Assembly (NCBI GenBank): GCA_016872645.1
Contig: VGZH01000007.1
Location: 1-64,000 of the forward strand
Direction of reading: 5' to 3'
DNA: 64,000 bases
Source: Planctomycetota bacterium
Lineage (GTDB): Bacteria > Planctomycetota > Planctomycetia > Planctomycetales > Planctomycetaceae
The position numbers and the translations under genes are program-made. Each line of letters starts with the position of its first letter. Position 1 is the stretch's first letter. This document shows, piece by piece, positions 1-64,000 of this stretch. Under the pieces are notes generated by a model that made no database searches, was not told where the DNA came from, and was given only the letters and a program-made list of their open reading frames with translations.

Positions 1-7
1 CCCTCTC

Positions 8-692
8 TCAAGCATCTGTCGCGTAGCCGCAGTGTTGGAGGTAGTGGAGGCGTTCGTCGGGAGAGAAGTGGTCGAGAGCTTGGACGAAGAAGGACCAGAG
101 GCGCTCGATGTTGCGTGAGGATGCGCCGCGGACCAGCCACTTGAGTTTATAGAAGACCATTTCGATTGGGTTCAGGTCAGGGCTGTCGGGAGGCAGGTAG
201 ACCAATGTTGCGCCGGCGGACTCGATGGTTTCACGCACACCGCCGACCGTAATGCGCAGCGAGGTTGGCTGTCACCACAATGTCGCCTTGCTGCAGCGTG
301 GGGACGAGTTCTTGCCGAAGGTAGGCGAGGAACAGTTCACCGTTTGTGGCTCCGTCGATGACCACCGGCGCGGTCAAGCCATCGTGACACAACGCCGCGA
401 CGAACGTGGTCGTCTTCCTATGGCCGTAAGGCCTTTTAGCGATGAGTCGCTCACGAAGTTCCGGCAACGTCGCGTCAGCTTACTCACGCACCAGTTGCTC
501 CAAGGGTTCGCGATGCGCCAGCCCCTGCGGCGCGGCCGCGTGCCCCGATTTCCGCGGAGACACCTCGCCACTCTCGCGACGCCGCTGCTTGAGCCGCCGA
601 ATCCGCGACTCGCTCCCGCGATACTTCACCGCCGCCTGCCGCACTTCCATTCCCGCGTCACAGTCCGTGAGCACTCGTTCTCGCAAATCCAT
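8..692 (-). pseudogene. Decayed IS630-family DDE transposase (in-frame stop, internal deletion, frameshift)
   Basis: Fragments 480..692, 231..467 and 8..238 give MDLRERVLTDCDAG..., KRPYGHRKTTTFVAALCHDGLTAPVVIDGATNGELFLAYLRQELVPTLQQGDIVV and ETIESAGATLVYLPPDSPDLNPIEMVFYKLK, which are typical of IS630 transposases. TAA interrupts the frame at about 480; the frame changes at about 231-238. Confidence 0.85.
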
Positions 693-1622
693 CGAGCAAG
701 TCTCGATGGCAATTCCTCCGTGTGATTTCCTGTCTTACTCAATTTGCCTGCCTGACGATAGAGTTCCGTGGGAGGCGCACTAACTGCCGGGATCTGTCCG
801 GACGTGGGTTTTAAGCCGCGAAACGCTGGGTTGATGCGTTGAAGGCCGCAAGAGACTTCGCTGCGACACACGTCCGACAAGGTATTGGAACCGCCGGATA
901 TTAAACGGAATTCTGAAGTCGGAGCCAAGTCGTCATGCTGATTGACGACTCCTTGAAAGTTCTTGGGCACTCGGATCGTGAAACTCTCTCCGACCTTTTT
1001 CCCGATCGAACGCAATCCGTATCAAGCCAGCGGCTCCAACTGCCGAAATTTTGAAAAACTTGCCAACTCGATGTTGGACATCGAAAAAGAGACTCATAGA
1101 ATCCCGCCCGTTCGGGATTCGGGATTCCTACCTCTAGAACTCTTCACGAGGCACCACACAACACAATGGTTGAGACCGCTGAGCAGCCCCCATCGTGTTA
1201 CCGCCGTCGTCCCCCAGGGCCTTTGCAGCGTCTGCATGCTGCGTCGTCCCGCCTGCGTGATGGATTTTCCCGTCTGCTCCGGCCTGCGTCGAATTGCGAC
1301 CGCCGTTTTGAGCCTCTCCCCAATGCTTTTCTTGCTCTGAGCCTTGCTGGCTCAATCTCGCTCAGCCCCGCCCGCGCGTATCGCGTTTGGTTGGCGGCCA
1401 CCGTTCGAGCGGGGCAGCTACTGCCACTGCAATTTGTGCGGCGGTTCCCCCGCCGGTGAGTTCATTCGCCTGACGGGCGAAGTGTTTTGGTCTCTTGTTT
1501 TGGCGTGCTTTCGTTCCTCTGTCTCCCACTTGCTGCGATCGAACAGATCTTTTTTTCGATCTACGATCCAGTCGGCCGAATGAGTTGGCTTCTGGGAGAC
1601 GCTCGTTCTGGAGAACCTGCTC

Positions 1623-2798
1623 ATGTCCACGTTGCTCGATTGTGGAGTGCAATCCGCCACGCGTGTCGCTCAACCGGTCATTTCGTTCGATCAAGCCAAG
1701 GCCATTGCCGAAGTGCATGGCACTCCGGCGCTCGTGCTCAGCCGCTCGGCGTTGCAACGCAACTACGAAGCGATGCGAGCCGAGATGCCGGGCGTGGAAC
1801 TGTTCTACGCCGCCAAGGCCAACCCGGAATATCTCGTGCTGAAGAACCTCCGTGAATTCGGTTCTTCGGTCGATGTCTGCTCGTACCGCGAGATGCAGGC
1901 CGCGCTCAACGCCGGGTTCACTCCGGACCAGATGATCCACACGCACCCGTGCAAGACGATCGCCAACCTCGTCGATTGCTATACGGAGGGACTGCGGTGG
2001 TTCACGTTCGACGCGCCGTCCGAGATCGCCAAATTCGTGAAGCACACGCCCGACGTAAATTTGATTCTGCGACTCGCCGCCAGTTCGCAGTCGAGCCTCA
2101 TCAATCTGTCGGCCAAGTTCGGCTGTGCTCCGAAGGACGCCGGCGACTTGATGCGACAGGCACATCAAGCGGGCGTGAACGTCAAAGCGTTGTCGTTCCA
2201 CGTCGGCTCGCAGTGCCTCAACCCCGCCGACTTCCGGGCCATGCTGCTGCAAGCTCGCCAAGTTTGGGACGAGGGAATCAAGATCGGCTGCCCGCTGGAA
2301 GTGCTCGACATCGGCGGCGGCTTCCCGGCTCCGTACAAGAGCGAAGTGATTTCGCTGGAGCTCTTCTGCCGCAGCCTGCAAGGGGCGTTGGACGAGACGT
2401 TCGGGGACCTGGGCAACAGCGTCCGCTTCATCGCTGAGCCGGGCCGCGGACTGGTCGCCGAATGCGCGACACTGATCGTGCGAGTCCTCGGTAAGTCGAA
2501 CCGCAGCGGCACGACACAGTACGTCATCGACGACGGCCTGTATGGAGCCTTCTCCGGCATCGTCTATGACCACGCCGAGTTCCCGTTGCTCGTCGAGAAC
2601 GCCGAGAACCGCCCGCATCGCCCGTGCATCATCGCCGGTCCGACCTGCGACTCCGGCGACATCGTCTGCCGCGACCAATCGCTGCCCGACTTGGAAGTCG
2701 GCGAACTGGTCCTGGTTCCCACGATGGGAGCCTACTCCTCCGCCAGCGCCTGCGGCTTCAACGGCCTCGACATACCGAGGTACGTCGAGGTGGAGTAA
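1623..2798 (+). CDS. Fold-type III PLP-dependent ornithine/lysine decarboxylase family protein
   Basis: ORF with FYAAKANP (PLP lysine), SFHVGSQ, DIGGGFP, EPGRG, GPTCDSGD and MGAYSSASACGFNG motifs of the ODC/DapDC family. Same strand as the downstream homospermidine synthase. Confidence 0.9.
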   Translation: MSTLLDCGVQSATRVAQPVISFDQAKAIAEVHGTPALVLSRSALQRNYEAMRAEMPGVELFYAAKANPEYLVLKNLREFGSSVDVCSYREMQAALNAGFTPDQMIHTHPCKTIANLVDCYTEGLRWFTFDAPSEIAKFVKHTPDVNLILRLAASSQSSLINLSAKFGCAPKDAGDLMRQAHQAGVNVKALSFHVGSQCLNPADFRAMLLQARQVWDEGIKIGCPLEVLDIGGGFPAPYKSEVISLELFCRSLQGALDETFGDLGNSVRFIAEPGRGLVAECATLIVRVLGKSNRSGTTQYVIDDGLYGAFSGIVYDHAEFPLLVENAENRPHRPCIIAGPTCDSGDIVCRDQSLPDLEVGELVLVPTMGAYSSASACGFNGLDIPRYVEVE

Positions 2799-2839
2799 GC
2801 CGACTGTCCGGTTGACAGGTCGCCTAAGGCACGCGAGAC

Positions 2840-3055
2840 GTGTCCATGAAACGCATGATCCGAAACGTCGCTGATTGCGTAATCCTTGGACTCTTTGCGG
2901 TTGGATGTGCGTTGCCTGTTGTGATCCTTGCGATCCCGCATTCAGGATTCTTACCGAACTTCGATTTGACGATCGAGGCAGCCGCTTTGTTCGTCGCATT
3001 CGCATCAGGAGTATGCCTCGGAATCTGGCGAATCAGAAACGCGAGTCAACCGTAG
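2840..3055 (+). CDS. Small hypothetical membrane protein (71 aa)
   Basis: Two hydrophobic segments (CVILGLFAVGCALPVVILAI; AAALFVAFASGVCLGIW), co-oriented between the decarboxylase and hss genes. Confidence 0.4.
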   Translation: MSMKRMIRNVADCVILGLFAVGCALPVVILAIPHSGFLPNFDLTIEAAALFVAFASGVCLGIWRIRNASQP

Positions 3056-3411
3056 AGCCGCCATTGCGGAGTTTGGGAGCTCTTGTCTGCTCCAGTTCGC
3101 ACTCGTCTCGTCAACAAATTTAGATCTTCGGGCTTTGAGCTAGGAGGTGTTTCATTACAATTCCCTGCTACTGCGGTCGGACTAGGATGCTGGCTGGTCT
3201 TTTTTAAACGGTGGCCTTTGGCGAGGTCTTCTTCGGTGACGAAGCAGCGACGCCTCAGTTTTCTCAGGTGCGATCATGCCTCACGGCAAGGACACGACAA
3301 CTCGTTGGAATCTGAGCGCGCCCATGTCGGACGGCATGTTGGGTCGATGGGGTTTGCTCGGACTGGCTTAGCTTTTCTTACCCTTTTGCGCTGGAAGCGT
3401 ATCGAAACAAA

Positions 3412-4893
3412 ATGCAGCACCAGATTCGATTTGACGGAAAGTTGCTGATTCTGGGTTGTGGAAGCGTGGCTCAATGCACGATCCCGCTCTTGCTCAGGCA
3501 CATTCAGATGCCGGCGGGTCGAGTCACGGTGATGGACGTGCGGGACAACCGCGACGGCATCGCGCAACCGCTTGGCAGCGGCGTGAAGTACGTCCAAGAG
3601 CGGCTGACCAAAGGCAAGTACCGTGAGCAGCTTGGCCGCTACTTGGGGCCGGGCGACATCCTGATTGATCTCGCGTGGAATTTGCAGACGACCGATCTGC
3701 TCGATTGGTGCCGCCAGAATGGAGTGCGGTACATCAACACGTCGGTCGAGGTTTGGGATCCCTACGAAGGGATGAAGCGGCGGCCGATCACCGAGTTGAC
3801 GTTGTATCACCGGCACATGCAGCTTCGGAAAATGATTGACCGCTGGGGGGACAATCACGGCCCGACGGCGGTGCTCGATCACGGTGCGAACCCCGGCCTC
3901 GTATCGCACTTCACCAAGCAGGCTTTGCTGCAAATCTCCCGGCGGATCATCGAGGACCGGCCGCGCAATCGTCGCATTCCCGCACTGTGGCGAGCCATCG
4001 AACGTTTGTCGTTCAATGAATTAGCCATGCTCAGCGGTGTGAAGGTCATTCATATTTCCGAACGGGACACGCAGAAATCCAGTCAGAAGAAAACCGCTGA
4101 CGAATTCGTCAACACGTGGAGTGTCGAAGGGCTCTACGAAGAGGGGATCGCTCCTGCCGAACTCGGCTGGGGGACGCACGAAAAGCGACTGCCCCACGAC
4201 GCTCGCGAGCACACACACGGGCCGCGCAACCAGATCTGTTTGGAGCGGCGCGGGATCAATACCTGGGTTCGCTCGTGGTGCCCGTCGGGCGAGATGCGCG
4301 GCATGGTGATCCGCCACGGCGAAGCCTTCAGCATCTCCGAACGACTGACCTGCGTGGACGAAGAAGGTGGCGTGATCTATCGACCGACGGTTCATTACGC
4401 CTACTGCCCGTGCGACGATGCGATCGGATCGCTCGATGAACTTCGCAGCAACGAGTACCAGCGGCATCGCCACGAACGCATTCTCCGCAATGAGATTGTC
4501 TCCGGCCGCGATGAGTTGGGCTGCCTGTTGATGGGGCACGATTACAAGTCGTGGTGGATTGGCAGCATGCTCGACATCGATGAATCGCGACGGCTGGTTC
4601 CCGGACAGAATCCGACCACGGTTCAAGTTGCCTCGTCCGTGCTGGGCGCGTTGTTCTGGATGATTCGCAATCCCGAAAAGGGAGTGAAGCTGCCGGACGA
4701 TTTGCCGCACGAAGAGGTGCTCGATATTGCGATGCCGTATCTCGGCCCGTTCATTTCCCAGCCGGTCGACTGGTCGCCGCGGTTGAACGGACTGCACGAC
4801 TCGGCCAAGAAGAATGGCAAAACCAACAAGTTTCGCGACAACAACGACGAGCATGAAGACTGGCAGTTCGAGCAATTCTTGATAGCGACGTGA
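3412..4893 (+). CDS. hss: Homospermidine synthase
   Basis: N-terminal Rossmann LILGCGSVAQCTIPLL; GANPGLVSHF, IHISERDTQ, EFVNTWSVEG, PAELGWGTHE, YRPTVHYAYCPCDDA, DELGCLLMGH and TPYLGP-like MPYLGPF match bacterial homospermidine synthases. Confidence 0.92.
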   Translation: MQHQIRFDGKLLILGCGSVAQCTIPLLLRHIQMPAGRVTVMDVRDNRDGIAQPLGSGVKYVQERLTKGKYREQLGRYLGPGDILIDLAWNLQTTDLLDWCRQNGVRYINTSVEVWDPYEGMKRRPITELTLYHRHMQLRKMIDRWGDNHGPTAVLDHGANPGLVSHFTKQALLQISRRIIEDRPRNRRIPALWRAIERLSFNELAMLSGVKVIHISERDTQKSSQKKTADEFVNTWSVEGLYEEGIAPAELGWGTHEKRLPHDAREHTHGPRNQICLERRGINTWVRSWCPSGEMRGMVIRHGEAFSISERLTCVDEEGGVIYRPTVHYAYCPCDDAIGSLDELRSNEYQRHRHERILRNEIVSGRDELGCLLMGHDYKSWWIGSMLDIDESRRLVPGQNPTTVQVASSVLGALFWMIRNPEKGVKLPDDLPHEEVLDIAMPYLGPFISQPVDWSPRLNGLHDSAKKNGKTNKFRDNNDEHEDWQFEQFLIAT

Positions 4894-5010
4894 ACGTTAT
4901 CGTCTTGCTCCCGCGAGGCGGAGCTTGTGCCGGTGACTCACCAGTTCACTGTTCAGCCTAACTCTCGACGGTGTCAACTTGATGTCGTCTGCCTCGCGGC
5001 GGTGAGTTGG

Positions 5011-6126
5011 CTAGGTGCGCTGGGGCGAATTCAACGTCACGCCGGGGCCGACGTAGTTCTGGCCGAAGCGATTGGCAAGGAACGCCTCCAGGTCGACTTG
5101 TTCCTGTTTCACGAATCCAGTGGTTGGTAACTGACCATGGATGTGTAGGTCGAGCACCGCACAAATCGCGGCGGCTGTCGTGATCTGGATCGCGGACCAG
5201 ACTTCGTCGCCGTGTTGCTTGTGGTAAATCTTGCGGGCGTCCCAAAGCTGCACCATCTGCCCGTCGCGCTGGCCCGTCGCCGTGCAAAAGACGACGACGA
5301 CATCCTGCAACGTGCGCGGAACGGCGTTTTCCAGGATTTCTTTGAGCAGTTGCCGCCGATCGCGCAGCCGCAGTTCGTCCAGCAGAAACAGCATGCGGTC
5401 TCGGTGGCCGAGATAGCGGATCGTTTTGTAGTTCAGTTCGCGGACTTGATCTTGAAACGACTCGCACAGCGTGCCGAGTCCGCCGGAAGTCGAGAACGCT
5501 TCATACTCGACGCCGTCGATTGAAAGGTGTTCCAGTCCTTCGAGGGGCCAGAACTCTTGTCGCTTTCCCTGATGGATGACGTCGCAAGGATTGCAGTACT
5601 CGTTGATGAGTCCGTCAGTGGACCACGTCAGGTTGTATTTCAGCGAATTGGTCGGGAACTCCGGCAGCGCTCCGACGCGCAGGAACAGCGAATCAAGTCG
5701 CTCGAACTTGTGGGCCAGGTGATTCGCAACGATACCGACGAAGCCGGGGGCCAACCCACACTGCGGCACGAAGATTTGGCCGGGCCGAGCCGCTCCCGAC
5801 AACGTGCGAACCACGCGGGTCGTTTCGACGTCTTCGGTCAAATCAAAATAGCTGGTGCCAGCCGCCAGCGCGACGCGAGCCACTCGCGGGTTCAGAGAGA
5901 ACGTCAACGCCGAGATCACTGCCGCTTGACCCTTCATTGCCGCCGCGAGATCTGCTTCGTTGGCCGCATCGACGATCATCGTTTCGACGCCGAGCTTGAC
6001 CTTCAGTCGGTCGAGTGCCGCAGCGTCGGTATCGCCGACACGCACTTGGTAGTCGCCGGACTGAACCAAAAACGTGGCGATCATCCGCCCAATTGTGCCC
6101 GCTCCCAGCAGCAAGACGTTGGTCAT
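5011..6126 (-). CDS. Saccharopine dehydrogenase-family NAD(P)-binding protein
   Basis: MTNVLLLGAGTIGRMIATFLVQSGDYQVRVGDTD Rossmann start, SYFDLTEDVE, PQCGLAPGFVGIVANHL. Confidence 0.85.
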   Translation of the reverse strand: MTNVLLLGAGTIGRMIATFLVQSGDYQVRVGDTDAAALDRLKVKLGVETMIVDAANEADLAAAMKGQAAVISALTFSLNPRVARVALAAGTSYFDLTEDVETTRVVRTLSGAARPGQIFVPQCGLAPGFVGIVANHLAHKFERLDSLFLRVGALPEFPTNSLKYNLTWSTDGLINEYCNPCDVIHQGKRQEFWPLEGLEHLSIDGVEYEAFSTSGGLGTLCESFQDQVRELNYKTIRYLGHRDRMLFLLDELRLRDRRQLLKEILENAVPRTLQDVVVVFCTATGQRDGQMVQLWDARKIYHKQHGDEVWSAIQITTAAAICAVLDLHIHGQLPTTGFVKQEQVDLEAFLANRFGQNYVGPGVTLNSPQRT

Positions 6127-6145
6127 ATCGGATCCTTCCGCATTC

Positions 6146-6225
6146 GTAGGTCAGCCTTTTCAGGTTGACTCCTTCGAGGGATTACACAGTTTGCCTGTTC
6201 GAGTCAGACTGGAATCCTGACCTAC
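6146..6225. repeat. Imperfect palindrome, GTAGGTCAGCC...TGACCTAC
   Basis: gtaggtcagccttttcaggttgact at 6146 versus agtcagactggaatcctgacctac ending at 6225. Contains the TAG stop of the 6222..7370 gene. Confidence 0.7.
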
Positions 6226-7370
6226 GAGACATTCCGCAGAAATGACACACGGCCGTTCAGCACCCATTCGACAACGAAGATGTTGCCGGCTTTGTCGAAG
6301 CAAGCGTCGTGTGGGTGGATGAACTTGCCGTTTGGCCACAAGGCCCGATCAACACGGATCGGAAACTTGCCGTCTCCGAGCACAGTCTTTGTCCATTCGG
6401 GATCGTAGCCGAGGTGCGTGATAACCTTATTGTTCTTGTCAAACAGCGACACTCGTGCATGCAGATCGGGAACCAGCAGCACGTCACCGCGAATGTCGAA
6501 GTGGGCCGGGAAGCTCACCGGCGAGTTCAACTTCGACATGTCCGAGGTCAGGCCGGGGTTGCCCTCCTTGTCTTGTGTCAGAAAGCCGATGTGTTTGCCG
6601 TCGAGCGTCAGGTACTGCAAGCGAGCGTTGGCTCGATCAGCCACGACCAGTGAAGGTTGGCGACCGGGTCGGTTATCGAGCCACTGGCCGTGTGGAGTCT
6701 TGAACTGACCTGGCTCCGTTCCGACGCCGCCAAAGGTCCGGATCCACTTGGCATCCTTGTCGTACTGATGGATGAAGTGCGAGCCGTAGCCGTCGCCGAT
6801 ATAGAAGCCGCCGTCCGGTGAAAAGGCGATGTTCGTCGGGCTGTACGGCGTCTTCGGGTCATCGTACTTGCCGGTTTCCAGCAACCGTTCTTTCTTCCAG
6901 ACGATCTCCCCCTTTAACGTCGTCTTGGTGACGAGCCCCGTTCTCGTTGAGCAAAGGTAGAGGAACTCCTCCCGACCTTCTTTGCGAATGTCGACGCCGT
7001 GTCCGCCTGTGTGATACTCCTTGCCGAACGAGCGAACAAATTTACCGCTGGGATCGAAGACGACGATCGCGTCGACCGACTGAGGCGCGTTGGATCGGTG
7101 CGCGATGTAGACCAGACCCTCTTCGTCGACAGCAACACCGTGCGTTTCACCCCATTGGATGTGTTCAGGGACTTCGCCCCAATTGTGCGAGACGACTTCG
7201 TATTGAAACTCTCCCGTCCCCAGCAACGGTGACTTCGTACCGGCCTTGTCGGAGGCGTTCAGAATCATCGGACTGACGCTGGCCGCGGCAGCGACCGCTC
7301 CGGCCGCGTGCAGGAAATTGCGACGAGAGGTTGCGGAATCGTCTGAAGGACATTGATGCGCAGCAGCCAT
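6222..7370 (-). CDS. NHL-repeat / six-bladed beta-propeller protein with Tat-like signal
   Basis: SRRNFLHAAGAVAAAAS twin-arginine-type leader; repeated NIAFSPDGGFYIGDGYGS / VVADRANARLQYLTLDG / GNIFVVEWV blades. Start placed at internal Met (MAAAHQ...). Confidence 0.8.
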   Translation of the reverse strand: MAAAHQCPSDDSATSRRNFLHAAGAVAAAASVSPMILNASDKAGTKSPLLGTGEFQYEVVSHNWGEVPEHIQWGETHGVAVDEEGLVYIAHRSNAPQSVDAIVVFDPSGKFVRSFGKEYHTGGHGVDIRKEGREEFLYLCSTRTGLVTKTTLKGEIVWKKERLLETGKYDDPKTPYSPTNIAFSPDGGFYIGDGYGSHFIHQYDKDAKWIRTFGGVGTEPGQFKTPHGQWLDNRPGRQPSLVVADRANARLQYLTLDGKHIGFLTQDKEGNPGLTSDMSKLNSPVSFPAHFDIRGDVLLVPDLHARVSLFDKNNKVITHLGYDPEWTKTVLGDGKFPIRVDRALWPNGKFIHPHDACFDKAGNIFVVEWVLNGRVSFLRNVS

Positions 7371-7480
7371 GACGAGCCTTTCACAAAAGATCGACGTGTG
7401 GTGCGGGCAGCTCGCCAACACCCGTCGCACGATATCCGGGCTCGAAAGGGGCAGCAATCGTCGCTGGTCGAGGCCCTCTG

Positions 7481-8683
7481 TCACGAACTCGGCGGCTCAT
7501 AGCCTTGAATGTCGTATTCCGAGTCGATCGTCGCTGTGGCCCACAGTTCATCGATCAGTTTCGTGATTTCGTCTTGCTGATCCGTGTCCTGCAGCTTGTT
7601 GCGAATTTGGTCTTGAACCTCATCAAACGGGGTGTGGCCCGCTTCTTGCCGTTCGAGCACACGAACCATCTGGAAGTTGCGGGACGACTCGATCAAGTCG
7701 CTCGGCTCACCAATGGGCAACTTGAACAGCAGCGCTTCGAGCTTTTCGTCGGCAAGGCTGCCAGCATTCGTCCAATCATAAATGCCTTTGTTTTCGGCCG
7801 TCGGGCCATCCGAGAGGTTCACCGCCAGTTCACCGAAATCGCGTGGCGGCTTCTGTTGGAGTCCGTCCGACAGGATCCGCAGCTTCGCGCGAGCCTGCAC
7901 TTCGTCAGAACGTGAGATCAAAATCTGCTGCCACTTCACGCGACGTTTGACTTCGAAGTCCTTCAAATGTTTTTGGTAGTACGCGAACAAATCTTGCCGG
8001 CTGAGCTTTTGGTTGTTCTTGACTTTTCCGGCAATGAATTGCTGAGCCAGTGTCCGGTTTCGGAACTGGTACTCGATCATGGCGAGCGAGGTGCCCTTCT
8101 TTTGTAATTCGCGATCCAGTTCTGCAGTGCTGGTCACGCCCATGGCCTTTTTCATTTCTTCGAGCTGTTCTTGCAACTGCTTCTTCACGAAGTTGTCGAG
8201 TTGTGTTTGCTGATCCTTCTTGAGCGATTTTCGAGTGGCTTCAGAAAGCAGCTTGCGCTCGACATGCGCTCGAAGGTCGCGTTCGATGAGCTGGTCGATC
8301 TGTTTGCGGTATTGATCGGGCGGGGCTTGTTCTCGCATTTTCGCCAAGCCCTCGGCATAACGCTCGAGGATCTCTGCCTCGAAAATCGGTGCTCCATTCA
8401 CGGTCGCGACGACACGATTTCCTTCGAGCTCTTTGGGTAGATCTGCATCAGATTCCGCCAGTCCAACGAATTCGATGCCATTGCTTTTAGAGCGTTTTGT
8501 GGCATCACGTTCTTCATTGGCAAGCTGCGATGTCTGCTGGGAGCTCTGCGTTCCGATTCGTCGAGGAGGTGGCGGGCCAGCGACGGGATTATCGACCTTC
8601 GGTCCGAGGCCGCTGTCTCCTTTGCAGCCAGCAATGGCCAGCAAGACTGTCAGTAAGATTTGAGTCAGTCGCATGAACCGCAT
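7481..8683 (-). CDS. Parvulin-type (SurA/PpiC-like) peptidylprolyl isomerase lipoprotein
   Basis: Lipobox LTVLLAIAGC; VVATVNGAPIFEAEIL N-terminal SurA-like domain; C-terminal rotamase-like region (RVKWQQILIS...GDFGELAVNLSDGPTAENKG). Confidence 0.8.
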   Translation of the reverse strand: MRFMRLTQILLTVLLAIAGCKGDSGLGPKVDNPVAGPPPPRRIGTQSSQQTSQLANEERDATKRSKSNGIEFVGLAESDADLPKELEGNRVVATVNGAPIFEAEILERYAEGLAKMREQAPPDQYRKQIDQLIERDLRAHVERKLLSEATRKSLKKDQQTQLDNFVKKQLQEQLEEMKKAMGVTSTAELDRELQKKGTSLAMIEYQFRNRTLAQQFIAGKVKNNQKLSRQDLFAYYQKHLKDFEVKRRVKWQQILISRSDEVQARAKLRILSDGLQQKPPRDFGELAVNLSDGPTAENKGIYDWTNAGSLADEKLEALLFKLPIGEPSDLIESSRNFQMVRVLERQEAGHTPFDEVQDQIRNKLQDTDQQDEITKLIDELWATATIDSEYDIQGYEPPSS

Positions 8684-8694
8684 CCTTGCGGAAG

Positions 8695-8751
8695 TTCGTA
8701 GCCCCGCCTTCGGGCGGAAGTTGTGACCGCCTGAAGGCGGAACGACGAACG
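8695..8751. repeat. REP-like inverted repeat between mfd and parvulin genes
   Basis: cgccttcgggcgg (8706-8718) versus ccgcctgaaggcg (8728-8740), 12/13 complementary, flanked by gttcgt/acgaac. Confidence 0.7.
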
Positions 8752-8776
8752 GAGGGGGCGGGACTATCCGCCAATT

Positions 8777-11700
8777 TCAAATTGGCTGCAACACCGTTTT
8801 TAGCAGCGGCAACAGAGCCTCAAACGAGGTCTCTGCTTCCTCGCCCATCGGCCAGTAAGCCGATTTTGTATCGACGATTCGAAATCGTCCCTTGTGCAGT
8901 CCGACCAGCGGTCGTAACCGCGAAGCATCACGGTAGCCGAAGACCAGCCAGTCATTTTCGCGGGTGATCCGATCGATGCTCCAGCGAGCGGCGTTCAACT
9001 GCACTTCGCGCAGCTTCACCAGTTTCTCAGCCAGCTCCGGCAGCGGGCCGAAGCGGTCGCGGAGTTCGTTCTGCCAGTCGGCCAGCTCCTCGAAGGAACC
9101 GACTGCCGACAGTTTGCGATACGCCTCGATCTTCGGACGACCCGGCGGGACGTAATCGTGGGGCAAGTACGCCGTCACCGGCAGGTCGATCTGGACGTGA
9201 ATGTGCTCTTTGACCGGCTGCTTCTTGGCCGAGCGAACCGCGTTCTCCAAGAGCTGGCAATACAACTCATACCCGACCGCTTCCATGTGCCCGCTTTGCT
9301 CGGCGCCCAGGATGTTGCCCGCTCCGCGAATTTCAAGATCGCGCATTGCGATCTTGAAACCGGCTCCCAGTTCACTGAACTCCTCGATCGCCTTCAACCG
9401 CTTCGTCGCCAGCGGAGTCAGCGACTTACCCTCTTCGAGCAGCAGATAGCAGTACGCCTTGTGCTTGTACCGGCCGACGCGCCCTCGAAGCTGATGCAGG
9501 TCGGCGAGGCCGTAGTGTTGAGCGTCGTTGATGAAGATCGTGTTCGCGTTCGGGATGTCGATGCCGCTCTCGATGATCGTTGTGCTCACGAAGATGTCGA
9601 GTTCGTGATTCACGAACTTGACCATGACTTCTTCCAGTTCGTACCCCGCCATCTGCCCGTGCCCGATGCCGATCCGAGCCTCCGGCACGATCCGCTGAAT
9701 CCGGTCGGCTATCGACCGGATGTTGTAGACGCGATTGTGGACAAAGAAGACCTGCCCATTGCGATTGAGTTCTCGCACGATCGCCTGCCGGATCAGATCG
9801 CCGTCGAACCGACAGACGCGCGTCGTCACCGCCATGCGATCGACCGGCGCGGTCGTCAGGTTGCTGATGTCGCGAATTCCCAGCAGCGACATGTGCAACG
9901 TGCGCGGGATCGGCGTCGCGGAGAGAGTCAGCACATCGACTTCCAGTCGCAGGTGCTTGAGCATTTCCTTGTGTTCCACACCGAAGCGTTGTTCTTCGTC
10001 GATCACCAGCAAACCGAGATCTTTGAACCGCACGTCCGGCGACACGAGTCGATGCGTGCCAATCAGCAAGTCGATCGCGCCATTCGCCGCGCCGTCGATG
10101 ATCTTCTTCTGCTCCCCTTTCGTCTTGAACCGCGAGATTCCTGCGACCGTAATCGGGAACTCGGCCATCCGTTCGGAGAAGGTGCGGTAATGCTGCTCGG
10201 CGAGCACCGTCGTCGGGACCAGCACCGCGACCTGTTTCCCCGCGTCGATGACCTTGAACGCCGCTCGCAACGCGACCTCGGTCTTGCCGTAACCGACGTC
10301 GCCGCAGATCAGCCGATCCATCGGCCGCGCTCGTTCGAGATCCCCCTTGCAGTCTTCAATCGCACTGAGCTGATCCGGCGTCTCTTCGTAGGGAAACGCC
10401 GCGTCGAACTCCTTCACCATGTGCGAGTCCTGCGGATACGCGAACCCCGGCTTCGTCTCGCGAGCCGCTTGCAGCAGGATCATGTCCGTCGCGAGATCAG
10501 CGACCGCATCTGCCACCTTCTGCTTCCGTTTTGCCCATGAGGCGCCGCCGATCGTGCTCAATTCCGGCGAAGAACGTTGCCCGCCGACATACTTCTGCAC
10601 GAGATGAATCAACGACACCGGCACATAGATCAGCACACGATTCGCGAACTCTAAAGTGAGATGCTCCTCGGTCGCGTCCCCCTTCTCCATCAGCGTCATA
10701 CCACGATACCGGGCGATCCCGTGCGACAGATGGACAACGAAATCCCCCTCGCTCAGTTCGATGAAGCTGTCGATTGCCCGCGACTCCACCTTCCGTCGCC
10801 GCTTCGTCTCGCGAGCGATCGCCGTCCGCCCAAATAACTCGTGATCGCCGATGACCACGATCTTCTCCGCCACAAGTCGGAAGCCACGATTCACACGCCC
10901 GACACACAGATCAACTCGTTGCGACAAAACTGTTTGCCCGGCCGTCAGCTGTGAGCCGTGAGCCGGTCGCCGAAGTCCTTTTTCTTCCTGCCCCTCAGGA
11001 AAAGGATCACGGCCATCGGTGATCGGCTCATGGCTTTCAGCCGAACTAAAATCTCGCAACAACTCGCTCAGTCGTTCCAGTTCCCCGTCGTTGTGACACG
11101 CGATGACGACTCGCTCGTCGCGGCCAACCACCGTCGCCAGTTCGTTGAGCACCTCATGCTTCGGTCCGGTGAATCGCTCGACCGATTCGACCTGTAAGTG
11201 ACACGAGGTCTCGAAGCTGTCGGCCGCCAGCGGAGCAATCGTCACGTTCGCGAAATCGGTCAGTGAGGCGATCACATCGTGTATCCCTGCCAACCCCTCC
11301 GCCTCACTCAGTCGCCCAAGATACTGCCGAGCTTCATCGATTAACTCCGGCAACTCGACGAACGCGATCCAACTCCCAACAGGGAGGTGAGCGGGGATTG
11401 TCGATCCGACAGCATCTTTCTCGGACTCCTGGCCTCTGACCTCTGACTTCTGCCCCAGCGCCGTCACGTTCACTTCGCTCAGCGTCTCGATCGTGCGCTG
11501 CGATTCGACGTCGAACCTCCGCAGCGATTCGAGTTCATCGCCGAAGAACTCCAACCGCAGCGGTTCTTCGGAATCGGTTGGGAAGATATCGACGATCCCG
11601 CCGTGGACGCTGACCTCACCGGGAAGCTCAACGGCAGGTACTCGCTCAAACCCGCGCTCGATCAGCCACCGCAGCAGCTCTTCGACATCGATATCGCTTC

Positions 11701-12190
11701 CGATTCGCAGTGAGCGCGACGAAGCCGCAATCTCGTCACGGCTCGGCACGGGCTGCATCAGCGCCGGCCCGCTGGTCACGATCACGCGCGGCGGCTTGTC
11801 CGAGTTCAACGCCCGCAGCACTCGCAACCGAGCACCACCCACCGCATCCGCCGCCGAGCCATCCGGCGGCCAACTCTCCCACGCCGGAAAGATCGCCGGC
11901 ACCTCGCCCAGAAAGTTGAAAACGTCATCCGCGAACTCATCGACATCGTGCATCCGAGGCAACACCACCAGCAACGGCTTGTCGCCACCCACCTGCTGTG
12001 TGAGCGTCGCAACCACTAACCCCGCCGAGGAACCCCATGCCCCATCAATTGCCCCCGCTTGACCCCGTTTCATCGCGGCGACAACCGCTGAAAAAGACTC
12101 CTGCTTAGGCAACAGCGCAGCCAGCTCGCGCAGGGTCATCCCCCGGCGATTCGCATTCAGCGACTCGTCTTTCTGTCGAGGCTTTGGCAT
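8777..12190 (-). CDS. mfd: Transcription-repair coupling factor Mfd
   Basis: DRLICGDVGYGKTEVALRAAFK, LLVIDEEQRFGVEHKE, LSATPIPRTLHMSLLGIRDIS, TTIIESGIDIPNANTIFI, LRGRVGRYKHKAYCYLL, and the RID-like region FVVHLSHGIARYRGM. Confidence 0.97.
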   Translation of the reverse strand: MPKPRQKDESLNANRRGMTLRELAALLPKQESFSAVVAAMKRGQAGAIDGAWGSSAGLVVATLTQQVGGDKPLLVVLPRMHDVDEFADDVFNFLGEVPAIFPAWESWPPDGSAADAVGGARLRVLRALNSDKPPRVIVTSGPALMQPVPSRDEIAASSRSLRIGSDIDVEELLRWLIERGFERVPAVELPGEVSVHGGIVDIFPTDSEEPLRLEFFGDELESLRRFDVESQRTIETLSEVNVTALGQKSEVRGQESEKDAVGSTIPAHLPVGSWIAFVELPELIDEARQYLGRLSEAEGLAGIHDVIASLTDFANVTIAPLAADSFETSCHLQVESVERFTGPKHEVLNELATVVGRDERVVIACHNDGELERLSELLRDFSSAESHEPITDGRDPFPEGQEEKGLRRPAHGSQLTAGQTVLSQRVDLCVGRVNRGFRLVAEKIVVIGDHELFGRTAIARETKRRRKVESRAIDSFIELSEGDFVVHLSHGIARYRGMTLMEKGDATEEHLTLEFANRVLIYVPVSLIHLVQKYVGGQRSSPELSTIGGASWAKRKQKVADAVADLATDMILLQAARETKPGFAYPQDSHMVKEFDAAFPYEETPDQLSAIEDCKGDLERARPMDRLICGDVGYGKTEVALRAAFKVIDAGKQVAVLVPTTVLAEQHYRTFSERMAEFPITVAGISRFKTKGEQKKIIDGAANGAIDLLIGTHRLVSPDVRFKDLGLLVIDEEQRFGVEHKEMLKHLRLEVDVLTLSATPIPRTLHMSLLGIRDISNLTTAPVDRMAVTTRVCRFDGDLIRQAIVRELNRNGQVFFVHNRVYNIRSIADRIQRIVPEARIGIGHGQMAGYELEEVMVKFVNHELDIFVSTTIIESGIDIPNANTIFINDAQHYGLADLHQLRGRVGRYKHKAYCYLLLEEGKSLTPLATKRLKAIEEFSELGAGFKIAMRDLEIRGAGNILGAEQSGHMEAVGYELYCQLLENAVRSAKKQPVKEHIHVQIDLPVTAYLPHDYVPPGRPKIEAYRKLSAVGSFEELADWQNELRDRFGPLPELAEKLVKLREVQLNAARWSIDRITRENDWLVFGYRDASRLRPLVGLHKGRFRIVDTKSAYWPMGEEAETSFEALLPLLKTVLQPI

Positions 12191-12201
12191 GTGCTGCCTT
12201 T

Positions 12202-12228
12202 GTAGGATGGGCACTCCTGCCCGTCTAC
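12202..12228. repeat. Short palindrome between rarA and mfd
   Basis: gtaggatgggca-ctcc-tgcccgtctac; includes the rarA TAG stop (12225-12227, minus). Confidence 0.7.
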
Positions 12229-13529
12229 TTCTGCCGTCGCTGCTCGTCGACTCGCCGCTTCAACTCCGCTTCGAAACCGCGATCGACCGGCTGGTAGTAG
12301 GTGCGGTCAACGCCGAGGTAGTCTTGATCGACCCAGCCCTCCGGCGCGTCGTGCGCGTACTGATAGCCTTCGCCGTGGCCAAGACGTTTGGCTCCGGGAT
12401 AGTGGCCGTCGCGCAAATGCGTGGGGACCGGAAGCACTCGTTTCGAGCGGACGTCGTCCAGCGCGGCATCGACGGCGACGTAACTGGCGTTCGACTTCGG
12501 AGCGGTTGCAAGGTACGTCACCGCCTGAGCCAGATTGATGCGACACTCCGGCAAACCGACGAACTCGGTGGCATTCGCGGCGGCCATCGCGACGACCAGC
12601 GCTTGCGGGTCCGCGTTGCCGATGTCCTCCGATGCCGCAATCACGATTCGCCGAGCAATGAACCGCGGATCTTCGCCCGCTTCGAGCATTCGCGCCAGCC
12701 AATAGATCGCCGCATCGGGATCGCTGCCGCGAATGCTCTTGATGAACGCGCTGGCCGCGTCGTAGTGCTCGTCGTCACCGTATTGAACGGCCTTCTTTTG
12801 GATGGATTCCTGAGCGACAAGCAGATCGACGGTTGCCGACGATGAACCAATCACGCTCAGCACCGCGATCTCCAGTGCGTTGAGCGCTCGGCGAGCGTCA
12901 CCGTCGCAGACTTCGGCAAGGAACGACAATGCTTCATCGGTCGCAGTCACCGCGTGGTGGCCGAGTCCACGTTCGCGATCAGACAACGCTCGGTGCAGCA
13001 GGCCGAGGATGTCTTCTTGCGAGAGCGAGCGGAACTCGAAAACCTGGCTGCGGCTGACCAGCGGCGAGACCAACGCGAAGAACGGATTCGATGTTGTCGC
13101 GCCGATCAGTCGCACGACCCCCGATTCGACATCCGGCAGCAGCACGTCTTGCTGCGTCTTGTTGAAGTGATGCAGTTCATCGACGAATAGCAGCGTCCGT
13201 TGCCCGCCGGTCTTTAGCCGAGTCCGCGCGGCTTCCAAGACTTCACGTAGCTCTTTGACACCGGCCGATGCAGCATTGAGTGACGCGAAAACTGACTTGG
13301 TGTGCTTGGCGACGATCTCGGCCAGCGACGTTTTGCCGGTGCCGGGTGGGCCGTAGAAGATCACCGAGCTAACTCGGTCGGCCTGCAGCATCCGCCGCAG
13401 CAGTTTGCCTTCGCCAAGAAAGTGTTGCTGCCCGGTGAATTCATTGAGCGTTCGCGGTCGCATCCGCGCGGCCAGCGGTTTCGCGGAGTCTAGGTGTTGC
13501 TCTTCGTGTTGATCGAACAAGCCGGGCAT
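12225..13529 (-). CDS. rarA: Replication-associated recombination protein A (RarA/MgsA AAA ATPase)
   Basis: LAARMRPRTLNEFTGQQHFLGEGKLLRRM, FYGPPGTGKTSLAEIVA, LLFVDELHHFNKTQQDVLLPDVE, IGATTSNPFF. Confidence 0.95.
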   Translation of the reverse strand: MPGLFDQHEEQHLDSAKPLAARMRPRTLNEFTGQQHFLGEGKLLRRMLQADRVSSVIFYGPPGTGKTSLAEIVAKHTKSVFASLNAASAGVKELREVLEAARTRLKTGGQRTLLFVDELHHFNKTQQDVLLPDVESGVVRLIGATTSNPFFALVSPLVSRSQVFEFRSLSQEDILGLLHRALSDRERGLGHHAVTATDEALSFLAEVCDGDARRALNALEIAVLSVIGSSSATVDLLVAQESIQKKAVQYGDDEHYDAASAFIKSIRGSDPDAAIYWLARMLEAGEDPRFIARRIVIAASEDIGNADPQALVVAMAAANATEFVGLPECRINLAQAVTYLATAPKSNASYVAVDAALDDVRSKRVLPVPTHLRDGHYPGAKRLGHGEGYQYAHDAPEGWVDQDYLGVDRTYYQPVDRGFEAELKRRVDEQRRQK

Positions 13530-13531
13530 GA

Positions 13532-13678
13532 CAAATCCCAAGGTTCAAAACCCAATGTCCAAGGAATGTCCAAAAACCAAGTCCCAATGTCCAACGTGTC
13601 GTGATTCCGCGATGGTTGGGCTTTGGAAATTGAGTTGTGGACATTCCTTGGACATTGGGTTTGTGGCCCTTGGGATTT
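13532..13678. repeat. Long inverted repeat between rarA and the M3 peptidase gene
   Basis: cccaatgtccaaggaatgtcca (13551-13572) and tggacattccttggacattggg (13638-13659) are exact reverse complements; pairing extends outward imperfectly (aaatcccaagg / cccttgggattt). Confidence 0.85.
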
Positions 13679-14089
13679 CCGCGTAGGCGCAAAAAAACCT
13701 CCGCCGTAATGCCGGTGGGCTGTGGTGGATTCAATGACCCAGAACCGTAAAGTGGGAGCGGCTGATCCGGTTAATGTGAGCCGATGCCGAAGCAAGCGGA
13801 TTTACACGCGGCCGAAGTCAGTTTGCTCCCGGAGGTCATGCTTGTAGGGTCAACCCCAACGATAGCCCTGTCGAACATGGCAGAGGTCGTGAGCCGAAGC
13901 TCAACGCGAGCGAATCTAGCTAGCCTCGCCAAGACGATCAAGCAGCCAGTTCGACTTCGCGGAAAGTTCATCGTGGCCGAGGACCTGTCGTCCGTTCGAT
14001 TGCGACCTCGCAGCTACGTTGACTCGTGGAACCTTGCCAACTACCAACCGCGACTTAAGCCGCCGGATACCAACTCGAGGGATCGACTC

Positions 14090-16186
14090 ATGCCAGAATC
14101 ATCAGACGACTTGAAACAGAATCCCCTTTTGGTCACCGATGGCCTGCCGCGATTTGATCAGATCAAGCCAGAGCACATCGTCCCGGCGGTACGGCTGGTG
14201 CTCGCGCAGGCCGAGCAGCGATTGACGGAGATGGAACAGCGTTTGAGCAGTCTCAACCGGCCAAGTTGGGACGACCTCATCGTGCCGCTCGAAGAACTCG
14301 ATCGGCCGTTTGATTTCGCGTGGAAGCCGATCGGGCATTTGTTCGGCGTGCTCAATTCTCCGGAACTGCGAACAGCTTACGAGACAGTCTTACCGGAGGT
14401 CGTGCGGTTCGGGCTGCGAGCTTCGCAGAGCCGGCCGATCTATGACGCGATCGTGCGGCTCAACCAACAAGCGGGCGATTCGCTCGTTCCAGCTCGGCGG
14501 CGGATCGTCGATCAGAAACTGCTGTCAGCGAAGCTGTCGGGCATCGCGCTCGAAGGGGCGCAGCGGGAACGCTTCAACGCGATCGCGGAAGAGTTATCGC
14601 AGCTCAGCACGGACTTCTCGAATCATGTGCTCGACGCGACGAAGGCGTTCGAGTTGATCCTGACGAAGCCGGAAGAGATCGAAGGCTTGCCGCCCAGCTT
14701 GTTGCAGTTGGCCGAGCAGTCTTATCGACAGAAGAATCCCGAAGAGAAACTCCAAGGATCTGCCGGCCCGTGGCGCATCACGCTCGATGGTCCGATCGTC
14801 ACGCCATTCCTGCAGCATTCACGTCGGCGCGATCTGCGCGAGACGATTTATCGAGCCTTCATCTCGCGTGCTTCCACTGGCGAATGGGACAACAGCGAGA
14901 GCATCACGAAGATTCTTAAGCTGCGGCGCGAGAAGGCGGAGTTGCTCGGCTATCGCACGTTCGCCGAATTGAGCCTCGCCGAAAAGATGGCTCCGGGAGT
15001 CGCGGCCGTTGAGGAAATGTTCGAGAAGCTGCGAGCCGCCTCACGCCCGCCGGCCGAGCAGGATCTGGCCGAACTGAAATCGCTCGCGGCGAACTGCGGA
15101 CAGAGCGAAGAGTTCAAACATTGGGACGCCGCCTTCTGGGCCGAGCGATTGCGCGAGCAACGCTACGATTTCAACGACGAGCAACTCCGGCCGTACTTTC
15201 CGTTGCCGCGCGTGCTCGACGGACTATTTGCGCTGCTGAGGAAAATCTTCGGCATCGCCATTCAACCGACGGACGGTGAGGCTCCGTCATGGCATCCCGA
15301 CGTGCGGTTCTTCCGCGTATTCGATGCCAACACGAATCAGCCGCTCGCGTCGTTCTATCTCGACCCGTACTCGCGACCGGAAAACAAACGCGGCGGCGCG
15401 TGGATGGATACTTGCCTGCCACGTCGTCGCTTCAAGGGTCAGATCGAATTGCCCGTTGCGCATCTCGTCTGCAACGGAACTCCTCCAGTGGGCGACACAC
15501 CATCGCTGATGACGTTCCGCGAAGTCGAAACGCTGTTCCACGAGTTCGGTCACGGCTTGCAGCACATGCTCACGACCGTGGATGAAGCAGACGTCGCCGG
15601 TATCAACGGCGTCGAGTGGGACGCGGTCGAGCTGCCAAGTCAATTCATGGAGAACTGGTGCTACGACCGCCCAACGATTCGCGGCCTCTCGGCTCACTAT
15701 CAAACGGGCGAGCCGTTGCCGGACGAGCTCTTCGACAAAATCACTGCCGCCCGAAACTTCCGGGCTGCCAGTCAGATGCTCCGCCAACTCCACTTCGGCA
15801 TGACGGACATTTATTTGCATCACCAATTCGATCCGTCATCGAACGAGTCACCATTCGACGTGCAGCGTCGTATGGCCGAGAGAACCTCGGTGATGCCACC
15901 GCTTCCTGAAGATCGCATGCTGTGCGCGTTCTCTCACATCTTTTCCGGCGGCTATGCGGCGGGTTACTACAGCTACAAGTGGGCCGAGGTACTCAGCGCC
16001 GACGCCTTTGGAGCCTTCGAGGAGGCGGGCCTCGACAACGAAGAAGCAGTCAAAGCCACCGGCCGCCGCTTCCGCGACACGGTGCTCTCGCTCGGAGGAA
16101 GCCGTCACCCACTGGAAGTCTTCCGAGCCTTCCGAGGCCGCGATCCCGATCCGCAAGCGTTGCTCCGTCAGTGCGGTTTGACCTGA
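14090..16186 (+). CDS. M3-family oligopeptidase (oligopeptidase A / PrlC-like)
   Basis: [15 protein letters not shown] zinc-binding HExxH, plus M3 N-terminal [22 protein letters not shown]. Start moved from the ORF start 13784 to the Met at 14090. Confidence 0.93.
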
Positions 16187-16315
16187 ATCGTCCGGTAACC
16201 AGACGATGAAGTGAACATTCTTTGCGACCTTGTCGAGCAACTCATATCATCCCGCCGATGGCTCGCTCCGGTTCGAGCCGCAAATTTTGTTGCCGCTGTT
16301 GAAGGAGCCTCAACG

Positions 16316-17233
16316 ATGTTGTATCGAACATGTGTGTCCGCGTTCGTGCTGGCTGGTTTGGTGGGTGCGGTTTGCTCATCTCCTGCGGCCTTCGCTCAAA
16401 CCACGAAATCCAAAATTCTGTATCTGACCGAGAGCAAGGGATTCAAGCACGGTTCGGTTAATCGTGACAAAAAAGATCTTGCCCCTTCCGAGGTCGCGAT
16501 GACACAGCTCGGACAGCAGACTGGACTGTTCTCGGTTCACTGCACACAGGACACAAAGGCGGACTTCACCAAAGAGAATCTAAAGAACTACGACATCGTC
16601 GCGTTCTATACGACCGGCGAACTACCCATCGCCGACGCCGACCGCGACTATTTCATGAACGAGTGGCTCAAACAAAAGGGACACGGCTGGATCGGCTTCC
16701 ATTCGGCGGCCGATACGTTTCGCACCAATAATCCAGCTCACAAATGGTACTGGGATTTGTGCGGCGGTACGTTCAAAGGGCATCCGTGGAATGCCGGTGA
16801 GCTGGTCACGATGACCGTCCATGACACAACACACTCAGCGATGAAGCCGTTCGGTGGTGAGTTTCAGATCAAGGACGAAATCTACTGGTACGACCATTGG
16901 GTGCCGGAAAACGTTCATGTTCTGATGAGCCTGAACATCGAGAAGTGCAAAACCAAGGGACAGGTCAGCAAGAAAAAAGAAGGTGACAAGGAAGTCGAGT
17001 CCATCCACGCCGAGCACGTTCCCGTCGCGTGGTGCCGCTCGTGGGGTGACGGCAAGATCTTTTTCAACAGCCTTGGTCACAACGGATCGACCTGGACCGA
17101 CAAGCGATTCCTCGATTCGACCGAAGCCGCGATCCGCTGGATTCGCAACGAAGTGCCCGGCGACGCAAAGCCGAACCCGGATGTGTCGAAAGGGTGGCAC
17201 GAGAAGTCGGTCAAAGATGCCGCTGCCAAGTAG
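16316..17233 (+). CDS. ThuA-like domain protein, secreted
   Basis: Signal peptide MLYRTCVSAFVLAGLVGAVCSSPAAFAQ; ILYLTESKGFKH, GWIGFHSAADTF, PWNAGELVTMTVHDTTHSA. Confidence 0.85.
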   Translation: MLYRTCVSAFVLAGLVGAVCSSPAAFAQTTKSKILYLTESKGFKHGSVNRDKKDLAPSEVAMTQLGQQTGLFSVHCTQDTKADFTKENLKNYDIVAFYTTGELPIADADRDYFMNEWLKQKGHGWIGFHSAADTFRTNNPAHKWYWDLCGGTFKGHPWNAGELVTMTVHDTTHSAMKPFGGEFQIKDEIYWYDHWVPENVHVLMSLNIEKCKTKGQVSKKKEGDKEVESIHAEHVPVAWCRSWGDGKIFFNSLGHNGSTWTDKRFLDSTEAAIRWIRNEVPGDAKPNPDVSKGWHEKSVKDAAAK

Positions 17234-17256
17234 CGGCTGCGGCCAAATCAAAAGAC

Positions 17257-17320
17257 CGTAGGCACACCCCGCATGGCTGCCGAGACAATTCTCGATCAGC
17301 GCAGGCGGAGTGTGCCTACG
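17257..17320. repeat. Inverted repeat between thuA-like and csrA genes
   Basis: cgtaggcacaccccgc (17257-17272) versus gcggagtgtgcctacg (17305-17320), 15/16 complementary. Confidence 0.75.
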
Positions 17321-17341
17321 ATGGAAATTTGAGTGACGTGC

Positions 17342-17560
17342 CTAGGATTTCTTTTCCACAGGCTCGTCTTTGGGGGCATTAGTCTTGAGAGCGTTTTCTC
17401 GTTGGATGGCCTCGTAGACTTCTTGGCGATGAACGGGGACTTCCTTGGGAGCTTCGATCCCCAAACGCACTTTATCGCCGCGAATATCCACCACCGTGAT
17501 GACGATGTGGTCACCAATGATGATGCTCTCGTCGCGTTGTCTCGACAGGACAAGCATCAC
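17342..17560 (-). CDS. csrA: Carbon storage regulator CsrA
   Basis: [51 protein letters not shown] is an unmistakable CsrA sequence. Confidence 0.97.
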
Positions 17561-17950
17561 AGAACTCCTTCTCAGGTCGCCGAAGGTTTCCCGCCGGCCA
17601 CAATCCGCTCGTGTGGTTTGCCTCGATCACGCACAAAAGCGACTCGAGTGGTCGAAGTCGCTTCTGACTGGCTCGCTCGGCAGGTTGGTTTCAGTCCGTT
17701 CGCCAGCGCGAATCGGTCCTGTCGGCGCAATCGTTGTGAGTGTCGTGCAAGGGTAATCGTCACCCAAACTCAGACGCCGAAGCCCTGATTCTCAAAAACG
17801 GCAAGCACTTCCAAACGGTCGTCGGAATGTGCCGTCTATGCCGCCGGTTTCTGATTTGCCGGCATCTGAGACGCCGCTTAAGCTCTTCCGTCCCCAACGC
17901 GAGCCAGAGATTCTACGCGGCCAACCCGATTTCGTCTCAAGTTTTTTCTT

Positions 17951-18853
17951 ATGGGACTCAAAGGATTTGCCATGACACGTCTGATCGCGATTGCCGCCAC
18001 GTTGGTCTTGGGCCTGTTTTCCGCGAGTTTGCCAGCCGCTGAGAAGCTGAAACTCCTGATCGTCGACGGCCAAAACAACCACAATTGGAAGGCGACCACC
18101 CCGATCCTTCAGGAATTCCTGAACCGTAGTGGGCGATTCGAAGTCGCCGTCTCGACCACTCCTCCCAGTAAGTCGTCAGCTGAGGATTGGCATAAATTCC
18201 GCCCGAAATTTGCGGAGTTCCAAGTCGTGCTCAGCAATTACAACGGTGAGCTCTGGCCAGAGCCGGTGCAGCGTAATCTCGAAAGTTTTGTCAGCAGTGG
18301 CGGAGGACTCGTCATCGTCCACGCCGCGAACAACGCCTTCGAGCAGTGGTCCGATTTCAACAAGATGATCGGCCTCGGCTGGCGCGGAGCGGGCTTCGGC
18401 GACCGCATCACCACCAATGACGCCGGTGAGGTCGTCCGCACTCCGAAAGGCCAAGGCCCTGGAGCGGGACATGGTTCGCAGCACGAATTCACCATCCGCC
18501 TGCGAGACACCACTCATCCGGTTGTGAAAGGGATGCCCACAGAATGGCTGCACGCCAAGGATGAGCTGTATCACGGCCAGCGCGGCCCAGCCACCGACAT
18601 GCACCTGATTGCGACCGCGTTCGCCGACTCGGCCAAAGGGGGAACTGGTGCGCACGAGCCGATGATCTGGTGGATTCCCTACGGCAAAGGCAAAGTCTTC
18701 ACGACCGTCATGGGGCACGCCGAGTACTCGATGAAGTGTGTCGGCTTCCAATCGATAGTCGCCCGAGGAAGCGAATGGTCTGCCACCGGCCAAGTGACTT
18801 TGCCAATTCCGGAGAATTTCCCGACAGCCGAGAAGACCAGTTCGGCGCCGTGA
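17951..18853 (+). CDS. ThuA-like domain protein, secreted
   Basis: Signal peptide MTRLIAIAATLVLGLFSASLPAAE; LLIVDGQNNHNWKATTPIL, GGLVIVHAANNAF, HEFTIRLRDTTHPVVKGMP, GKVFTTVMGHA. Confidence 0.85.
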   Translation: MGLKGFAMTRLIAIAATLVLGLFSASLPAAEKLKLLIVDGQNNHNWKATTPILQEFLNRSGRFEVAVSTTPPSKSSAEDWHKFRPKFAEFQVVLSNYNGELWPEPVQRNLESFVSSGGGLVIVHAANNAFEQWSDFNKMIGLGWRGAGFGDRITTNDAGEVVRTPKGQGPGAGHGSQHEFTIRLRDTTHPVVKGMPTEWLHAKDELYHGQRGPATDMHLIATAFADSAKGGTGAHEPMIWWIPYGKGKVFTTVMGHAEYSMKCVGFQSIVARGSEWSATGQVTLPIPENFPTAEKTSSAP

Positions 18854-18900
18854 ACTCAACCTGCCATCAACCCTGAAAAGTCGCAAGGTGCGAGATCGCT

Positions 18901-21900
18901 CTATCTACGCAGCAGGTTCAGCAGGACTTGGTCTTTGAGTTCTCGCGCTCCCGACTCCGCCCTCTTCGCGAGCTGCTCCGCGAGCTCATGCAGCGATTCG
19001 TGACGCGAGCACGCAACCGACAACAGCCAGTCGTCCCACACCCGAGTGCGAGTCGCGGAACTACTCTTGCCGGTTTGCGATTCCCAGAGCGTAATTTGCT
19101 GCCTCACCAACGTCTCGGCAACCGCCGGAACCTTGTTCGCGAGGTGAATCAGTGCCAGCAGAACATGAATCCGGTCACTCGGCCGCTGCTTCATTTGCTC
19201 TTCGACAAACGCATCGAGTTCCGCCAACCGATCCGCCTCGCGAGCCGCCTCGAGCAGCAAGAACGCCGTCGATTTGAGTTCCGTAACCCCTGCCCCCGGA
19301 TCCCCAATCCCTGATCCGGTCAGCATCCGCATCGATTTCACGCCGTCATTCGGCAACGACCACGCGCGCCACAATTCGTACCGTTCTTGAGCCGGTCGGG
19401 TCTTCAGTTTCGCTGCCAGAATCGTCAAAACCGGGCCGGGGTTTTCGTCCGCGTAACGATCCGGCCAGCGCGCGTCCGCCACTTGAGCAAGCAGAGCGAT
19501 CGCCTCCTGAGTCAGCCCGGCCGAGGCGTAGTCAGTCGCAATCGCGAGCAGTTCCAACCGCCGCAGATGCTGGCCGTCCATCGCTCCGGTCGCCGACCAG
19601 GCTTGATCCATGTGGCGTAGGTGCGACGAGATCGTTTCCTTGGCTTTGTCCATCTGCCGCTGATCGAGTTGTTGCTTCGCCAGCCAGCGGCGGAGCTCAG
19701 ACATCGGATGCTCGTCGCGCGGGTAGGCTTTGCTGACCGGTGCGATCCACTGCTCGAAAAGTTTGGCGACTTGCTCACGCCTTTCGGGCAACGTTGTGAG
19801 GAGCAGAACAATCTGCGTGGCGATGCGATTGTTCTGAAGCGCCGGCTTCGACCAGTCGTGCTGTGCGAGCTTCGTCAATTCCGCATCCAGCCGCTGATCG
19901 TCGTTCGTCAGTCTCGTGATTAACAACTGAATCAGCCTCAACGGGAGCACGTTCGTGGCGGTCTTCTCACGCTCGATCAATCGCTGCGCGAGCGTGTCGA
20001 TTCGTTTCTCGGCGACGGCCAGTTCGACAAGTCGCAAAGCGAGGCTCGGCACACGGCGCTCGGCGCGGGCCGCGTGCGCCACAGCGAACACAAACACCTC
20101 GTCCGGCCGATTCGACGGCAGTACACATTCGAGCAACGTCGCGAAGATTGCGTCGGCGGCGACACCCTTCGCTCGCCATTCGGACTCGAGTGTTTCCCAG
20201 GTCACGAGGATGTCTTCGGTGATGTGACTGCTTGCCATGAAGTTGGCGTTGAACAGCGCCGTTGCAGAGATCGCTTCCTGGTCGCTTGTCAGGCCAGTGT
20301 CATTGTCGACTTTTAATTGGAACGGAACCGACTTCGGCCAGTTGATTGTGTCACGGAAGATAGCCAGCGACAGGTCAGACATCTCCGCGTTGAGCGTCAG
20401 CCGGCAGAGATCGCGAGCGCGATGCAGCCGAGTGCTCAGCCAATTGGCGGACCAGACGAATTCCTTGCCCAACATCATCGCCACGGTTTCCTCGGCCGAA
20501 CGAGGCCGCAGGACATCAACCGCCAATCGCGTCCACAACTTGCTGGCGAGATCTTTGTCACCGGCTTTCAACGCCAGTTCACCACGCTCGCGCAGGATTG
20601 CCCATTGGAAGCGCGAGTCCGCATGCAGCGCAGCCGATTCGGTGGCAAGTTCGGCGAGTTCGTGACCGAGCTGTTGATATTCCTTGTGCGCGAGACATTC
20701 TCGCGCGACCAGCCACAATCCGAGTTGCGGATGAAAGCCCGCCGGTGCGGTGCGCGGTGGCTCGGTCTTGAGATGCGACTTCGTGATTTCGACAAGTTGC
20801 GGCAGAGCGACATGGGCATCGTTTGTTTGCGGTGAAAAGAGTTCGGTGAGCGACGCGAGGAGCGCGAGCGACAGATCCGTAGGACGGACACTCGTCTGCG
20901 TCTTGTCTTTGGCATCGTCGGACGGACGGGCAGGAGGCCCCGTCCTGCGTAGCGACTCAGTCCACTTCTTCAACAGGTCTTTGTCCTGAGCGGCTTCTTT
21001 GATCAACAATACGAACGGACTGTCGAGCTGCAAGTTCGTCAGCGAATCGCCGACGACGTGCGTGAGCAGGTCGATGCGAGGCGCGAACCGGACGCCCACG
21101 TCCGGTCGATTAGATGTTCGTTCGGACGTAAGCGTCTGAACTACGATCGCTGGCAGCATCTCCGGCTTGATCGCCGCTCGTGAATTCGCGAAGCGGTGTT
21201 CGAGTTGTTCCAGCCACGTTCCGCCATCGCTGTTGTTCGCGCTGGGGAGTTGCCAGCGTGTGATCATCGCTTGAGCCAGCCGCGCGGCGACGTAGGGTTG
21301 GTCGATCTCGGCCGTGATCTTCGCCGCCTCGACGAACAGCGGGCTGCCAGCTTGCCGAGCCAATTCATCGGGATCGTTCAGCCCTGTCAGCATCCGATTG
21401 ACGATCCGCACTGCCAGTTCCTGCATCGCCGGTTCTTTGCCGAACACGCGGCATTCTTCGAGAGCCAATTCGGGAGTCGTCAATTCGTAGAACTCGGTCG
21501 CGGCGGCGAAATTACCTGCGACGGCGAGTTCGTGACCGACGCCAGTCATCAACACCTGAAAGTTGGCAGTGCGTTCTGAGTTTCCCTGAAACGCTTTGGA
21601 GAAGTCGTCGCGGCTGCGGAGCATCGCCTCGAACAGCGGAATTGCTTTCTGAATTGATCCTTGTCGTCGCAGATGGATCAGCCCCAGCGTCAAATTGCCG
21701 CCGTGTGTCCAATCGGGGTGCGATTTCATCGCTGCGAGCGTGTGAGTCTCTAATTCGTCCAACTTGCCAATCTGCTTTGCAAGCTCGATCACATTGCGAG
21801 TCAGCAGATTAGCGGGCGATCCCGCAGACTTCCTCACGATGTCGATCCCGTACCACGGACCGACGTCCTTGAATGAATCCGGGGGAACGGCCATGTCTCG

Positions 21901-24900
21901 CGCGAGCGGCCACAGCTCTTCTTGATTCCAGACAGAGCCACTCAACATCAGCAACTGCGAGGCCAGCCTTGCGCGGAAGTCAGGCGCTTCGCGGAATGCT
22001 TTCTCGAACAATTGGATGATGAGCCTGGCTCGGATCGGCGGACCTTCCAGACGAAAGACGATGCGACGGAAGAGTTCGATTCGCTGCTGATCGTTCACGG
22101 CCAGCTTCGATTTCAGCACGATGGCCGCCAGTTCATCGACATGGCCGAGTTCCGACAGGATTTGCTCCGCCTCGAACAGCACTTGAGCGGTCGCGTTGGG
22201 CAGCCGTTCGATCGCAAACAAAAAGTGCGGCACCGCAAGCTGCGCCTTTCCGGCCGAGACCAGCGCTCGCGCGAGCGTCAGGCGGAACTGCGGATCGGGG
22301 GCGTCGCTGTCCGCCAGTCGGACGAGCAGTCCTGTTTGTTTTTCCGGAGTTCCAGCCGCTCCATACAACTCTGCCAACTGTCCGAACAATTTCAGCGACT
22401 GCGGCGAACGGTCGAATTGTTGCTCAGCTTGCTCGATGAGCGGGCCCAGTCTCCCCTGTTGCCCCAATACCGCGAGTGCCTTCGTGCGCGCAGTCGAGGT
22501 CGTTGTGATCACCCGCGCCTGCTGCCCGCCGCCGAACGTCGATTGTTGCACGCTGCCGATGAGCGTGTTGGCCGGCGACGTCCGTCGAATGATTTGCTCA
22601 GCAATCTGGCACGCCTCGTCCATCTGCTTGGCGTCGATCCGTTCCTGCATCGCCTGTTGCAGCACCGCGAGGTTGTTCCCCGCTCGCTGGGGCAACCGCT
22701 GCCGAATCGCCTCGGCGTGCTCATGCAGACCCAGGCCCGACAACGTGCTCGCGAGTTGCAGCTCATCGGCCGGCTCCAGCTTCATGCCGAACAATCGCTC
22801 GGCCGCCAACTGCAAGCGTTCCGTGCGGCGAAGCTTGCCCGCTAACTGAACGGCTCGCTGCTCAATCTCTTTGAGTTGCTGGCTGTCCTTGGTCTCGATG
22901 CGATCCAACAGGTGGAGGGCGACATCAAGCTGCTCGTGCTGATGGTGTGAGACGACGACGGCGATTTGCAGCGCCGGGTTGTGCGACGCGGCGTCGAAAA
23001 GTTCGCGCATCTCGGCAAGCGCCGGATCGAACTGCTCATCCCAGACACGCACGCACGCGACCGCTAGCCGAGCGAGGTATCGGCGACGCGATCCCTCGGG
23101 CGACGAGTCCCGCTCACGCTCCAGAAACTTGAGCAGGCTCGAGGACCAATTCTGTTGTTTCGCCGACTCAAACGTCTGATACATCAATCCCATCACCGCC
23201 GCTTCCACGGACGAGTCCTGTGGTGGGAAGCTAAGCGTCACCGGCTTGACGCCGCTCGGTTTCCAGATCTGCATTTGATTTGCGACAGCAGGGAATGCCC
23301 CGACTTGCCCCTGCGAATCGACGAGGTCCGCGAATTCCGTCAGGACCAGACTCAAGAGTTTCAGAGCACCGGGCAACTCGTCGGTGCCTTGCTGCAATCG
23401 CTCGCCGATCGTGCTGTCACGGACGATCTGGCTTTGCAGGACATACGGAACCCAACGAACCGCTTGCGTCGGCTCGACACGCGCGCCGCGAATTGCTGCC
23501 GACTCCTTATAAGCGGCGGCGTACTTTGGCAGGAGCCGGAGCACCGCGTCGAACTCACCGTTCACAGAAGTGCGGAACAACAGCCACGAGAACTCGTCGG
23601 TGGTCGTCGCGTTCCGTTCGTAATCGGCCAAGAGCGCGGCCGCTTCTTTAACTTTGCCGGCACGAATCAACTCCTCACCGAAGTGATCGACCAGCGGGCG
23701 CGGCTCTGCGACACGCAGTTCGGGATGTTGCTGGAGCCGGGCATAGGCATCACGCATCGACGCGAGGCTTGATTCGCTGATCGGGTCTTTGCCACGCAAG
23801 GTTTCCCAAGCGATCACGCTCGGTGGGTTCGGTCGGCCCTGCATCGCACCCTTGAATACGAGCCAATGCGCGAGCGGATCATCGGGGACGTCGGCCGTAA
23901 GTCGCTTTGCAGTGTCTTCCAGTGCCGTCGATGAGTCTGCCAACATCGCCGAATAGACCGCGTCCCAGCCACCACGTGGCCCATCGGTACGGTACGGTCT
24001 TTGAAAGAGCACCAACACACGCGCTTGTCCGAAATCCGCCGGAGCCAGCATTGTGGTCCACACGATCAACGCCGTGTTTGACAGTTTCGTGGGAATTGCA
24101 ATTCGACTTGGTATTGGCGAAGGACTGACGCTCCGCGCGGAACTTCGAGCTGTTGGCGATCCGAAGGCGACAAGCTGCTCGATGAGTTTAGTTCTCGCTT
24201 TGAGCGCTGCGAATCGAGAACCCAGCTTCTGACTCGTCGCGGCAACCAATGCTGACGATGTCCCACTGCTGGGTGTCTCATCTGGCAGTCTCAACTGCAT
24301 GAGAGCATCGAATCGCGAGAACGCTTCGTCGTTGCGTCCTTCTGCTTGAAGGATCATTCCCGATCGAAACAGAAACTCCCACGCGTCTGGCCGATCCTGA
24401 ATCCAGCGTTCGCTCACCGCGAGAGTTTGCTTGAGTTCTCCGTTTGCCAGCAGCCGGTCGATTTCCTTGAGCGCCTTGGCAGGGTCACGTTCGGAATCGA
24501 GCCAGCGGGTGGCGAGTTTCTCGGCATCCGAGTCGCGGCCGGCTCGGCGAAGCAACACGACGAGATGCTCGTCCGCTTCGCGCTTGCGAGTCACTTCAGC
24601 CAGTCTCTGCTGATGTGCGATCGCAGCTTCCAAGTCACCGGCGGTCTCGCACAATGAGACCATCCGAGCCAGCAACGCCGCATCTCGTGGAGCTTGCGGC
24701 AGCCATCGCTCCAACTCACGCCGAGCCTGCTGCGTGTCCCCCGCCTGCTCGTGAACCTGCACCAACGCCAGCGATGCATCGCGACGCAGCTTCGGCTCCG
24801 CTCGATAACGCTCCAACCGCTGCACCAGCTTCGTGAACTCGCCGGGAAAGACGGATAACTCGGCCAGCTTGCGGATGACTTCGATGCGATCGTCGGACTT

Positions 24901-27348
24901 CGCGGTTTGCTCGAAGACCCGCCAGAGAATTTCGCGAGCCTCGTCGGTTTGAGTGCGGAGTGTGGAGTGCGGAGTGCGGATTTGGGATTTGCTTTCATTC
25001 CGCATTCCGAACTCCGCACTCCGCAATCCATCCTCCATTAATCTCTCAACCAGCTTCAATGCCAATCGTTTGTCCGCTCCATTCTGACGCGACGCTCGCC
25101 GCAGAATCTGCAGCGCCTCGGCGTTTTGTCCGTATCGCAAACAAACATCGACAACGAATTCGGCGCTCTCTGGATTCCCCGGAGCGGCCGCGAGCAATTC
25201 TCGCCCCGCCTTCAACGCTTTCTCTTTGCGGCCAAGCTTCTGTTCGAGTTCCGCAATTGCGCGCAGGGCATCAATCCGAAACCGCCGATCAAGCTTCCAC
25301 AACCGTTCGTAAAGCTCGACCGCCGAGAGCCACTGGCTGTCGAGTGTCAGCATCTTCGCCGCCGCTTGGAGGAAGAGACCGTTACGCGGGGCGAGTTCGA
25401 CAGCTTTCCTCGCGGCAACGGTTGCTTCGCGCAGCTTGTCAGCAGCTTCGAGGTACTTGGCGAGACGGAAAAAATCATTGGATGGTGACGATGCAGAAAA
25501 AGGACTACGGCTTTCGACGGGCTCTGCGTCTCTGCGTCTCTGCGTCTGTGAGTTCAATACCTCAATCCGTTCCGTCAGCAACTCCGATTCGGTAAGCACT
25601 TTGACCTCGAACTGCACCACACGGTCAAACGTCTCCGGCGTGTCGGCGAGCGCGGCAGCTTCGGCCAGCGCGGACATCGCCGAATCAAACTGCTTCCACT
25701 TGCGACGTAATTCGGCTTGTTGAAAGCGGAGTTCCAGCGACTTGCGATCCAGTTCGCACGCCGCATCAATTGTCGTGAGCGTCTCGTCGCGATATCCGAA
25801 CCGAGACAGCACCTCGGCGAGTTGTGCGAGGTTGTTGGCATTGCGTCGCGGGGCCTCAGCCATCGAACGCCAGGCCGCCAGCGATTCGTTCTTCTTGCCG
25901 GCCGAGTCCAGAACTTCGCCGAGTTGTTCCCGATGCGTAAGGGCTTCCGGTTCCAATTCAATCGCTTTGCGTAACAACTCCACCGCGTCGTTGAGTAGCG
26001 ACTTATCGGCCGACGCCATCAACCCCGCAACCTGTGCCGCAACGACGGCATCCTTCGGCTTGGCATCGACGAGCTTTCGCCAGACGGCTGCGGCACGCTT
26101 GGCAACATCGGCAGTCCGGGCGGGATCAGCTCCCGGACTTTTTGAGTCATTGCTGTTTGACGTAGTCGAGGGGCTGACGCCCACCCGCTCGCCGGATTTC
26201 AGAATCAAGAACCCCCAATCGCGGATGTAGTCGGGATTGTTTGGAGCGAGGCGATCGAGTTCCTCGTATTGCGAGAGCACTTCCGCGAACTGTTGGTCTG
26301 ACTGCAACAGTTCGATCAACTCCAGCCGCAGTTCGACGGAAGTCGGCGCGAGTTTGATGCCAGCGTCCAATCGCGTCCGCGCATCCTTGCGGCGATCTTG
26401 TGAGACCAACGCCCGCGACAACCGCACCACCGCATCGAGATCGTCCGGTTGCTTCACCAACCGCTCTTCGTAGTGCTTGATAAGTCCTGCCGCATCGTCC
26501 TTCGCGAGGAATGCCTCTTCGACGCGCCGCCGAGTTTCGCGAAACAGCCAATGGTCCTGCTTGAGCCCACCCAGCAACCGATCGGCCTCGGCCAGCGCCT
26601 TCTCGAACTGGCCGAGCTTCAACCGCAGATCAACTGCTTCGAGTTCAAACTCCGACCGGCGATACAAATCTTTGGTTGCGCGTGCCAACGCTTCAAAACG
26701 TGGCAACGCCGCTTCCCAATGACCGTCGTCGAGCAACGTCTTGGCGATCAACTCTGGCACACGCGGATCGTTCGGGACAAGTTTTTCGAGCCGCGTCCAA
26801 ACTTCAATCACCTGGTCGCCGGGAGCCAGTCGTTGCTGCACTCGGCCCAGCGTTTGAAAAACGTCGAGCAGATCCGTGGGAGCCGGCTTCCGCTGAACCG
26901 CGCGTTCGAGGGCCACCGCCGCATCGGCCCAGCGGTTGAGCGTCATCAAATTCTGGCCCAACGAAAACGACGCGATAGCGCTCTTGGGCAACAATTCTTC
27001 GGCGCGCTCAAACGCTGTCTGAGCCTCTTCCGCATCCCCTTGCGAAGACTCGATGAGGCCCACGACGAACCAAGCTCGGCCGGCATCCTCGAACTCGGTG
27101 GCTTCGGCTTTCTCTCGCAACCGAATGATCAATTCATCGAGTGACTCGTGGTCGAGATGAAACTCAACGACTTTGTCGAGTGCCGTTCCCCTGCGTGGAT
27201 TCCGTTCCAGCACAAACAGAAACCGTTCGGCCGACTTTCGCGCCTCCGCTTCGGCTTCGTCCTCGTTTTGCGAAAACGTCGGTCGCGCGACGAAGAGGCA
27301 CACGCTGCTCACAAGGGCGAGGGCAATCGCAAACAGGCGGGTATTCAA
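18901..27348 (-). CDS. Giant secreted TPR-repeat protein (2815 aa)
   Basis: Single uninterrupted ORF; signal peptide MNTRLFAIALALVSSVCLFVARPTFS; repeated TPR-like helices throughout (e.g. GLIESSQGDAEEAQTAFERAEELLPKSAIASFSLGQNLMTLNRWADAAVALERAV). Confidence 0.85.
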   Translation of the reverse strand: MNTRLFAIALALVSSVCLFVARPTFSQNEDEAEAEARKSAERFLFVLERNPRRGTALDKVVEFHLDHESLDELIIRLREKAEATEFEDAGRAWFVVGLIESSQGDAEEAQTAFERAEELLPKSAIASFSLGQNLMTLNRWADAAVALERAVQRKPAPTDLLDVFQTLGRVQQRLAPGDQVIEVWTRLEKLVPNDPRVPELIAKTLLDDGHWEAALPRFEALARATKDLYRRSEFELEAVDLRLKLGQFEKALAEADRLLGGLKQDHWLFRETRRRVEEAFLAKDDAAGLIKHYEERLVKQPDDLDAVVRLSRALVSQDRRKDARTRLDAGIKLAPTSVELRLELIELLQSDQQFAEVLSQYEELDRLAPNNPDYIRDWGFLILKSGERVGVSPSTTSNSNDSKSPGADPARTADVAKRAAAVWRKLVDAKPKDAVVAAQVAGLMASADKSLLNDAVELLRKAIELEPEALTHREQLGEVLDSAGKKNESLAAWRSMAEAPRRNANNLAQLAEVLSRFGYRDETLTTIDAACELDRKSLELRFQQAELRRKWKQFDSAMSALAEAAALADTPETFDRVVQFEVKVLTESELLTERIEVLNSQTQRRRDAEPVESRSPFSASSPSNDFFRLAKYLEAADKLREATVAARKAVELAPRNGLFLQAAAKMLTLDSQWLSAVELYERLWKLDRRFRIDALRAIAELEQKLGRKEKALKAGRELLAAAPGNPESAEFVVDVCLRYGQNAEALQILRRASRQNGADKRLALKLVERLMEDGLRSAEFGMRNESKSQIRTPHSTLRTQTDEAREILWRVFEQTAKSDDRIEVIRKLAELSVFPGEFTKLVQRLERYRAEPKLRRDASLALVQVHEQAGDTQQARRELERWLPQAPRDAALLARMVSLCETAGDLEAAIAHQQRLAEVTRKREADEHLVVLLRRAGRDSDAEKLATRWLDSERDPAKALKEIDRLLANGELKQTLAVSERWIQDRPDAWEFLFRSGMILQAEGRNDEAFSRFDALMQLRLPDETPSSGTSSALVAATSQKLGSRFAALKARTKLIEQLVAFGSPTARSSARSVSPSPIPSRIAIPTKLSNTALIVWTTMLAPADFGQARVLVLFQRPYRTDGPRGGWDAVYSAMLADSSTALEDTAKRLTADVPDDPLAHWLVFKGAMQGRPNPPSVIAWETLRGKDPISESSLASMRDAYARLQQHPELRVAEPRPLVDHFGEELIRAGKVKEAAALLADYERNATTTDEFSWLLFRTSVNGEFDAVLRLLPKYAAAYKESAAIRGARVEPTQAVRWVPYVLQSQIVRDSTIGERLQQGTDELPGALKLLSLVLTEFADLVDSQGQVGAFPAVANQMQIWKPSGVKPVTLSFPPQDSSVEAAVMGLMYQTFESAKQQNWSSSLLKFLERERDSSPEGSRRRYLARLAVACVRVWDEQFDPALAEMRELFDAASHNPALQIAVVVSHHQHEQLDVALHLLDRIETKDSQQLKEIEQRAVQLAGKLRRTERLQLAAERLFGMKLEPADELQLASTLSGLGLHEHAEAIRQRLPQRAGNNLAVLQQAMQERIDAKQMDEACQIAEQIIRRTSPANTLIGSVQQSTFGGGQQARVITTTSTARTKALAVLGQQGRLGPLIEQAEQQFDRSPQSLKLFGQLAELYGAAGTPEKQTGLLVRLADSDAPDPQFRLTLARALVSAGKAQLAVPHFLFAIERLPNATAQVLFEAEQILSELGHVDELAAIVLKSKLAVNDQQRIELFRRIVFRLEGPPIRARLIIQLFEKAFREAPDFRARLASQLLMLSGSVWNQEELWPLARDMAVPPDSFKDVGPWYGIDIVRKSAGSPANLLTRNVIELAKQIGKLDELETHTLAAMKSHPDWTHGGNLTLGLIHLRRQGSIQKAIPLFEAMLRSRDDFSKAFQGNSERTANFQVLMTGVGHELAVAGNFAAATEFYELTTPELALEECRVFGKEPAMQELAVRIVNRMLTGLNDPDELARQAGSPLFVEAAKITAEIDQPYVAARLAQAMITRWQLPSANNSDGGTWLEQLEHRFANSRAAIKPEMLPAIVVQTLTSERTSNRPDVGVRFAPRIDLLTHVVGDSLTNLQLDSPFVLLIKEAAQDKDLLKKWTESLRRTGPPARPSDDAKDKTQTSVRPTDLSLALLASLTELFSPQTNDAHVALPQLVEITKSHLKTEPPRTAPAGFHPQLGLWLVARECLAHKEYQQLGHELAELATESAALHADSRFQWAILRERGELALKAGDKDLASKLWTRLAVDVLRPRSAEETVAMMLGKEFVWSANWLSTRLHRARDLCRLTLNAEMSDLSLAIFRDTINWPKSVPFQLKVDNDTGLTSDQEAISATALFNANFMASSHITEDILVTWETLESEWRAKGVAADAIFATLLECVLPSNRPDEVFVFAVAHAARAERRVPSLALRLVELAVAEKRIDTLAQRLIEREKTATNVLPLRLIQLLITRLTNDDQRLDAELTKLAQHDWSKPALQNNRIATQIVLLLTTLPERREQVAKLFEQWIAPVSKAYPRDEHPMSELRRWLAKQQLDQRQMDKAKETISSHLRHMDQAWSATGAMDGQHLRRLELLAIATDYASAGLTQEAIALLAQVADARWPDRYADENPGPVLTILAAKLKTRPAQERYELWRAWSLPNDGVKSMRMLTGSGIGDPGAGVTELKSTAFLLLEAAREADRLAELDAFVEEQMKQRPSDRIHVLLALIHLANKVPAVAETLVRQQITLWESQTGKSSSATRTRVWDDWLLSVACSRHESLHELAEQLAKRAESGARELKDQVLLNLLRR

Positions 27349-27551
27349 GGCGGGAGTCTCCGACGCTGACCGTTCGTCGCAACGAGTCTATCGCGAGCCA
27401 AGATGACCAGCCAGCAGCAGTTATGAGGCTTCCGTGATCGAAGTTTGCTGGTGTTCGGCACGCAGTCTGGGGCAAAACCGCCACTCGACCACTCCGCCGA
27501 CAACCGTTAGCATCCCCGCCCCTCGCATGACCCACCGAGTTGACTTTCGCG

Positions 27552-27673
27552 CACCGGGCCTGTCCCGGTGGTTTCCTGGCTTCTGCACTACTTGCTGTCG
27601 GGTGGTCGATCGCAAGCGACTTATGATCCCGAAGTAGCGCAAAAGCCAACGAGCCACCGGGACAAGCCCGGTG
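27552..27673. repeat. Inverted repeat upstream of lepA
   Basis: caccgggcctgtcccggtgg (27552-27571) versus ccaccgggacaagcccggtg (27654-27673), 19/20 complementary. Confidence 0.8.
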
Positions 27674-27699
27674 GGGTGGCACTGTTGGTTAAAGGTTTC

Positions 27700-29505
27700 A
27701 TGGACACTCGCCTCATCCGTAACTTCTCGATCATCGCTCACATCGACCACGGCAAGAGCACGCTCGCAGATCAGCTCTTGTTGAAGACCGGGGCTATCAC
27801 GCAGCGCGAATTTCGCGAGCAAATCCTCGACGACCTGGACGTCGAGCGGGAACGGGGCATCACGGTCAAAGCGCGGACAGTCGCCATTCACTACACCTAC
27901 AAGGGGGAGACCTACGAGCTGAACCTGATCGACACGCCGGGCCACGTCGACTTCCATTATGAAGTCTCGCGGAGCCTCGCAGCTTGCGAGGGTGCGCTGC
28001 TGGTCGTCGATGCGTTTCAGGGAGTGCAGGCTCAGACGGTCGCAAATGCCTACGCGGCGATCAACGTGAACCTGGAAATCATCCCAGTCATCAACAAGAT
28101 CGACCTGCCAATCACTCGCGTTCCCGAAATTCTGGAAGAGATCGAGACGGTCGTCGGCCTCGATACGACCGGTGCTCTGCAAGTCTCCGCTCGGCAAGGA
28201 GTCGGCATTGAGGAAACGCTGAACGCAATCATCGAGCGTGTTCCGCCACCGAAAGGAAAGGTGGAGGATCCGCTGCGAGCGCTCGTCTTCGACAGCAAGT
28301 TCGACACTTATCGCGGCGTCATCACCTACATCCGCGTGATGGACGGTTCGATTCGCAAAGGACAAAAGGCCCTGTTCATGAAAGGGCAGTCCGCTCATGA
28401 AGTCCTGGAGATCGGCCAGTTCTGCCCGGACATGAAGCCGTGCGAGATGCTCGGCCCCGGCCAGGTCGGTTACATCATCACGGGGATCAAAGACCTCAGT
28501 CGAGTTCACATCGGCGACACGATCGCCGACCCGCTCAATCCGCCCACCGCTCCGCTGGAAGGCTACAAGAAGCCGCAGCAAATGGTCTTCTGCGGCATGT
28601 ACCCGATTGAGTCCACCGACTTCGAAAAGCTCCGCGACCAACTCACGAAGTTGAGCCTCAACGACGCCAGCTTCTCATTTCAGGCAGAGACCTCCGACGC
28701 ACTCGGCTTCGGTTTCCGCTGCGGATTCCTCGGCCTGCTACACATGGAGATCATTCAGCAGCGACTTGAAAAGGAATCGGGCGTTGATCTGATTCAAACC
28801 GCGCCGAACGTGACCTACGAACTAGTCACGCGCGACGGACAAGTCATGGTGATCGACAACCCGCAAGACGTTCCCGACGGCGGCAACATCCAGGAGTGGC
28901 GTGAACCGATCGCGAAAGTCAACTTCATTGTGCCGTCCGAGTACATCGGCCCGATCATGCAGCTCTGCGCCGATCGTCGTGGGACCTTCAAGAGCACTGA
29001 ATTCCTCGGCCCGAAGCGTGCCCAGATTGTCTGGGAATTGCCGCTGGGGGAAATTATTTTCGACCTGCATGACAAGCTGAAGAGCTGCACGCGCGGCTAC
29101 GGCACGATGGACTATGCGGTCATCGGCTTCCGCGAGGCCGACCTCGTCAAAATGGACATCCTTGTGAAGGGAAACCGCGTCGATGCGCTCTCGACGATCG
29201 TACATCGCTCAAACGCCGAACGCCGTGGCCGAGCGGTCGTGAAGAAACTCAAGACTGAAATTCACAAGCATCAATTCGAGGTCGCTCTGCAAGCGGCCAT
29301 CGGCGGCAAGATCATTGCTCGCGAAACGATCTCGGCCTACAAGAAAGATGTCACCGCCAAGTGCTACGGCGGCGACATCAGCCGCAAACGCAAGTTGTGG
29401 GACAAGCAAAAAGAGGGCAAGAAGCGCCTCAAACAATTCGGCGAAGTCGAAGTCCCACAGAAGGCATTCCTCGCCGTGCTCAATACCGGCGACGACGAGC
29501 GGTAA
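27700..29505 (+). CDS. lepA: Elongation factor 4 (LepA)
   Basis: MDTRLIRNFSIIAHIDHGKSTLADQLL, DTPGHVDFHYEVSRSLAACEGALLVVDA, NKIDLP, AIGGKIIARETISAYKKDVTAKCYGGDISRKRKLWDKQKEGKKRLK. Confidence 0.98.
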   Translation: MDTRLIRNFSIIAHIDHGKSTLADQLLLKTGAITQREFREQILDDLDVERERGITVKARTVAIHYTYKGETYELNLIDTPGHVDFHYEVSRSLAACEGALLVVDAFQGVQAQTVANAYAAINVNLEIIPVINKIDLPITRVPEILEEIETVVGLDTTGALQVSARQGVGIEETLNAIIERVPPPKGKVEDPLRALVFDSKFDTYRGVITYIRVMDGSIRKGQKALFMKGQSAHEVLEIGQFCPDMKPCEMLGPGQVGYIITGIKDLSRVHIGDTIADPLNPPTAPLEGYKKPQQMVFCGMYPIESTDFEKLRDQLTKLSLNDASFSFQAETSDALGFGFRCGFLGLLHMEIIQQRLEKESGVDLIQTAPNVTYELVTRDGQVMVIDNPQDVPDGGNIQEWREPIAKVNFIVPSEYIGPIMQLCADRRGTFKSTEFLGPKRAQIVWELPLGEIIFDLHDKLKSCTRGYGTMDYAVIGFREADLVKMDILVKGNRVDALSTIVHRSNAERRGRAVVKKLKTEIHKHQFEVALQAAIGGKIIARETISAYKKDVTAKCYGGDISRKRKLWDKQKEGKKRLKQFGEVEVPQKAFLAVLNTGDDER

Positions 29506-29514
29506 GTGACGCCC

Positions 29515-29572
29515 AGCACGACGAGCAAGCGAGTGATCACACCGGGGCAATCACTCGCTTGCGTGTCGTGCT
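29515..29572. terminator. Strong stem-loop downstream of lepA
   Basis: agcacgacgagcaagcgagtgat (29515-29537) pairs with atcactcgcttgcgtgtcgtgct (29550-29572), 21 of 23 positions complementary. Confidence 0.7.
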
Positions 29573-29630
29573 AGTTTTGTCGCCACTTGCTAAAAACGTC
29601 TCACTTCAGCGGACGAAGAAGACTCATTTT

Positions 29631-31082
29631 ATGCGTCACATTCGAATCGTTCTGTGGTTCTCCGTGTTTTTGTCGGCTGCGGCCCGCGTGAATGCCGCCG
29701 ACGAATGGATCGACCTTTTACCTGCGACCGAGCCATCCAAGCACCGGGTCCAGGGGATGTGGACCAAGTCGAGCGACGGACTTGTCACGGACGCCGCAAC
29801 CGGGTCGCGCATCCTGCTGCCCATTAAGCCGGTGGGAGAGTACGACTTCAGAGTCACCTTCACGCGACGCACTGGTCGGCATTCGATCGGGTTGTTCTTC
29901 GTCGCAGGTGGCAAGCAGGCGGCTTACGAAGTCGATGCCTGGGGTCAGCACTTGGCGGGCATTCAAGACATCAAAGGGCAGCCGATCACCTCAAACCCGA
30001 CGCGTGTCACCGATCAAGCATTGGAGAACGGTCGCAAATACACGGCCGAAGTTCGTGTCCGCCGTGATAAAGTTGAGGGCTTTCTGGATGACAAACTGCT
30101 GACAACTCATCGCACAGACGGCTCTGATTTGAGCCTGTCAAATCTCTGGCGAATGCCCGACCAACAGTCGCTCGGCCTGGGAGCTTGGGAATCCGAGACA
30201 ATCTTTCACAGCGTCGCCGTCCGACGGGTCAGCGGCGAGGTGGCCTTGGCAACGACATCGACAACGCCGACTCCTCGTCCGTTGCCAGTTCCTGGAGCCA
30301 AATCCTCGACGACGAAAAGTACAAGCAAATCCGATAACTCGTCAGCCAAAGCGGCCACGAAGTCGGCAACTTCAGCGGGACGTGCGCCACGCGTGCTGTT
30401 GGTGATTGCCAACCAGCACTTCTTTTACCGCGAGTACTCCGAACCGAAACAAGAACTGGAGAGGGCAGGCATCGCCGTCGAAGTTGCCGCAGGGCGGAAG
30501 TCTCCGTGTCGTCCGCATCAAGGGACTGGCGAAGGAGCCGACGGTGGGGTGGTGAACCCGGACTTGGCGATCGCCGATGCGGATGCGTCGCGATACGACG
30601 CGATCCTGTTCTCCGGCGGTTGGGGTTCCTCGATGTACCAATTCGCGTTTCAGGGGAGTTACCAGAACACCGCCTACAACGGCGAGCGCAGTGTGAAGGA
30701 GGCAGTCAACAAACTTATCAACAGCTTTATTCAACAGGACAAGTACGTCTGCGCGTTGTGCCACGGCACAACCGTGCTGGCTTGGGCCCGAGTCAACGGC
30801 CGCAGTCCACTCGCCGGAAAGCAGGCGACGGGACCGACCATCGTCGGACCGGCTGGCAACTATCCCGGTCACCGCGGTTCATCGCCGCCAAACTCTCGCT
30901 GGCACGCGGAGACCAATGGTGCGCGCATGGTTGCACCGAATTCCGTCGGTGATCAAAGCACTCTGGCGGACGATGTCGTCATCGACGGGAAGATCATGAC
31001 AGGCCAGGACGACCCCACCGCTCGGGAAATGGGCCGGCAACTCGCGCGGGCCTTGCTGTCGGCACGACAGACCACGAAGTAA
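29631..31082 (+). CDS. Secreted protein with DUF1080/LamG-like N-terminal domain fused to DJ-1/PfpI-like domain
   Basis: Signal peptide; N-terminal EYDFRVTFTRRTGRHSIGLFFVAGGKQAAYEVDAWG; C-terminal RVLLVIANQHFFYREYSEPKQELERAGIAVEVAAG ... YVCALCHGTTVLAW nucleophile-elbow-like motif. Confidence 0.75.
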   Translation: MRHIRIVLWFSVFLSAAARVNAADEWIDLLPATEPSKHRVQGMWTKSSDGLVTDAATGSRILLPIKPVGEYDFRVTFTRRTGRHSIGLFFVAGGKQAAYEVDAWGQHLAGIQDIKGQPITSNPTRVTDQALENGRKYTAEVRVRRDKVEGFLDDKLLTTHRTDGSDLSLSNLWRMPDQQSLGLGAWESETIFHSVAVRRVSGEVALATTSTTPTPRPLPVPGAKSSTTKSTSKSDNSSAKAATKSATSAGRAPRVLLVIANQHFFYREYSEPKQELERAGIAVEVAAGRKSPCRPHQGTGEGADGGVVNPDLAIADADASRYDAILFSGGWGSSMYQFAFQGSYQNTAYNGERSVKEAVNKLINSFIQQDKYVCALCHGTTVLAWARVNGRSPLAGKQATGPTIVGPAGNYPGHRGSSPPNSRWHAETNGARMVAPNSVGDQSTLADDVVIDGKIMTGQDDPTAREMGRQLARALLSARQTTK

Positions 31083-31102
31083 TGCCGCACGCGTCGCACA
31101 AT

Positions 31103-31711
31103 TCATCGCGAGCCAAAGTAAAACAGCGTCAGCCCCAGCGCGATGCGATCGACCAGCGGCGGGAATGACATTCCGATGTCAAAGACGGTCGGAACCGCGG
31201 CCAGCACGAGCGCACCAAGAACGATCAGCGCTTTGATGTCCCCCCAGACTCCTGTCATCGGTTGCGAACGCCGCCTTGCGAAGCAGTCGGAGATGCTGCG
31301 AACGATCGCGCCCAGCAGGTACGCAAACACCATGCTCAGCAATGCGACTGCTTCGGGAGTGACCAGTCGCGGCTCGCGGTAAAGATAGATTCCCAATCCG
31401 AAGAACGTTCCGATGATGATCGTGCGAATGGAGTTCTTCGGCAGGTACAGCGGATTTCTTTCCTGCGCCAGCACGCCTTCCTGCTCAAGCCGTTGCCTGA
31501 CCGCCGGCGTCAACGACACGAACCTCCGCGACGTGAAGTAATGCGCCAGCGCGATCAGCAACGTCTCGATCCACAACGGATCGGGGCTTCTGCGAAGCAC
31601 TGTTCGCGTGACAACCACCGCCAGAACGATCAGCGTCAACAACGCTCGCACGCTGCCGGTCGGCAGCCCCAGCGGCGGCCAGGTCTTCGGAGAGTGTTCG
31701 AATTCGTTCAT
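31103..31711 (-). CDS. Hypothetical multi-pass membrane protein
   Basis: Several hydrophobic segments (ALLTLIVLAVVVTRTVL, TIIIGTFFGLGIYLY, AVALLSMVFAYLLGAIV, ALIVLGALVLAAVPTVF). Confidence 0.65.
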   Translation of the reverse strand: MNEFEHSPKTWPPLGLPTGSVRALLTLIVLAVVVTRTVLRRSPDPLWIETLLIALAHYFTSRRFVSLTPAVRQRLEQEGVLAQERNPLYLPKNSIRTIIIGTFFGLGIYLYREPRLVTPEAVALLSMVFAYLLGAIVRSISDCFARRRSQPMTGVWGDIKALIVLGALVLAAVPTVFDIGMSFPPLVDRIALGLTLFYFGSR

Positions 31712-31736
31712 CGCGGCCTCCGTCGAGACGGTTCGT

Positions 31737-31785
31737 AGGTCGGACACTCTTGCCTGATCCGGATGGGCAAGAGTGCCCCTCCGAC
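31737..31785. repeat. Imperfect palindrome between DUF1015 and membrane-protein genes
   Basis: gtcggacactcttgcc (31739-31754) versus ggcaagagtgcccctccgac (31766-31785), with a 4-nt bulge. Confidence 0.7.
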
Positions 31786-31792
31786 AAGTCAG

Positions 31793-33100
31793 CTACTCCA
31801 GCGCGTTGAATACCAGCCCGGTCAGCAACTTTGGATAGAAGAAGGTGCTCTTGGGGGGCATCTTTTCGAGCTTGCTGGCGATTTGCTGGACGTGACCGAT
31901 CTCGGCCGGCGGGACCAGCACCGCGAGCTGGCAACTCTTCGCGTGTTGGGCCTCGATAACTTCATCGAGGATATGCGGAAATTTGAACGTCGGGTTCGCG
32001 TCGGGATACGCCCGCTTCAGGCAATGCTCGACGACCAGCTTGTGCAGCAAGGCGACGCCAAGTCCTCGCCAAGCATCGGTCTGATCGGGAGCAAGTGTCT
32101 TCATCGGCGTTGCATCGATGACTCGGCCGAACAACCAGCGATTGTCTTTGATCGTGCCGAAGCCGAAGACGTCTTGGCCTCCATCGGCTGTGACCATGTC
32201 CCAGGCGGCCTTTGCACCGTCGGCTCCGGTCCCGCACTCGTCAAATTCAAAGTTAGCGGATAGAGCGGATTTCAATTCATCGGCCGTGAGCTCCGGCAGC
32301 CCGGAGAACAGCCGGTGAGTCGGCAGAATCGCGAGGCCGGGATCGTCCATGCCGACCAGCATCATCAGCACGAAATTAGCCGAATGATTCTCGTCGATCG
32401 ATTGCCCTTGCTCGATTAGCCAGCGGCGGTAGTTGCACGAGGTCTCGTAGCGATGATGTCCGTCGGCAATGAAGATCGGCTGAGACTTGAGCGAGTCGCG
32501 AACCTGATCGATCACGGTTCGATCGCTCACCGGCCAGAAGCGGTGCTTCACGCCGAGATGATCCGTCGCTTCCAGTGGAGTCAGGCCGATGATCGCCTTT
32601 TCCAAAATCGTCTGAGCTTTCGTCTCCGGGTCCGGATACAGACCGAAGACCGGAGACAGATTCAACTTCGTCGCCTTGGTCAGCAGCAGTCGATCTGCCT
32701 TGGGGCCAGAGAGTGTTTGCTCGTGCGGATAAACGCAGCCTTTGCCGAACTCTTCGAGGCGGCAGCGGCCGATGAATCCTTTGCGGCAATAGGTGCGGCC
32801 TTCCCAGTCGAACTCCTGGTGATAGACGTAGAGCGTGTCTTCTTTCTCTCGGAGCCAAACACCTTCGGCCTGCCACTGCTTCACGAAGCCAGCGGCTCGC
32901 GAGTATTTGTCGTCGGGTGACCTGTCGCCCGGCTCTTCGCGATTGAAGTCCACGCGAATGACATTGCACGGATGCTGCTTGTAGAGCCGTGAGCGAAACG
33001 CCTCGTCGATCACGTCGTACGGCGGCGTCACTACGTCCGAGAGATCCCCCACCTGAGCCAAGTCGTACCGCCACGCGCGAAACGGAAGAATGTCAGCCAC
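31793..33100 (-). CDS. DUF1015 family protein
   Basis: ADILPFRAWRYDLAQVGDLSDVVTPPYDVID, GRTYCRKGFIGRCRLEEF, PIFIADGHHRYETSCNYRRW. GTG start inferred at 33100. Confidence 0.85.
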   Translation of the reverse strand: MADILPFRAWRYDLAQVGDLSDVVTPPYDVIDEAFRSRLYKQHPCNVIRVDFNREEPGDRSPDDKYSRAAGFVKQWQAEGVWLREKEDTLYVYHQEFDWEGRTYCRKGFIGRCRLEEFGKGCVYPHEQTLSGPKADRLLLTKATKLNLSPVFGLYPDPETKAQTILEKAIIGLTPLEATDHLGVKHRFWPVSDRTVIDQVRDSLKSQPIFIADGHHRYETSCNYRRWLIEQGQSIDENHSANFVLMMLVGMDDPGLAILPTHRLFSGLPELTADELKSALSANFEFDECGTGADGAKAAWDMVTADGGQDVFGFGTIKDNRWLFGRVIDATPMKTLAPDQTDAWRGLGVALLHKLVVEHCLKRAYPDANPTFKFPHILDEVIEAQHAKSCQLAVLVPPAEIGHVQQIASKLEKMPPKSTFFYPKLLTGLVFNALE

Positions 33101-33200
33101 CAGAAACCCTCCTGAAATCCACAGCCTCAGTGCCCTCCAGGCATCGGTGGTGAAAACAGAAATCACCACAGAGACACAGAGAGCACAGAGGAAAACCGAT

Positions 33201-33896
33201 TTATGAAAGCTGGGCGAATGCCCGCTGGGCCTCGGCCATGAAGCGGGCGAGGAGTTTAGTCTCCTTCACTCCGGGAGACGACTCCACGCCGCCGGCACTG
33301 TCGACACCCATCGGCCGCACGGACTTGATCGCAGCGGCGACGTTGTCGGGAGTCAATCCACCCGCCAGGATCAACGGCGGCCAATTCGTTCCGGCATAAT
33401 CGCGAGCAATCAATTCCCATGGTGCGACCTTCCCTGTGCCGCCGAACGAACCATCGACACGAGCATCCAAGAGGCATCCGTCGAGTCGAGTGTTGAGCCG
33501 ATCGCACTCGACCAGGAACTCTGCGACCGCGCACAAACTCTCGCCAATACGAAACGCTTTGAGGATCCCCCAGTCGGGATGCCGCTGCTGCAACTCCGCG
33601 ACAAATTCCGGTGTCTCGTCGCCGTGAAGTTGAATTGCCGCCAGTCCGGTTTGCCGGGCGATCGACTCGATTTCGTCCCGCGAGTGATTCACGAAGAGTC
33701 CGACTGGCCGAGTTGACGTCGCCGAGAGTGCCAACACGATCCGCGCCGCATCTGCCGGCGCGATGCACCTCGGCGACTTTGTGAAGAAGTTCAGCCCAAC
33801 CGCAGACGCTCCAGCCTTCGCAGCCAGCTCGGCAGTGGCAACATCGCGAACGCCGCAGACTTTGATCCAACCAGACGTGACAAATGATCGAGGCAT
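33201..33896 (-). CDS. trpF: Phosphoribosylanthranilate isomerase
   Basis: IKVCGVRDVATAELAAKAGASAVGLNFFTKSPRCI, AIQLHGDETPEFV, PLILAGGLTPDNVAAAI, GVDSAGGVESSPGVK. Confidence 0.93.
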   Translation of the reverse strand: MPRSFVTSGWIKVCGVRDVATAELAAKAGASAVGLNFFTKSPRCIAPADAARIVLALSATSTRPVGLFVNHSRDEIESIARQTGLAAIQLHGDETPEFVAELQQRHPDWGILKAFRIGESLCAVAEFLVECDRLNTRLDGCLLDARVDGSFGGTGKVAPWELIARDYAGTNWPPLILAGGLTPDNVAAAIKSVRPMGVDSAGGVESSPGVKETKLLARFMAEAQRAFAQLS

Positions 33897-33915
33897 CGTG
33901 ATGGACTTGCCGCCA

Positions 33916-34045
33916 AAGTAGCCCTGTCACTCCGTGACACGAATGCCGAACGCTTCAACGATGTCGTTCGTGCCGTTCACTTTCAACAACCAATCCACCC
34001 CAGCTCCGCACCCGGCTATCCTGTCGCGGGGCGACAGGGCTACTT
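33916..34045. repeat. Inverted repeat pair flanking the trpF / YHS-lipoprotein gap
   Basis: aagtagccctgtc (33916-33928) and gacagggctactt (34033-34045) are exact reverse complements; each half has its own mini-hairpin (gtcac-tcc-gtgac; ctgtcgc-ggg-gcgacag). Confidence 0.75.
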
Positions 34046-35002
34046 GGTTTGCATCGCCTCGAACTTGGCGATCCATTTCTCAGGGTCTTCCTCAAACGCC
34101 GCTTTGCAGCCGGAGCAGCAGACCCAGTACGACTTTCCCTTGTAGCTGACTTGTGTCGTCCCCAAGCCCTGTGAGATCACGCAGGTTCGATCTTTGTAGT
34201 CGCTGTCGTCGAGCGCAAACGACGTCCCCTCGCGCTGGCTGGCCATCGTGTCGAATCGCACAAACCGCGAGCCGCGGAATTGCGAGAGCTCGAACAGGTA
34301 GCGGTTGTTATCCTGCTGGTTCATCACGATCTGCCAGCGATCCTTCGCGTCACCGGTCTCGGTGAGCTGCAACTTGTAGGTTCGCTGCGGAGTCTGCTTT
34401 TTGTCCTCACCCGGCTTATCGGTCGGCTCGACGGTGAACACGCCTTGCAACAGACGCTGTTTGCCATCTTTGTCCGTCAGCGTCAGCTGAAATTTCTCGT
34501 CCTCGACAAGATACGTCAGCCGCGCCGTTTTGAAGTAAGTGCCTTCTTCTTTCGTGGCCATTGCCAGCGCGGGTTGCGTACGATCGGTCTTCCAATCCCA
34601 GACCCATTGCAGGTCCTCGTACGATTTCGTTTTGTCGATGATCGCGTGCCACGGGCCGAGCACCACCTGAATCGGCTTGAGCGCCTTCTTCACGTCGTCA
34701 AGCTGCTTCTCCGGCGGGACGTTTTTCTTTGTGGACTTCGTCGTACTGTCCGAGAGGTCTCCGCTGCCGCCACCGAGCTTCACCGGAGCGAACGATTCCG
34801 CCGCCGCGTCCTCTTTTGGTGCGGAGGCCTTCGATTTGTCTGTCGATTCTTCGGTCGTGCTGGTCACCGCGGCGGGCTTCTTCGAGCCGCTCTTCGCAGG
34901 CTTGCTGGGGTCCGGTTCATTCGCACCGCCGCAGCCGAGAATCCAAAAACTGACAACCAGCGAACCAAACCACGTACCGCAACGACGTGTAAAAGCAGTC
35001 AT
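34040..35002 (-). CDS. Lipoprotein with C-terminal YHS-like domain
   Basis: Lipobox SFWILGCGG; C-terminal GKSYWVCCSGCKAAFEEDPEKWIAKFE resembles YHS/TRASH metal-binding domain. Confidence 0.7.
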   Translation of the reverse strand: MTAFTRRCGTWFGSLVVSFWILGCGGANEPDPSKPAKSGSKKPAAVTSTTEESTDKSKASAPKEDAAAESFAPVKLGGGSGDLSDSTTKSTKKNVPPEKQLDDVKKALKPIQVVLGPWHAIIDKTKSYEDLQWVWDWKTDRTQPALAMATKEEGTYFKTARLTYLVEDEKFQLTLTDKDGKQRLLQGVFTVEPTDKPGEDKKQTPQRTYKLQLTETGDAKDRWQIVMNQQDNNRYLFELSQFRGSRFVRFDTMASQREGTSFALDDSDYKDRTCVISQGLGTTQVSYKGKSYWVCCSGCKAAFEEDPEKWIAKFEAMQTK

Positions 35003-35043
35003 GACCATTCTCTTCAAGTTTCGGATTTCGAGTTTCGGACGTC

Positions 35044-36567
35044 TCAATTCACCCAGCCACTCTCGCACCAGTTCGCCTCATTCGGTGTCGCCAGCGAATT
35101 CAGCGGCCAGAGCGGCCGGTTGATCTTGTCGAATCGCATCTCATCCCAGTGTGGCGAGGCACAACCAGGACAGTCGGCAAGCAGCGATCCGGCAACGAAC
35201 GGATCATAGTCAGCTCGGAACCCGGAGGGCGACTTCGCGACAACAATTCCGCACCGCCGAGGATCGAGACCAACCGACTCGTACAGCCGGGGCGAACTGC
35301 CGGGACCGCCCCGTTCGACCAGCAGGATCTGGACGTCACCCGCTCGCACGATCGCGCCGCGGCCCATGTTCACTGGCAGGTTCTTGCTAATGTGGCCGGT
35401 CAGCGTCCACTCGACGTTTTGCAGTTTTTCGACGACGCCGCGAACGCGGACGGGGGACGAATACGCTGCGGCCAGCCGGCCACCAATCTCGGAATCAAAT
35501 GTGCCACCGACACCAACTCGGTACGCCTCGGACACGGCGACGGGATCAACCATGAACGTCAGCGCGCCGTGCGGAATTTTGATCGCGGCGAGCAATTCGC
35601 GGAGCAGGCAGGTCGAGTCACCCGGCGCACCGCTGTTCGTCGCATCCGCTCCGTCACCGATGACGATCGGGTGCTTGCCGAGCGCAAGCGCTCGCTTCAC
35701 GACCTCGGCTGGCGGCAGGCGATCGACCGCTTCGAGTTCGTGCCGGATGCTCCAGCAGGTTGAGCAAAGTTGATCGACGGTCTGTTCCCAGCGCGACTCG
35801 CGGCGAGCGGTCGTCAGCATGACCGTCCAGCCGAGTTGCGGGGCGTCGAACCAGGGCATGACCATTGCCACGTTCGCGGCCAGCACATCGTCCTCGGTTT
35901 CGAGCTGTTTCAGCCGCTCGTAAATCGGAGCCGGTATGCCGGTGAACGTGTTGTGATTCTCGGCGGCCGTGAACATCGGCAGCTTGCGCCAGATTGTCTG
36001 CGGACGGACGCCGCGCTTCAGAATCTTCCACAAGCCCCGCACCGCTCGTTCGCCGGTCTGCCAGGAATCTAAGTGCGGCGCGGTGTGATAGCCGCACAGC
36101 AAGTTCGCATTCGTGAGCATCCGTCGCGTCAGATTCGCGTGCAGATCAAATGTCGCGACGATCGGCACGTCGGGACCGACTTTCGCGCGGACTCGTTCCA
36201 GCAATGCCCCGCTCAGATCCGGCTCGTTCTCAGCCGCCATCGCTCCGTGCAGGACGAGGCACACGGCATCAAGCGGCCCAGCGATGCGGAGCTGCTCGTC
36301 GAACGTCTCGAGTATTCGCTTTGCCGTCCCGGACTCAACCGCACCCCACGGCCAGCAAGTGAACCGAGCCAGCCCGACCAATTCGCGCGGCGGCTCTGGC
36401 CACTGACGGATACCCGCTAGGACGCCGCCAATCTCTCCAGTCTGCCCGTACTTCTCGAAGATCTCCGGCCCAACGGCAACGCCCCAGTTCTCGAAGTCCG
36501 ACCAGCGGGTCAGATTGCGATTGAACGTGTTCGATTCTTGCCACATCTGGCCAATGGCGATTCGCAT
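35044..36567 (-). CDS. M81 family metallopeptidase (MlrC-like)
   Basis: MRIAIGQMWQESNTFNRNLTRWSDFE, CLVLHGAMAAENEPDLSGALLERVRAKVGPDVPIVATFDLHANLTRRML. Confidence 0.88.
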   Translation of the reverse strand: MRIAIGQMWQESNTFNRNLTRWSDFENWGVAVGPEIFEKYGQTGEIGGVLAGIRQWPEPPRELVGLARFTCWPWGAVESGTAKRILETFDEQLRIAGPLDAVCLVLHGAMAAENEPDLSGALLERVRAKVGPDVPIVATFDLHANLTRRMLTNANLLCGYHTAPHLDSWQTGERAVRGLWKILKRGVRPQTIWRKLPMFTAAENHNTFTGIPAPIYERLKQLETEDDVLAANVAMVMPWFDAPQLGWTVMLTTARRESRWEQTVDQLCSTCWSIRHELEAVDRLPPAEVVKRALALGKHPIVIGDGADATNSGAPGDSTCLLRELLAAIKIPHGALTFMVDPVAVSEAYRVGVGGTFDSEIGGRLAAAYSSPVRVRGVVEKLQNVEWTLTGHISKNLPVNMGRGAIVRAGDVQILLVERGGPGSSPRLYESVGLDPRRCGIVVAKSPSGFRADYDPFVAGSLLADCPGCASPHWDEMRFDKINRPLWPLNSLATPNEANWCESGWVN

Positions 36568-36644
36568 GAAAGGCTCCAAACAAAAACCTGGCATGCGAGT
36601 CGATCGGCGTCAGCCCTCAGACAAACGCAGATTCGTTTGGGAAC

Positions 36645-37700
36645 TTACGCTCTCCGGCTCGCCGGCAAAGGACGCGAGATTGGATACAAACAGCAATTCT
36701 CCGGGCAGACATCATGGTTGGGCTCGCAAACTCCAACCGTTCGGCGTTCGCACGCCGATCCCGATTCGGTCGCCAGCCGCTCGGCAATCAAGTCGACGAT
36801 CATCTCGACGAATTTCGGGTGCGTGCCGACCGTCCCGGCTCGAACCATCGTCAGGCCGAGTTCCTGAGACAGCTTTGCCGCAGCGTCGTCGAGGTCGTAC
36901 AGCACTTCGATGTGGTCCGACAGAAAACCGATCGGGGCAATAACGACTTGCGAAACAGACTGTTCTTTTAAGACTCGCAGATAATCGAGGATGTCCGGTT
37001 CGAGCCACGGATCGGTCGGCCGTCCGCTGCGACTCTGGTAGATAACCTGCCAGCGATCTGCGGGGATTTCTAATTTTTCGGCGACTAGCCGAGCGGTCTC
37101 GGTGAGTTGCGCCGCGTACTTGCAGTTGTCGGCCATCAGCATTGGGATGCTGTGAGCCGTGAAGGCGATGTGCGCCGCTTCTCGGCCCTCGATCGACAGG
37201 CGGGCAATCGCGTTGGCGACTCGGTCGGTGGTGGCTTCGATGAAGTCTGGGTGATTGAAGAAGACTCGGACCTTATCGATCGCTGGAGCCGTCGGCCCTG
37301 CCGCTTGTCGAGCCGCCTCGATGTTCTCCCGATACTGCCGACAACTGGAGTACGAACTGAACCCCGCCAGCACGAACGCCAGCACCCTTTGGTGCTTGAC
37401 TTCGACCATCGCTTGGATCGTCTCGGTCAGCAGCGGATGCCAGTTGCGGTTTCCCCAGAAGATCGGCAAGTCGATGCCTCGCCGAATCAGTGCCGGCCGC
37501 AGGACGTGAATCAGGTCGCGGACTTGCTGGTTGATCGGGCTGACACCGCCAAAGCTCTGATAGTGCTCGGCGACTTCCAGTAGCCGCTCGCGCGGGACCG
37601 GCTTGCCACGAGTCACGTTTTCGAGAAACGGCATGACCTCGTCCGGCCCTTCGGGGCCGCCGAAGCCAACAATCAACAAAGCATCGTAAGGAACAGGCAT
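36645..37700 (-). CDS. hemH: Ferrochelatase
   Basis: YDALLIVGFGGPEGPDEVMPFLENV, GVSPINQQ, FTAHSIPM, WQVIYQSRSGRPTDPWLEPDI, VVIAPIGFLSDHIEVLYDLD. Confidence 0.95.
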   Translation of the reverse strand: MPVPYDALLIVGFGGPEGPDEVMPFLENVTRGKPVPRERLLEVAEHYQSFGGVSPINQQVRDLIHVLRPALIRRGIDLPIFWGNRNWHPLLTETIQAMVEVKHQRVLAFVLAGFSSYSSCRQYRENIEAARQAAGPTAPAIDKVRVFFNHPDFIEATTDRVANAIARLSIEGREAAHIAFTAHSIPMLMADNCKYAAQLTETARLVAEKLEIPADRWQVIYQSRSGRPTDPWLEPDILDYLRVLKEQSVSQVVIAPIGFLSDHIEVLYDLDDAAAKLSQELGLTMVRAGTVGTHPKFVEMIVDLIAERLATESGSACERRTVGVCEPNHDVCPENCCLYPISRPLPASRRA

Positions 37701-37836
37701 CAGTCGTCTCGTCTTGAAAAGGTGTGCAGGGAATGTAGCCCTCTTGCTCCACAAGTGGAAATCCGTGCGTCGTGATGCTTCGTTTGCGGAGGAGACCTCG
37801 GTCAAATTCAGCAGCCCAACCGACCGTTCGGCTTTT

Positions 37837-37861
37837 CTGTCACGGAGCGACAGGGCTACTT
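37837..37861. repeat. Third copy of the gacagggctactt element
   Basis: ctgtcacggagcgacagggctactt; the 13-mer gacagggctactt also occurs at 34033-34045 and inverted at 33916-33928. Confidence 0.7.
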
Positions 37862-38008
37862 TGCCCAGCCCGCTTGAACGCCTGGAAAACGGTCTTTTGT
37901 GGATTTGGCCTCGCCGCTACATTCCGCCCCGCTTGGGGGAGCTAAGATGCGGAAATTGCCGGACGAACCCGGCTCAATCCGATCTTTATCGGCGGAAAGG
38001 AGTCTGCC

Positions 38009-39592
38009 ATGCCGTATGAAACCATGCGCTTTATCCATGCGGCGCGATTGTCGGTGGATCAACCGTTGGGCGATACCGGAGTCATCGCCCCGGACCTGCG
38101 CGGACTGACGCGCGACGCGACCACGCAAGCCTTTCGAAATCTCGTGGCGGCGTGCTTGGAGCGCGACGTCGATTTCTTGTTGCTCACCGGCGACACGCTG
38201 GAGCAATCCGATTACAGCATCAAGGCTCGTGTCGAGTTGCGACGCGGGTTTGAGCAACTCGACGATGCGGGCATCCAAGTCTTTCTTGTTCCCGGCAAGA
38301 GCGACCCGATCGCCGTCTGGGACGATTTTCCTGAACTCCCGGGCAACGTCACTGTTTTTCGTCCGGAAACAGATGATCCCGTCGCCGTGTTGCGAGACGG
38401 CTCGGTCATCGCTTCGATCCGGGCACTGAACTGGCGGCAACCGTGGTTTAACTGGGACGACGAAGAGCCACGCGCCGATCGCACGCAGCGCCGCAAAAAA
38501 GAAGCAGATGATGCGGAAAACTTGCTCGATAAGACCAAGCCGCAGACGAAGTCGCTGGGCGACGTTTCCGAACTCGACGACCAATCGCTGGACGGCCTCG
38601 ACGCGACCGACCTCGTAACTCCCGCGCGGCACGAAGCTCATCGTGAGATTCGCCGCGTGCAATCCCCTGCCGAATTGCGGCCGAATCATTTCGCCATCGC
38701 CATCGTGCGCGACGGTATCGATCAACCCGGCAACGATCCGCAGGCCGATTACCTGGCCGTCGTCGGCGGCTGTGAGCGAACGACCTCCAAGGGCGCGGAT
38801 TGGCTGATGCACTTTCCCGGCGGCACTCAAGGCCGCACGCCCGAAGAATCGGGTTTGCATGGCTGCTCACTGGTGGACCTCGACAGCGACGGCGTCATTC
38901 GCTGTCGATTCCTGCCGACTGCGCCGGTGCGCTGGGAGTCGTTTGAACTCGGCATCGATACCGACACGACTTTTCAGCAGTTGGTGAAGCGTGCACAAAC
39001 CGCTTGTCGAGAACTCTGCGGAGTCGAATCGAAGCCCGAACAAGGACGCCTCGTCGCCGAATACGGCGATGCCGCCGACGAGAAATCCGAAAAGGAATTT
39101 TCCCGTAGCCCGACCCCTTGTGGGTCGAAGGATTCTGTCGCCACGTCGAATCTCTCAGGCCACAAGGGCCTGGGCTACAGTGGAGCTCAAGCCTGCTTCC
39201 TGCGTTGGACGATCCGCGGCTATGGGCCGTTGTTTGAGGCCTTGTTCAAAGACGAAATGCAAACCGAGTTGATCGAGTGGCTCGATGACGATGTGCATTG
39301 GCCACTGGAAGTCGCGCGTCTGCACCGCATCCGCCTGATCGCCGCCGAACCACCCGTCACTCGCGCGGATGCGGACGATGAACAACTTGACGTTGCGACT
39401 GAATTCTTCTGGCGACTCGATCAGGCTCAACCGCTCGGCAACTCGGCGTGGAACGATCTCGGCGGAGATTCGTCGATCGAGCGCGAACACTTCGCGCGCA
39501 TTCAGGCGGCGAACGCCGCAGGAGACGCGGCAGTCGTCCTTGGCCTTGCTCGTTGCCGTGGTTGGAAATGGTTCCGAGCGGCAAGTACGTAA
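38009..39592 (+). CDS. YhaO/SbcD-like protein with degenerate metallophosphoesterase domain
   Basis: MRFIHAARLSVDQPL...VDFLLLTGDTLEQS...GIQVFLVPGKSD...ADYLAVVGGCERT...FPGGTQGRTPEESGLHGCSLVDLD aligns by eye to the YhaO/SbcD pattern but lacks the catalytic residues. Immediately upstream of the YhaN-like ATPase. Confidence 0.8.
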   Translation: MPYETMRFIHAARLSVDQPLGDTGVIAPDLRGLTRDATTQAFRNLVAACLERDVDFLLLTGDTLEQSDYSIKARVELRRGFEQLDDAGIQVFLVPGKSDPIAVWDDFPELPGNVTVFRPETDDPVAVLRDGSVIASIRALNWRQPWFNWDDEEPRADRTQRRKKEADDAENLLDKTKPQTKSLGDVSELDDQSLDGLDATDLVTPARHEAHREIRRVQSPAELRPNHFAIAIVRDGIDQPGNDPQADYLAVVGGCERTTSKGADWLMHFPGGTQGRTPEESGLHGCSLVDLDSDGVIRCRFLPTAPVRWESFELGIDTDTTFQQLVKRAQTACRELCGVESKPEQGRLVAEYGDAADEKSEKEFSRSPTPCGSKDSVATSNLSGHKGLGYSGAQACFLRWTIRGYGPLFEALFKDEMQTELIEWLDDDVHWPLEVARLHRIRLIAAEPPVTRADADDEQLDVATEFFWRLDQAQPLGNSAWNDLGGDSSIEREHFARIQAANAAGDAAVVLGLARCRGWKWFRAAST

Positions 39593-39655
39593 CTGATAGT
39601 TGGCCCACCCTACGAATGTCAGACAGAACACGAGTCGCACAAGGATGAGCACTCG

Positions 39656-42600
39656 ATGAAGATCACTGAAATCGAGATCGAACAATTTGGTCCGTGGAAC
39701 CAGCTCTCCCTGCCGATCGCCGGCGAAGGGTTGACGGTCGTCTCCGGCGCGAACGAGTCGGGCAAATCGGCGCTGCGGCGTTTCATTCGTGGCGTGCTTT
39801 TCGGCTTTCAGGCTGAGGACTCGCGGCGGCGGCCGAATGTCGGCGCATTACAAATCCGGCATCGCGGTCGGCTGTTTGAGATTCGCCGAGCCGCTCATGA
39901 CGGCGGCGGCGGTTTGGTCACATCCCGCTGGCTCACCCCCGCGAACGCCCCGCGGTCGCACGGCAACAGCCTGATCGAGCACTGCGATTTCGAAATCGAA
40001 GATGAGGCCGAAGAGGAAACGCTGTTCGAACCCGACGCGGCGACGTTGCCGTTGACCGACGCGCTGTCCGATGTTGTCGGCGGCCTCTCCGAAAAGCTAT
40101 TCGATCAAATTTTCTCGCTGGGGCTGAGTCAGCTCCACGAACTGTCGCATCTTGCGGATGACGATGTCGCAAAGGCGATTCACGGCGAAACGCTCGGACC
40201 GTTCGCACAAACGCTGCTCGCCGCGCGCGACGAGATGTCGCACAACTCCGATCAGCTGTGGGACGAGGCTCGGCAGAACGCACTGCCGTCGCTGCTGGCT
40301 CGGTACGAACAACTCAGCGAGCACGTTGAGGCTCAAGAGCAACGACTGAATCGCTACCGCGATGTGATCCGCCTGCGACGGCATCACGAACGACGGCTGG
40401 TCGAATTGCAATCGCGACGCTCGCAGTTTCAAGAATCGCTGCACGCCTACACGCACATCGAACGAGTGTGGACTCCGTGGCAACGACTGCGCAACTTACA
40501 GGCCGAGCTGTTGCGGTTCCCTCGCATCGACGACTTCCCGGAAGGGGGTATCGCCCGTTTCGATCACATCGAACAGGAATTGCAGACGGCTCTGAAATGT
40601 CGCGAGGCATTGATCGGCGAGGCGAAGCAGTTCCATCGGGATGCCAAGAGGATTACCGTCGCCCGCGAATTGCGCCGTTCTTCGGCATCGATGCGGGCGC
40701 TGCTCGATCAGCGCGAGCACATCGGCCGTGTCGAAGAACGTGCGCGAGCCTCGTATGCGACTGTCGAACAGCAGAAGGAAAAATTCGATGCGGCGGTGAC
40801 GTCGCTGGGTGAAGGCTGGACGACGGCGAAGCTTGAAGCCTTAGACACGTCCGTTGCGGCTCATTACCGGCTCGTCGAGAAAGCTCGGCAGTTCCGCAGA
40901 GCGGTTGCGAAACGGAACAAGTGGAAGCAGCGACTGACTCGGCTGTCGCAGCAATGCCAGCAGCAGTCGTCCGAACTGGAAGCAGCGTCAAAGAAGTTGC
41001 GCGGCATCAGCCTCGAAGACGCACTGCGGCGAGCGAGACAACAGCGAGCGGGGGCGAACCCATCGATCCCCGTGGCTCGCGCCGTCTCGACGATCAGCAC
41101 GAGTGACCCGGAGATCGAGCACCTGCATGCGCGGATCGTCGAACTCGAACAGCGGCGTGTCAGCATCTCGCGGCAGATTGAGCGGCTCGAACCACGACTG
41201 ATTCTGCCGAAGTGGGTGCTGGGAGTGCTCGGCTTCTTCGCGGTCGGAGGCGTCGTGCTGGCGTTACTTGGCCTGGTGACCGGGTTTTCCACAAACGCGC
41301 TGGCCGGGGCGGCGTACGCGCTGCTCGGCACCGTTTGCGGCGGGCTGGCATTGTCGCTGAAGCTGCACTTCGAACAACAAGTCCGCGACAGCCTCAACGC
41401 GATGAATGACGAACTGCGTGAAAACGAAGCCCGCCTGCGAGAAGCTCGCGAGTCGTGGCAGGCTCTCACGGGGATGTTGAGTCAAACCGCCCCGATGCGT
41501 GAGGGAGGGCGAACGGACGAGGATCCCTCGCTGGCGCTGCGGGTGAGTGTGGACCAAACCACATCTGGGTCAGGCGAGCAGCCCGTCGGCTTAATTGCGG
41601 GCGGGCTGCTTTCCAACGCCGCGAGTCGCGACGAGGAATTCACCGTCGAGGAACTCGAATGGCTCATCGAGTCGAAACGCGAGTTGGCTCGCAATCAACA
41701 AAAGCGAACTCCGTGGCGAACGCGGTTCGATGCGGTGGCTCAAGAGTTGTCCGCCGCGCGACAATCGTGGTGCGACGCGCTCAAACAACTCGGTCTGCCG
41801 GAGAGTGTCCGCGTCGCCGAGACCTTCGATCTGTGGCAACGACTCGCTGCGGCGAACGAGTTGTTCAAAGCGTTCCAATCGGCTGAGGCGGAATTCAAGC
41901 GGCATCTCGAAGGAGTGCAGACGACTCGCAGTCGCATCGTCGAACTGCTGCATCGCCTGAACCGCCGCGATCTCGAACAGCGAACGACCGCTGACGTCTT
42001 CCAGATTTGGGACGAAGAGCTCGCGAAACTTACCGCGATATTGCAAGATCGATTGCGACTCCGCCGCGAAGAACGTCGCCGCCGAGCGGAAGCGTCTGAG
42101 TACTCCGAGAAAATCGATGACTTGCGTTTGCAGCGTTCGGCGCTTTTGCGACAAGGCTGCGCGACCGATCGAGACGACTATACGCGTCGAGCGATCATCG
42201 TCGAGCGACACGAACAACTGCACGATCAGATCGACGCGACCAAGGCGGAACTGGAAGCCGCCGGCCGAGCGAATCCCGAATTGACGATTGTCGAGGATGA
42301 CCTCATTCGATTTGACGTCAGTTCGCACGCCACGACGCTGACGAACCTGCGCCGCGAATCGGGCGATACCGACGCCGAGATCGAACGACTCCACGAAGAA
42401 CTCGGCAAGGCACGTCACGAGATTGAGGAGATGGAAGCGGATGACGCACCTTCCGACGTGCGGCTGGATCGGGAGATCATCCGCTCACAAATCAAAACTC
42501 TCGCCGAAGAATGGCTGGCCGATGGCTGGACGGCGCAAGCCATCGACGGCATCTGCGCCCAGTACGAACGAGTCTGTCAGCCGGGAATTCTCGCCGCCGC

Positions 42601-43006
42601 GTCGCGTCACTTTGCTCGGCTCACCTCAGGCAAGTATCGCAAGCTGTGGACACCGCTCCGTCATCGCTCACTGCGCGTCGATGATGCAAACAGCACGACA
42701 TGGCAATTGGAACAACTCAGCGGCAGTACTCGTGAGTTGCTGCTGCTGGCAATCCGACTGGCCCTCGTCGAGGACTACAGCCGCCGCGGCATCAACCTGC
42801 CCCTGCTGTTGGATGATGTGCTGCTGACGCTCGATCCGTCGCGAGCCGCCATCGCCGCGAATGAGCTCGTGGCCTTCGCTCAACGCGGTCATCAAGTCCT
42901 GTTTTTCACCTGCCACCCGCACCTGACGAGCTTGTTCACGAACGCAGGATGCCCGAATCTACGGCTCAGCCAATTCGCCGCAACGACCGAGCGACTGGCG
43001 GGGTAG
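39656..43006 (+). CDS. YhaN/SbcC-like AAA ATPase, coiled coil with central membrane segment
   Basis: MKITEIEIEQFGPWNQLSLPI; Walker A SGANESGKSALRRFI; long coiled coils; hydrophobic segment LPKWVLGVLGFFAVGGVVLALLGLVTGF...ALAGAAYALLGTVCGGLAL; signature LSGSTRELLLLAIRLAL; Walker B LPLLLDDVLLTLD. Confidence 0.88.
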   Translation: MKITEIEIEQFGPWNQLSLPIAGEGLTVVSGANESGKSALRRFIRGVLFGFQAEDSRRRPNVGALQIRHRGRLFEIRRAAHDGGGGLVTSRWLTPANAPRSHGNSLIEHCDFEIEDEAEEETLFEPDAATLPLTDALSDVVGGLSEKLFDQIFSLGLSQLHELSHLADDDVAKAIHGETLGPFAQTLLAARDEMSHNSDQLWDEARQNALPSLLARYEQLSEHVEAQEQRLNRYRDVIRLRRHHERRLVELQSRRSQFQESLHAYTHIERVWTPWQRLRNLQAELLRFPRIDDFPEGGIARFDHIEQELQTALKCREALIGEAKQFHRDAKRITVARELRRSSASMRALLDQREHIGRVEERARASYATVEQQKEKFDAAVTSLGEGWTTAKLEALDTSVAAHYRLVEKARQFRRAVAKRNKWKQRLTRLSQQCQQQSSELEAASKKLRGISLEDALRRARQQRAGANPSIPVARAVSTISTSDPEIEHLHARIVELEQRRVSISRQIERLEPRLILPKWVLGVLGFFAVGGVVLALLGLVTGFSTNALAGAAYALLGTVCGGLALSLKLHFEQQVRDSLNAMNDELRENEARLREARESWQALTGMLSQTAPMREGGRTDEDPSLALRVSVDQTTSGSGEQPVGLIAGGLLSNAASRDEEFTVEELEWLIESKRELARNQQKRTPWRTRFDAVAQELSAARQSWCDALKQLGLPESVRVAETFDLWQRLAAANELFKAFQSAEAEFKRHLEGVQTTRSRIVELLHRLNRRDLEQRTTADVFQIWDEELAKLTAILQDRLRLRREERRRRAEASEYSEKIDDLRLQRSALLRQGCATDRDDYTRRAIIVERHEQLHDQIDATKAELEAAGRANPELTIVEDDLIRFDVSSHATTLTNLRRESGDTDAEIERLHEELGKARHEIEEMEADDAPSDVRLDREIIRSQIKTLAEEWLADGWTAQAIDGICAQYERVCQPGILAAASRHFARLTSGKYRKLWTPLRHRSLRVDDANSTTWQLEQLSGSTRELLLLAIRLALVEDYSRRGINLPLLLDDVLLTLDPSRAAIAANELVAFAQRGHQVLFFTCHPHLTSLFTNAGCPNLRLSQFAATTERLAG

Positions 43007-43098
43007 GTCAGGCTTTTCAGCCTGGCCCGAATCGGCAAGTCCACGTCAATGGTTGTCTGGGTCGGCCTGGAGATGCTGACAAACTTTGGAGGCCACTC

Positions 43099-44034
43099 AT
43101 GCTTTCCACTCGACGCGAGTTTCTGCAAACCGGTGTTGTCGCTGCTGCGGCCAGTACGATGCTCGAGATGCTTTCGGCGGATGACCGACTGCCGATCGTC
43201 GATTGTCACACGCACTTCTACGATCCGACTCGGCCCGAAGGCATTCCTTGGCCGGGTAAGGGGGATGCCGTGCTGTATCGCACCATCCTGCCGAAACAAT
43301 TTTTGGAGCAAGCGGCTCCCGTTGGAGTCACAAAGACGATCGTGGTCGAGGCCAGTCCTCGCGTGGAGGACAACGCCTGGCTGCTCGATCTGGCGGCGAA
43401 GAATCCGTCAATTATTGGCGTGGTCGGTAATTTGACTCCGGGCAGGCCGGAGTTCGCAGGACACTTGAAACGCTTCGCGGCGAACAAACTCTACCGAGGC
43501 ATCCGGGTGAACCACGGCGCGGTGAAGACGGGACTCGATCAGCCAGAATTTCTCGCGGACATCAAAAGACTTGCGGAACTCGGATTGGAATTGGACGTCA
43601 ACGGCGGACCTGACATGCCGGCCGACGTCGCGCGGCTGGCGGAAAAGCTGCCGGACCTGCGCATCGTCATCAATCATCTTGCCAACGCGGATGTGGACGG
43701 CACTGAGCCACCGGGAGCGTGGCAAGACGGAATGCGAGCCGCTGCGAAACATCCGGGTGTCTTCTGCAAGGTGTCGGCGCTCGTCGAGCACGCCAAACCG
43801 AAGTCGGGCGAGAAGAAAGTTCCCGAAGAGGTTGATTTTTATCGGCCGATCCTCGACGCAATTTGGAGCATCTTCGGCGACGACCGCTTGATCTACGGCA
43901 GCAACTGGCCGGTCAGCGATCGGTCCGCGTCTTACAAAGTGCTCTTCTCGATCGTGAACCAGTATGTCATCGCACGCGGCAAGACAACCGCCGAAAAATT
44001 CTTTTGGAAGAACGCACACGCAGCGTATCTGTAG
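43099..44034 (+). CDS. Amidohydrolase-2 family (TIM-barrel) hydrolase with Tat-like signal
   Basis: STRREFLQTGVVAAAAS leader; IVDCHTHFYDP; RIVINHLANAD; LIYGSNWPVSD. Confidence 0.88.
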   Translation: MLSTRREFLQTGVVAAAASTMLEMLSADDRLPIVDCHTHFYDPTRPEGIPWPGKGDAVLYRTILPKQFLEQAAPVGVTKTIVVEASPRVEDNAWLLDLAAKNPSIIGVVGNLTPGRPEFAGHLKRFAANKLYRGIRVNHGAVKTGLDQPEFLADIKRLAELGLELDVNGGPDMPADVARLAEKLPDLRIVINHLANADVDGTEPPGAWQDGMRAAAKHPGVFCKVSALVEHAKPKSGEKKVPEEVDFYRPILDAIWSIFGDDRLIYGSNWPVSDRSASYKVLFSIVNQYVIARGKTTAEKFFWKNAHAAYL

Positions 44035-44096
44035 CCACGCTCGCGAGAGCATGGGCCGAATCATCGTCGAACCCACGCTCCGGCGAGCGTAGCCAC
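44031..44096. repeat. Inverted repeat at the 3' end of the amidohydrolase gene
   Basis: gtagccacgctcgcgagagcatggg (44031-44055) versus cccacgctccggcgagcgtagccac (44072-44096), 20/25 complementary. Confidence 0.7.
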
Positions 44097-44101
44097 GAAA
44101 A

Positions 44102-44135
44102 AGGCGAGTCCGGGTCAGGTGACTCGGACTCGCCT
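44102..44135. terminator. Stem-loop between the convergent amidohydrolase and glutamine synthetase genes
   Basis: aggcgagtcc (44102-44111) and ggactcgcct (44126-44135) are perfect reverse complements with a 14-nt loop. Confidence 0.6.
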
Positions 44136-44161
44136 GTTCGATTCAGAACTTGTTCAGCGAA

Positions 44162-46339
<2,178 letters not shown>

Positions 46340-46772
46340 TGAGCGCAACTCCTGGGACAAAACCTGGCTCGAAAAACAACAATGACTTAACGACGTCCCA
46401 CGAGAAGAGTGCCCTCGAGCAACACACCCTCCCCGGAATCTCCCCTGCCGGAGCACGCTTTGTGCCGGCCCCGCGATGCTCGGCCGCAACCCACTGCGCC
46501 GCATCGCTATTTCGGAAGTCGGCCGAACTCCTGCTGACGCGGATTGCTCCGAGCCTCAGCAACCTTGCCGCCGGCTCAGGCACTCCGCCCGACTTCGCAT
46601 TCGCTCTTCGCGGCGGCCGCCAAGCTCAGCGATCACCGTGAAGGGGCGGCATCCTAATAGTGCTTTCGTCCGCCTTCAACGCAGCAACGCGACAATACGA
46701 CGACGGCCTCGGCGGGGTTCATTTCCACGGTTTCGCCGGTACAGTCAGCGTTCTCAAAGTCAGGATCGCAGT

Positions 46773-47564
46773 ATGAGCTATTTCCGCATTTCCGCCGCTG
46801 AAATCGACAAATTCAAGGAGGACGGGTTCTTTATCGTCCCGAACCTGCTCGACAGCGACGAGGTCTCGCTGCTCAGCCAGATCGCTCGCGCCGATCGCGA
46901 ACTGGCGTTGAAAAAGGCCACCCGCGCAGACGGCGAAGGAGGGGCGATCGACCTGGTTGTCGAGAACGAACTTCCAGACGATTCGATCTACAGCGCGATC
47001 GTCCGCAGCGAGCGAATCGTCAACGCGATGGAGGCTCTGTTGCTCGACGAGGTCTACCACTACCACCACAAGATGATCTTGAAGGAACCGCGTGTCGGTG
47101 GCGCGTGGGCTTGGCATCAGGATTACGGCTACTGGTACAACAACGGCTGTCTGTTCCCGCACTTGGCGAGCTGCATGATCGCGCTCGACAAGGCGACGCG
47201 CGAGAACGGCTGCCTGCAAGTGCTCCGCGGATCACAGCATCTCGGCCGGATCGATCACGGCAAGACCGGCGATCAAACCGGAGCCGATCTCGAGCGAGTC
47301 GCTGCCGCGTTGGAGCGATTCGAGTTGGCACACTGCGAACTTGACCCCGGTTCCGCGATTTTTTTCGACTGCAACTTGCTGCACCGCTCCGATCAAAACA
47401 AGAGCGACCATCCTCGCTGGGCGTTCATCTGCTGCTACAACTCCAAGCACAATGACCCGTACAAGGACTCCCGGCATCCACGATACTCGCCACTTGAACG
47501 TTGGGACGACACGTGCGTTGTCGATGTCGGCCGCCGACAATTGGCAGCACTCTCTGCGAACTAA
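46773..47564 (+). CDS. Phytanoyl-CoA dioxygenase (PhyH) family protein
   Basis: FKEDGFFIVPNLLDSDEV, AWHQDYGYWYNNG, GSAIFFDCNLLHRSDQN; Fe(II)/2OG-dependent HxD...H arrangement. Confidence 0.88.
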   Translation: MSYFRISAAEIDKFKEDGFFIVPNLLDSDEVSLLSQIARADRELALKKATRADGEGGAIDLVVENELPDDSIYSAIVRSERIVNAMEALLLDEVYHYHHKMILKEPRVGGAWAWHQDYGYWYNNGCLFPHLASCMIALDKATRENGCLQVLRGSQHLGRIDHGKTGDQTGADLERVAAALERFELAHCELDPGSAIFFDCNLLHRSDQNKSDHPRWAFICCYNSKHNDPYKDSRHPRYSPLERWDDTCVVDVGRRQLAALSAN

Positions 47565-47565
47565 T

Positions 47566-47647
47566 CCGAAGCGCCCGCAAGGGCGGACGCTTCACTGATT
47601 TCCCGGGTTCAGGTCATTTGGAACGACCGCCCTCGCGGGCACTTCGG
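47566..47647. repeat. Inverted repeat between PhyH-family and SGNH genes
   Basis: ccgaagcgcccgcaagggcgg (47566-47586) versus ccgccctcgcgggcacttcgg (47627-47647), 19/21 complementary. Confidence 0.8.
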
Positions 47648-47671
47648 GTTTGTCTAGAAAGGACCATTTTC

Positions 47672-48838
47672 ATGTCTCGCCAAATTCTGCGAACTCTGCT
47701 GGGCTTCTTGATCCTGACTTCTACCGCTTTCGCATTACGGGCCGCCGACCCCGTCGCCAGCGAGAAGGGGAAACTCAGCGACGACAAGTCGACGCGCTGG
47801 TTTGATCTGCGAGTACTCAAAGTCGAAGGCCAAGCGTGGACGGAAACGAAGGCTCCATTCGACCGCTTCCCAGCCAAGGCGGAGAAAACCGTCCGCGCGG
47901 GGGTGTGGGGACTGAGCCAGCATTCGACCGGTCTGTGTGCTCGGTTCGAGACGAATGCCGCGTCGATCAAAGCCAAGTGGACATTGACTTCGGCGAAGCT
48001 GGAGATGCCACACATGCCGGCCACGGGAGTCAGCGGACTCGATTTGTACGTCCGCTCGGAAGACGGTTTCTGGCGCTGGCTGGCGAACGGCCGGCCCTCG
48101 GCTCAGACGAACGAGACGACGTTGGTCTCCACTCTTCCGCCGTTGCGAAAGCCGTCGGAGACACGCGAGTTCTTGCTGTACCTGCCGCTCTACAACGGAG
48201 TCAGTTCGGTCGAGATCGGCTTGCCCACCGACGCAAAGCTGTTGAAAGCCGAGCCGTACAAAAACGAGGACGGCTCTCTGCGCAAACCGATCGTGTTTTA
48301 CGGCACGTCGATCACGCAAGGGGGCTGTGCGTCTCGGCCAGGGATGGTCCACACGGCAATTCTTCAACGGCGGCTGGATCATCCGGTCGTGAATCTTGGC
48401 TTCAGCGGCAACGGCAAGATGGAGATGGAAGTGGTCGAATTGATGGCCGAGATCGACGCCTCGTGCTACGTCATTGATTGCCTGCCGAACCTTGAACCTA
48501 AAGAGGTCGCTGAGCGAACCGAACCGTTGGTGCTCGCGCTCCGCAAGGCTCGGCCCAAGACGCCGATCCTGCTTGTCGAAGATCGTAGCTACAGCGACTC
48601 GTTCCTCGTCACGTCGAAGCGCGAGCGAAACGAATACAGTCGCCACGCACTGCATTCAGCACATGCTCGCCTGCGTGGCGACGGAATCGAGGGACTGTTC
48701 TATCTCGATGGCGATTTCCTGCTGGGCCCGGACAACGAGGGGACGGTCGATAGTTCGCATCCCACCGATCTCGGCTTCTTCCGCCAAGCGGATGCCTTTG
48801 AGCAAGTCTTGCGACCGATCCTGTTCGGGGAGAAATGA
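47672..48838 (+). CDS. Secreted SGNH/GDSL-type hydrolase
   Basis: Signal peptide; PIVFYGTSITQGGCASRPGMVHTAILQRRLDHPVVNLGFSGNG (GxS and GxxxN blocks); IDCLPNL; HPTDLGF (DxxH-like). Confidence 0.85.
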   Translation: MSRQILRTLLGFLILTSTAFALRAADPVASEKGKLSDDKSTRWFDLRVLKVEGQAWTETKAPFDRFPAKAEKTVRAGVWGLSQHSTGLCARFETNAASIKAKWTLTSAKLEMPHMPATGVSGLDLYVRSEDGFWRWLANGRPSAQTNETTLVSTLPPLRKPSETREFLLYLPLYNGVSSVEIGLPTDAKLLKAEPYKNEDGSLRKPIVFYGTSITQGGCASRPGMVHTAILQRRLDHPVVNLGFSGNGKMEMEVVELMAEIDASCYVIDCLPNLEPKEVAERTEPLVLALRKARPKTPILLVEDRSYSDSFLVTSKRERNEYSRHALHSAHARLRGDGIEGLFYLDGDFLLGPDNEGTVDSSHPTDLGFFRQADAFEQVLRPILFGEK

Positions 48839-48998
48839 CGAATTCCAAATGTAGAATGACAAATCTTCTTTTCGTCATACGTCATTCGTTGTTCACGTCA
48901 CGCACCGCCTTGACGGTCGAAAGAGGGCACTCGTATCATCGTTTGCCTTTGACCAAAATCTGCGGAAAGTCCTTGGAATATCTCGCTGAAAGTTCGAC

Positions 48999-50213
48999 AT
49001 GAAACCTGAGCCAATGCAACACGCCAGTGCCCTGCCGAATACCCAGTCGCCGCTGGTTAAGTGGCTCGACCAGTATGGCAACGGAGCGACGATCGTTGCC
49101 TGCGTAGCGATGATCGGCGGAGCGATCTGGTACTCCTACACCCGCACGTCGTCGGCTCGCAGCGAGTCAGCGTGGGCCCAATACAGTCAGGCTCGCACCG
49201 CCGAAGACTTCGGCAACATCGCCGACGTCTTCTCAAACACGGAAGTCGGCACTTGGGCACGCTTGGGCGAAGGGGAGCGATTGGTCGATTCCGGCATTTC
49301 GCTGATGTTCACCGATCGCGAAGCGGCGTTGGGAGAGCTCAAGAAAGCGGACGAGGCATTTGGAAAAGTGCTCGGCAACATGTCTGGTCCCGAAGTCGCT
49401 CGTGAGCGGGCTGCGTGGGGCTTGGCGAAGTCGACCGAAGCCCAGTCTGACGGCGACACTGCCAAGTCCATCGAAGGCTACGCCGCACTGCTCAACCAAT
49501 TCCCGAAGTCGATCTACAAAGCTGCGGCCGAAGAACGGATCGAGTCTCTCAAGTCGCCGGAAGCCAAAGAATTTTACGCCTGGTTTCACAAGCAGAGTCC
49601 GAAGCCGGCCGATCTCAAGAAGCCCAAAGATGGACTGCCAGAGGGCCACCCGCCGATCGACTCGTTGCCGGATAACAAGCCGGACGGAGAGAAGACGAAA
49701 TCGGAAGACCAGACGAAGTCATCGGAAGTCGAAAGCCCGGTCGTCGCCAAGTTGAAAGCTGAGATCGAAGTCGATTGGAAGAAGATGCCGCTGCAAGATG
49801 CCGTCAAATCCATCGCAGAGAAGTGCGAGATCGAAATTGATCTCGACGGCGAGGCTCTTAAGGCGTCAGGGTTCACCAAGGACATGGAGCAAAATCTAAC
49901 GCTCGGCAAAGTGACCGGCTTGGCTGCGATCGACGCGATCCTCCAGAAGTCCGAGAAGGAAAGACCCGGGCGAGGGATGGTATTGGTCATTCGAGACGAG
50001 GAAAAAAAAGCTCTCATCACGACGGCCGAGTTTGCCAAGAAGAACGAGCAAACGCCGTTCGAGTTCTCCAAGCCGGCCGATGCCGATCCTCCCAAGCTTG
50101 AGGCGCCCAAACAAGACACGCCCAAGTCGGAGCCGGCGAAGGATGAAAAGCCGAAGTCGGATGACAAGCCTACGGAGAGCAAGGACAAGGATGCCCCGGC
50201 GGAATCGAAATGA
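48999..50213 (+). CDS. Membrane-anchored protein: TPR/YfgM-like N-terminus plus secretin STN-like segment
   Basis: TM GATIVACVAMIGGAIWYSY; TPR-like AWGLAKSTEAQSDGDTAKSIEGYAALLNQFPKSIYKAAAEERI; later VDWKKMPLQDAVKSIAEKCEIEIDLDGEALKASGFTKDMEQNLTLGKVTGLAAIDAIL. Confidence 0.65.
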   Translation: MKPEPMQHASALPNTQSPLVKWLDQYGNGATIVACVAMIGGAIWYSYTRTSSARSESAWAQYSQARTAEDFGNIADVFSNTEVGTWARLGEGERLVDSGISLMFTDREAALGELKKADEAFGKVLGNMSGPEVARERAAWGLAKSTEAQSDGDTAKSIEGYAALLNQFPKSIYKAAAEERIESLKSPEAKEFYAWFHKQSPKPADLKKPKDGLPEGHPPIDSLPDNKPDGEKTKSEDQTKSSEVESPVVAKLKAEIEVDWKKMPLQDAVKSIAEKCEIEIDLDGEALKASGFTKDMEQNLTLGKVTGLAAIDAILQKSEKERPGRGMVLVIRDEEKKALITTAEFAKKNEQTPFEFSKPADADPPKLEAPKQDTPKSEPAKDEKPKSDDKPTESKDKDAPAESK

Positions 50214-51382
50214 ACCGGCCGCAATCGAGCACCGACGAGGAAGAGTCTCTGGTCGCCGAGTCGGATTTGCTTGAGGGAGCGGACGAATCGGATGCTGTCG
50301 CCGAGAATACGGAATCTCTGGCGGTCACACTTTCGTCCGAACCAGTTCGCGTCGTGGTCGAAGCTCGAGCCCATGGATGGCGAGTCGATCATTATCTGTC
50401 GCGACTGTTCCCCAACTACAGCCGCGCATTGTTTCAGAAAGCCCTCGAGCAGAAATCGGTCGTGCTCAATGGGCTGCCGGTCAAAGCCGCTCGGAGGTTG
50501 CGGGTGAACGACGTGCTTGATGTCCGCCTGCCCGAACTCCCCGATAGCAGCTTGCCGCCGGAAGACATTCCGATCGACGTGCTGTTCGAGGACGAGCATC
50601 TCGTGGTGCTCAACAAGCCGGCGAACATGATCACGCACCCCGGCAAGGGGCATTATCGTGGCACACTGGCGGGTGCGTTGCAGTTTCACTTCAACCAGCT
50701 CAGCAACGTCGCGGGACAACTTCGGCCGGGGATCGTGCATCGGCTCGACAAGGATACCAGTGGTGTCATCGTCATCGCCAAGAACAATCAGGTCCACTGC
50801 AAGCTCAGCGAGCAGTTCGAGGCCCGCACAACGGTCAAAGAATACCGAGCGATCGTCTGGGGCGAGGTCGCTCAGGACAGCGGCATCATCGATACGCACG
50901 TTCGTATCAACCCGAAAGTCCGCGAGAAGATGCAGGTCTGTGAGGCCGAGGGGAATGCTCGCCAGGCGATCACGCACTTCGAGGTCGCCGAACGCTTTCA
51001 CGGATTCACGTTCATGCACCTCAAACCAAAGACTGGCCGCACGCACCAACTGCGTTTGCACATGTCGCACCTCGGCCACTCGATCGTCGCCGACGAACTG
51101 TACGGTGGCGGCAAATGTCTGCGGGTTGCCGATGTCGACGGTCGTGTCGTTCAGGCGGAACGAGAGACGTTGCTCTCTCGCAAAGCCGAGTCCGCCGCCA
51201 AGAAGTCCGGCTTCGAGTCGGTGGTAGACACGTTCGACGACGTCCTCATTCGCCGCCAAGCTCTCCACGCCTTTCGATTGAGCTTTCGGCATCCGGAGAG
51301 TGGAATACCAATGACGTTTGAAGCGCCGTGGCCCCTCGATTTTCAACAAACACTGGAGTCGCTTCGCCAGAACAAATGCTGA
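50210..51382 (+). CDS. RluA-family pseudouridine synthase (RluD-like)
   Basis: VDHYLSRLFPNYSRALFQKALEQKSVVLNG S4-like domain; LVVLNKPANMITHPGKG; GIVHRLDKDTSGVIVIAKN (HRLD motif). Start ATGA overlaps the upstream stop. Confidence 0.93.
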   Translation: MNRPQSSTDEEESLVAESDLLEGADESDAVAENTESLAVTLSSEPVRVVVEARAHGWRVDHYLSRLFPNYSRALFQKALEQKSVVLNGLPVKAARRLRVNDVLDVRLPELPDSSLPPEDIPIDVLFEDEHLVVLNKPANMITHPGKGHYRGTLAGALQFHFNQLSNVAGQLRPGIVHRLDKDTSGVIVIAKNNQVHCKLSEQFEARTTVKEYRAIVWGEVAQDSGIIDTHVRINPKVREKMQVCEAEGNARQAITHFEVAERFHGFTFMHLKPKTGRTHQLRLHMSHLGHSIVADELYGGGKCLRVADVDGRVVQAERETLLSRKAESAAKKSGFESVVDTFDDVLIRRQALHAFRLSFRHPESGIPMTFEAPWPLDFQQTLESLRQNKC

Positions 51383-51460
51383 AGTACATTGCAGGCCGGT
51401 TGTCGGTGATCCGTCGTCCGTTGTGACTGACCACTGACCATTGAGAAAGGACTAATACCC

Positions 51461-52330
51461 ATGAAGCTCGCCAAAGTTCGTCTGAAGGATGGTTCTGTCC
51501 GCGTGGCCAGTGTCGAAGATCAATCCTTGCGGTTGCTCGATCTGTCACGCTCGGCGACGATTCATTGCCTCGCTGACATCCTCAACGAAGCCGATCCTTC
51601 CGCGCTGGCTCGATTGCTGATCGACGACACGAGCGAACCATTGTCGGCCAGCGCAGTGCGGTTTCTCGCTCCGATCGACTCGCAAGAAGTTTGGGCCGCA
51701 GGAGTCACCTACAAGCGCAGCCAGGTCGCGCGGATGGAAGAATCCGAGTCCGGGGCGTCGCACTACGACAAGGTCTACACGGCACCACGGCCGGAGATTT
51801 TCTACAAGGGGAACGCCCGCCGCACCTCTGGCCCCAGCGAACCGGTACGGGTTCGAGCCGACAGCCATTGGACCGTGCCAGAGCCGGAGTTCACGCTCGT
51901 CGTGTCACCAAAGGGGAAGCTGGTCGGCTACACGATCGGCAACGACATGTCGGCCCGCGACATCGAGGGTGAGAACCCGCTCTATTTGCCACAGGCGAAG
52001 GTCTACAACCAATGCTGTGCTCTCGGCCCGTGCGTACTGCTGGCCGATCAGCCTCTCGATCGCGATGCGACCAAGGTCATGCTGACGATTCATCGCGCTG
52101 GCCGCGAAGCGTTCCGAGGTGAAACCCATCTGGGCATGATCGTTCGCGGGTGGGACGAACTGATTGGGTGGTTGACTCGCGAAAACGACATTCCGGAAGG
52201 GGCATTCCTGTTGACAGGGACCGGCGTCGTTCCGCCCGATGAATTCACGCTCGAAGACGGCGACAGCGTGTCGATCGAGATCACCGGAATTGGGACGCTG
52301 ACGAATCCAGTCGTCAAATCCAAGGTGTAG
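51461..52330 (+). CDS. Fumarylacetoacetate hydrolase family protein
   Basis: VWAAGVTYKRSQVARMEES, EIFYKGNARRTSGP, VPEPEFTLVVSPKGKLVGYTIGNDMSARDIEGENPLYLPQAKVYNQCCALGP. Confidence 0.9.
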   Translation: MKLAKVRLKDGSVRVASVEDQSLRLLDLSRSATIHCLADILNEADPSALARLLIDDTSEPLSASAVRFLAPIDSQEVWAAGVTYKRSQVARMEESESGASHYDKVYTAPRPEIFYKGNARRTSGPSEPVRVRADSHWTVPEPEFTLVVSPKGKLVGYTIGNDMSARDIEGENPLYLPQAKVYNQCCALGPCVLLADQPLDRDATKVMLTIHRAGREAFRGETHLGMIVRGWDELIGWLTRENDIPEGAFLLTGTGVVPPDEFTLEDGDSVSIEITGIGTLTNPVVKSKV

Positions 52331-52350
52331 GGGATACGTCTCTCATCCAA

Positions 52351-52415
52351 CCGACGCACGAAGCGTCGGTCATAAACAACATCAGCCCGGCCGCATCCGA
52401 ACGGCCAGGCTGATG
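52351..52415. terminator. Two successive stem-loops after the FAH-family gene
   Basis: ccgacgc-acgaa-gcgtcgg (52351-52369) and catcagcccggccg...cggccaggctgatg (52380-52415), 13/14 complementary. Confidence 0.6.
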
Positions 52416-52744
52416 CATGTTCTAAACAATTCCAACGTGTCTTTGTCGCCAACAACCCGCCGAGCTCCCCCCGCCGTGAAGAGCCTGCGATCCGTGGCTG
52501 CCCGCCGTGACCGAGTCACGAGCGAACAGTCGTAACAACCTGAGTTGTCCTCCGTGTTGACATAACCCGGCAGTTGTCCGCGAACGACTCCCACTCGAAT
52601 GCGGCATCCGGTTCAGCAATTCGGTTGGGGGTCGGAATTGCGGCGGTAGCGTATCGGTCGCCTGTGGAAATGCAACGAACATTTCATGTCGATTTTTCGA
52701 CCACGATTTTGAACTTGCAAATCACAGTGCTCCTTCTTACTGAG

Positions 52745-53338
52745 CTACTTTGTGAGCGTCCCTTTCGAGGACGGCACACCGGCTTGTCGCGGATCAATCA
52801 CGATCGCTTGGCGCAGCACGCGAGCGGTACCTTTGAAACACGCTTCGCTGATATGATGACTGTTTTGCCCGTGATGCAACACGAGATGCAGATTCAATAG
52901 CGCGTTGGCGGCGACTGCTTCCCAGAAGACCGGGACCAACTGGCAATCGAATTCGCCAATCTTCTCGGTCGGGAAATCAACGCGGAACACGAATGCCATG
53001 CGTCCGCTCAAATCGACGGCCGAGGTGACCAGTGTTTCTTCCATCGGCAGCGCGATACTGCCGTAGCGCACAATTCCCTTCTTGTCACCGAGCGCTTCGG
53101 CCAACGCTTTGCCGAGACAGATGCCGGTGTCTTCGACCGTGTGGTGATGATCAACATGCAGGTCGCCCGTCGCCTTGACGGTCAGGTCCATCAACGAATG
53201 CTTCGCGAGCAGCGTCAGCATGTGATCGAAGAAGCCGACTCCGGTGTCGATCTGCGCTTGACCAGAACCATCCAGATCGAGCGACAAGTCGATGGTCGTT
53301 TCAGCGGTCTGCCGGTGAATTTTGGCGGTGCGTGGCAT
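52745..53338 (-). CDS. hisB: Imidazoleglycerol-phosphate dehydratase
   Basis: [79 protein letters not shown]. Confidence 0.97.
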
Positions 53339-53368
53339 GGAGAAATGTTTACAGCTAGAGGCGAGAAA

Positions 53369-54811
53369 TCAGGCGGCACAATCTTTGTCGGCGGGTTTCG
53401 CGGGTTCGGATCGAGCCTTCGCGGGAGCGGCCGGAGCCGTCGGCTTCGACGAATTGCTCGGTGCAACTTGCGACTTTCCTGCCTGTGATTGATCGACGAC
53501 CACGAACAAAACTTGCATGGGTCGTTGAGCGGTCGGAGCCCGGTCAGCGTTCTTTTCGAGTGCCATCTGCGAACGGTTCGCGTTTCGTGACGGGCCGCGA
53601 TTGCGAGTCTGCTGGCTCACTTGATTCTGTACCAAGGCCTCGCGCGAAACTTCGAATGCGAACTGTTTTGTCGGCTGATCCTTTGAATCTTGCGACTCCT
53701 TGCCGCCAGCCGAAGCCCCCTTTCGGGCGATCTTCGAGGTCGCGGGACCGGTCTCAAGATTCCTTTTTTCGGCGACAATGGGCGCGGGAGCCGCAAATCG
53801 GCGGGCGATCGCCTGCGAGTCGAGTCCACTACTGACCTCGTTCAACTGAGCCAGCTCGATCGGCTGATCGACTTTCAAACTTTGGAGGAAGTTCTCGTCG
53901 CGAAGCTTCCTTAACGTCGCGGTGAGTTGTTCGGCATCCGTTTCGATAAAGACCGCGTGCAGTTGGTCGGAAGGGGCATTTGGAGATTTGGCAAAGTCTG
54001 ATTTCTTGTCGGCAATCGCATCAGCACGCCCGTTATTGCCGAACAACAACTGCAACCCGGCCTGGCCCTCTTGACGATCGACAATGGTTAGCCAGACCAC
54101 GGCCACTTCGTTTCCCTCGGTTCGCATCGCACGGACACTATCACCAACTCCGGCACCCCGTAGCGCCTCTTGATCGAAGAAGATGACGCCCGACTCAGGC
54201 GAGGCGATCGTCGATGACGAACTCGCAACGTCGCGCCGCCCATTGACGGCGATCGAATTGTTTTCGGCAGCACCGGCCAGCGCACCGCTGTTTCGTAATT
54301 CGGTCGCCGATGTGTCGGCTGTCATCGGCAGTGGGGCGGCCTCTCCACCGAAAGTGGCACCTCGCGGCGACGCCTCCGCAACGGCGAATTGCTTACCGAG
54401 AGCAGCGTCTTGCCTCTGAACTTGCGTGATGCTCGGACTGCCTCGGTCGTCCATCGCTCGAACCAGCAACAGCAAGCCAGCGGCGGAGGTCAGCACTGCG
54501 ACTGCTCCGACCCAGCGACGCGCCGAACCGGCGCTGCTCGCCGCGACTCGCGTCGGGGCACACGCGTTGTCGTCTCGATGGGATGGAATCAGCATTTCGC
54601 GTTCGATCGCCTGCAAGACCTGATTCGGAAACTCCAACGGCAGACGCTCACGCGGCAGATTCTTCAGAAGGGTGGAGACCTGTTGGATCTCAGACAATTC
54701 ACGGCGAGCCTCGGCGGACGTCGCCAATCGCTGCTCGACGACCGCACACTCAGCGGGATTCAATTCGCCGTCATGAAAGGGACTCAGCAGGTTGTCGGCA
54801 GGGAGGGCCAT
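53369..54811 (-). CDS. Anti-sigma-factor-like single-pass membrane protein
   Basis: N-terminal LLSPFHDGELNPAECAVVEQRLATSAEARRELSEIQQVSTLLKNLP (RsiW/zf-HC2-like arrangement without the full zinc motif); TM VGAVAVLTSAAGLLLLV; long periplasmic domain. Confidence 0.65.
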   Translation of the reverse strand: MALPADNLLSPFHDGELNPAECAVVEQRLATSAEARRELSEIQQVSTLLKNLPRERLPLEFPNQVLQAIEREMLIPSHRDDNACAPTRVAASSAGSARRWVGAVAVLTSAAGLLLLVRAMDDRGSPSITQVQRQDAALGKQFAVAEASPRGATFGGEAAPLPMTADTSATELRNSGALAGAAENNSIAVNGRRDVASSSSTIASPESGVIFFDQEALRGAGVGDSVRAMRTEGNEVAVVWLTIVDRQEGQAGLQLLFGNNGRADAIADKKSDFAKSPNAPSDQLHAVFIETDAEQLTATLRKLRDENFLQSLKVDQPIELAQLNEVSSGLDSQAIARRFAAPAPIVAEKRNLETGPATSKIARKGASAGGKESQDSKDQPTKQFAFEVSREALVQNQVSQQTRNRGPSRNANRSQMALEKNADRAPTAQRPMQVLFVVVDQSQAGKSQVAPSNSSKPTAPAAPAKARSEPAKPADKDCAA

Positions 54812-54887
54812 CTCAGTCGTCTACTTCGGAAGGTCAAAACGGAAGCATGAGCAGAATGTCGGAATCTGTCAGTTTCGGCAGGGCTGC

Positions 54888-54916
54888 TCTGACAAGCGGC
54901 CGATTCAGAAAGTTCC
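54888..54916 (-). promoter_or_regulatory. Candidate ECF (sigma-E-like) promoter upstream of the anti-sigma-like gene
   Basis: Minus strand reads GGAACTT (54916-54910), 17-nt spacer, TCAGA (54892-54888), matching a GGAACTT-N16/17-TCTGA-type promoter; the ORF starts about 75 nt downstream at 54811. Confidence 0.5.
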
Positions 54917-55338
54917 CACGGCCACGAGCGTTGCGAAAAAACGCTGTTATTTCAATGCCGAAGTCCTGAATCGCCAGCCACGAAGACCCAGGTTGAGCCC
55001 TTTTTCGCCGGTTCGCTACAAGCCTGCCGAAAAAGTCCGCCTTGTGAGTACGGTGCCTCGGCAATGCAGCGAATCCGGCTAGTCGGTGTGGCCCGGCGAG
55101 CAGTTATCGGGACTTGTTCTGGATCGCATCGTGCTCTGTATCGCGGCAGCTTTCGCAACGCATTTGCCAACGTCGTGATCAGGCTGATTCTCATTGAAAT
55201 CCTGACCCTTGCCGAAGCCAGCAGGGCCGACCGGCAAGTGGGGAATGACATGCCGCAGCTAGACACCGAAGCCGATGGCGGAGAATGAACGACTTGGAGC
55301 GGCTCCGCGTTTCCACTCGCTCCGCACTCGTTTCGAGA

Positions 55339-56601
55339 TCAGGCCAATCGTCCCGCTTTGACGACTCCCGCTTGCATCACCGCGAGGAACTTCGAGCGGT
55401 CGCGAAGCACGCCGATGTTCTTGACGACGTCTCCGTCCACGATCAACAGGTCGGCGAGTTTGCCAACTTCGACAGTTCCAAACTCGTCGCCGCGGCCCAT
55501 GATTTCCGCTCCGGTCTTTGTCGCGCACTTGATGACCGTCAGCGGGTCGATGCCGACGAAGTTGACGAAGAACTCCAGTTCCTTGGCGTAGTCGCCGTGC
55601 GGATTCCAGGCGAAGCCGTAATCGCCACCCATGCCCAGCCGGCCTCCGGCTTTCAGAATGCGGCGAGCGGATTCGGCACCGCCATCGAGCGTTTCTTGAT
55701 GGCCGTCGATTACCTTTTGAGGGAGTCCGAATTCCGGGCCGCGTTCGATGCTGGCGAGTTCAAAGTACAGCGCGGGAACACACGGCACGTCTCGTTGCAG
55801 CAACAGTTCCAACGCTTCGTCGTCCATGAACGTGCCATGCTCGATCGCGTCGTAGCCGGCTCGCAGTGCGTTCTTGATTCCTTCAGTGGCTCGGCAGTGA
55901 CCGGTCACTTTCTTGCCGTGGTTATGAGCAGTCGCGACGACGGCGTGCATCTCCTCAAACGTCATGCAGAGCGTGTGATGATCGTTCGTATCCGGCGCGG
56001 CTGCGTCGCCAGTCGGGTACGTCTTGATCCACTCGATGCCATCTTTGACCAATTTTCGCACGGCGGCGCGAGCCTCTTCCGGTCCGTTGACCAACAAGAT
56101 CAAGCCTTCCATGCCGATTTTGCGGAAGTCCGGATTCCAGTCCATCAGTCCGCCGACGCCGCAGATCTCTCGGCCACTCGAAGCCAGTCGCGGGCCGAGC
56201 ATGATGTCGTTCTCGATCGCCTTTTTCAGCCAGACGTCGATGTTGAACAAGCTGCCGCCGCTGCGAGCCGCCGTGTAGCCGCACTCCAACGCGAGCTTGG
56301 CGTTTGCCGCCGCCAGCAGCGTGACGTACTCGACCGGGTACTTGATATCGAGGTCTTCCAGCGCCGCGACGTTGAAGTACGTCGGATGAAAGTGTGCCTC
56401 GACCAGCCCCGGCATGATCGTTCCGCCGTGAGCATCGATGACTGTTGCCTCGCGCGAGAGTAGCGGAGCATTCTCTTCCCTGCCGACGAAAGTGAATTTG
56501 CCGTCGTCAATGACGACGACACCGCCGGAGAGCGGTGAGGCACCTGTGCCGTCGACGATCTGGCCGTTGCGGATGAGCGTTGTACCGGTCGCGGTTTGCA
56601 T
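55339..56601 (-). CDS. Amidohydrolase (imidazolonepropionase-like)
   Basis: GTTLIRNGQIVDGTGASPLSGGVVVIDDGKF; VIDAHGGTIMPGLVEAHFHPTY; KKVTGHCRATEGIKNALRAGYDAIEHGTFMDDEALELL. Confidence 0.9.
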   Translation of the reverse strand: MQTATGTTLIRNGQIVDGTGASPLSGGVVVIDDGKFTFVGREENAPLLSREATVIDAHGGTIMPGLVEAHFHPTYFNVAALEDLDIKYPVEYVTLLAAANAKLALECGYTAARSGGSLFNIDVWLKKAIENDIMLGPRLASSGREICGVGGLMDWNPDFRKIGMEGLILLVNGPEEARAAVRKLVKDGIEWIKTYPTGDAAAPDTNDHHTLCMTFEEMHAVVATAHNHGKKVTGHCRATEGIKNALRAGYDAIEHGTFMDDEALELLLQRDVPCVPALYFELASIERGPEFGLPQKVIDGHQETLDGGAESARRILKAGGRLGMGGDYGFAWNPHGDYAKELEFFVNFVGIDPLTVIKCATKTGAEIMGRGDEFGTVEVGKLADLLIVDGDVVKNIGVLRDRSKFLAVMQAGVVKAGRLA

Positions 56602-56616
56602 GTGTGACTCACGTTA

Positions 56617-56740
56617 GAGCGCGGTGTGTCAGCACCACTTTGCTCCCCAAACGTTACGTTTCTGCGTGAGGCCGCTTTCACGCAGAGACGCAAAGCGCGC
56701 AGGGAAAGACAATCCAAAGCGGTGCTGACACACCGCACTC
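56617..56740. repeat. Nested inverted repeat between amidohydrolase and cytochrome c peroxidase genes
   Basis: gagcgcggtgtgtcagcaccactttg (56617-56642) versus caaagcggtgctgacacaccgcactc (56715-56740), 24/26 complementary, enclosing the perfect inner stem tctgcgtga...tcacgcaga. Confidence 0.85.
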
Positions 56741-56746
56741 CCAAAG

Positions 56747-58093
56747 TCATTCGGGCAGCCGTCCACGTTCGATCTTTGGAAACTCGCCGGTGCAGGCTTT
56801 CATGAATTCGACGAGGTCGGCTTTGTCTTCGGGCTTGAGATCCAGCTTTTTGATCTTGGTGCTGAGCCATTGATTCGGCGTGCCACCTTTGGCGTAGTGC
56901 TCGACGACCTCTTCGAGTGTTTTTTGGGTGCCGTCGTGCATGTACGGAGCAGAGAGCGCGACGTTGCGGATCGTTGGCGTTTTAAATGCGCCCTTGTCCT
57001 CTTCTTTGTTCGAGACCACAAAGCGTCCAAGGTCCGGTGTTTCGGCCGTCATGCCGACACCGAGATTGTGGTATTTCTCGTCGGCGAGGTTGGCACCGAC
57101 GTGACATGCAGTGCAGCCGACCTTCTCATTGAAGAAGAGGTCGCGGCCTCGGACGGCACTCTCGGACATCGGATGTGCGTCGGCGGCAGCTTTTGCGGAT
57201 TGATATTTGGCGTAGGCTTCCGGGTCGTCTTCCTTAAGGGCGTCCAGGTCCGCTGGCTTCATAGCGAGGAATGGTCGCACCCCTTCGTAGTAATCAAATG
57301 GAGCTGGACCGGAAACGATGGCGCGTTCAAAGGTCGCGATCGCGCGGCCGATGTTGTCGATGGTCACTCCATCGTCGCCAAAGATCACTCGGAATTGCAT
57401 CTCGTAGCCGGGAATGCCCGCAATGGTCTCGACGGCTTTCTCATGGGTGTTGCCCATCTCGATCGGATTAGCGATCGGGCCGACGGCCTGAGCTTCCAGC
57501 GAGGCGGCGCGACCATCCCAAAACTGTGCGCCGCTGACGATACGGTTGTAGCTGACAGGCGAGTTGCGTCCCCCCATTTGTCCGGCAATGCCGACACCGA
57601 ATTGCGTGTGCTTGGCGAAGCCTTCATCGGGATCATGACAGCTCGCGCACGAGATCGTGCTGTCAGCCGAGAGTCGCTTGTCGAAGTAGAGTTGCCGGCC
57701 GAGTTCGATCTTCGCGCGAGTCATCAAATTGTCCGCGATCCCCTGCACTTGGCTCGTCCCCGCCATCAGCCCCAGTGGCAGAACAATCTCCAGCGGCACA
57801 TGGTTCTCTGGTTTTTCCAGCCAGGCCTGAATTTGATCGGACGTCAGTGATCCCTCGCCGGGAATCCCTGCCGTCAATTCCGGCGATCCCAAAATCACCT
57901 CAGCCGAGGCCGCATCATCCTTCGGGACAGAAGGCTTTTCGGCCGAGCCGATGGATGCGGTTGCCTCTTGCGAGACCGTCGATGGGCCTTTCGACGACGA
58001 CGAGACGGGCGCGGATTCCTGCGCGCATCCGGAAAAAGTCAAACTCATCAGGCTGATGCTCAGCCCACACAGTGCTCGCAGTGGCATCCTCAT
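56747..58093 (-). CDS. Di-heme cytochrome c peroxidase (MauG/CcpA family) lipoprotein
   Basis: LTFSGC lipobox; two CxxCH motifs (ISCASCHDPDEGF; VGCTACHVGANL); FKTPTIRNVALSAPYMHDG. Confidence 0.92.
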   Translation of the reverse strand: MRMPLRALCGLSISLMSLTFSGCAQESAPVSSSSKGPSTVSQEATASIGSAEKPSVPKDDAASAEVILGSPELTAGIPGEGSLTSDQIQAWLEKPENHVPLEIVLPLGLMAGTSQVQGIADNLMTRAKIELGRQLYFDKRLSADSTISCASCHDPDEGFAKHTQFGVGIAGQMGGRNSPVSYNRIVSGAQFWDGRAASLEAQAVGPIANPIEMGNTHEKAVETIAGIPGYEMQFRVIFGDDGVTIDNIGRAIATFERAIVSGPAPFDYYEGVRPFLAMKPADLDALKEDDPEAYAKYQSAKAAADAHPMSESAVRGRDLFFNEKVGCTACHVGANLADEKYHNLGVGMTAETPDLGRFVVSNKEEDKGAFKTPTIRNVALSAPYMHDGTQKTLEEVVEHYAKGGTPNQWLSTKIKKLDLKPEDKADLVEFMKACTGEFPKIERGRLPE

Positions 58094-58210
58094 GATCGCT
58101 CCCTCTCTCGCAAATTGCCGACCATCGTGTCTCATCGACCGACTCATCGGGTTGGACGCGATGATACAGGAGGACCGCGACGATGTCCCGCAAACGAGGG
58201 GGCTCGAGCT

Positions 58211-58666
58211 CTAACGCAGGGTGTCGATCGATCGATTCGGCGATTCGACGGGAGGCGCGGTCAACGGCTGCGGCTGATGAAACTCCTGTACACTCGGAGA
58301 CGCAAACAACTGAAGTCGCAAATCCAGAATTCCCTCGGCAGCCGGCAACGAGACATTGCCAAGCTCCTCGAACCAGACTTGTCGCTCGTCGTCGGATGCC
58401 TGCGGAAACTTCGTCGCGATGAGTTTTCGCAGCAGGTCCTGCTTCCTGGCCGGATCGTCCGCGAGTTCAAGTCCAAATGGGGGGCGGCGGGGAGCAAATT
58501 CCTCCAGGTCTTCCAGAGGAGTCACCACGGCGGATGTCTCAGCGTTTACTTCGCGCGAACCCGCGTTGCCAATCACCCAGCGGTGCAGCACGAAATTCGC
58601 GGCGACAACCCCGCAGACCAGAACCAGTCCCAACGACGCCTGAATCGCCATGTCACGACGTGTCAT
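58211..58666 (-). CDS. Hypothetical single-pass membrane protein (151 aa)
   Basis: N-terminal TM LGLVLVCGVVAANFVLHRWV; co-oriented with the upstream cupin and downstream peroxidase genes. Confidence 0.5.
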   Translation of the reverse strand: MTRRDMAIQASLGLVLVCGVVAANFVLHRWVIGNAGSREVNAETSAVVTPLEDLEEFAPRRPPFGLELADDPARKQDLLRKLIATKFPQASDDERQVWFEELGNVSLPAAEGILDLRLQLFASPSVQEFHQPQPLTAPPVESPNRSIDTLR

Positions 58667-58729
58667 CTTCGCCTCCTTGCGAAAGGCTCGCGCGCAGCGA
58701 GCTTAACCGATTGTCACTATGGACGAACG

Positions 58730-59305
58730 CTACCGCGCGCCCACAAAACCGACAAGACAGATCGGCGACACCACAGCCTGCGACTGCTCCAGTTTTTGGA
58801 TGTCGTGCATCACGCCAAGCGGCATATACAGGAGCAACTCGATCAGATTGTTTTGGCCGACCGCTTTATGCCTGGTCCCGCGCGGGACGTAAACGATCAC
58901 GGCCTTGTGAAGTTCGATCTCAGTGCCGTCGAGCGTCATCGTCCCTCGGCCGTCGATGACGTAATAGAACTCGTCGATGTGCTCGTGAGTGTGCCACTTG
59001 GCGTCGTAAATCCGCACCTGATGCACCTCCCCCGCCGTGCCGTCATTCTCTTCGATCAGGCACCGAATCTCGCCACACGTCTCCGCCCAAGGTATGACGT
59101 CGGCCGGATCGCAATGGAGAAAAATGGCAAGTTGCGTCGTCGAAAAGTTCCCTCGTAAGGTTTGTATCCCCTTTGTGCCTTCTTGCCGTTGTGGTTCTAT
59201 TATTGACCGCAAAAGCGCGAAGGCACAAAGAAGTGGCAGACGAAGTCGCGTCGGGTGGAATTCAACCGCATGCTTTCGATTCCCACGGCTCCGTGGACGC
59301 ATCAC
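58730..59305 (-). CDS. Cupin-domain protein (true start uncertain)
   Basis: HTHEHIDEFYYVIDGRGTMTLDGTEIELHKAVIVYVPRGTRHKAVG is a clear cupin. The N-terminal ~50 aa overlap a palindromic element, so the annotated Met is doubtful. Confidence 0.65.
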   Translation of the reverse strand: MMRPRSRGNRKHAVEFHPTRLRLPLLCAFALLRSIIEPQRQEGTKGIQTLRGNFSTTQLAIFLHCDPADVIPWAETCGEIRCLIEENDGTAGEVHQVRIYDAKWHTHEHIDEFYYVIDGRGTMTLDGTEIELHKAVIVYVPRGTRHKAVGQNNLIELLLYMPLGVMHDIQKLEQSQAVVSPICLVGFVGAR

Positions 59306-59499
59306 ATCGGTGACGTGCTCGCTTGGATGAATTGCGGAGAAGCAAAGGCCGCAGAAGAAAACTGTACTGCTCGTACATTCGCTGATTTGGGTCGGTGAGT
59401 TTCATCTGCTGCGCCGCCGAGTATATTTCAACCACCGCCGTGTGCTTCTGCTGGATGAATTCGTCCTTCTTCCTGCCTTTCACTTTAGAAACACAAATA

Positions 59500-60699
59500 A
59501 TGAACACAACTTGTTGTGGCCTGTTCTGTCTTCCTCGATGCCCACGCTTGCCGCTTAGTCTGGTGCTGACATTCGCTCTGTGCACCGTGGCTCGCGGGCA
59601 GTCTTCTACGAAGCCTGAGTTTCAGTATGAAGTGGGCGATGTCCGTGTGAGCATCCCCACGGCGGATGAACCGCGGGTGAAATCGTTTGGCAAGGAGTCA
59701 TTGCAGGCAGCGGCGAAATATCTGGAAACGGGGGCGGCGAGTTGGTTACAGCGGGACAAAGCCTGCGTGAACTGTCACACCACCGGTCCCTACATGACGG
59801 ACTACACCGCGTGGTCGCGGAGATTCGGTCAGCCCAACGAAGCGGTGTTGAAAAACTTCGTCAAGGCGGTGCCGAAGGAAATCGAAGCGGTGCGGGAGAC
59901 AGAGACAAAAGGTTTTAAGTTTTATCCCGGCGCGTTCTTCGCCGTGTGGCGGACCGCTGGACTCGCCGAGTGGGACCGCCACGTCACCGGAAAACTCTCG
60001 GAACCAACCGAGCGTTCGTTCAGAGATATGTTCGCGCGCCAATCGGAGAACGGCGCGTTTGTCAGTCACGGCGAAGTCGAGATTCCGCATATCACCACCG
60101 ATTTTGAACTCTCACTGCAAGCCGCGCGAGCCATCACGGCCGCTCCCGGTTGGCTAGCGGGGCTGAAGGACGAAACGCTGACCGCTGGCGTCGAAAAGCT
60201 GAAACAGTATCTTCGCACTTCGCCGCCGAAGAACGATTTCGATCGCGTTTTGAAATTGCAGCTGGCTCATTACCTGCCCGACTTGGTTTCGTGTTCGGAT
60301 CGTGACGCCGCGCTAGCTTTGCTGACCTCGAAGCAACACGCCGACGGTGGCTGGAGCACGCGCGACATGTCGCCAGTCAACGATTGGCACTATGAAATGA
60401 GCCCGTTTGTGCTGAAACTCATTCAGAACCTGCCCGATGCCGACAAGCCGGAGAGCGATGCCTACATGACCGCGCTGGCCATCGTGCTGTTTCGGCAGAG
60501 CAACATTCCTGTTTGTGACCCGCGGATTCAGAAAGGTTTAACTTGGCTGAAGCGCGAGCAACGCGAGAGCGGCCGCTGGTGGATGCACTCGCTCTATCGC
60601 GGTAACTACCACTACACGACCTACATCGCCACGATCCAGGCCATCAAGGCTCTCGAACTCTGCGGCGAGCTCGACGCGCTGACGGCGAAATCGAACTGA
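59500..60699 (+). CDS. Secreted cytochrome-c-like / prenyltransferase-toroid-like protein
   Basis: Signal peptide; CVNCH heme-binding motif; repeated helix-rich motifs with QHADGGWSTRD and LKREQRESGRWWMHSLYRGNYH resembling squalene cyclase QW-type repeats. Confidence 0.65.
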   Translation: MNTTCCGLFCLPRCPRLPLSLVLTFALCTVARGQSSTKPEFQYEVGDVRVSIPTADEPRVKSFGKESLQAAAKYLETGAASWLQRDKACVNCHTTGPYMTDYTAWSRRFGQPNEAVLKNFVKAVPKEIEAVRETETKGFKFYPGAFFAVWRTAGLAEWDRHVTGKLSEPTERSFRDMFARQSENGAFVSHGEVEIPHITTDFELSLQAARAITAAPGWLAGLKDETLTAGVEKLKQYLRTSPPKNDFDRVLKLQLAHYLPDLVSCSDRDAALALLTSKQHADGGWSTRDMSPVNDWHYEMSPFVLKLIQNLPDADKPESDAYMTALAIVLFRQSNIPVCDPRIQKGLTWLKREQRESGRWWMHSLYRGNYHYTTYIATIQAIKALELCGELDALTAKSN

Positions 60700-60734
60700 C
60701 GAGACGATGCCTCAGACCGTCAACGAAAACGTCC

Positions 60735-62114
60735 TCACTTCTTCCACAACCGTTCCTTGAGCTGCGGGAACAACTCCAGAGCGTTGTCGCGCATGATTTG
60801 GCGGCCGATGCGATGGGCGTGGTCTTCGAGCAAATCGCCGCGTTCGACTTTTTCGGCGAGGACTTCGGCGATGCACATGCGAGTTAGCTCGGTCGAGCCG
60901 TAGATGCCTTCGCCGTGGTTGCAGTCGCCGCCCCACATGATGCGGGTTGAGGGCATTTGTTCCAACCATTCGTGGTAGGCCCGTTTGCCCATCGAATAGC
61001 TGAGGCTGGGCAGCCAGACGCTGTCGATCCAGACGTGGTTCCAATGCCGCAGCAGGATTGCGCCGGTTTCGCCGACCCACGGGTAGCCGCCGTGGAACAA
61101 GATGAACTTCGTTTTCAAATTCGCTTCGATCAAATCGACCAGCAGCAGCGGGTTCGAGCTTTGAATGCGGCCGTGGCCGGTGTGAATCTGGAACGGCAGT
61201 TCGTATTTCGCGCTCAGTTCGCAGACGCGCCAGAAGACGAAGTCCTCGAAGTCCTTGATCTGCTCCGGCGTGAGCGTCGTGCGACGTTTGCCGAACGCGG
61301 CCTCGGCCCGCTCCTTCGGCACGTTGTCGAACTCCAGCGTCCGCTGATACGCCAGCGTGCTCTTCAGGCAGACGGCCCCTTTGTCCTTCGCTTCGAGAAA
61401 CAGCCGGTCGAGCACCTTCAGAAAATCGTCCACTGAGTTCATCGGCAGGCCGTGCTTCGTCGCGAACTCATACGGGCTGTCGAACGGGTTTTCGGGTCCG
61501 TATTCACTCGCGTGAAACCCTCGCACCAGCGACGTGATGTTGAACACGATCACTTCAAACGGATACGACTTCTCAAACGCGAGCCGCGCCCAATACGGAT
61601 CGTTGAACATCAGTTCGATATTGGCCTTCTCTGTGACGACGTGGTGCAGCCACTTCTGGTCGCGGTAGTTGTCAAAAATTTTGCGATCCAATTCGCGAGC
61701 CTGCTCATCGGTCACGCGATCCCAATCGACGCCGTACAAATCCTTCAGCGCGATCTGCGTGTAGCGGTAAAAGCTGGTCGCTCGCGAGTTGTCCCAATCG
61801 TCCTTCGCGTCCTTCCACCAATCATCGAACTCCATCTTCGGCTGCCACGGTGTCAGCCGTCCCACTTGAGGCCAATAGCTGTTCCCCCAAATGCTGGCGA
61901 CGTTCATTCCCTTGCCGCGCGACGTCTCACGCAACCCCGGCAGCCGATCAAACGGCCAAAGATGATCGTGCGTGTCAATGGCCGGCACCGCATCGATCTT
62001 CAACTTGATTCGCTTGTAGATTTCGGTCTGCCGTGTGGCTTGAGCAGAAAGGCGACCTGCCGAGGCGAACAACATGCCACATAGTGCTGCGATGAACAAC
62101 GTCCGCGGGATCAT
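60735..62114 (-). CDS. Secreted amidohydrolase-family protein
   Basis: Signal peptide; AIDTHDHLWPFDRLPGL; PFQIHTGHGRI; FILFHGGYPWVGETG; IMWGGDCNHGEGIYG. Confidence 0.85.
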   Translation of the reverse strand: MIPRTLFIAALCGMLFASAGRLSAQATRQTEIYKRIKLKIDAVPAIDTHDHLWPFDRLPGLRETSRGKGMNVASIWGNSYWPQVGRLTPWQPKMEFDDWWKDAKDDWDNSRATSFYRYTQIALKDLYGVDWDRVTDEQARELDRKIFDNYRDQKWLHHVVTEKANIELMFNDPYWARLAFEKSYPFEVIVFNITSLVRGFHASEYGPENPFDSPYEFATKHGLPMNSVDDFLKVLDRLFLEAKDKGAVCLKSTLAYQRTLEFDNVPKERAEAAFGKRRTTLTPEQIKDFEDFVFWRVCELSAKYELPFQIHTGHGRIQSSNPLLLVDLIEANLKTKFILFHGGYPWVGETGAILLRHWNHVWIDSVWLPSLSYSMGKRAYHEWLEQMPSTRIMWGGDCNHGEGIYGSTELTRMCIAEVLAEKVERGDLLEDHAHRIGRQIMRDNALELFPQLKERLWKK

Positions 62115-62342
62115 GGCTTGTCTCCTCTTAACTCAATAAGTTCGATGTCGCTCCGATTAGATTTGAGGAATCTTGCGTTCTTCGTTCCCTTCGTTTTCTT
62201 CTGTTCATTCCGTTGTTGTTGAGAGCAGCTGGAATCACCGGCCTGGGACATCGTAAACGGGATCGCCTTGAGTTTGCGAATGAGTCACTTGGTTCTATAA
62301 CCCAGATCCGCTTCGGTGAGAAATTTGACGGAGTTCACGATG

Positions 62343-63395
62343 ATGCTGACGACGAATGAGTTGAGAGTTCGGATTGCGTCTGTGCCGCGAACGCCGCTGG
62401 CTCACTTGCCGACGCCGCTGGAATTGTTACCGCGGTTCAGCCAGGCCGTTTGCCCGAATGGACCGCGTGTGTGGATCAAACGCGATGATTGCACAGGCCT
62501 GCTGTTCGGTGGGAACAAAGCGAGGCACAACGAGTTTCTGATCGCTGATGCGCTGGCCAAGGGGGCCGACTTGGTCGTCTGGGGTGCGGGAGTCCAGAGC
62601 AACAATTGCCGTCAGACGGCCGCCGCCTGTGCAAAGGTCGGTCTCGATATCCATTTGGTTCTGGGTCGCGGCAAGCCGGCCCATGGGCCGGATGTTGTGC
62701 AAGGAAATTTGTTGCTCGACCAGATCGTCGGCGCGAGTGTCGAGATCGTCGAAGAAGCGGTCGGTCCGGCACTGGATCGAAAGATCTCTGAGACGGCCGA
62801 TAAGTTCCGAGCGAAAGGCCGCAAGGTCTACGTCTGGGATCGGCCAATTGTGTTGCCGCTCGCAGCGCTCAGCTACACGCTGTGCGTGGCAGAAATTGTT
62901 GAGCAATCAACCGCCAGTGGTTTTGAACCGGCGGCGATTTACGTTTCTTCGTCCGGGTCGACCGGGGCCGGCGTGGCGCTCGGGGCGAAAGCGTTGGGCC
63001 TGCCTTATCCCGTGAAGAGCATCGCTCCGATGATCTGGCCGTGGGACAGCCAGCAAGAGTTGTCAGCGACAGCGAATCGTGCTGCGGAGTTGGTCGGCAT
63101 CGAAACTCGACTGACACCCGACGACATACTCTTCATCGGCGAGTACCTCGGTCCTGGCTATGGCCAGCCTTCGGATGCGGGGGTCGAGGCGATGACATTG
63201 CTCGCGCGGACCGAAGGGCTCTTGGTCGAACACGTTTACACGGCAAAGGCTCTTTCGGGGCTGATCGACCACATTCGCGCCGGCCAATTTCGAGCGGATC
63301 AGGACATCGTTTTTGTCCACACGGGCGGCACCCCAGCGATCTTCGCAGAGGCGGACATGCTGGCGGCGCGGATTCCTCGGCGCGAATTGAGCTGA
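62343..63395 (+). CDS. D-cysteine desulfhydrase / ACC-deaminase family PLP enzyme
   Basis: LPTPLELLPRFSQ, VWIKRDDCTGLLFGGNKARHNEFL (PLP lysine), VQSNNCRQTAAACAKVGL, VSSSGSTGAGVALGA, DIVFVHTGGTPAIFA. Confidence 0.92.
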   Translation: MLTTNELRVRIASVPRTPLAHLPTPLELLPRFSQAVCPNGPRVWIKRDDCTGLLFGGNKARHNEFLIADALAKGADLVVWGAGVQSNNCRQTAAACAKVGLDIHLVLGRGKPAHGPDVVQGNLLLDQIVGASVEIVEEAVGPALDRKISETADKFRAKGRKVYVWDRPIVLPLAALSYTLCVAEIVEQSTASGFEPAAIYVSSSGSTGAGVALGAKALGLPYPVKSIAPMIWPWDSQQELSATANRAAELVGIETRLTPDDILFIGEYLGPGYGQPSDAGVEAMTLLARTEGLLVEHVYTAKALSGLIDHIRAGQFRADQDIVFVHTGGTPAIFAEADMLAARIPRRELS

Positions 63396-63428
63396 GCGAG
63401 AATCAGCAGCTTGGAGTCCTGGACCACA

Positions 63429-63782
63429 TTACTTCTGAGTGTCAGCCAGCTTTTTGGCGAGCGGTTTCCAGTCCACTTGCGGCGCGTCGGCCCAGAGGTG
63501 TTCGAGGTCGTAAAGTTCGCGGCCCTCGGGCGAGAAAACGTGCAGGACGATGTCGCCGTAGTCTTGCAAAATCCAAGTTTCGGAATTGCGACCTTCGACG
63601 CCAACCCGTGGACGACTGCCTCGTTTCTTCATCAACTGCTCGACCTCCTCGGCGATGGCACGCATCTGGCGTCCGCTGGTCGCAGTCGTGATCACAAAGA
63701 AATCCACGATGGGCGTGACCTGAGTCATATCGAGGACGAGGGAGTCTTTGCCCTTGAGGTCGGTGCAGGCTTGCGCGGCCAA
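63429..63782 (-). CDS. rsfS: Ribosomal silencing factor RsfS
   Basis: DLKGKDSLVLDMTQVTPIVDFFVITTATSGRQMRAIAEEVEQLM, WILQDYGDIVLHVFSPEGRELYDLEHLWADAP. The track start is TTG; an N-terminal helix (ERQQASRELASLAAQAC) is readable in-frame upstream, so the start is uncertain. Confidence 0.92.
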   Translation of the reverse strand: MAAQACTDLKGKDSLVLDMTQVTPIVDFFVITTATSGRQMRAIAEEVEQLMKKRGSRPRVGVEGRNSETWILQDYGDIVLHVFSPEGRELYDLEHLWADAPQVDWKPLAKKLADTQK

Positions 63783-64000
63783 GCTGGCGAGTTCGCGGCT
63801 GGCTTGCTGACGCTCGGCAATAGCGGGTTCGCTAGGTTTGGAACGAACGGAGGTGGCGATGGGATCACTCCGAGTCTTCGTGGTTCAAAAAAGATTCAAA
63901 AACGAACCCGGCCAACATCACTCGCGAAGCGAATACTTCGACGGGCGAGATTGGCCGAGGATATGCTCTCGGTTCAACAACCGAGCTGCAAGTAGACCGC

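Follow-up and report, generated by a model that had tools for sequence, protein, structure and literature searches.

Can the nuclease activity of Mre11 be uncoupled from the holding and signaling functions of the Mre11-Rad50 complex? This old question has so far been approached mostly with engineered mutants. A locus in a planctomycete genome (assembly GCA_016872645.1, here G000; completeness 99.99%) raises it in a natural setting. In a 64,000-nucleotide stretch of contig VGZH01000007.1, hereafter the window, a gene for a YhaO/SbcD-like protein with eroded catalytic motifs precedes a gene for a YhaN-like ATPase. What might such a pair do if its nuclease no longer cuts?

The gene pair and its catalytic residues

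The locus consists of two genes, which are supported by the evidence given in parentheses.

38009-39592, + strand: P0001, YhaO-like pseudo-nuclease with a Mre11/SbcD fold, 527 amino acids (open reading frame, PDB profile matches, AlphaFold and Foldseek)
39656-43006, + strand: P0002, YhaN-like Rad50/SMC-type ATPase of the AAA_27 family, 1116 amino acids (open reading frame, profile, fold)

Both open reading frames lie where the original prediction placed them and contain the peptides that it quoted. They are separated by 63 bp on the same strand, with the yhaO gene directly 5' of the AAA_27 ATPase gene. This order is common to the other loci compared, nearly all of which keep the pair, and the same two genes occur in 11 of 11 sampled congeners. 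No third operon gene conserved with the pair beyond the genus was found among the loci compared.

P0001 is a true homologue of Mre11 and SbcD despite its weak Pfam and NCBIfam scores. HMM profiles, which had been proposed as a check, give only weak matches to Pfam Metallophos (E 0.054, under the family cut-off) and NCBIfam sbcd (E 0.19). However, a PDB search with a profile built from 56 relatives finds SbcD and Mre11 among the solved structures at E 5.8e-17, and the best 50 Foldseek matches listed for the P0001 model are Mre11 or SbcD in all 50 cases. The AlphaFold model has a mean pLDDT of 77, with a phosphoesterase core mostly at 78-98 and two disordered linkers. The alignment behind this model took in intact relatives, which may push it towards a Mre11 look. 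Because the profile result is independent of the model, the homology that it indicates stands apart from any such effect.

One disordered linker carries an in-frame inverted-repeat element of about 75 bp (39104-39181). The element is dispersed, occurs 20 or more times in the genome and has a predicted fold of about -44 kcal/mol. One congener has a separate in-frame copy in the corresponding linker (L051:8103-8210), which the other congeners lack.

Mre11 binds metal 1 through D8, H10, D49 and H208 and metal 2 through D49, N84, H173 and H206, with H85 acting as a catalytic residue (PfMre11 numbering). H85 is an essential histidine in Mre11 (PMC4996933). These residue numbers were put on P0001 by motif alignment, which gives the following elements.

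38030-38068, + strand: motif I remnant FIHAARLSVDQPL (canonical FxHAADxHLDxPx); D8 and H10 lost
38177-38206, + strand: motif II remnant LLLTGDTLEQ; bridging Asp D62 kept
38288-38308, + strand: motif III remnant VPGKSDP (canonical xGNHDP); N84 and catalytic H85 lost, D99-P100 kept
38690-38716, + strand: motif IV remnant FAIAIVRDG; H173 lost, in a column that is aligned less surely
38750-38782, + strand: motif V remnant YLAVVGGCERT (canonical YWALGHxH); H206 and H208 lost
38813-38881, + strand: retained non-catalytic segment FPGGTQGRTPEESGLHGCSLVDL (alignment, conservation)
39548-39577, + strand: conserved C-terminal helix ARCRGWKWFR, a possible ATPase-binding element (model, alignment)

At the eight catalytic positions, the residues of intact relatives are D H D N H H H H, of which P0001 retains the third only. 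The original prediction held that all catalytic metal-ligand motifs were missing. This is correct for seven of the eight residues, but the bridging Asp D62, equivalent to D49, is kept within LLLTGD. In many relatives, Asn occupies this position. A Ser stands where GNHD has its catalytic His. The motif IV His column adjoins a long insertion, so the alignment is less sure at this point; the equivalent strand of the P0001 model (residues 228-234) contains no His. With the D49 equivalent alone left, P0001 does not possess the two-metal active site of the Mre11/SbcD family. The non-catalytic segment FPGGTQGRTPEESGLHGCSLVDL is retained, as had been described.

Residues G61, G96, D99, P100 and W104 around the old pocket of P0001 remain conserved. 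Relocation of the ligands elsewhere in the protein was considered and provisionally rejected: no conserved replacement cluster was found in sequences of the window clade, in which, however, conservation of H268 and H439 is new. W104, H268, W400 and H439 (window 38318-39325) have become near-invariant in the dead clade, where they could possibly form a new site.

Distribution and history of the degenerate pair

In each of the 11 congeners sampled, YhaO keeps the D49 equivalent only, as P0001 does. A scan of named genomes was run with the ATPase as query. Across the class, the ATPase is found at E <= 1e-60 in 76 of 148 genomes, including 39 of the window's family, and the 20 that are listed among the 72 non-matching genomes all belong to other families. 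The protein encoded 5' of the ATPase is degenerate in each of 53 further class genomes (53/53), with a maximum of five of eight residues; one of these loci (L220) is truncated where its contig ends.

In total, 128 degenerate homologues were compared. H206, the first His of GHxH, is absent from all of them (128/128), N84 remains in two and H85 in eight. Site 1 is complete in 36 and site 2 in none. Among planctomycetes, as many as five residues (D8, H10, D49, H173 and H208) survive in the clade that contains Rhodopirellula, Adhaeretor and Neorhodopirellula, and zero to two in that of the window and Fuerstiella. At two loci from one genus of the window's family (L225 and L226, genomes G407 and G018), the upstream partners are extremely diverged (E 1e-17 to 1e-22), with almost no motif columns left.

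Outside the planctomycetes, membrane-type YhaO proteins from Paenibacillus, Chloroflexi, Acidobacteria, Methanosarcina, Myxococcus, Nitrospina and others have 8 of 8 residues; the exceptions among these loci are L182 from Verrucomicrobia, which is degenerate, and L141, whose N-terminus is masked. The L182 protein (3345-4625) reads DHGLGHSM. It is degenerate independently, and catalytic loss therefore happened more than once. A few intact membrane-type YhaO proteins occur elsewhere in the planctomycete phylum, and one congener (L031, G010) has one beside the dead pair.

The original description of a nuclease-dead SbcCD/YhaON-like pair is strongly supported, and all orthologues found are degenerate. 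The alignment of orthologues, run as had been suggested, reveals a conserved loss; intact orthologues, a sign of recent decay, were not found in it.

Dead, site-1-keeping and intact groups separate in the YhaO tree. When the ligand columns and their neighbors are removed, the degenerate proteins (L182 excluded) still fall on one side of a branch with support 99. The possibility that motif columns drive the topology is rejected by this result. The ATPase tree independently places the degenerate pairs in a single 58-row clade (support 100), which divides into the same halves with support of 99 for each. Both trees are quick, with long branches and no outgroup, and one ancestral loss followed by repeated losses of site 1 is their simplest reading rather than proof. 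On this evidence, the loss is ancient, most likely dating from early in the class, and has been maintained.

Across the genus, the Nei-Gojobori method gives median omega values of 0.14 (P0001) and 0.13 (P0002). In P0001, the core parts have values of 0.11 and 0.07 (the lowest), the C-terminal part 0.10, and the linkers 0.29 and 0.36. Judged by these substitution rates, the pair is under strong purifying selection. Recent decay or sequencing error is rejected by the open frames in the sampled genus genomes, the low omega and the presence of degenerate orthologues throughout the class.

The ATPase, its membrane hairpin and related systems

P0002 matches Rad50 in profile searches and Rad50/SMC proteins in the fold of its model. 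Its main elements are as follows.

39746-39769, + strand: Walker A, GANESGKS (motif, alignment)
41207-41278, + strand: first transmembrane helix, at the coiled-coil tip (hydropathy, conservation; helix 519-541 in the model)
41291-41356, + strand: second transmembrane helix (hydropathy, conservation, model)
42716-42736, + strand: signature LSGSTRE, with Gly1024 replaced by Ser in this genus
42803-42835, + strand: Walker B and D-loop, LLLDDVLLTLD, with Asn1058 replaced by Thr in this genus

The claim that the ATPase motifs are intact holds for Walker A and Walker B. The H-loop is also kept, with a single gap among the 32 rows of the alignment. The signature is present but altered, reading LSGST in P0002 versus LSxGT in most relatives. 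Both the Gly to Ser change and that of Asn1058 to Thr are genus-specific. Because the signature Gly is replaced, ATP turnover by P0002 may be altered and perhaps weak in this genus.

A pair of hydrophobic helices (approximately residues 518-541 and 546-567) lies between the coiled-coil arms of P0002, at the position where Rad50 carries its zinc hook. A sequence scan of P0002 found no CxxC zinc hook. The hydropathy peak of 2.48 is not extreme by shuffling alone (shuffles mean 1.64, maximum 3.08), but the hairpin is accepted as real because membrane-type relatives conserve it at the same position. The central hydrophobic pair that had been noticed in the sequence is thus genuine. All membrane-type ATPases checked have the hairpin, whether their partner is dead or intact, and soluble canonical ones do not. 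The hairpin is common to relatives with an intact nuclease and hence did not arise with nuclease loss; from this distribution, membrane anchoring most likely came first. The original prediction of a membrane-associated sensor gains support for its membrane part, although the hairpin is most likely older than the loss.

Among the closest known systems is the membrane type of YhaO-YhaN, represented by loci from Paenibacillus, Chloroflexi, Acidobacteria and Methanosarcina and, by name only, by Bacillus YhaO/YhaN. The planctomycete pair shares its gene order, AAA_27 ATPase, coiled-coil-tip hairpin and the DPxxxW segment after motif III. These systems keep all eight catalytic residues (8/8), whereas in the planctomycete clade site 2 is gone and site 1 mostly so. 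The pair resembles SbcCD and Mre11-Rad50 in its Mre11 fold, which includes capping and C-terminal helices, and in its Rad50-like heads and coiled coil. In contrast to them, it has no nuclease active site, a membrane hairpin replaces the zinc hook, and the P0002 Walker B has DD instead of DE, a trait of the YhaN group. Open-access publications yielded no account of a nuclease-dead YhaO or of a membrane-type YhaN.

A precedent for a change of role exists in the B-subunits of eukaryotic replicative DNA polymerases, which have a calcineurin-like phosphoesterase fold, have lost catalysis and now act as scaffolds (PMC4996933). They belong to a different complex and offer an analogy only, as the match of P0001 to PF04042 is insignificant (E 0.29). 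P0002 also matches the model for LmuB, the Rad50-like component of Lamassu (LmuABC), at E 1.4e-13. Unlike Lamassu, the pair has no adjoining LmuA effector or LmuC, carries a membrane hairpin and is inherited family-wide rather than patchily. Assignment to Lamassu or another defense system was rejected, given that LmuB is the only Lamassu component matched, PADLOC models do not match P0001 and no third gene is conserved beyond the genus.

The pair amounts to a natural experiment in which the separation of nuclease from complex has been made and then kept by much of a bacterial class, and its graded intermediates allow direct comparison. It also points to a membrane-anchored branch of the family that has received little study, and to the cell biology of planctomycetes. 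The transfer of 'exonuclease' or 'SbcD' labels to such proteins by annotation pipelines would mislead.

Possible functions of the complex

A proposal for function can start from the features that computational analysis establishes: fold, pairing, motif loss, purifying selection, hairpin and clade-wide conservation. From its residues, P0001 is predicted, very likely correctly, to be without nuclease activity. P0001 and P0002 likely form a complex, and it is moderately likely that DNA tethering or sensing is the job of the pair. P0002 would dimerize via its ATP-binding heads, while the hairpin at the coiled-coil tip would fix it in the membrane. P0001 would bridge the heads by its Mre11 fold and C-terminal helices and could offer a surface for holding DNA or for regulation. 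ATP binding and release would toggle the complex between engaged and open states. In this way, DNA ends or structured DNA might be held, tethered or sensed at the membrane without being cut.

Studies of active complexes bear on this mechanism. The H84Q mutant of SbcCD is nuclease-deficient, with ATPase activity reduced by about 15% (PMC6265447), so the two activities are separable. In the ATP-bound state of Mre11-Rad50, the nuclease is blocked, and tethering and ATM activation are promoted (PMC6315862). We consider the chances evenly balanced that the pair is a membrane-anchored complex of the Mre11-Rad50 type whose pseudo-nuclease makes it an ATP-gated, non-cutting DNA tether or sensor. A broader evolutionary version is tentative and somewhat doubtful. 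It holds that a bacterial class may have made a membrane Mre11-Rad50-like complex into a permanent non-cutting tether or sensor of DNA. Site 2 and usually the catalytic His would have been lost first, site 1 later in several lineages, and in some members this would be the only Mre11-family complex left.

The complex might instead operate off DNA, either sensing envelope or membrane stress or working as a mechanical device driven by ATP, and its remodeled P0001 pocket would bind another ligand or a protein. The membrane hairpin and the five residues still conserved at the old pocket are consistent with such a role. Moreover, the newly conserved His and Trp residues of P0001 leave room both for a new ligand site and for this explanation. 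However, it is unlikely, as all relationships of the pair are to machines that act on DNA ends, and intact relatives with the same hairpin retain the nuclease active site.

A weak or different metal-dependent activity is quite improbable. It could take the form of one-metal hydrolysis in the site-1-keeping clade, where all four site-1 ligands persist (36 of 128 relatives), or of a new site in the dead clade, where H268 and H439 are new. Against both forms, H85 is missing from 120 of the 128 relatives and site 2 from every one (128/128), and no conserved replacement cluster is seen in window clade sequences.

There is a slim chance that P0001 has a regulatory role, in which it recruits another nuclease or keeps it in check; AddAB or an intact paralogue could be that nuclease. 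The window's genome encodes other metallophosphoesterases and an AddB-like PDDEXK nuclease. Some relatives carry SbcD (G005 and G006) or an intact YhaO. However, no third gene is conserved with the pair, and the window's genome has neither SbcD nor a second YhaN above the cut-off. Several genomes, including this one, have no intact SbcD or YhaO above the cut-off, so an intact paralogue cannot be the general partner, and a role for P0001 as helper of such a paralogue was rejected as not general.

That the genes are decaying remnants without function, as the progressive loss of ligands across the class might suggest, is scarcely credible, since it is contradicted by open frames in all sampled genus genomes, retention throughout the clade and omega values of 0.07-0.11 in the core domains.
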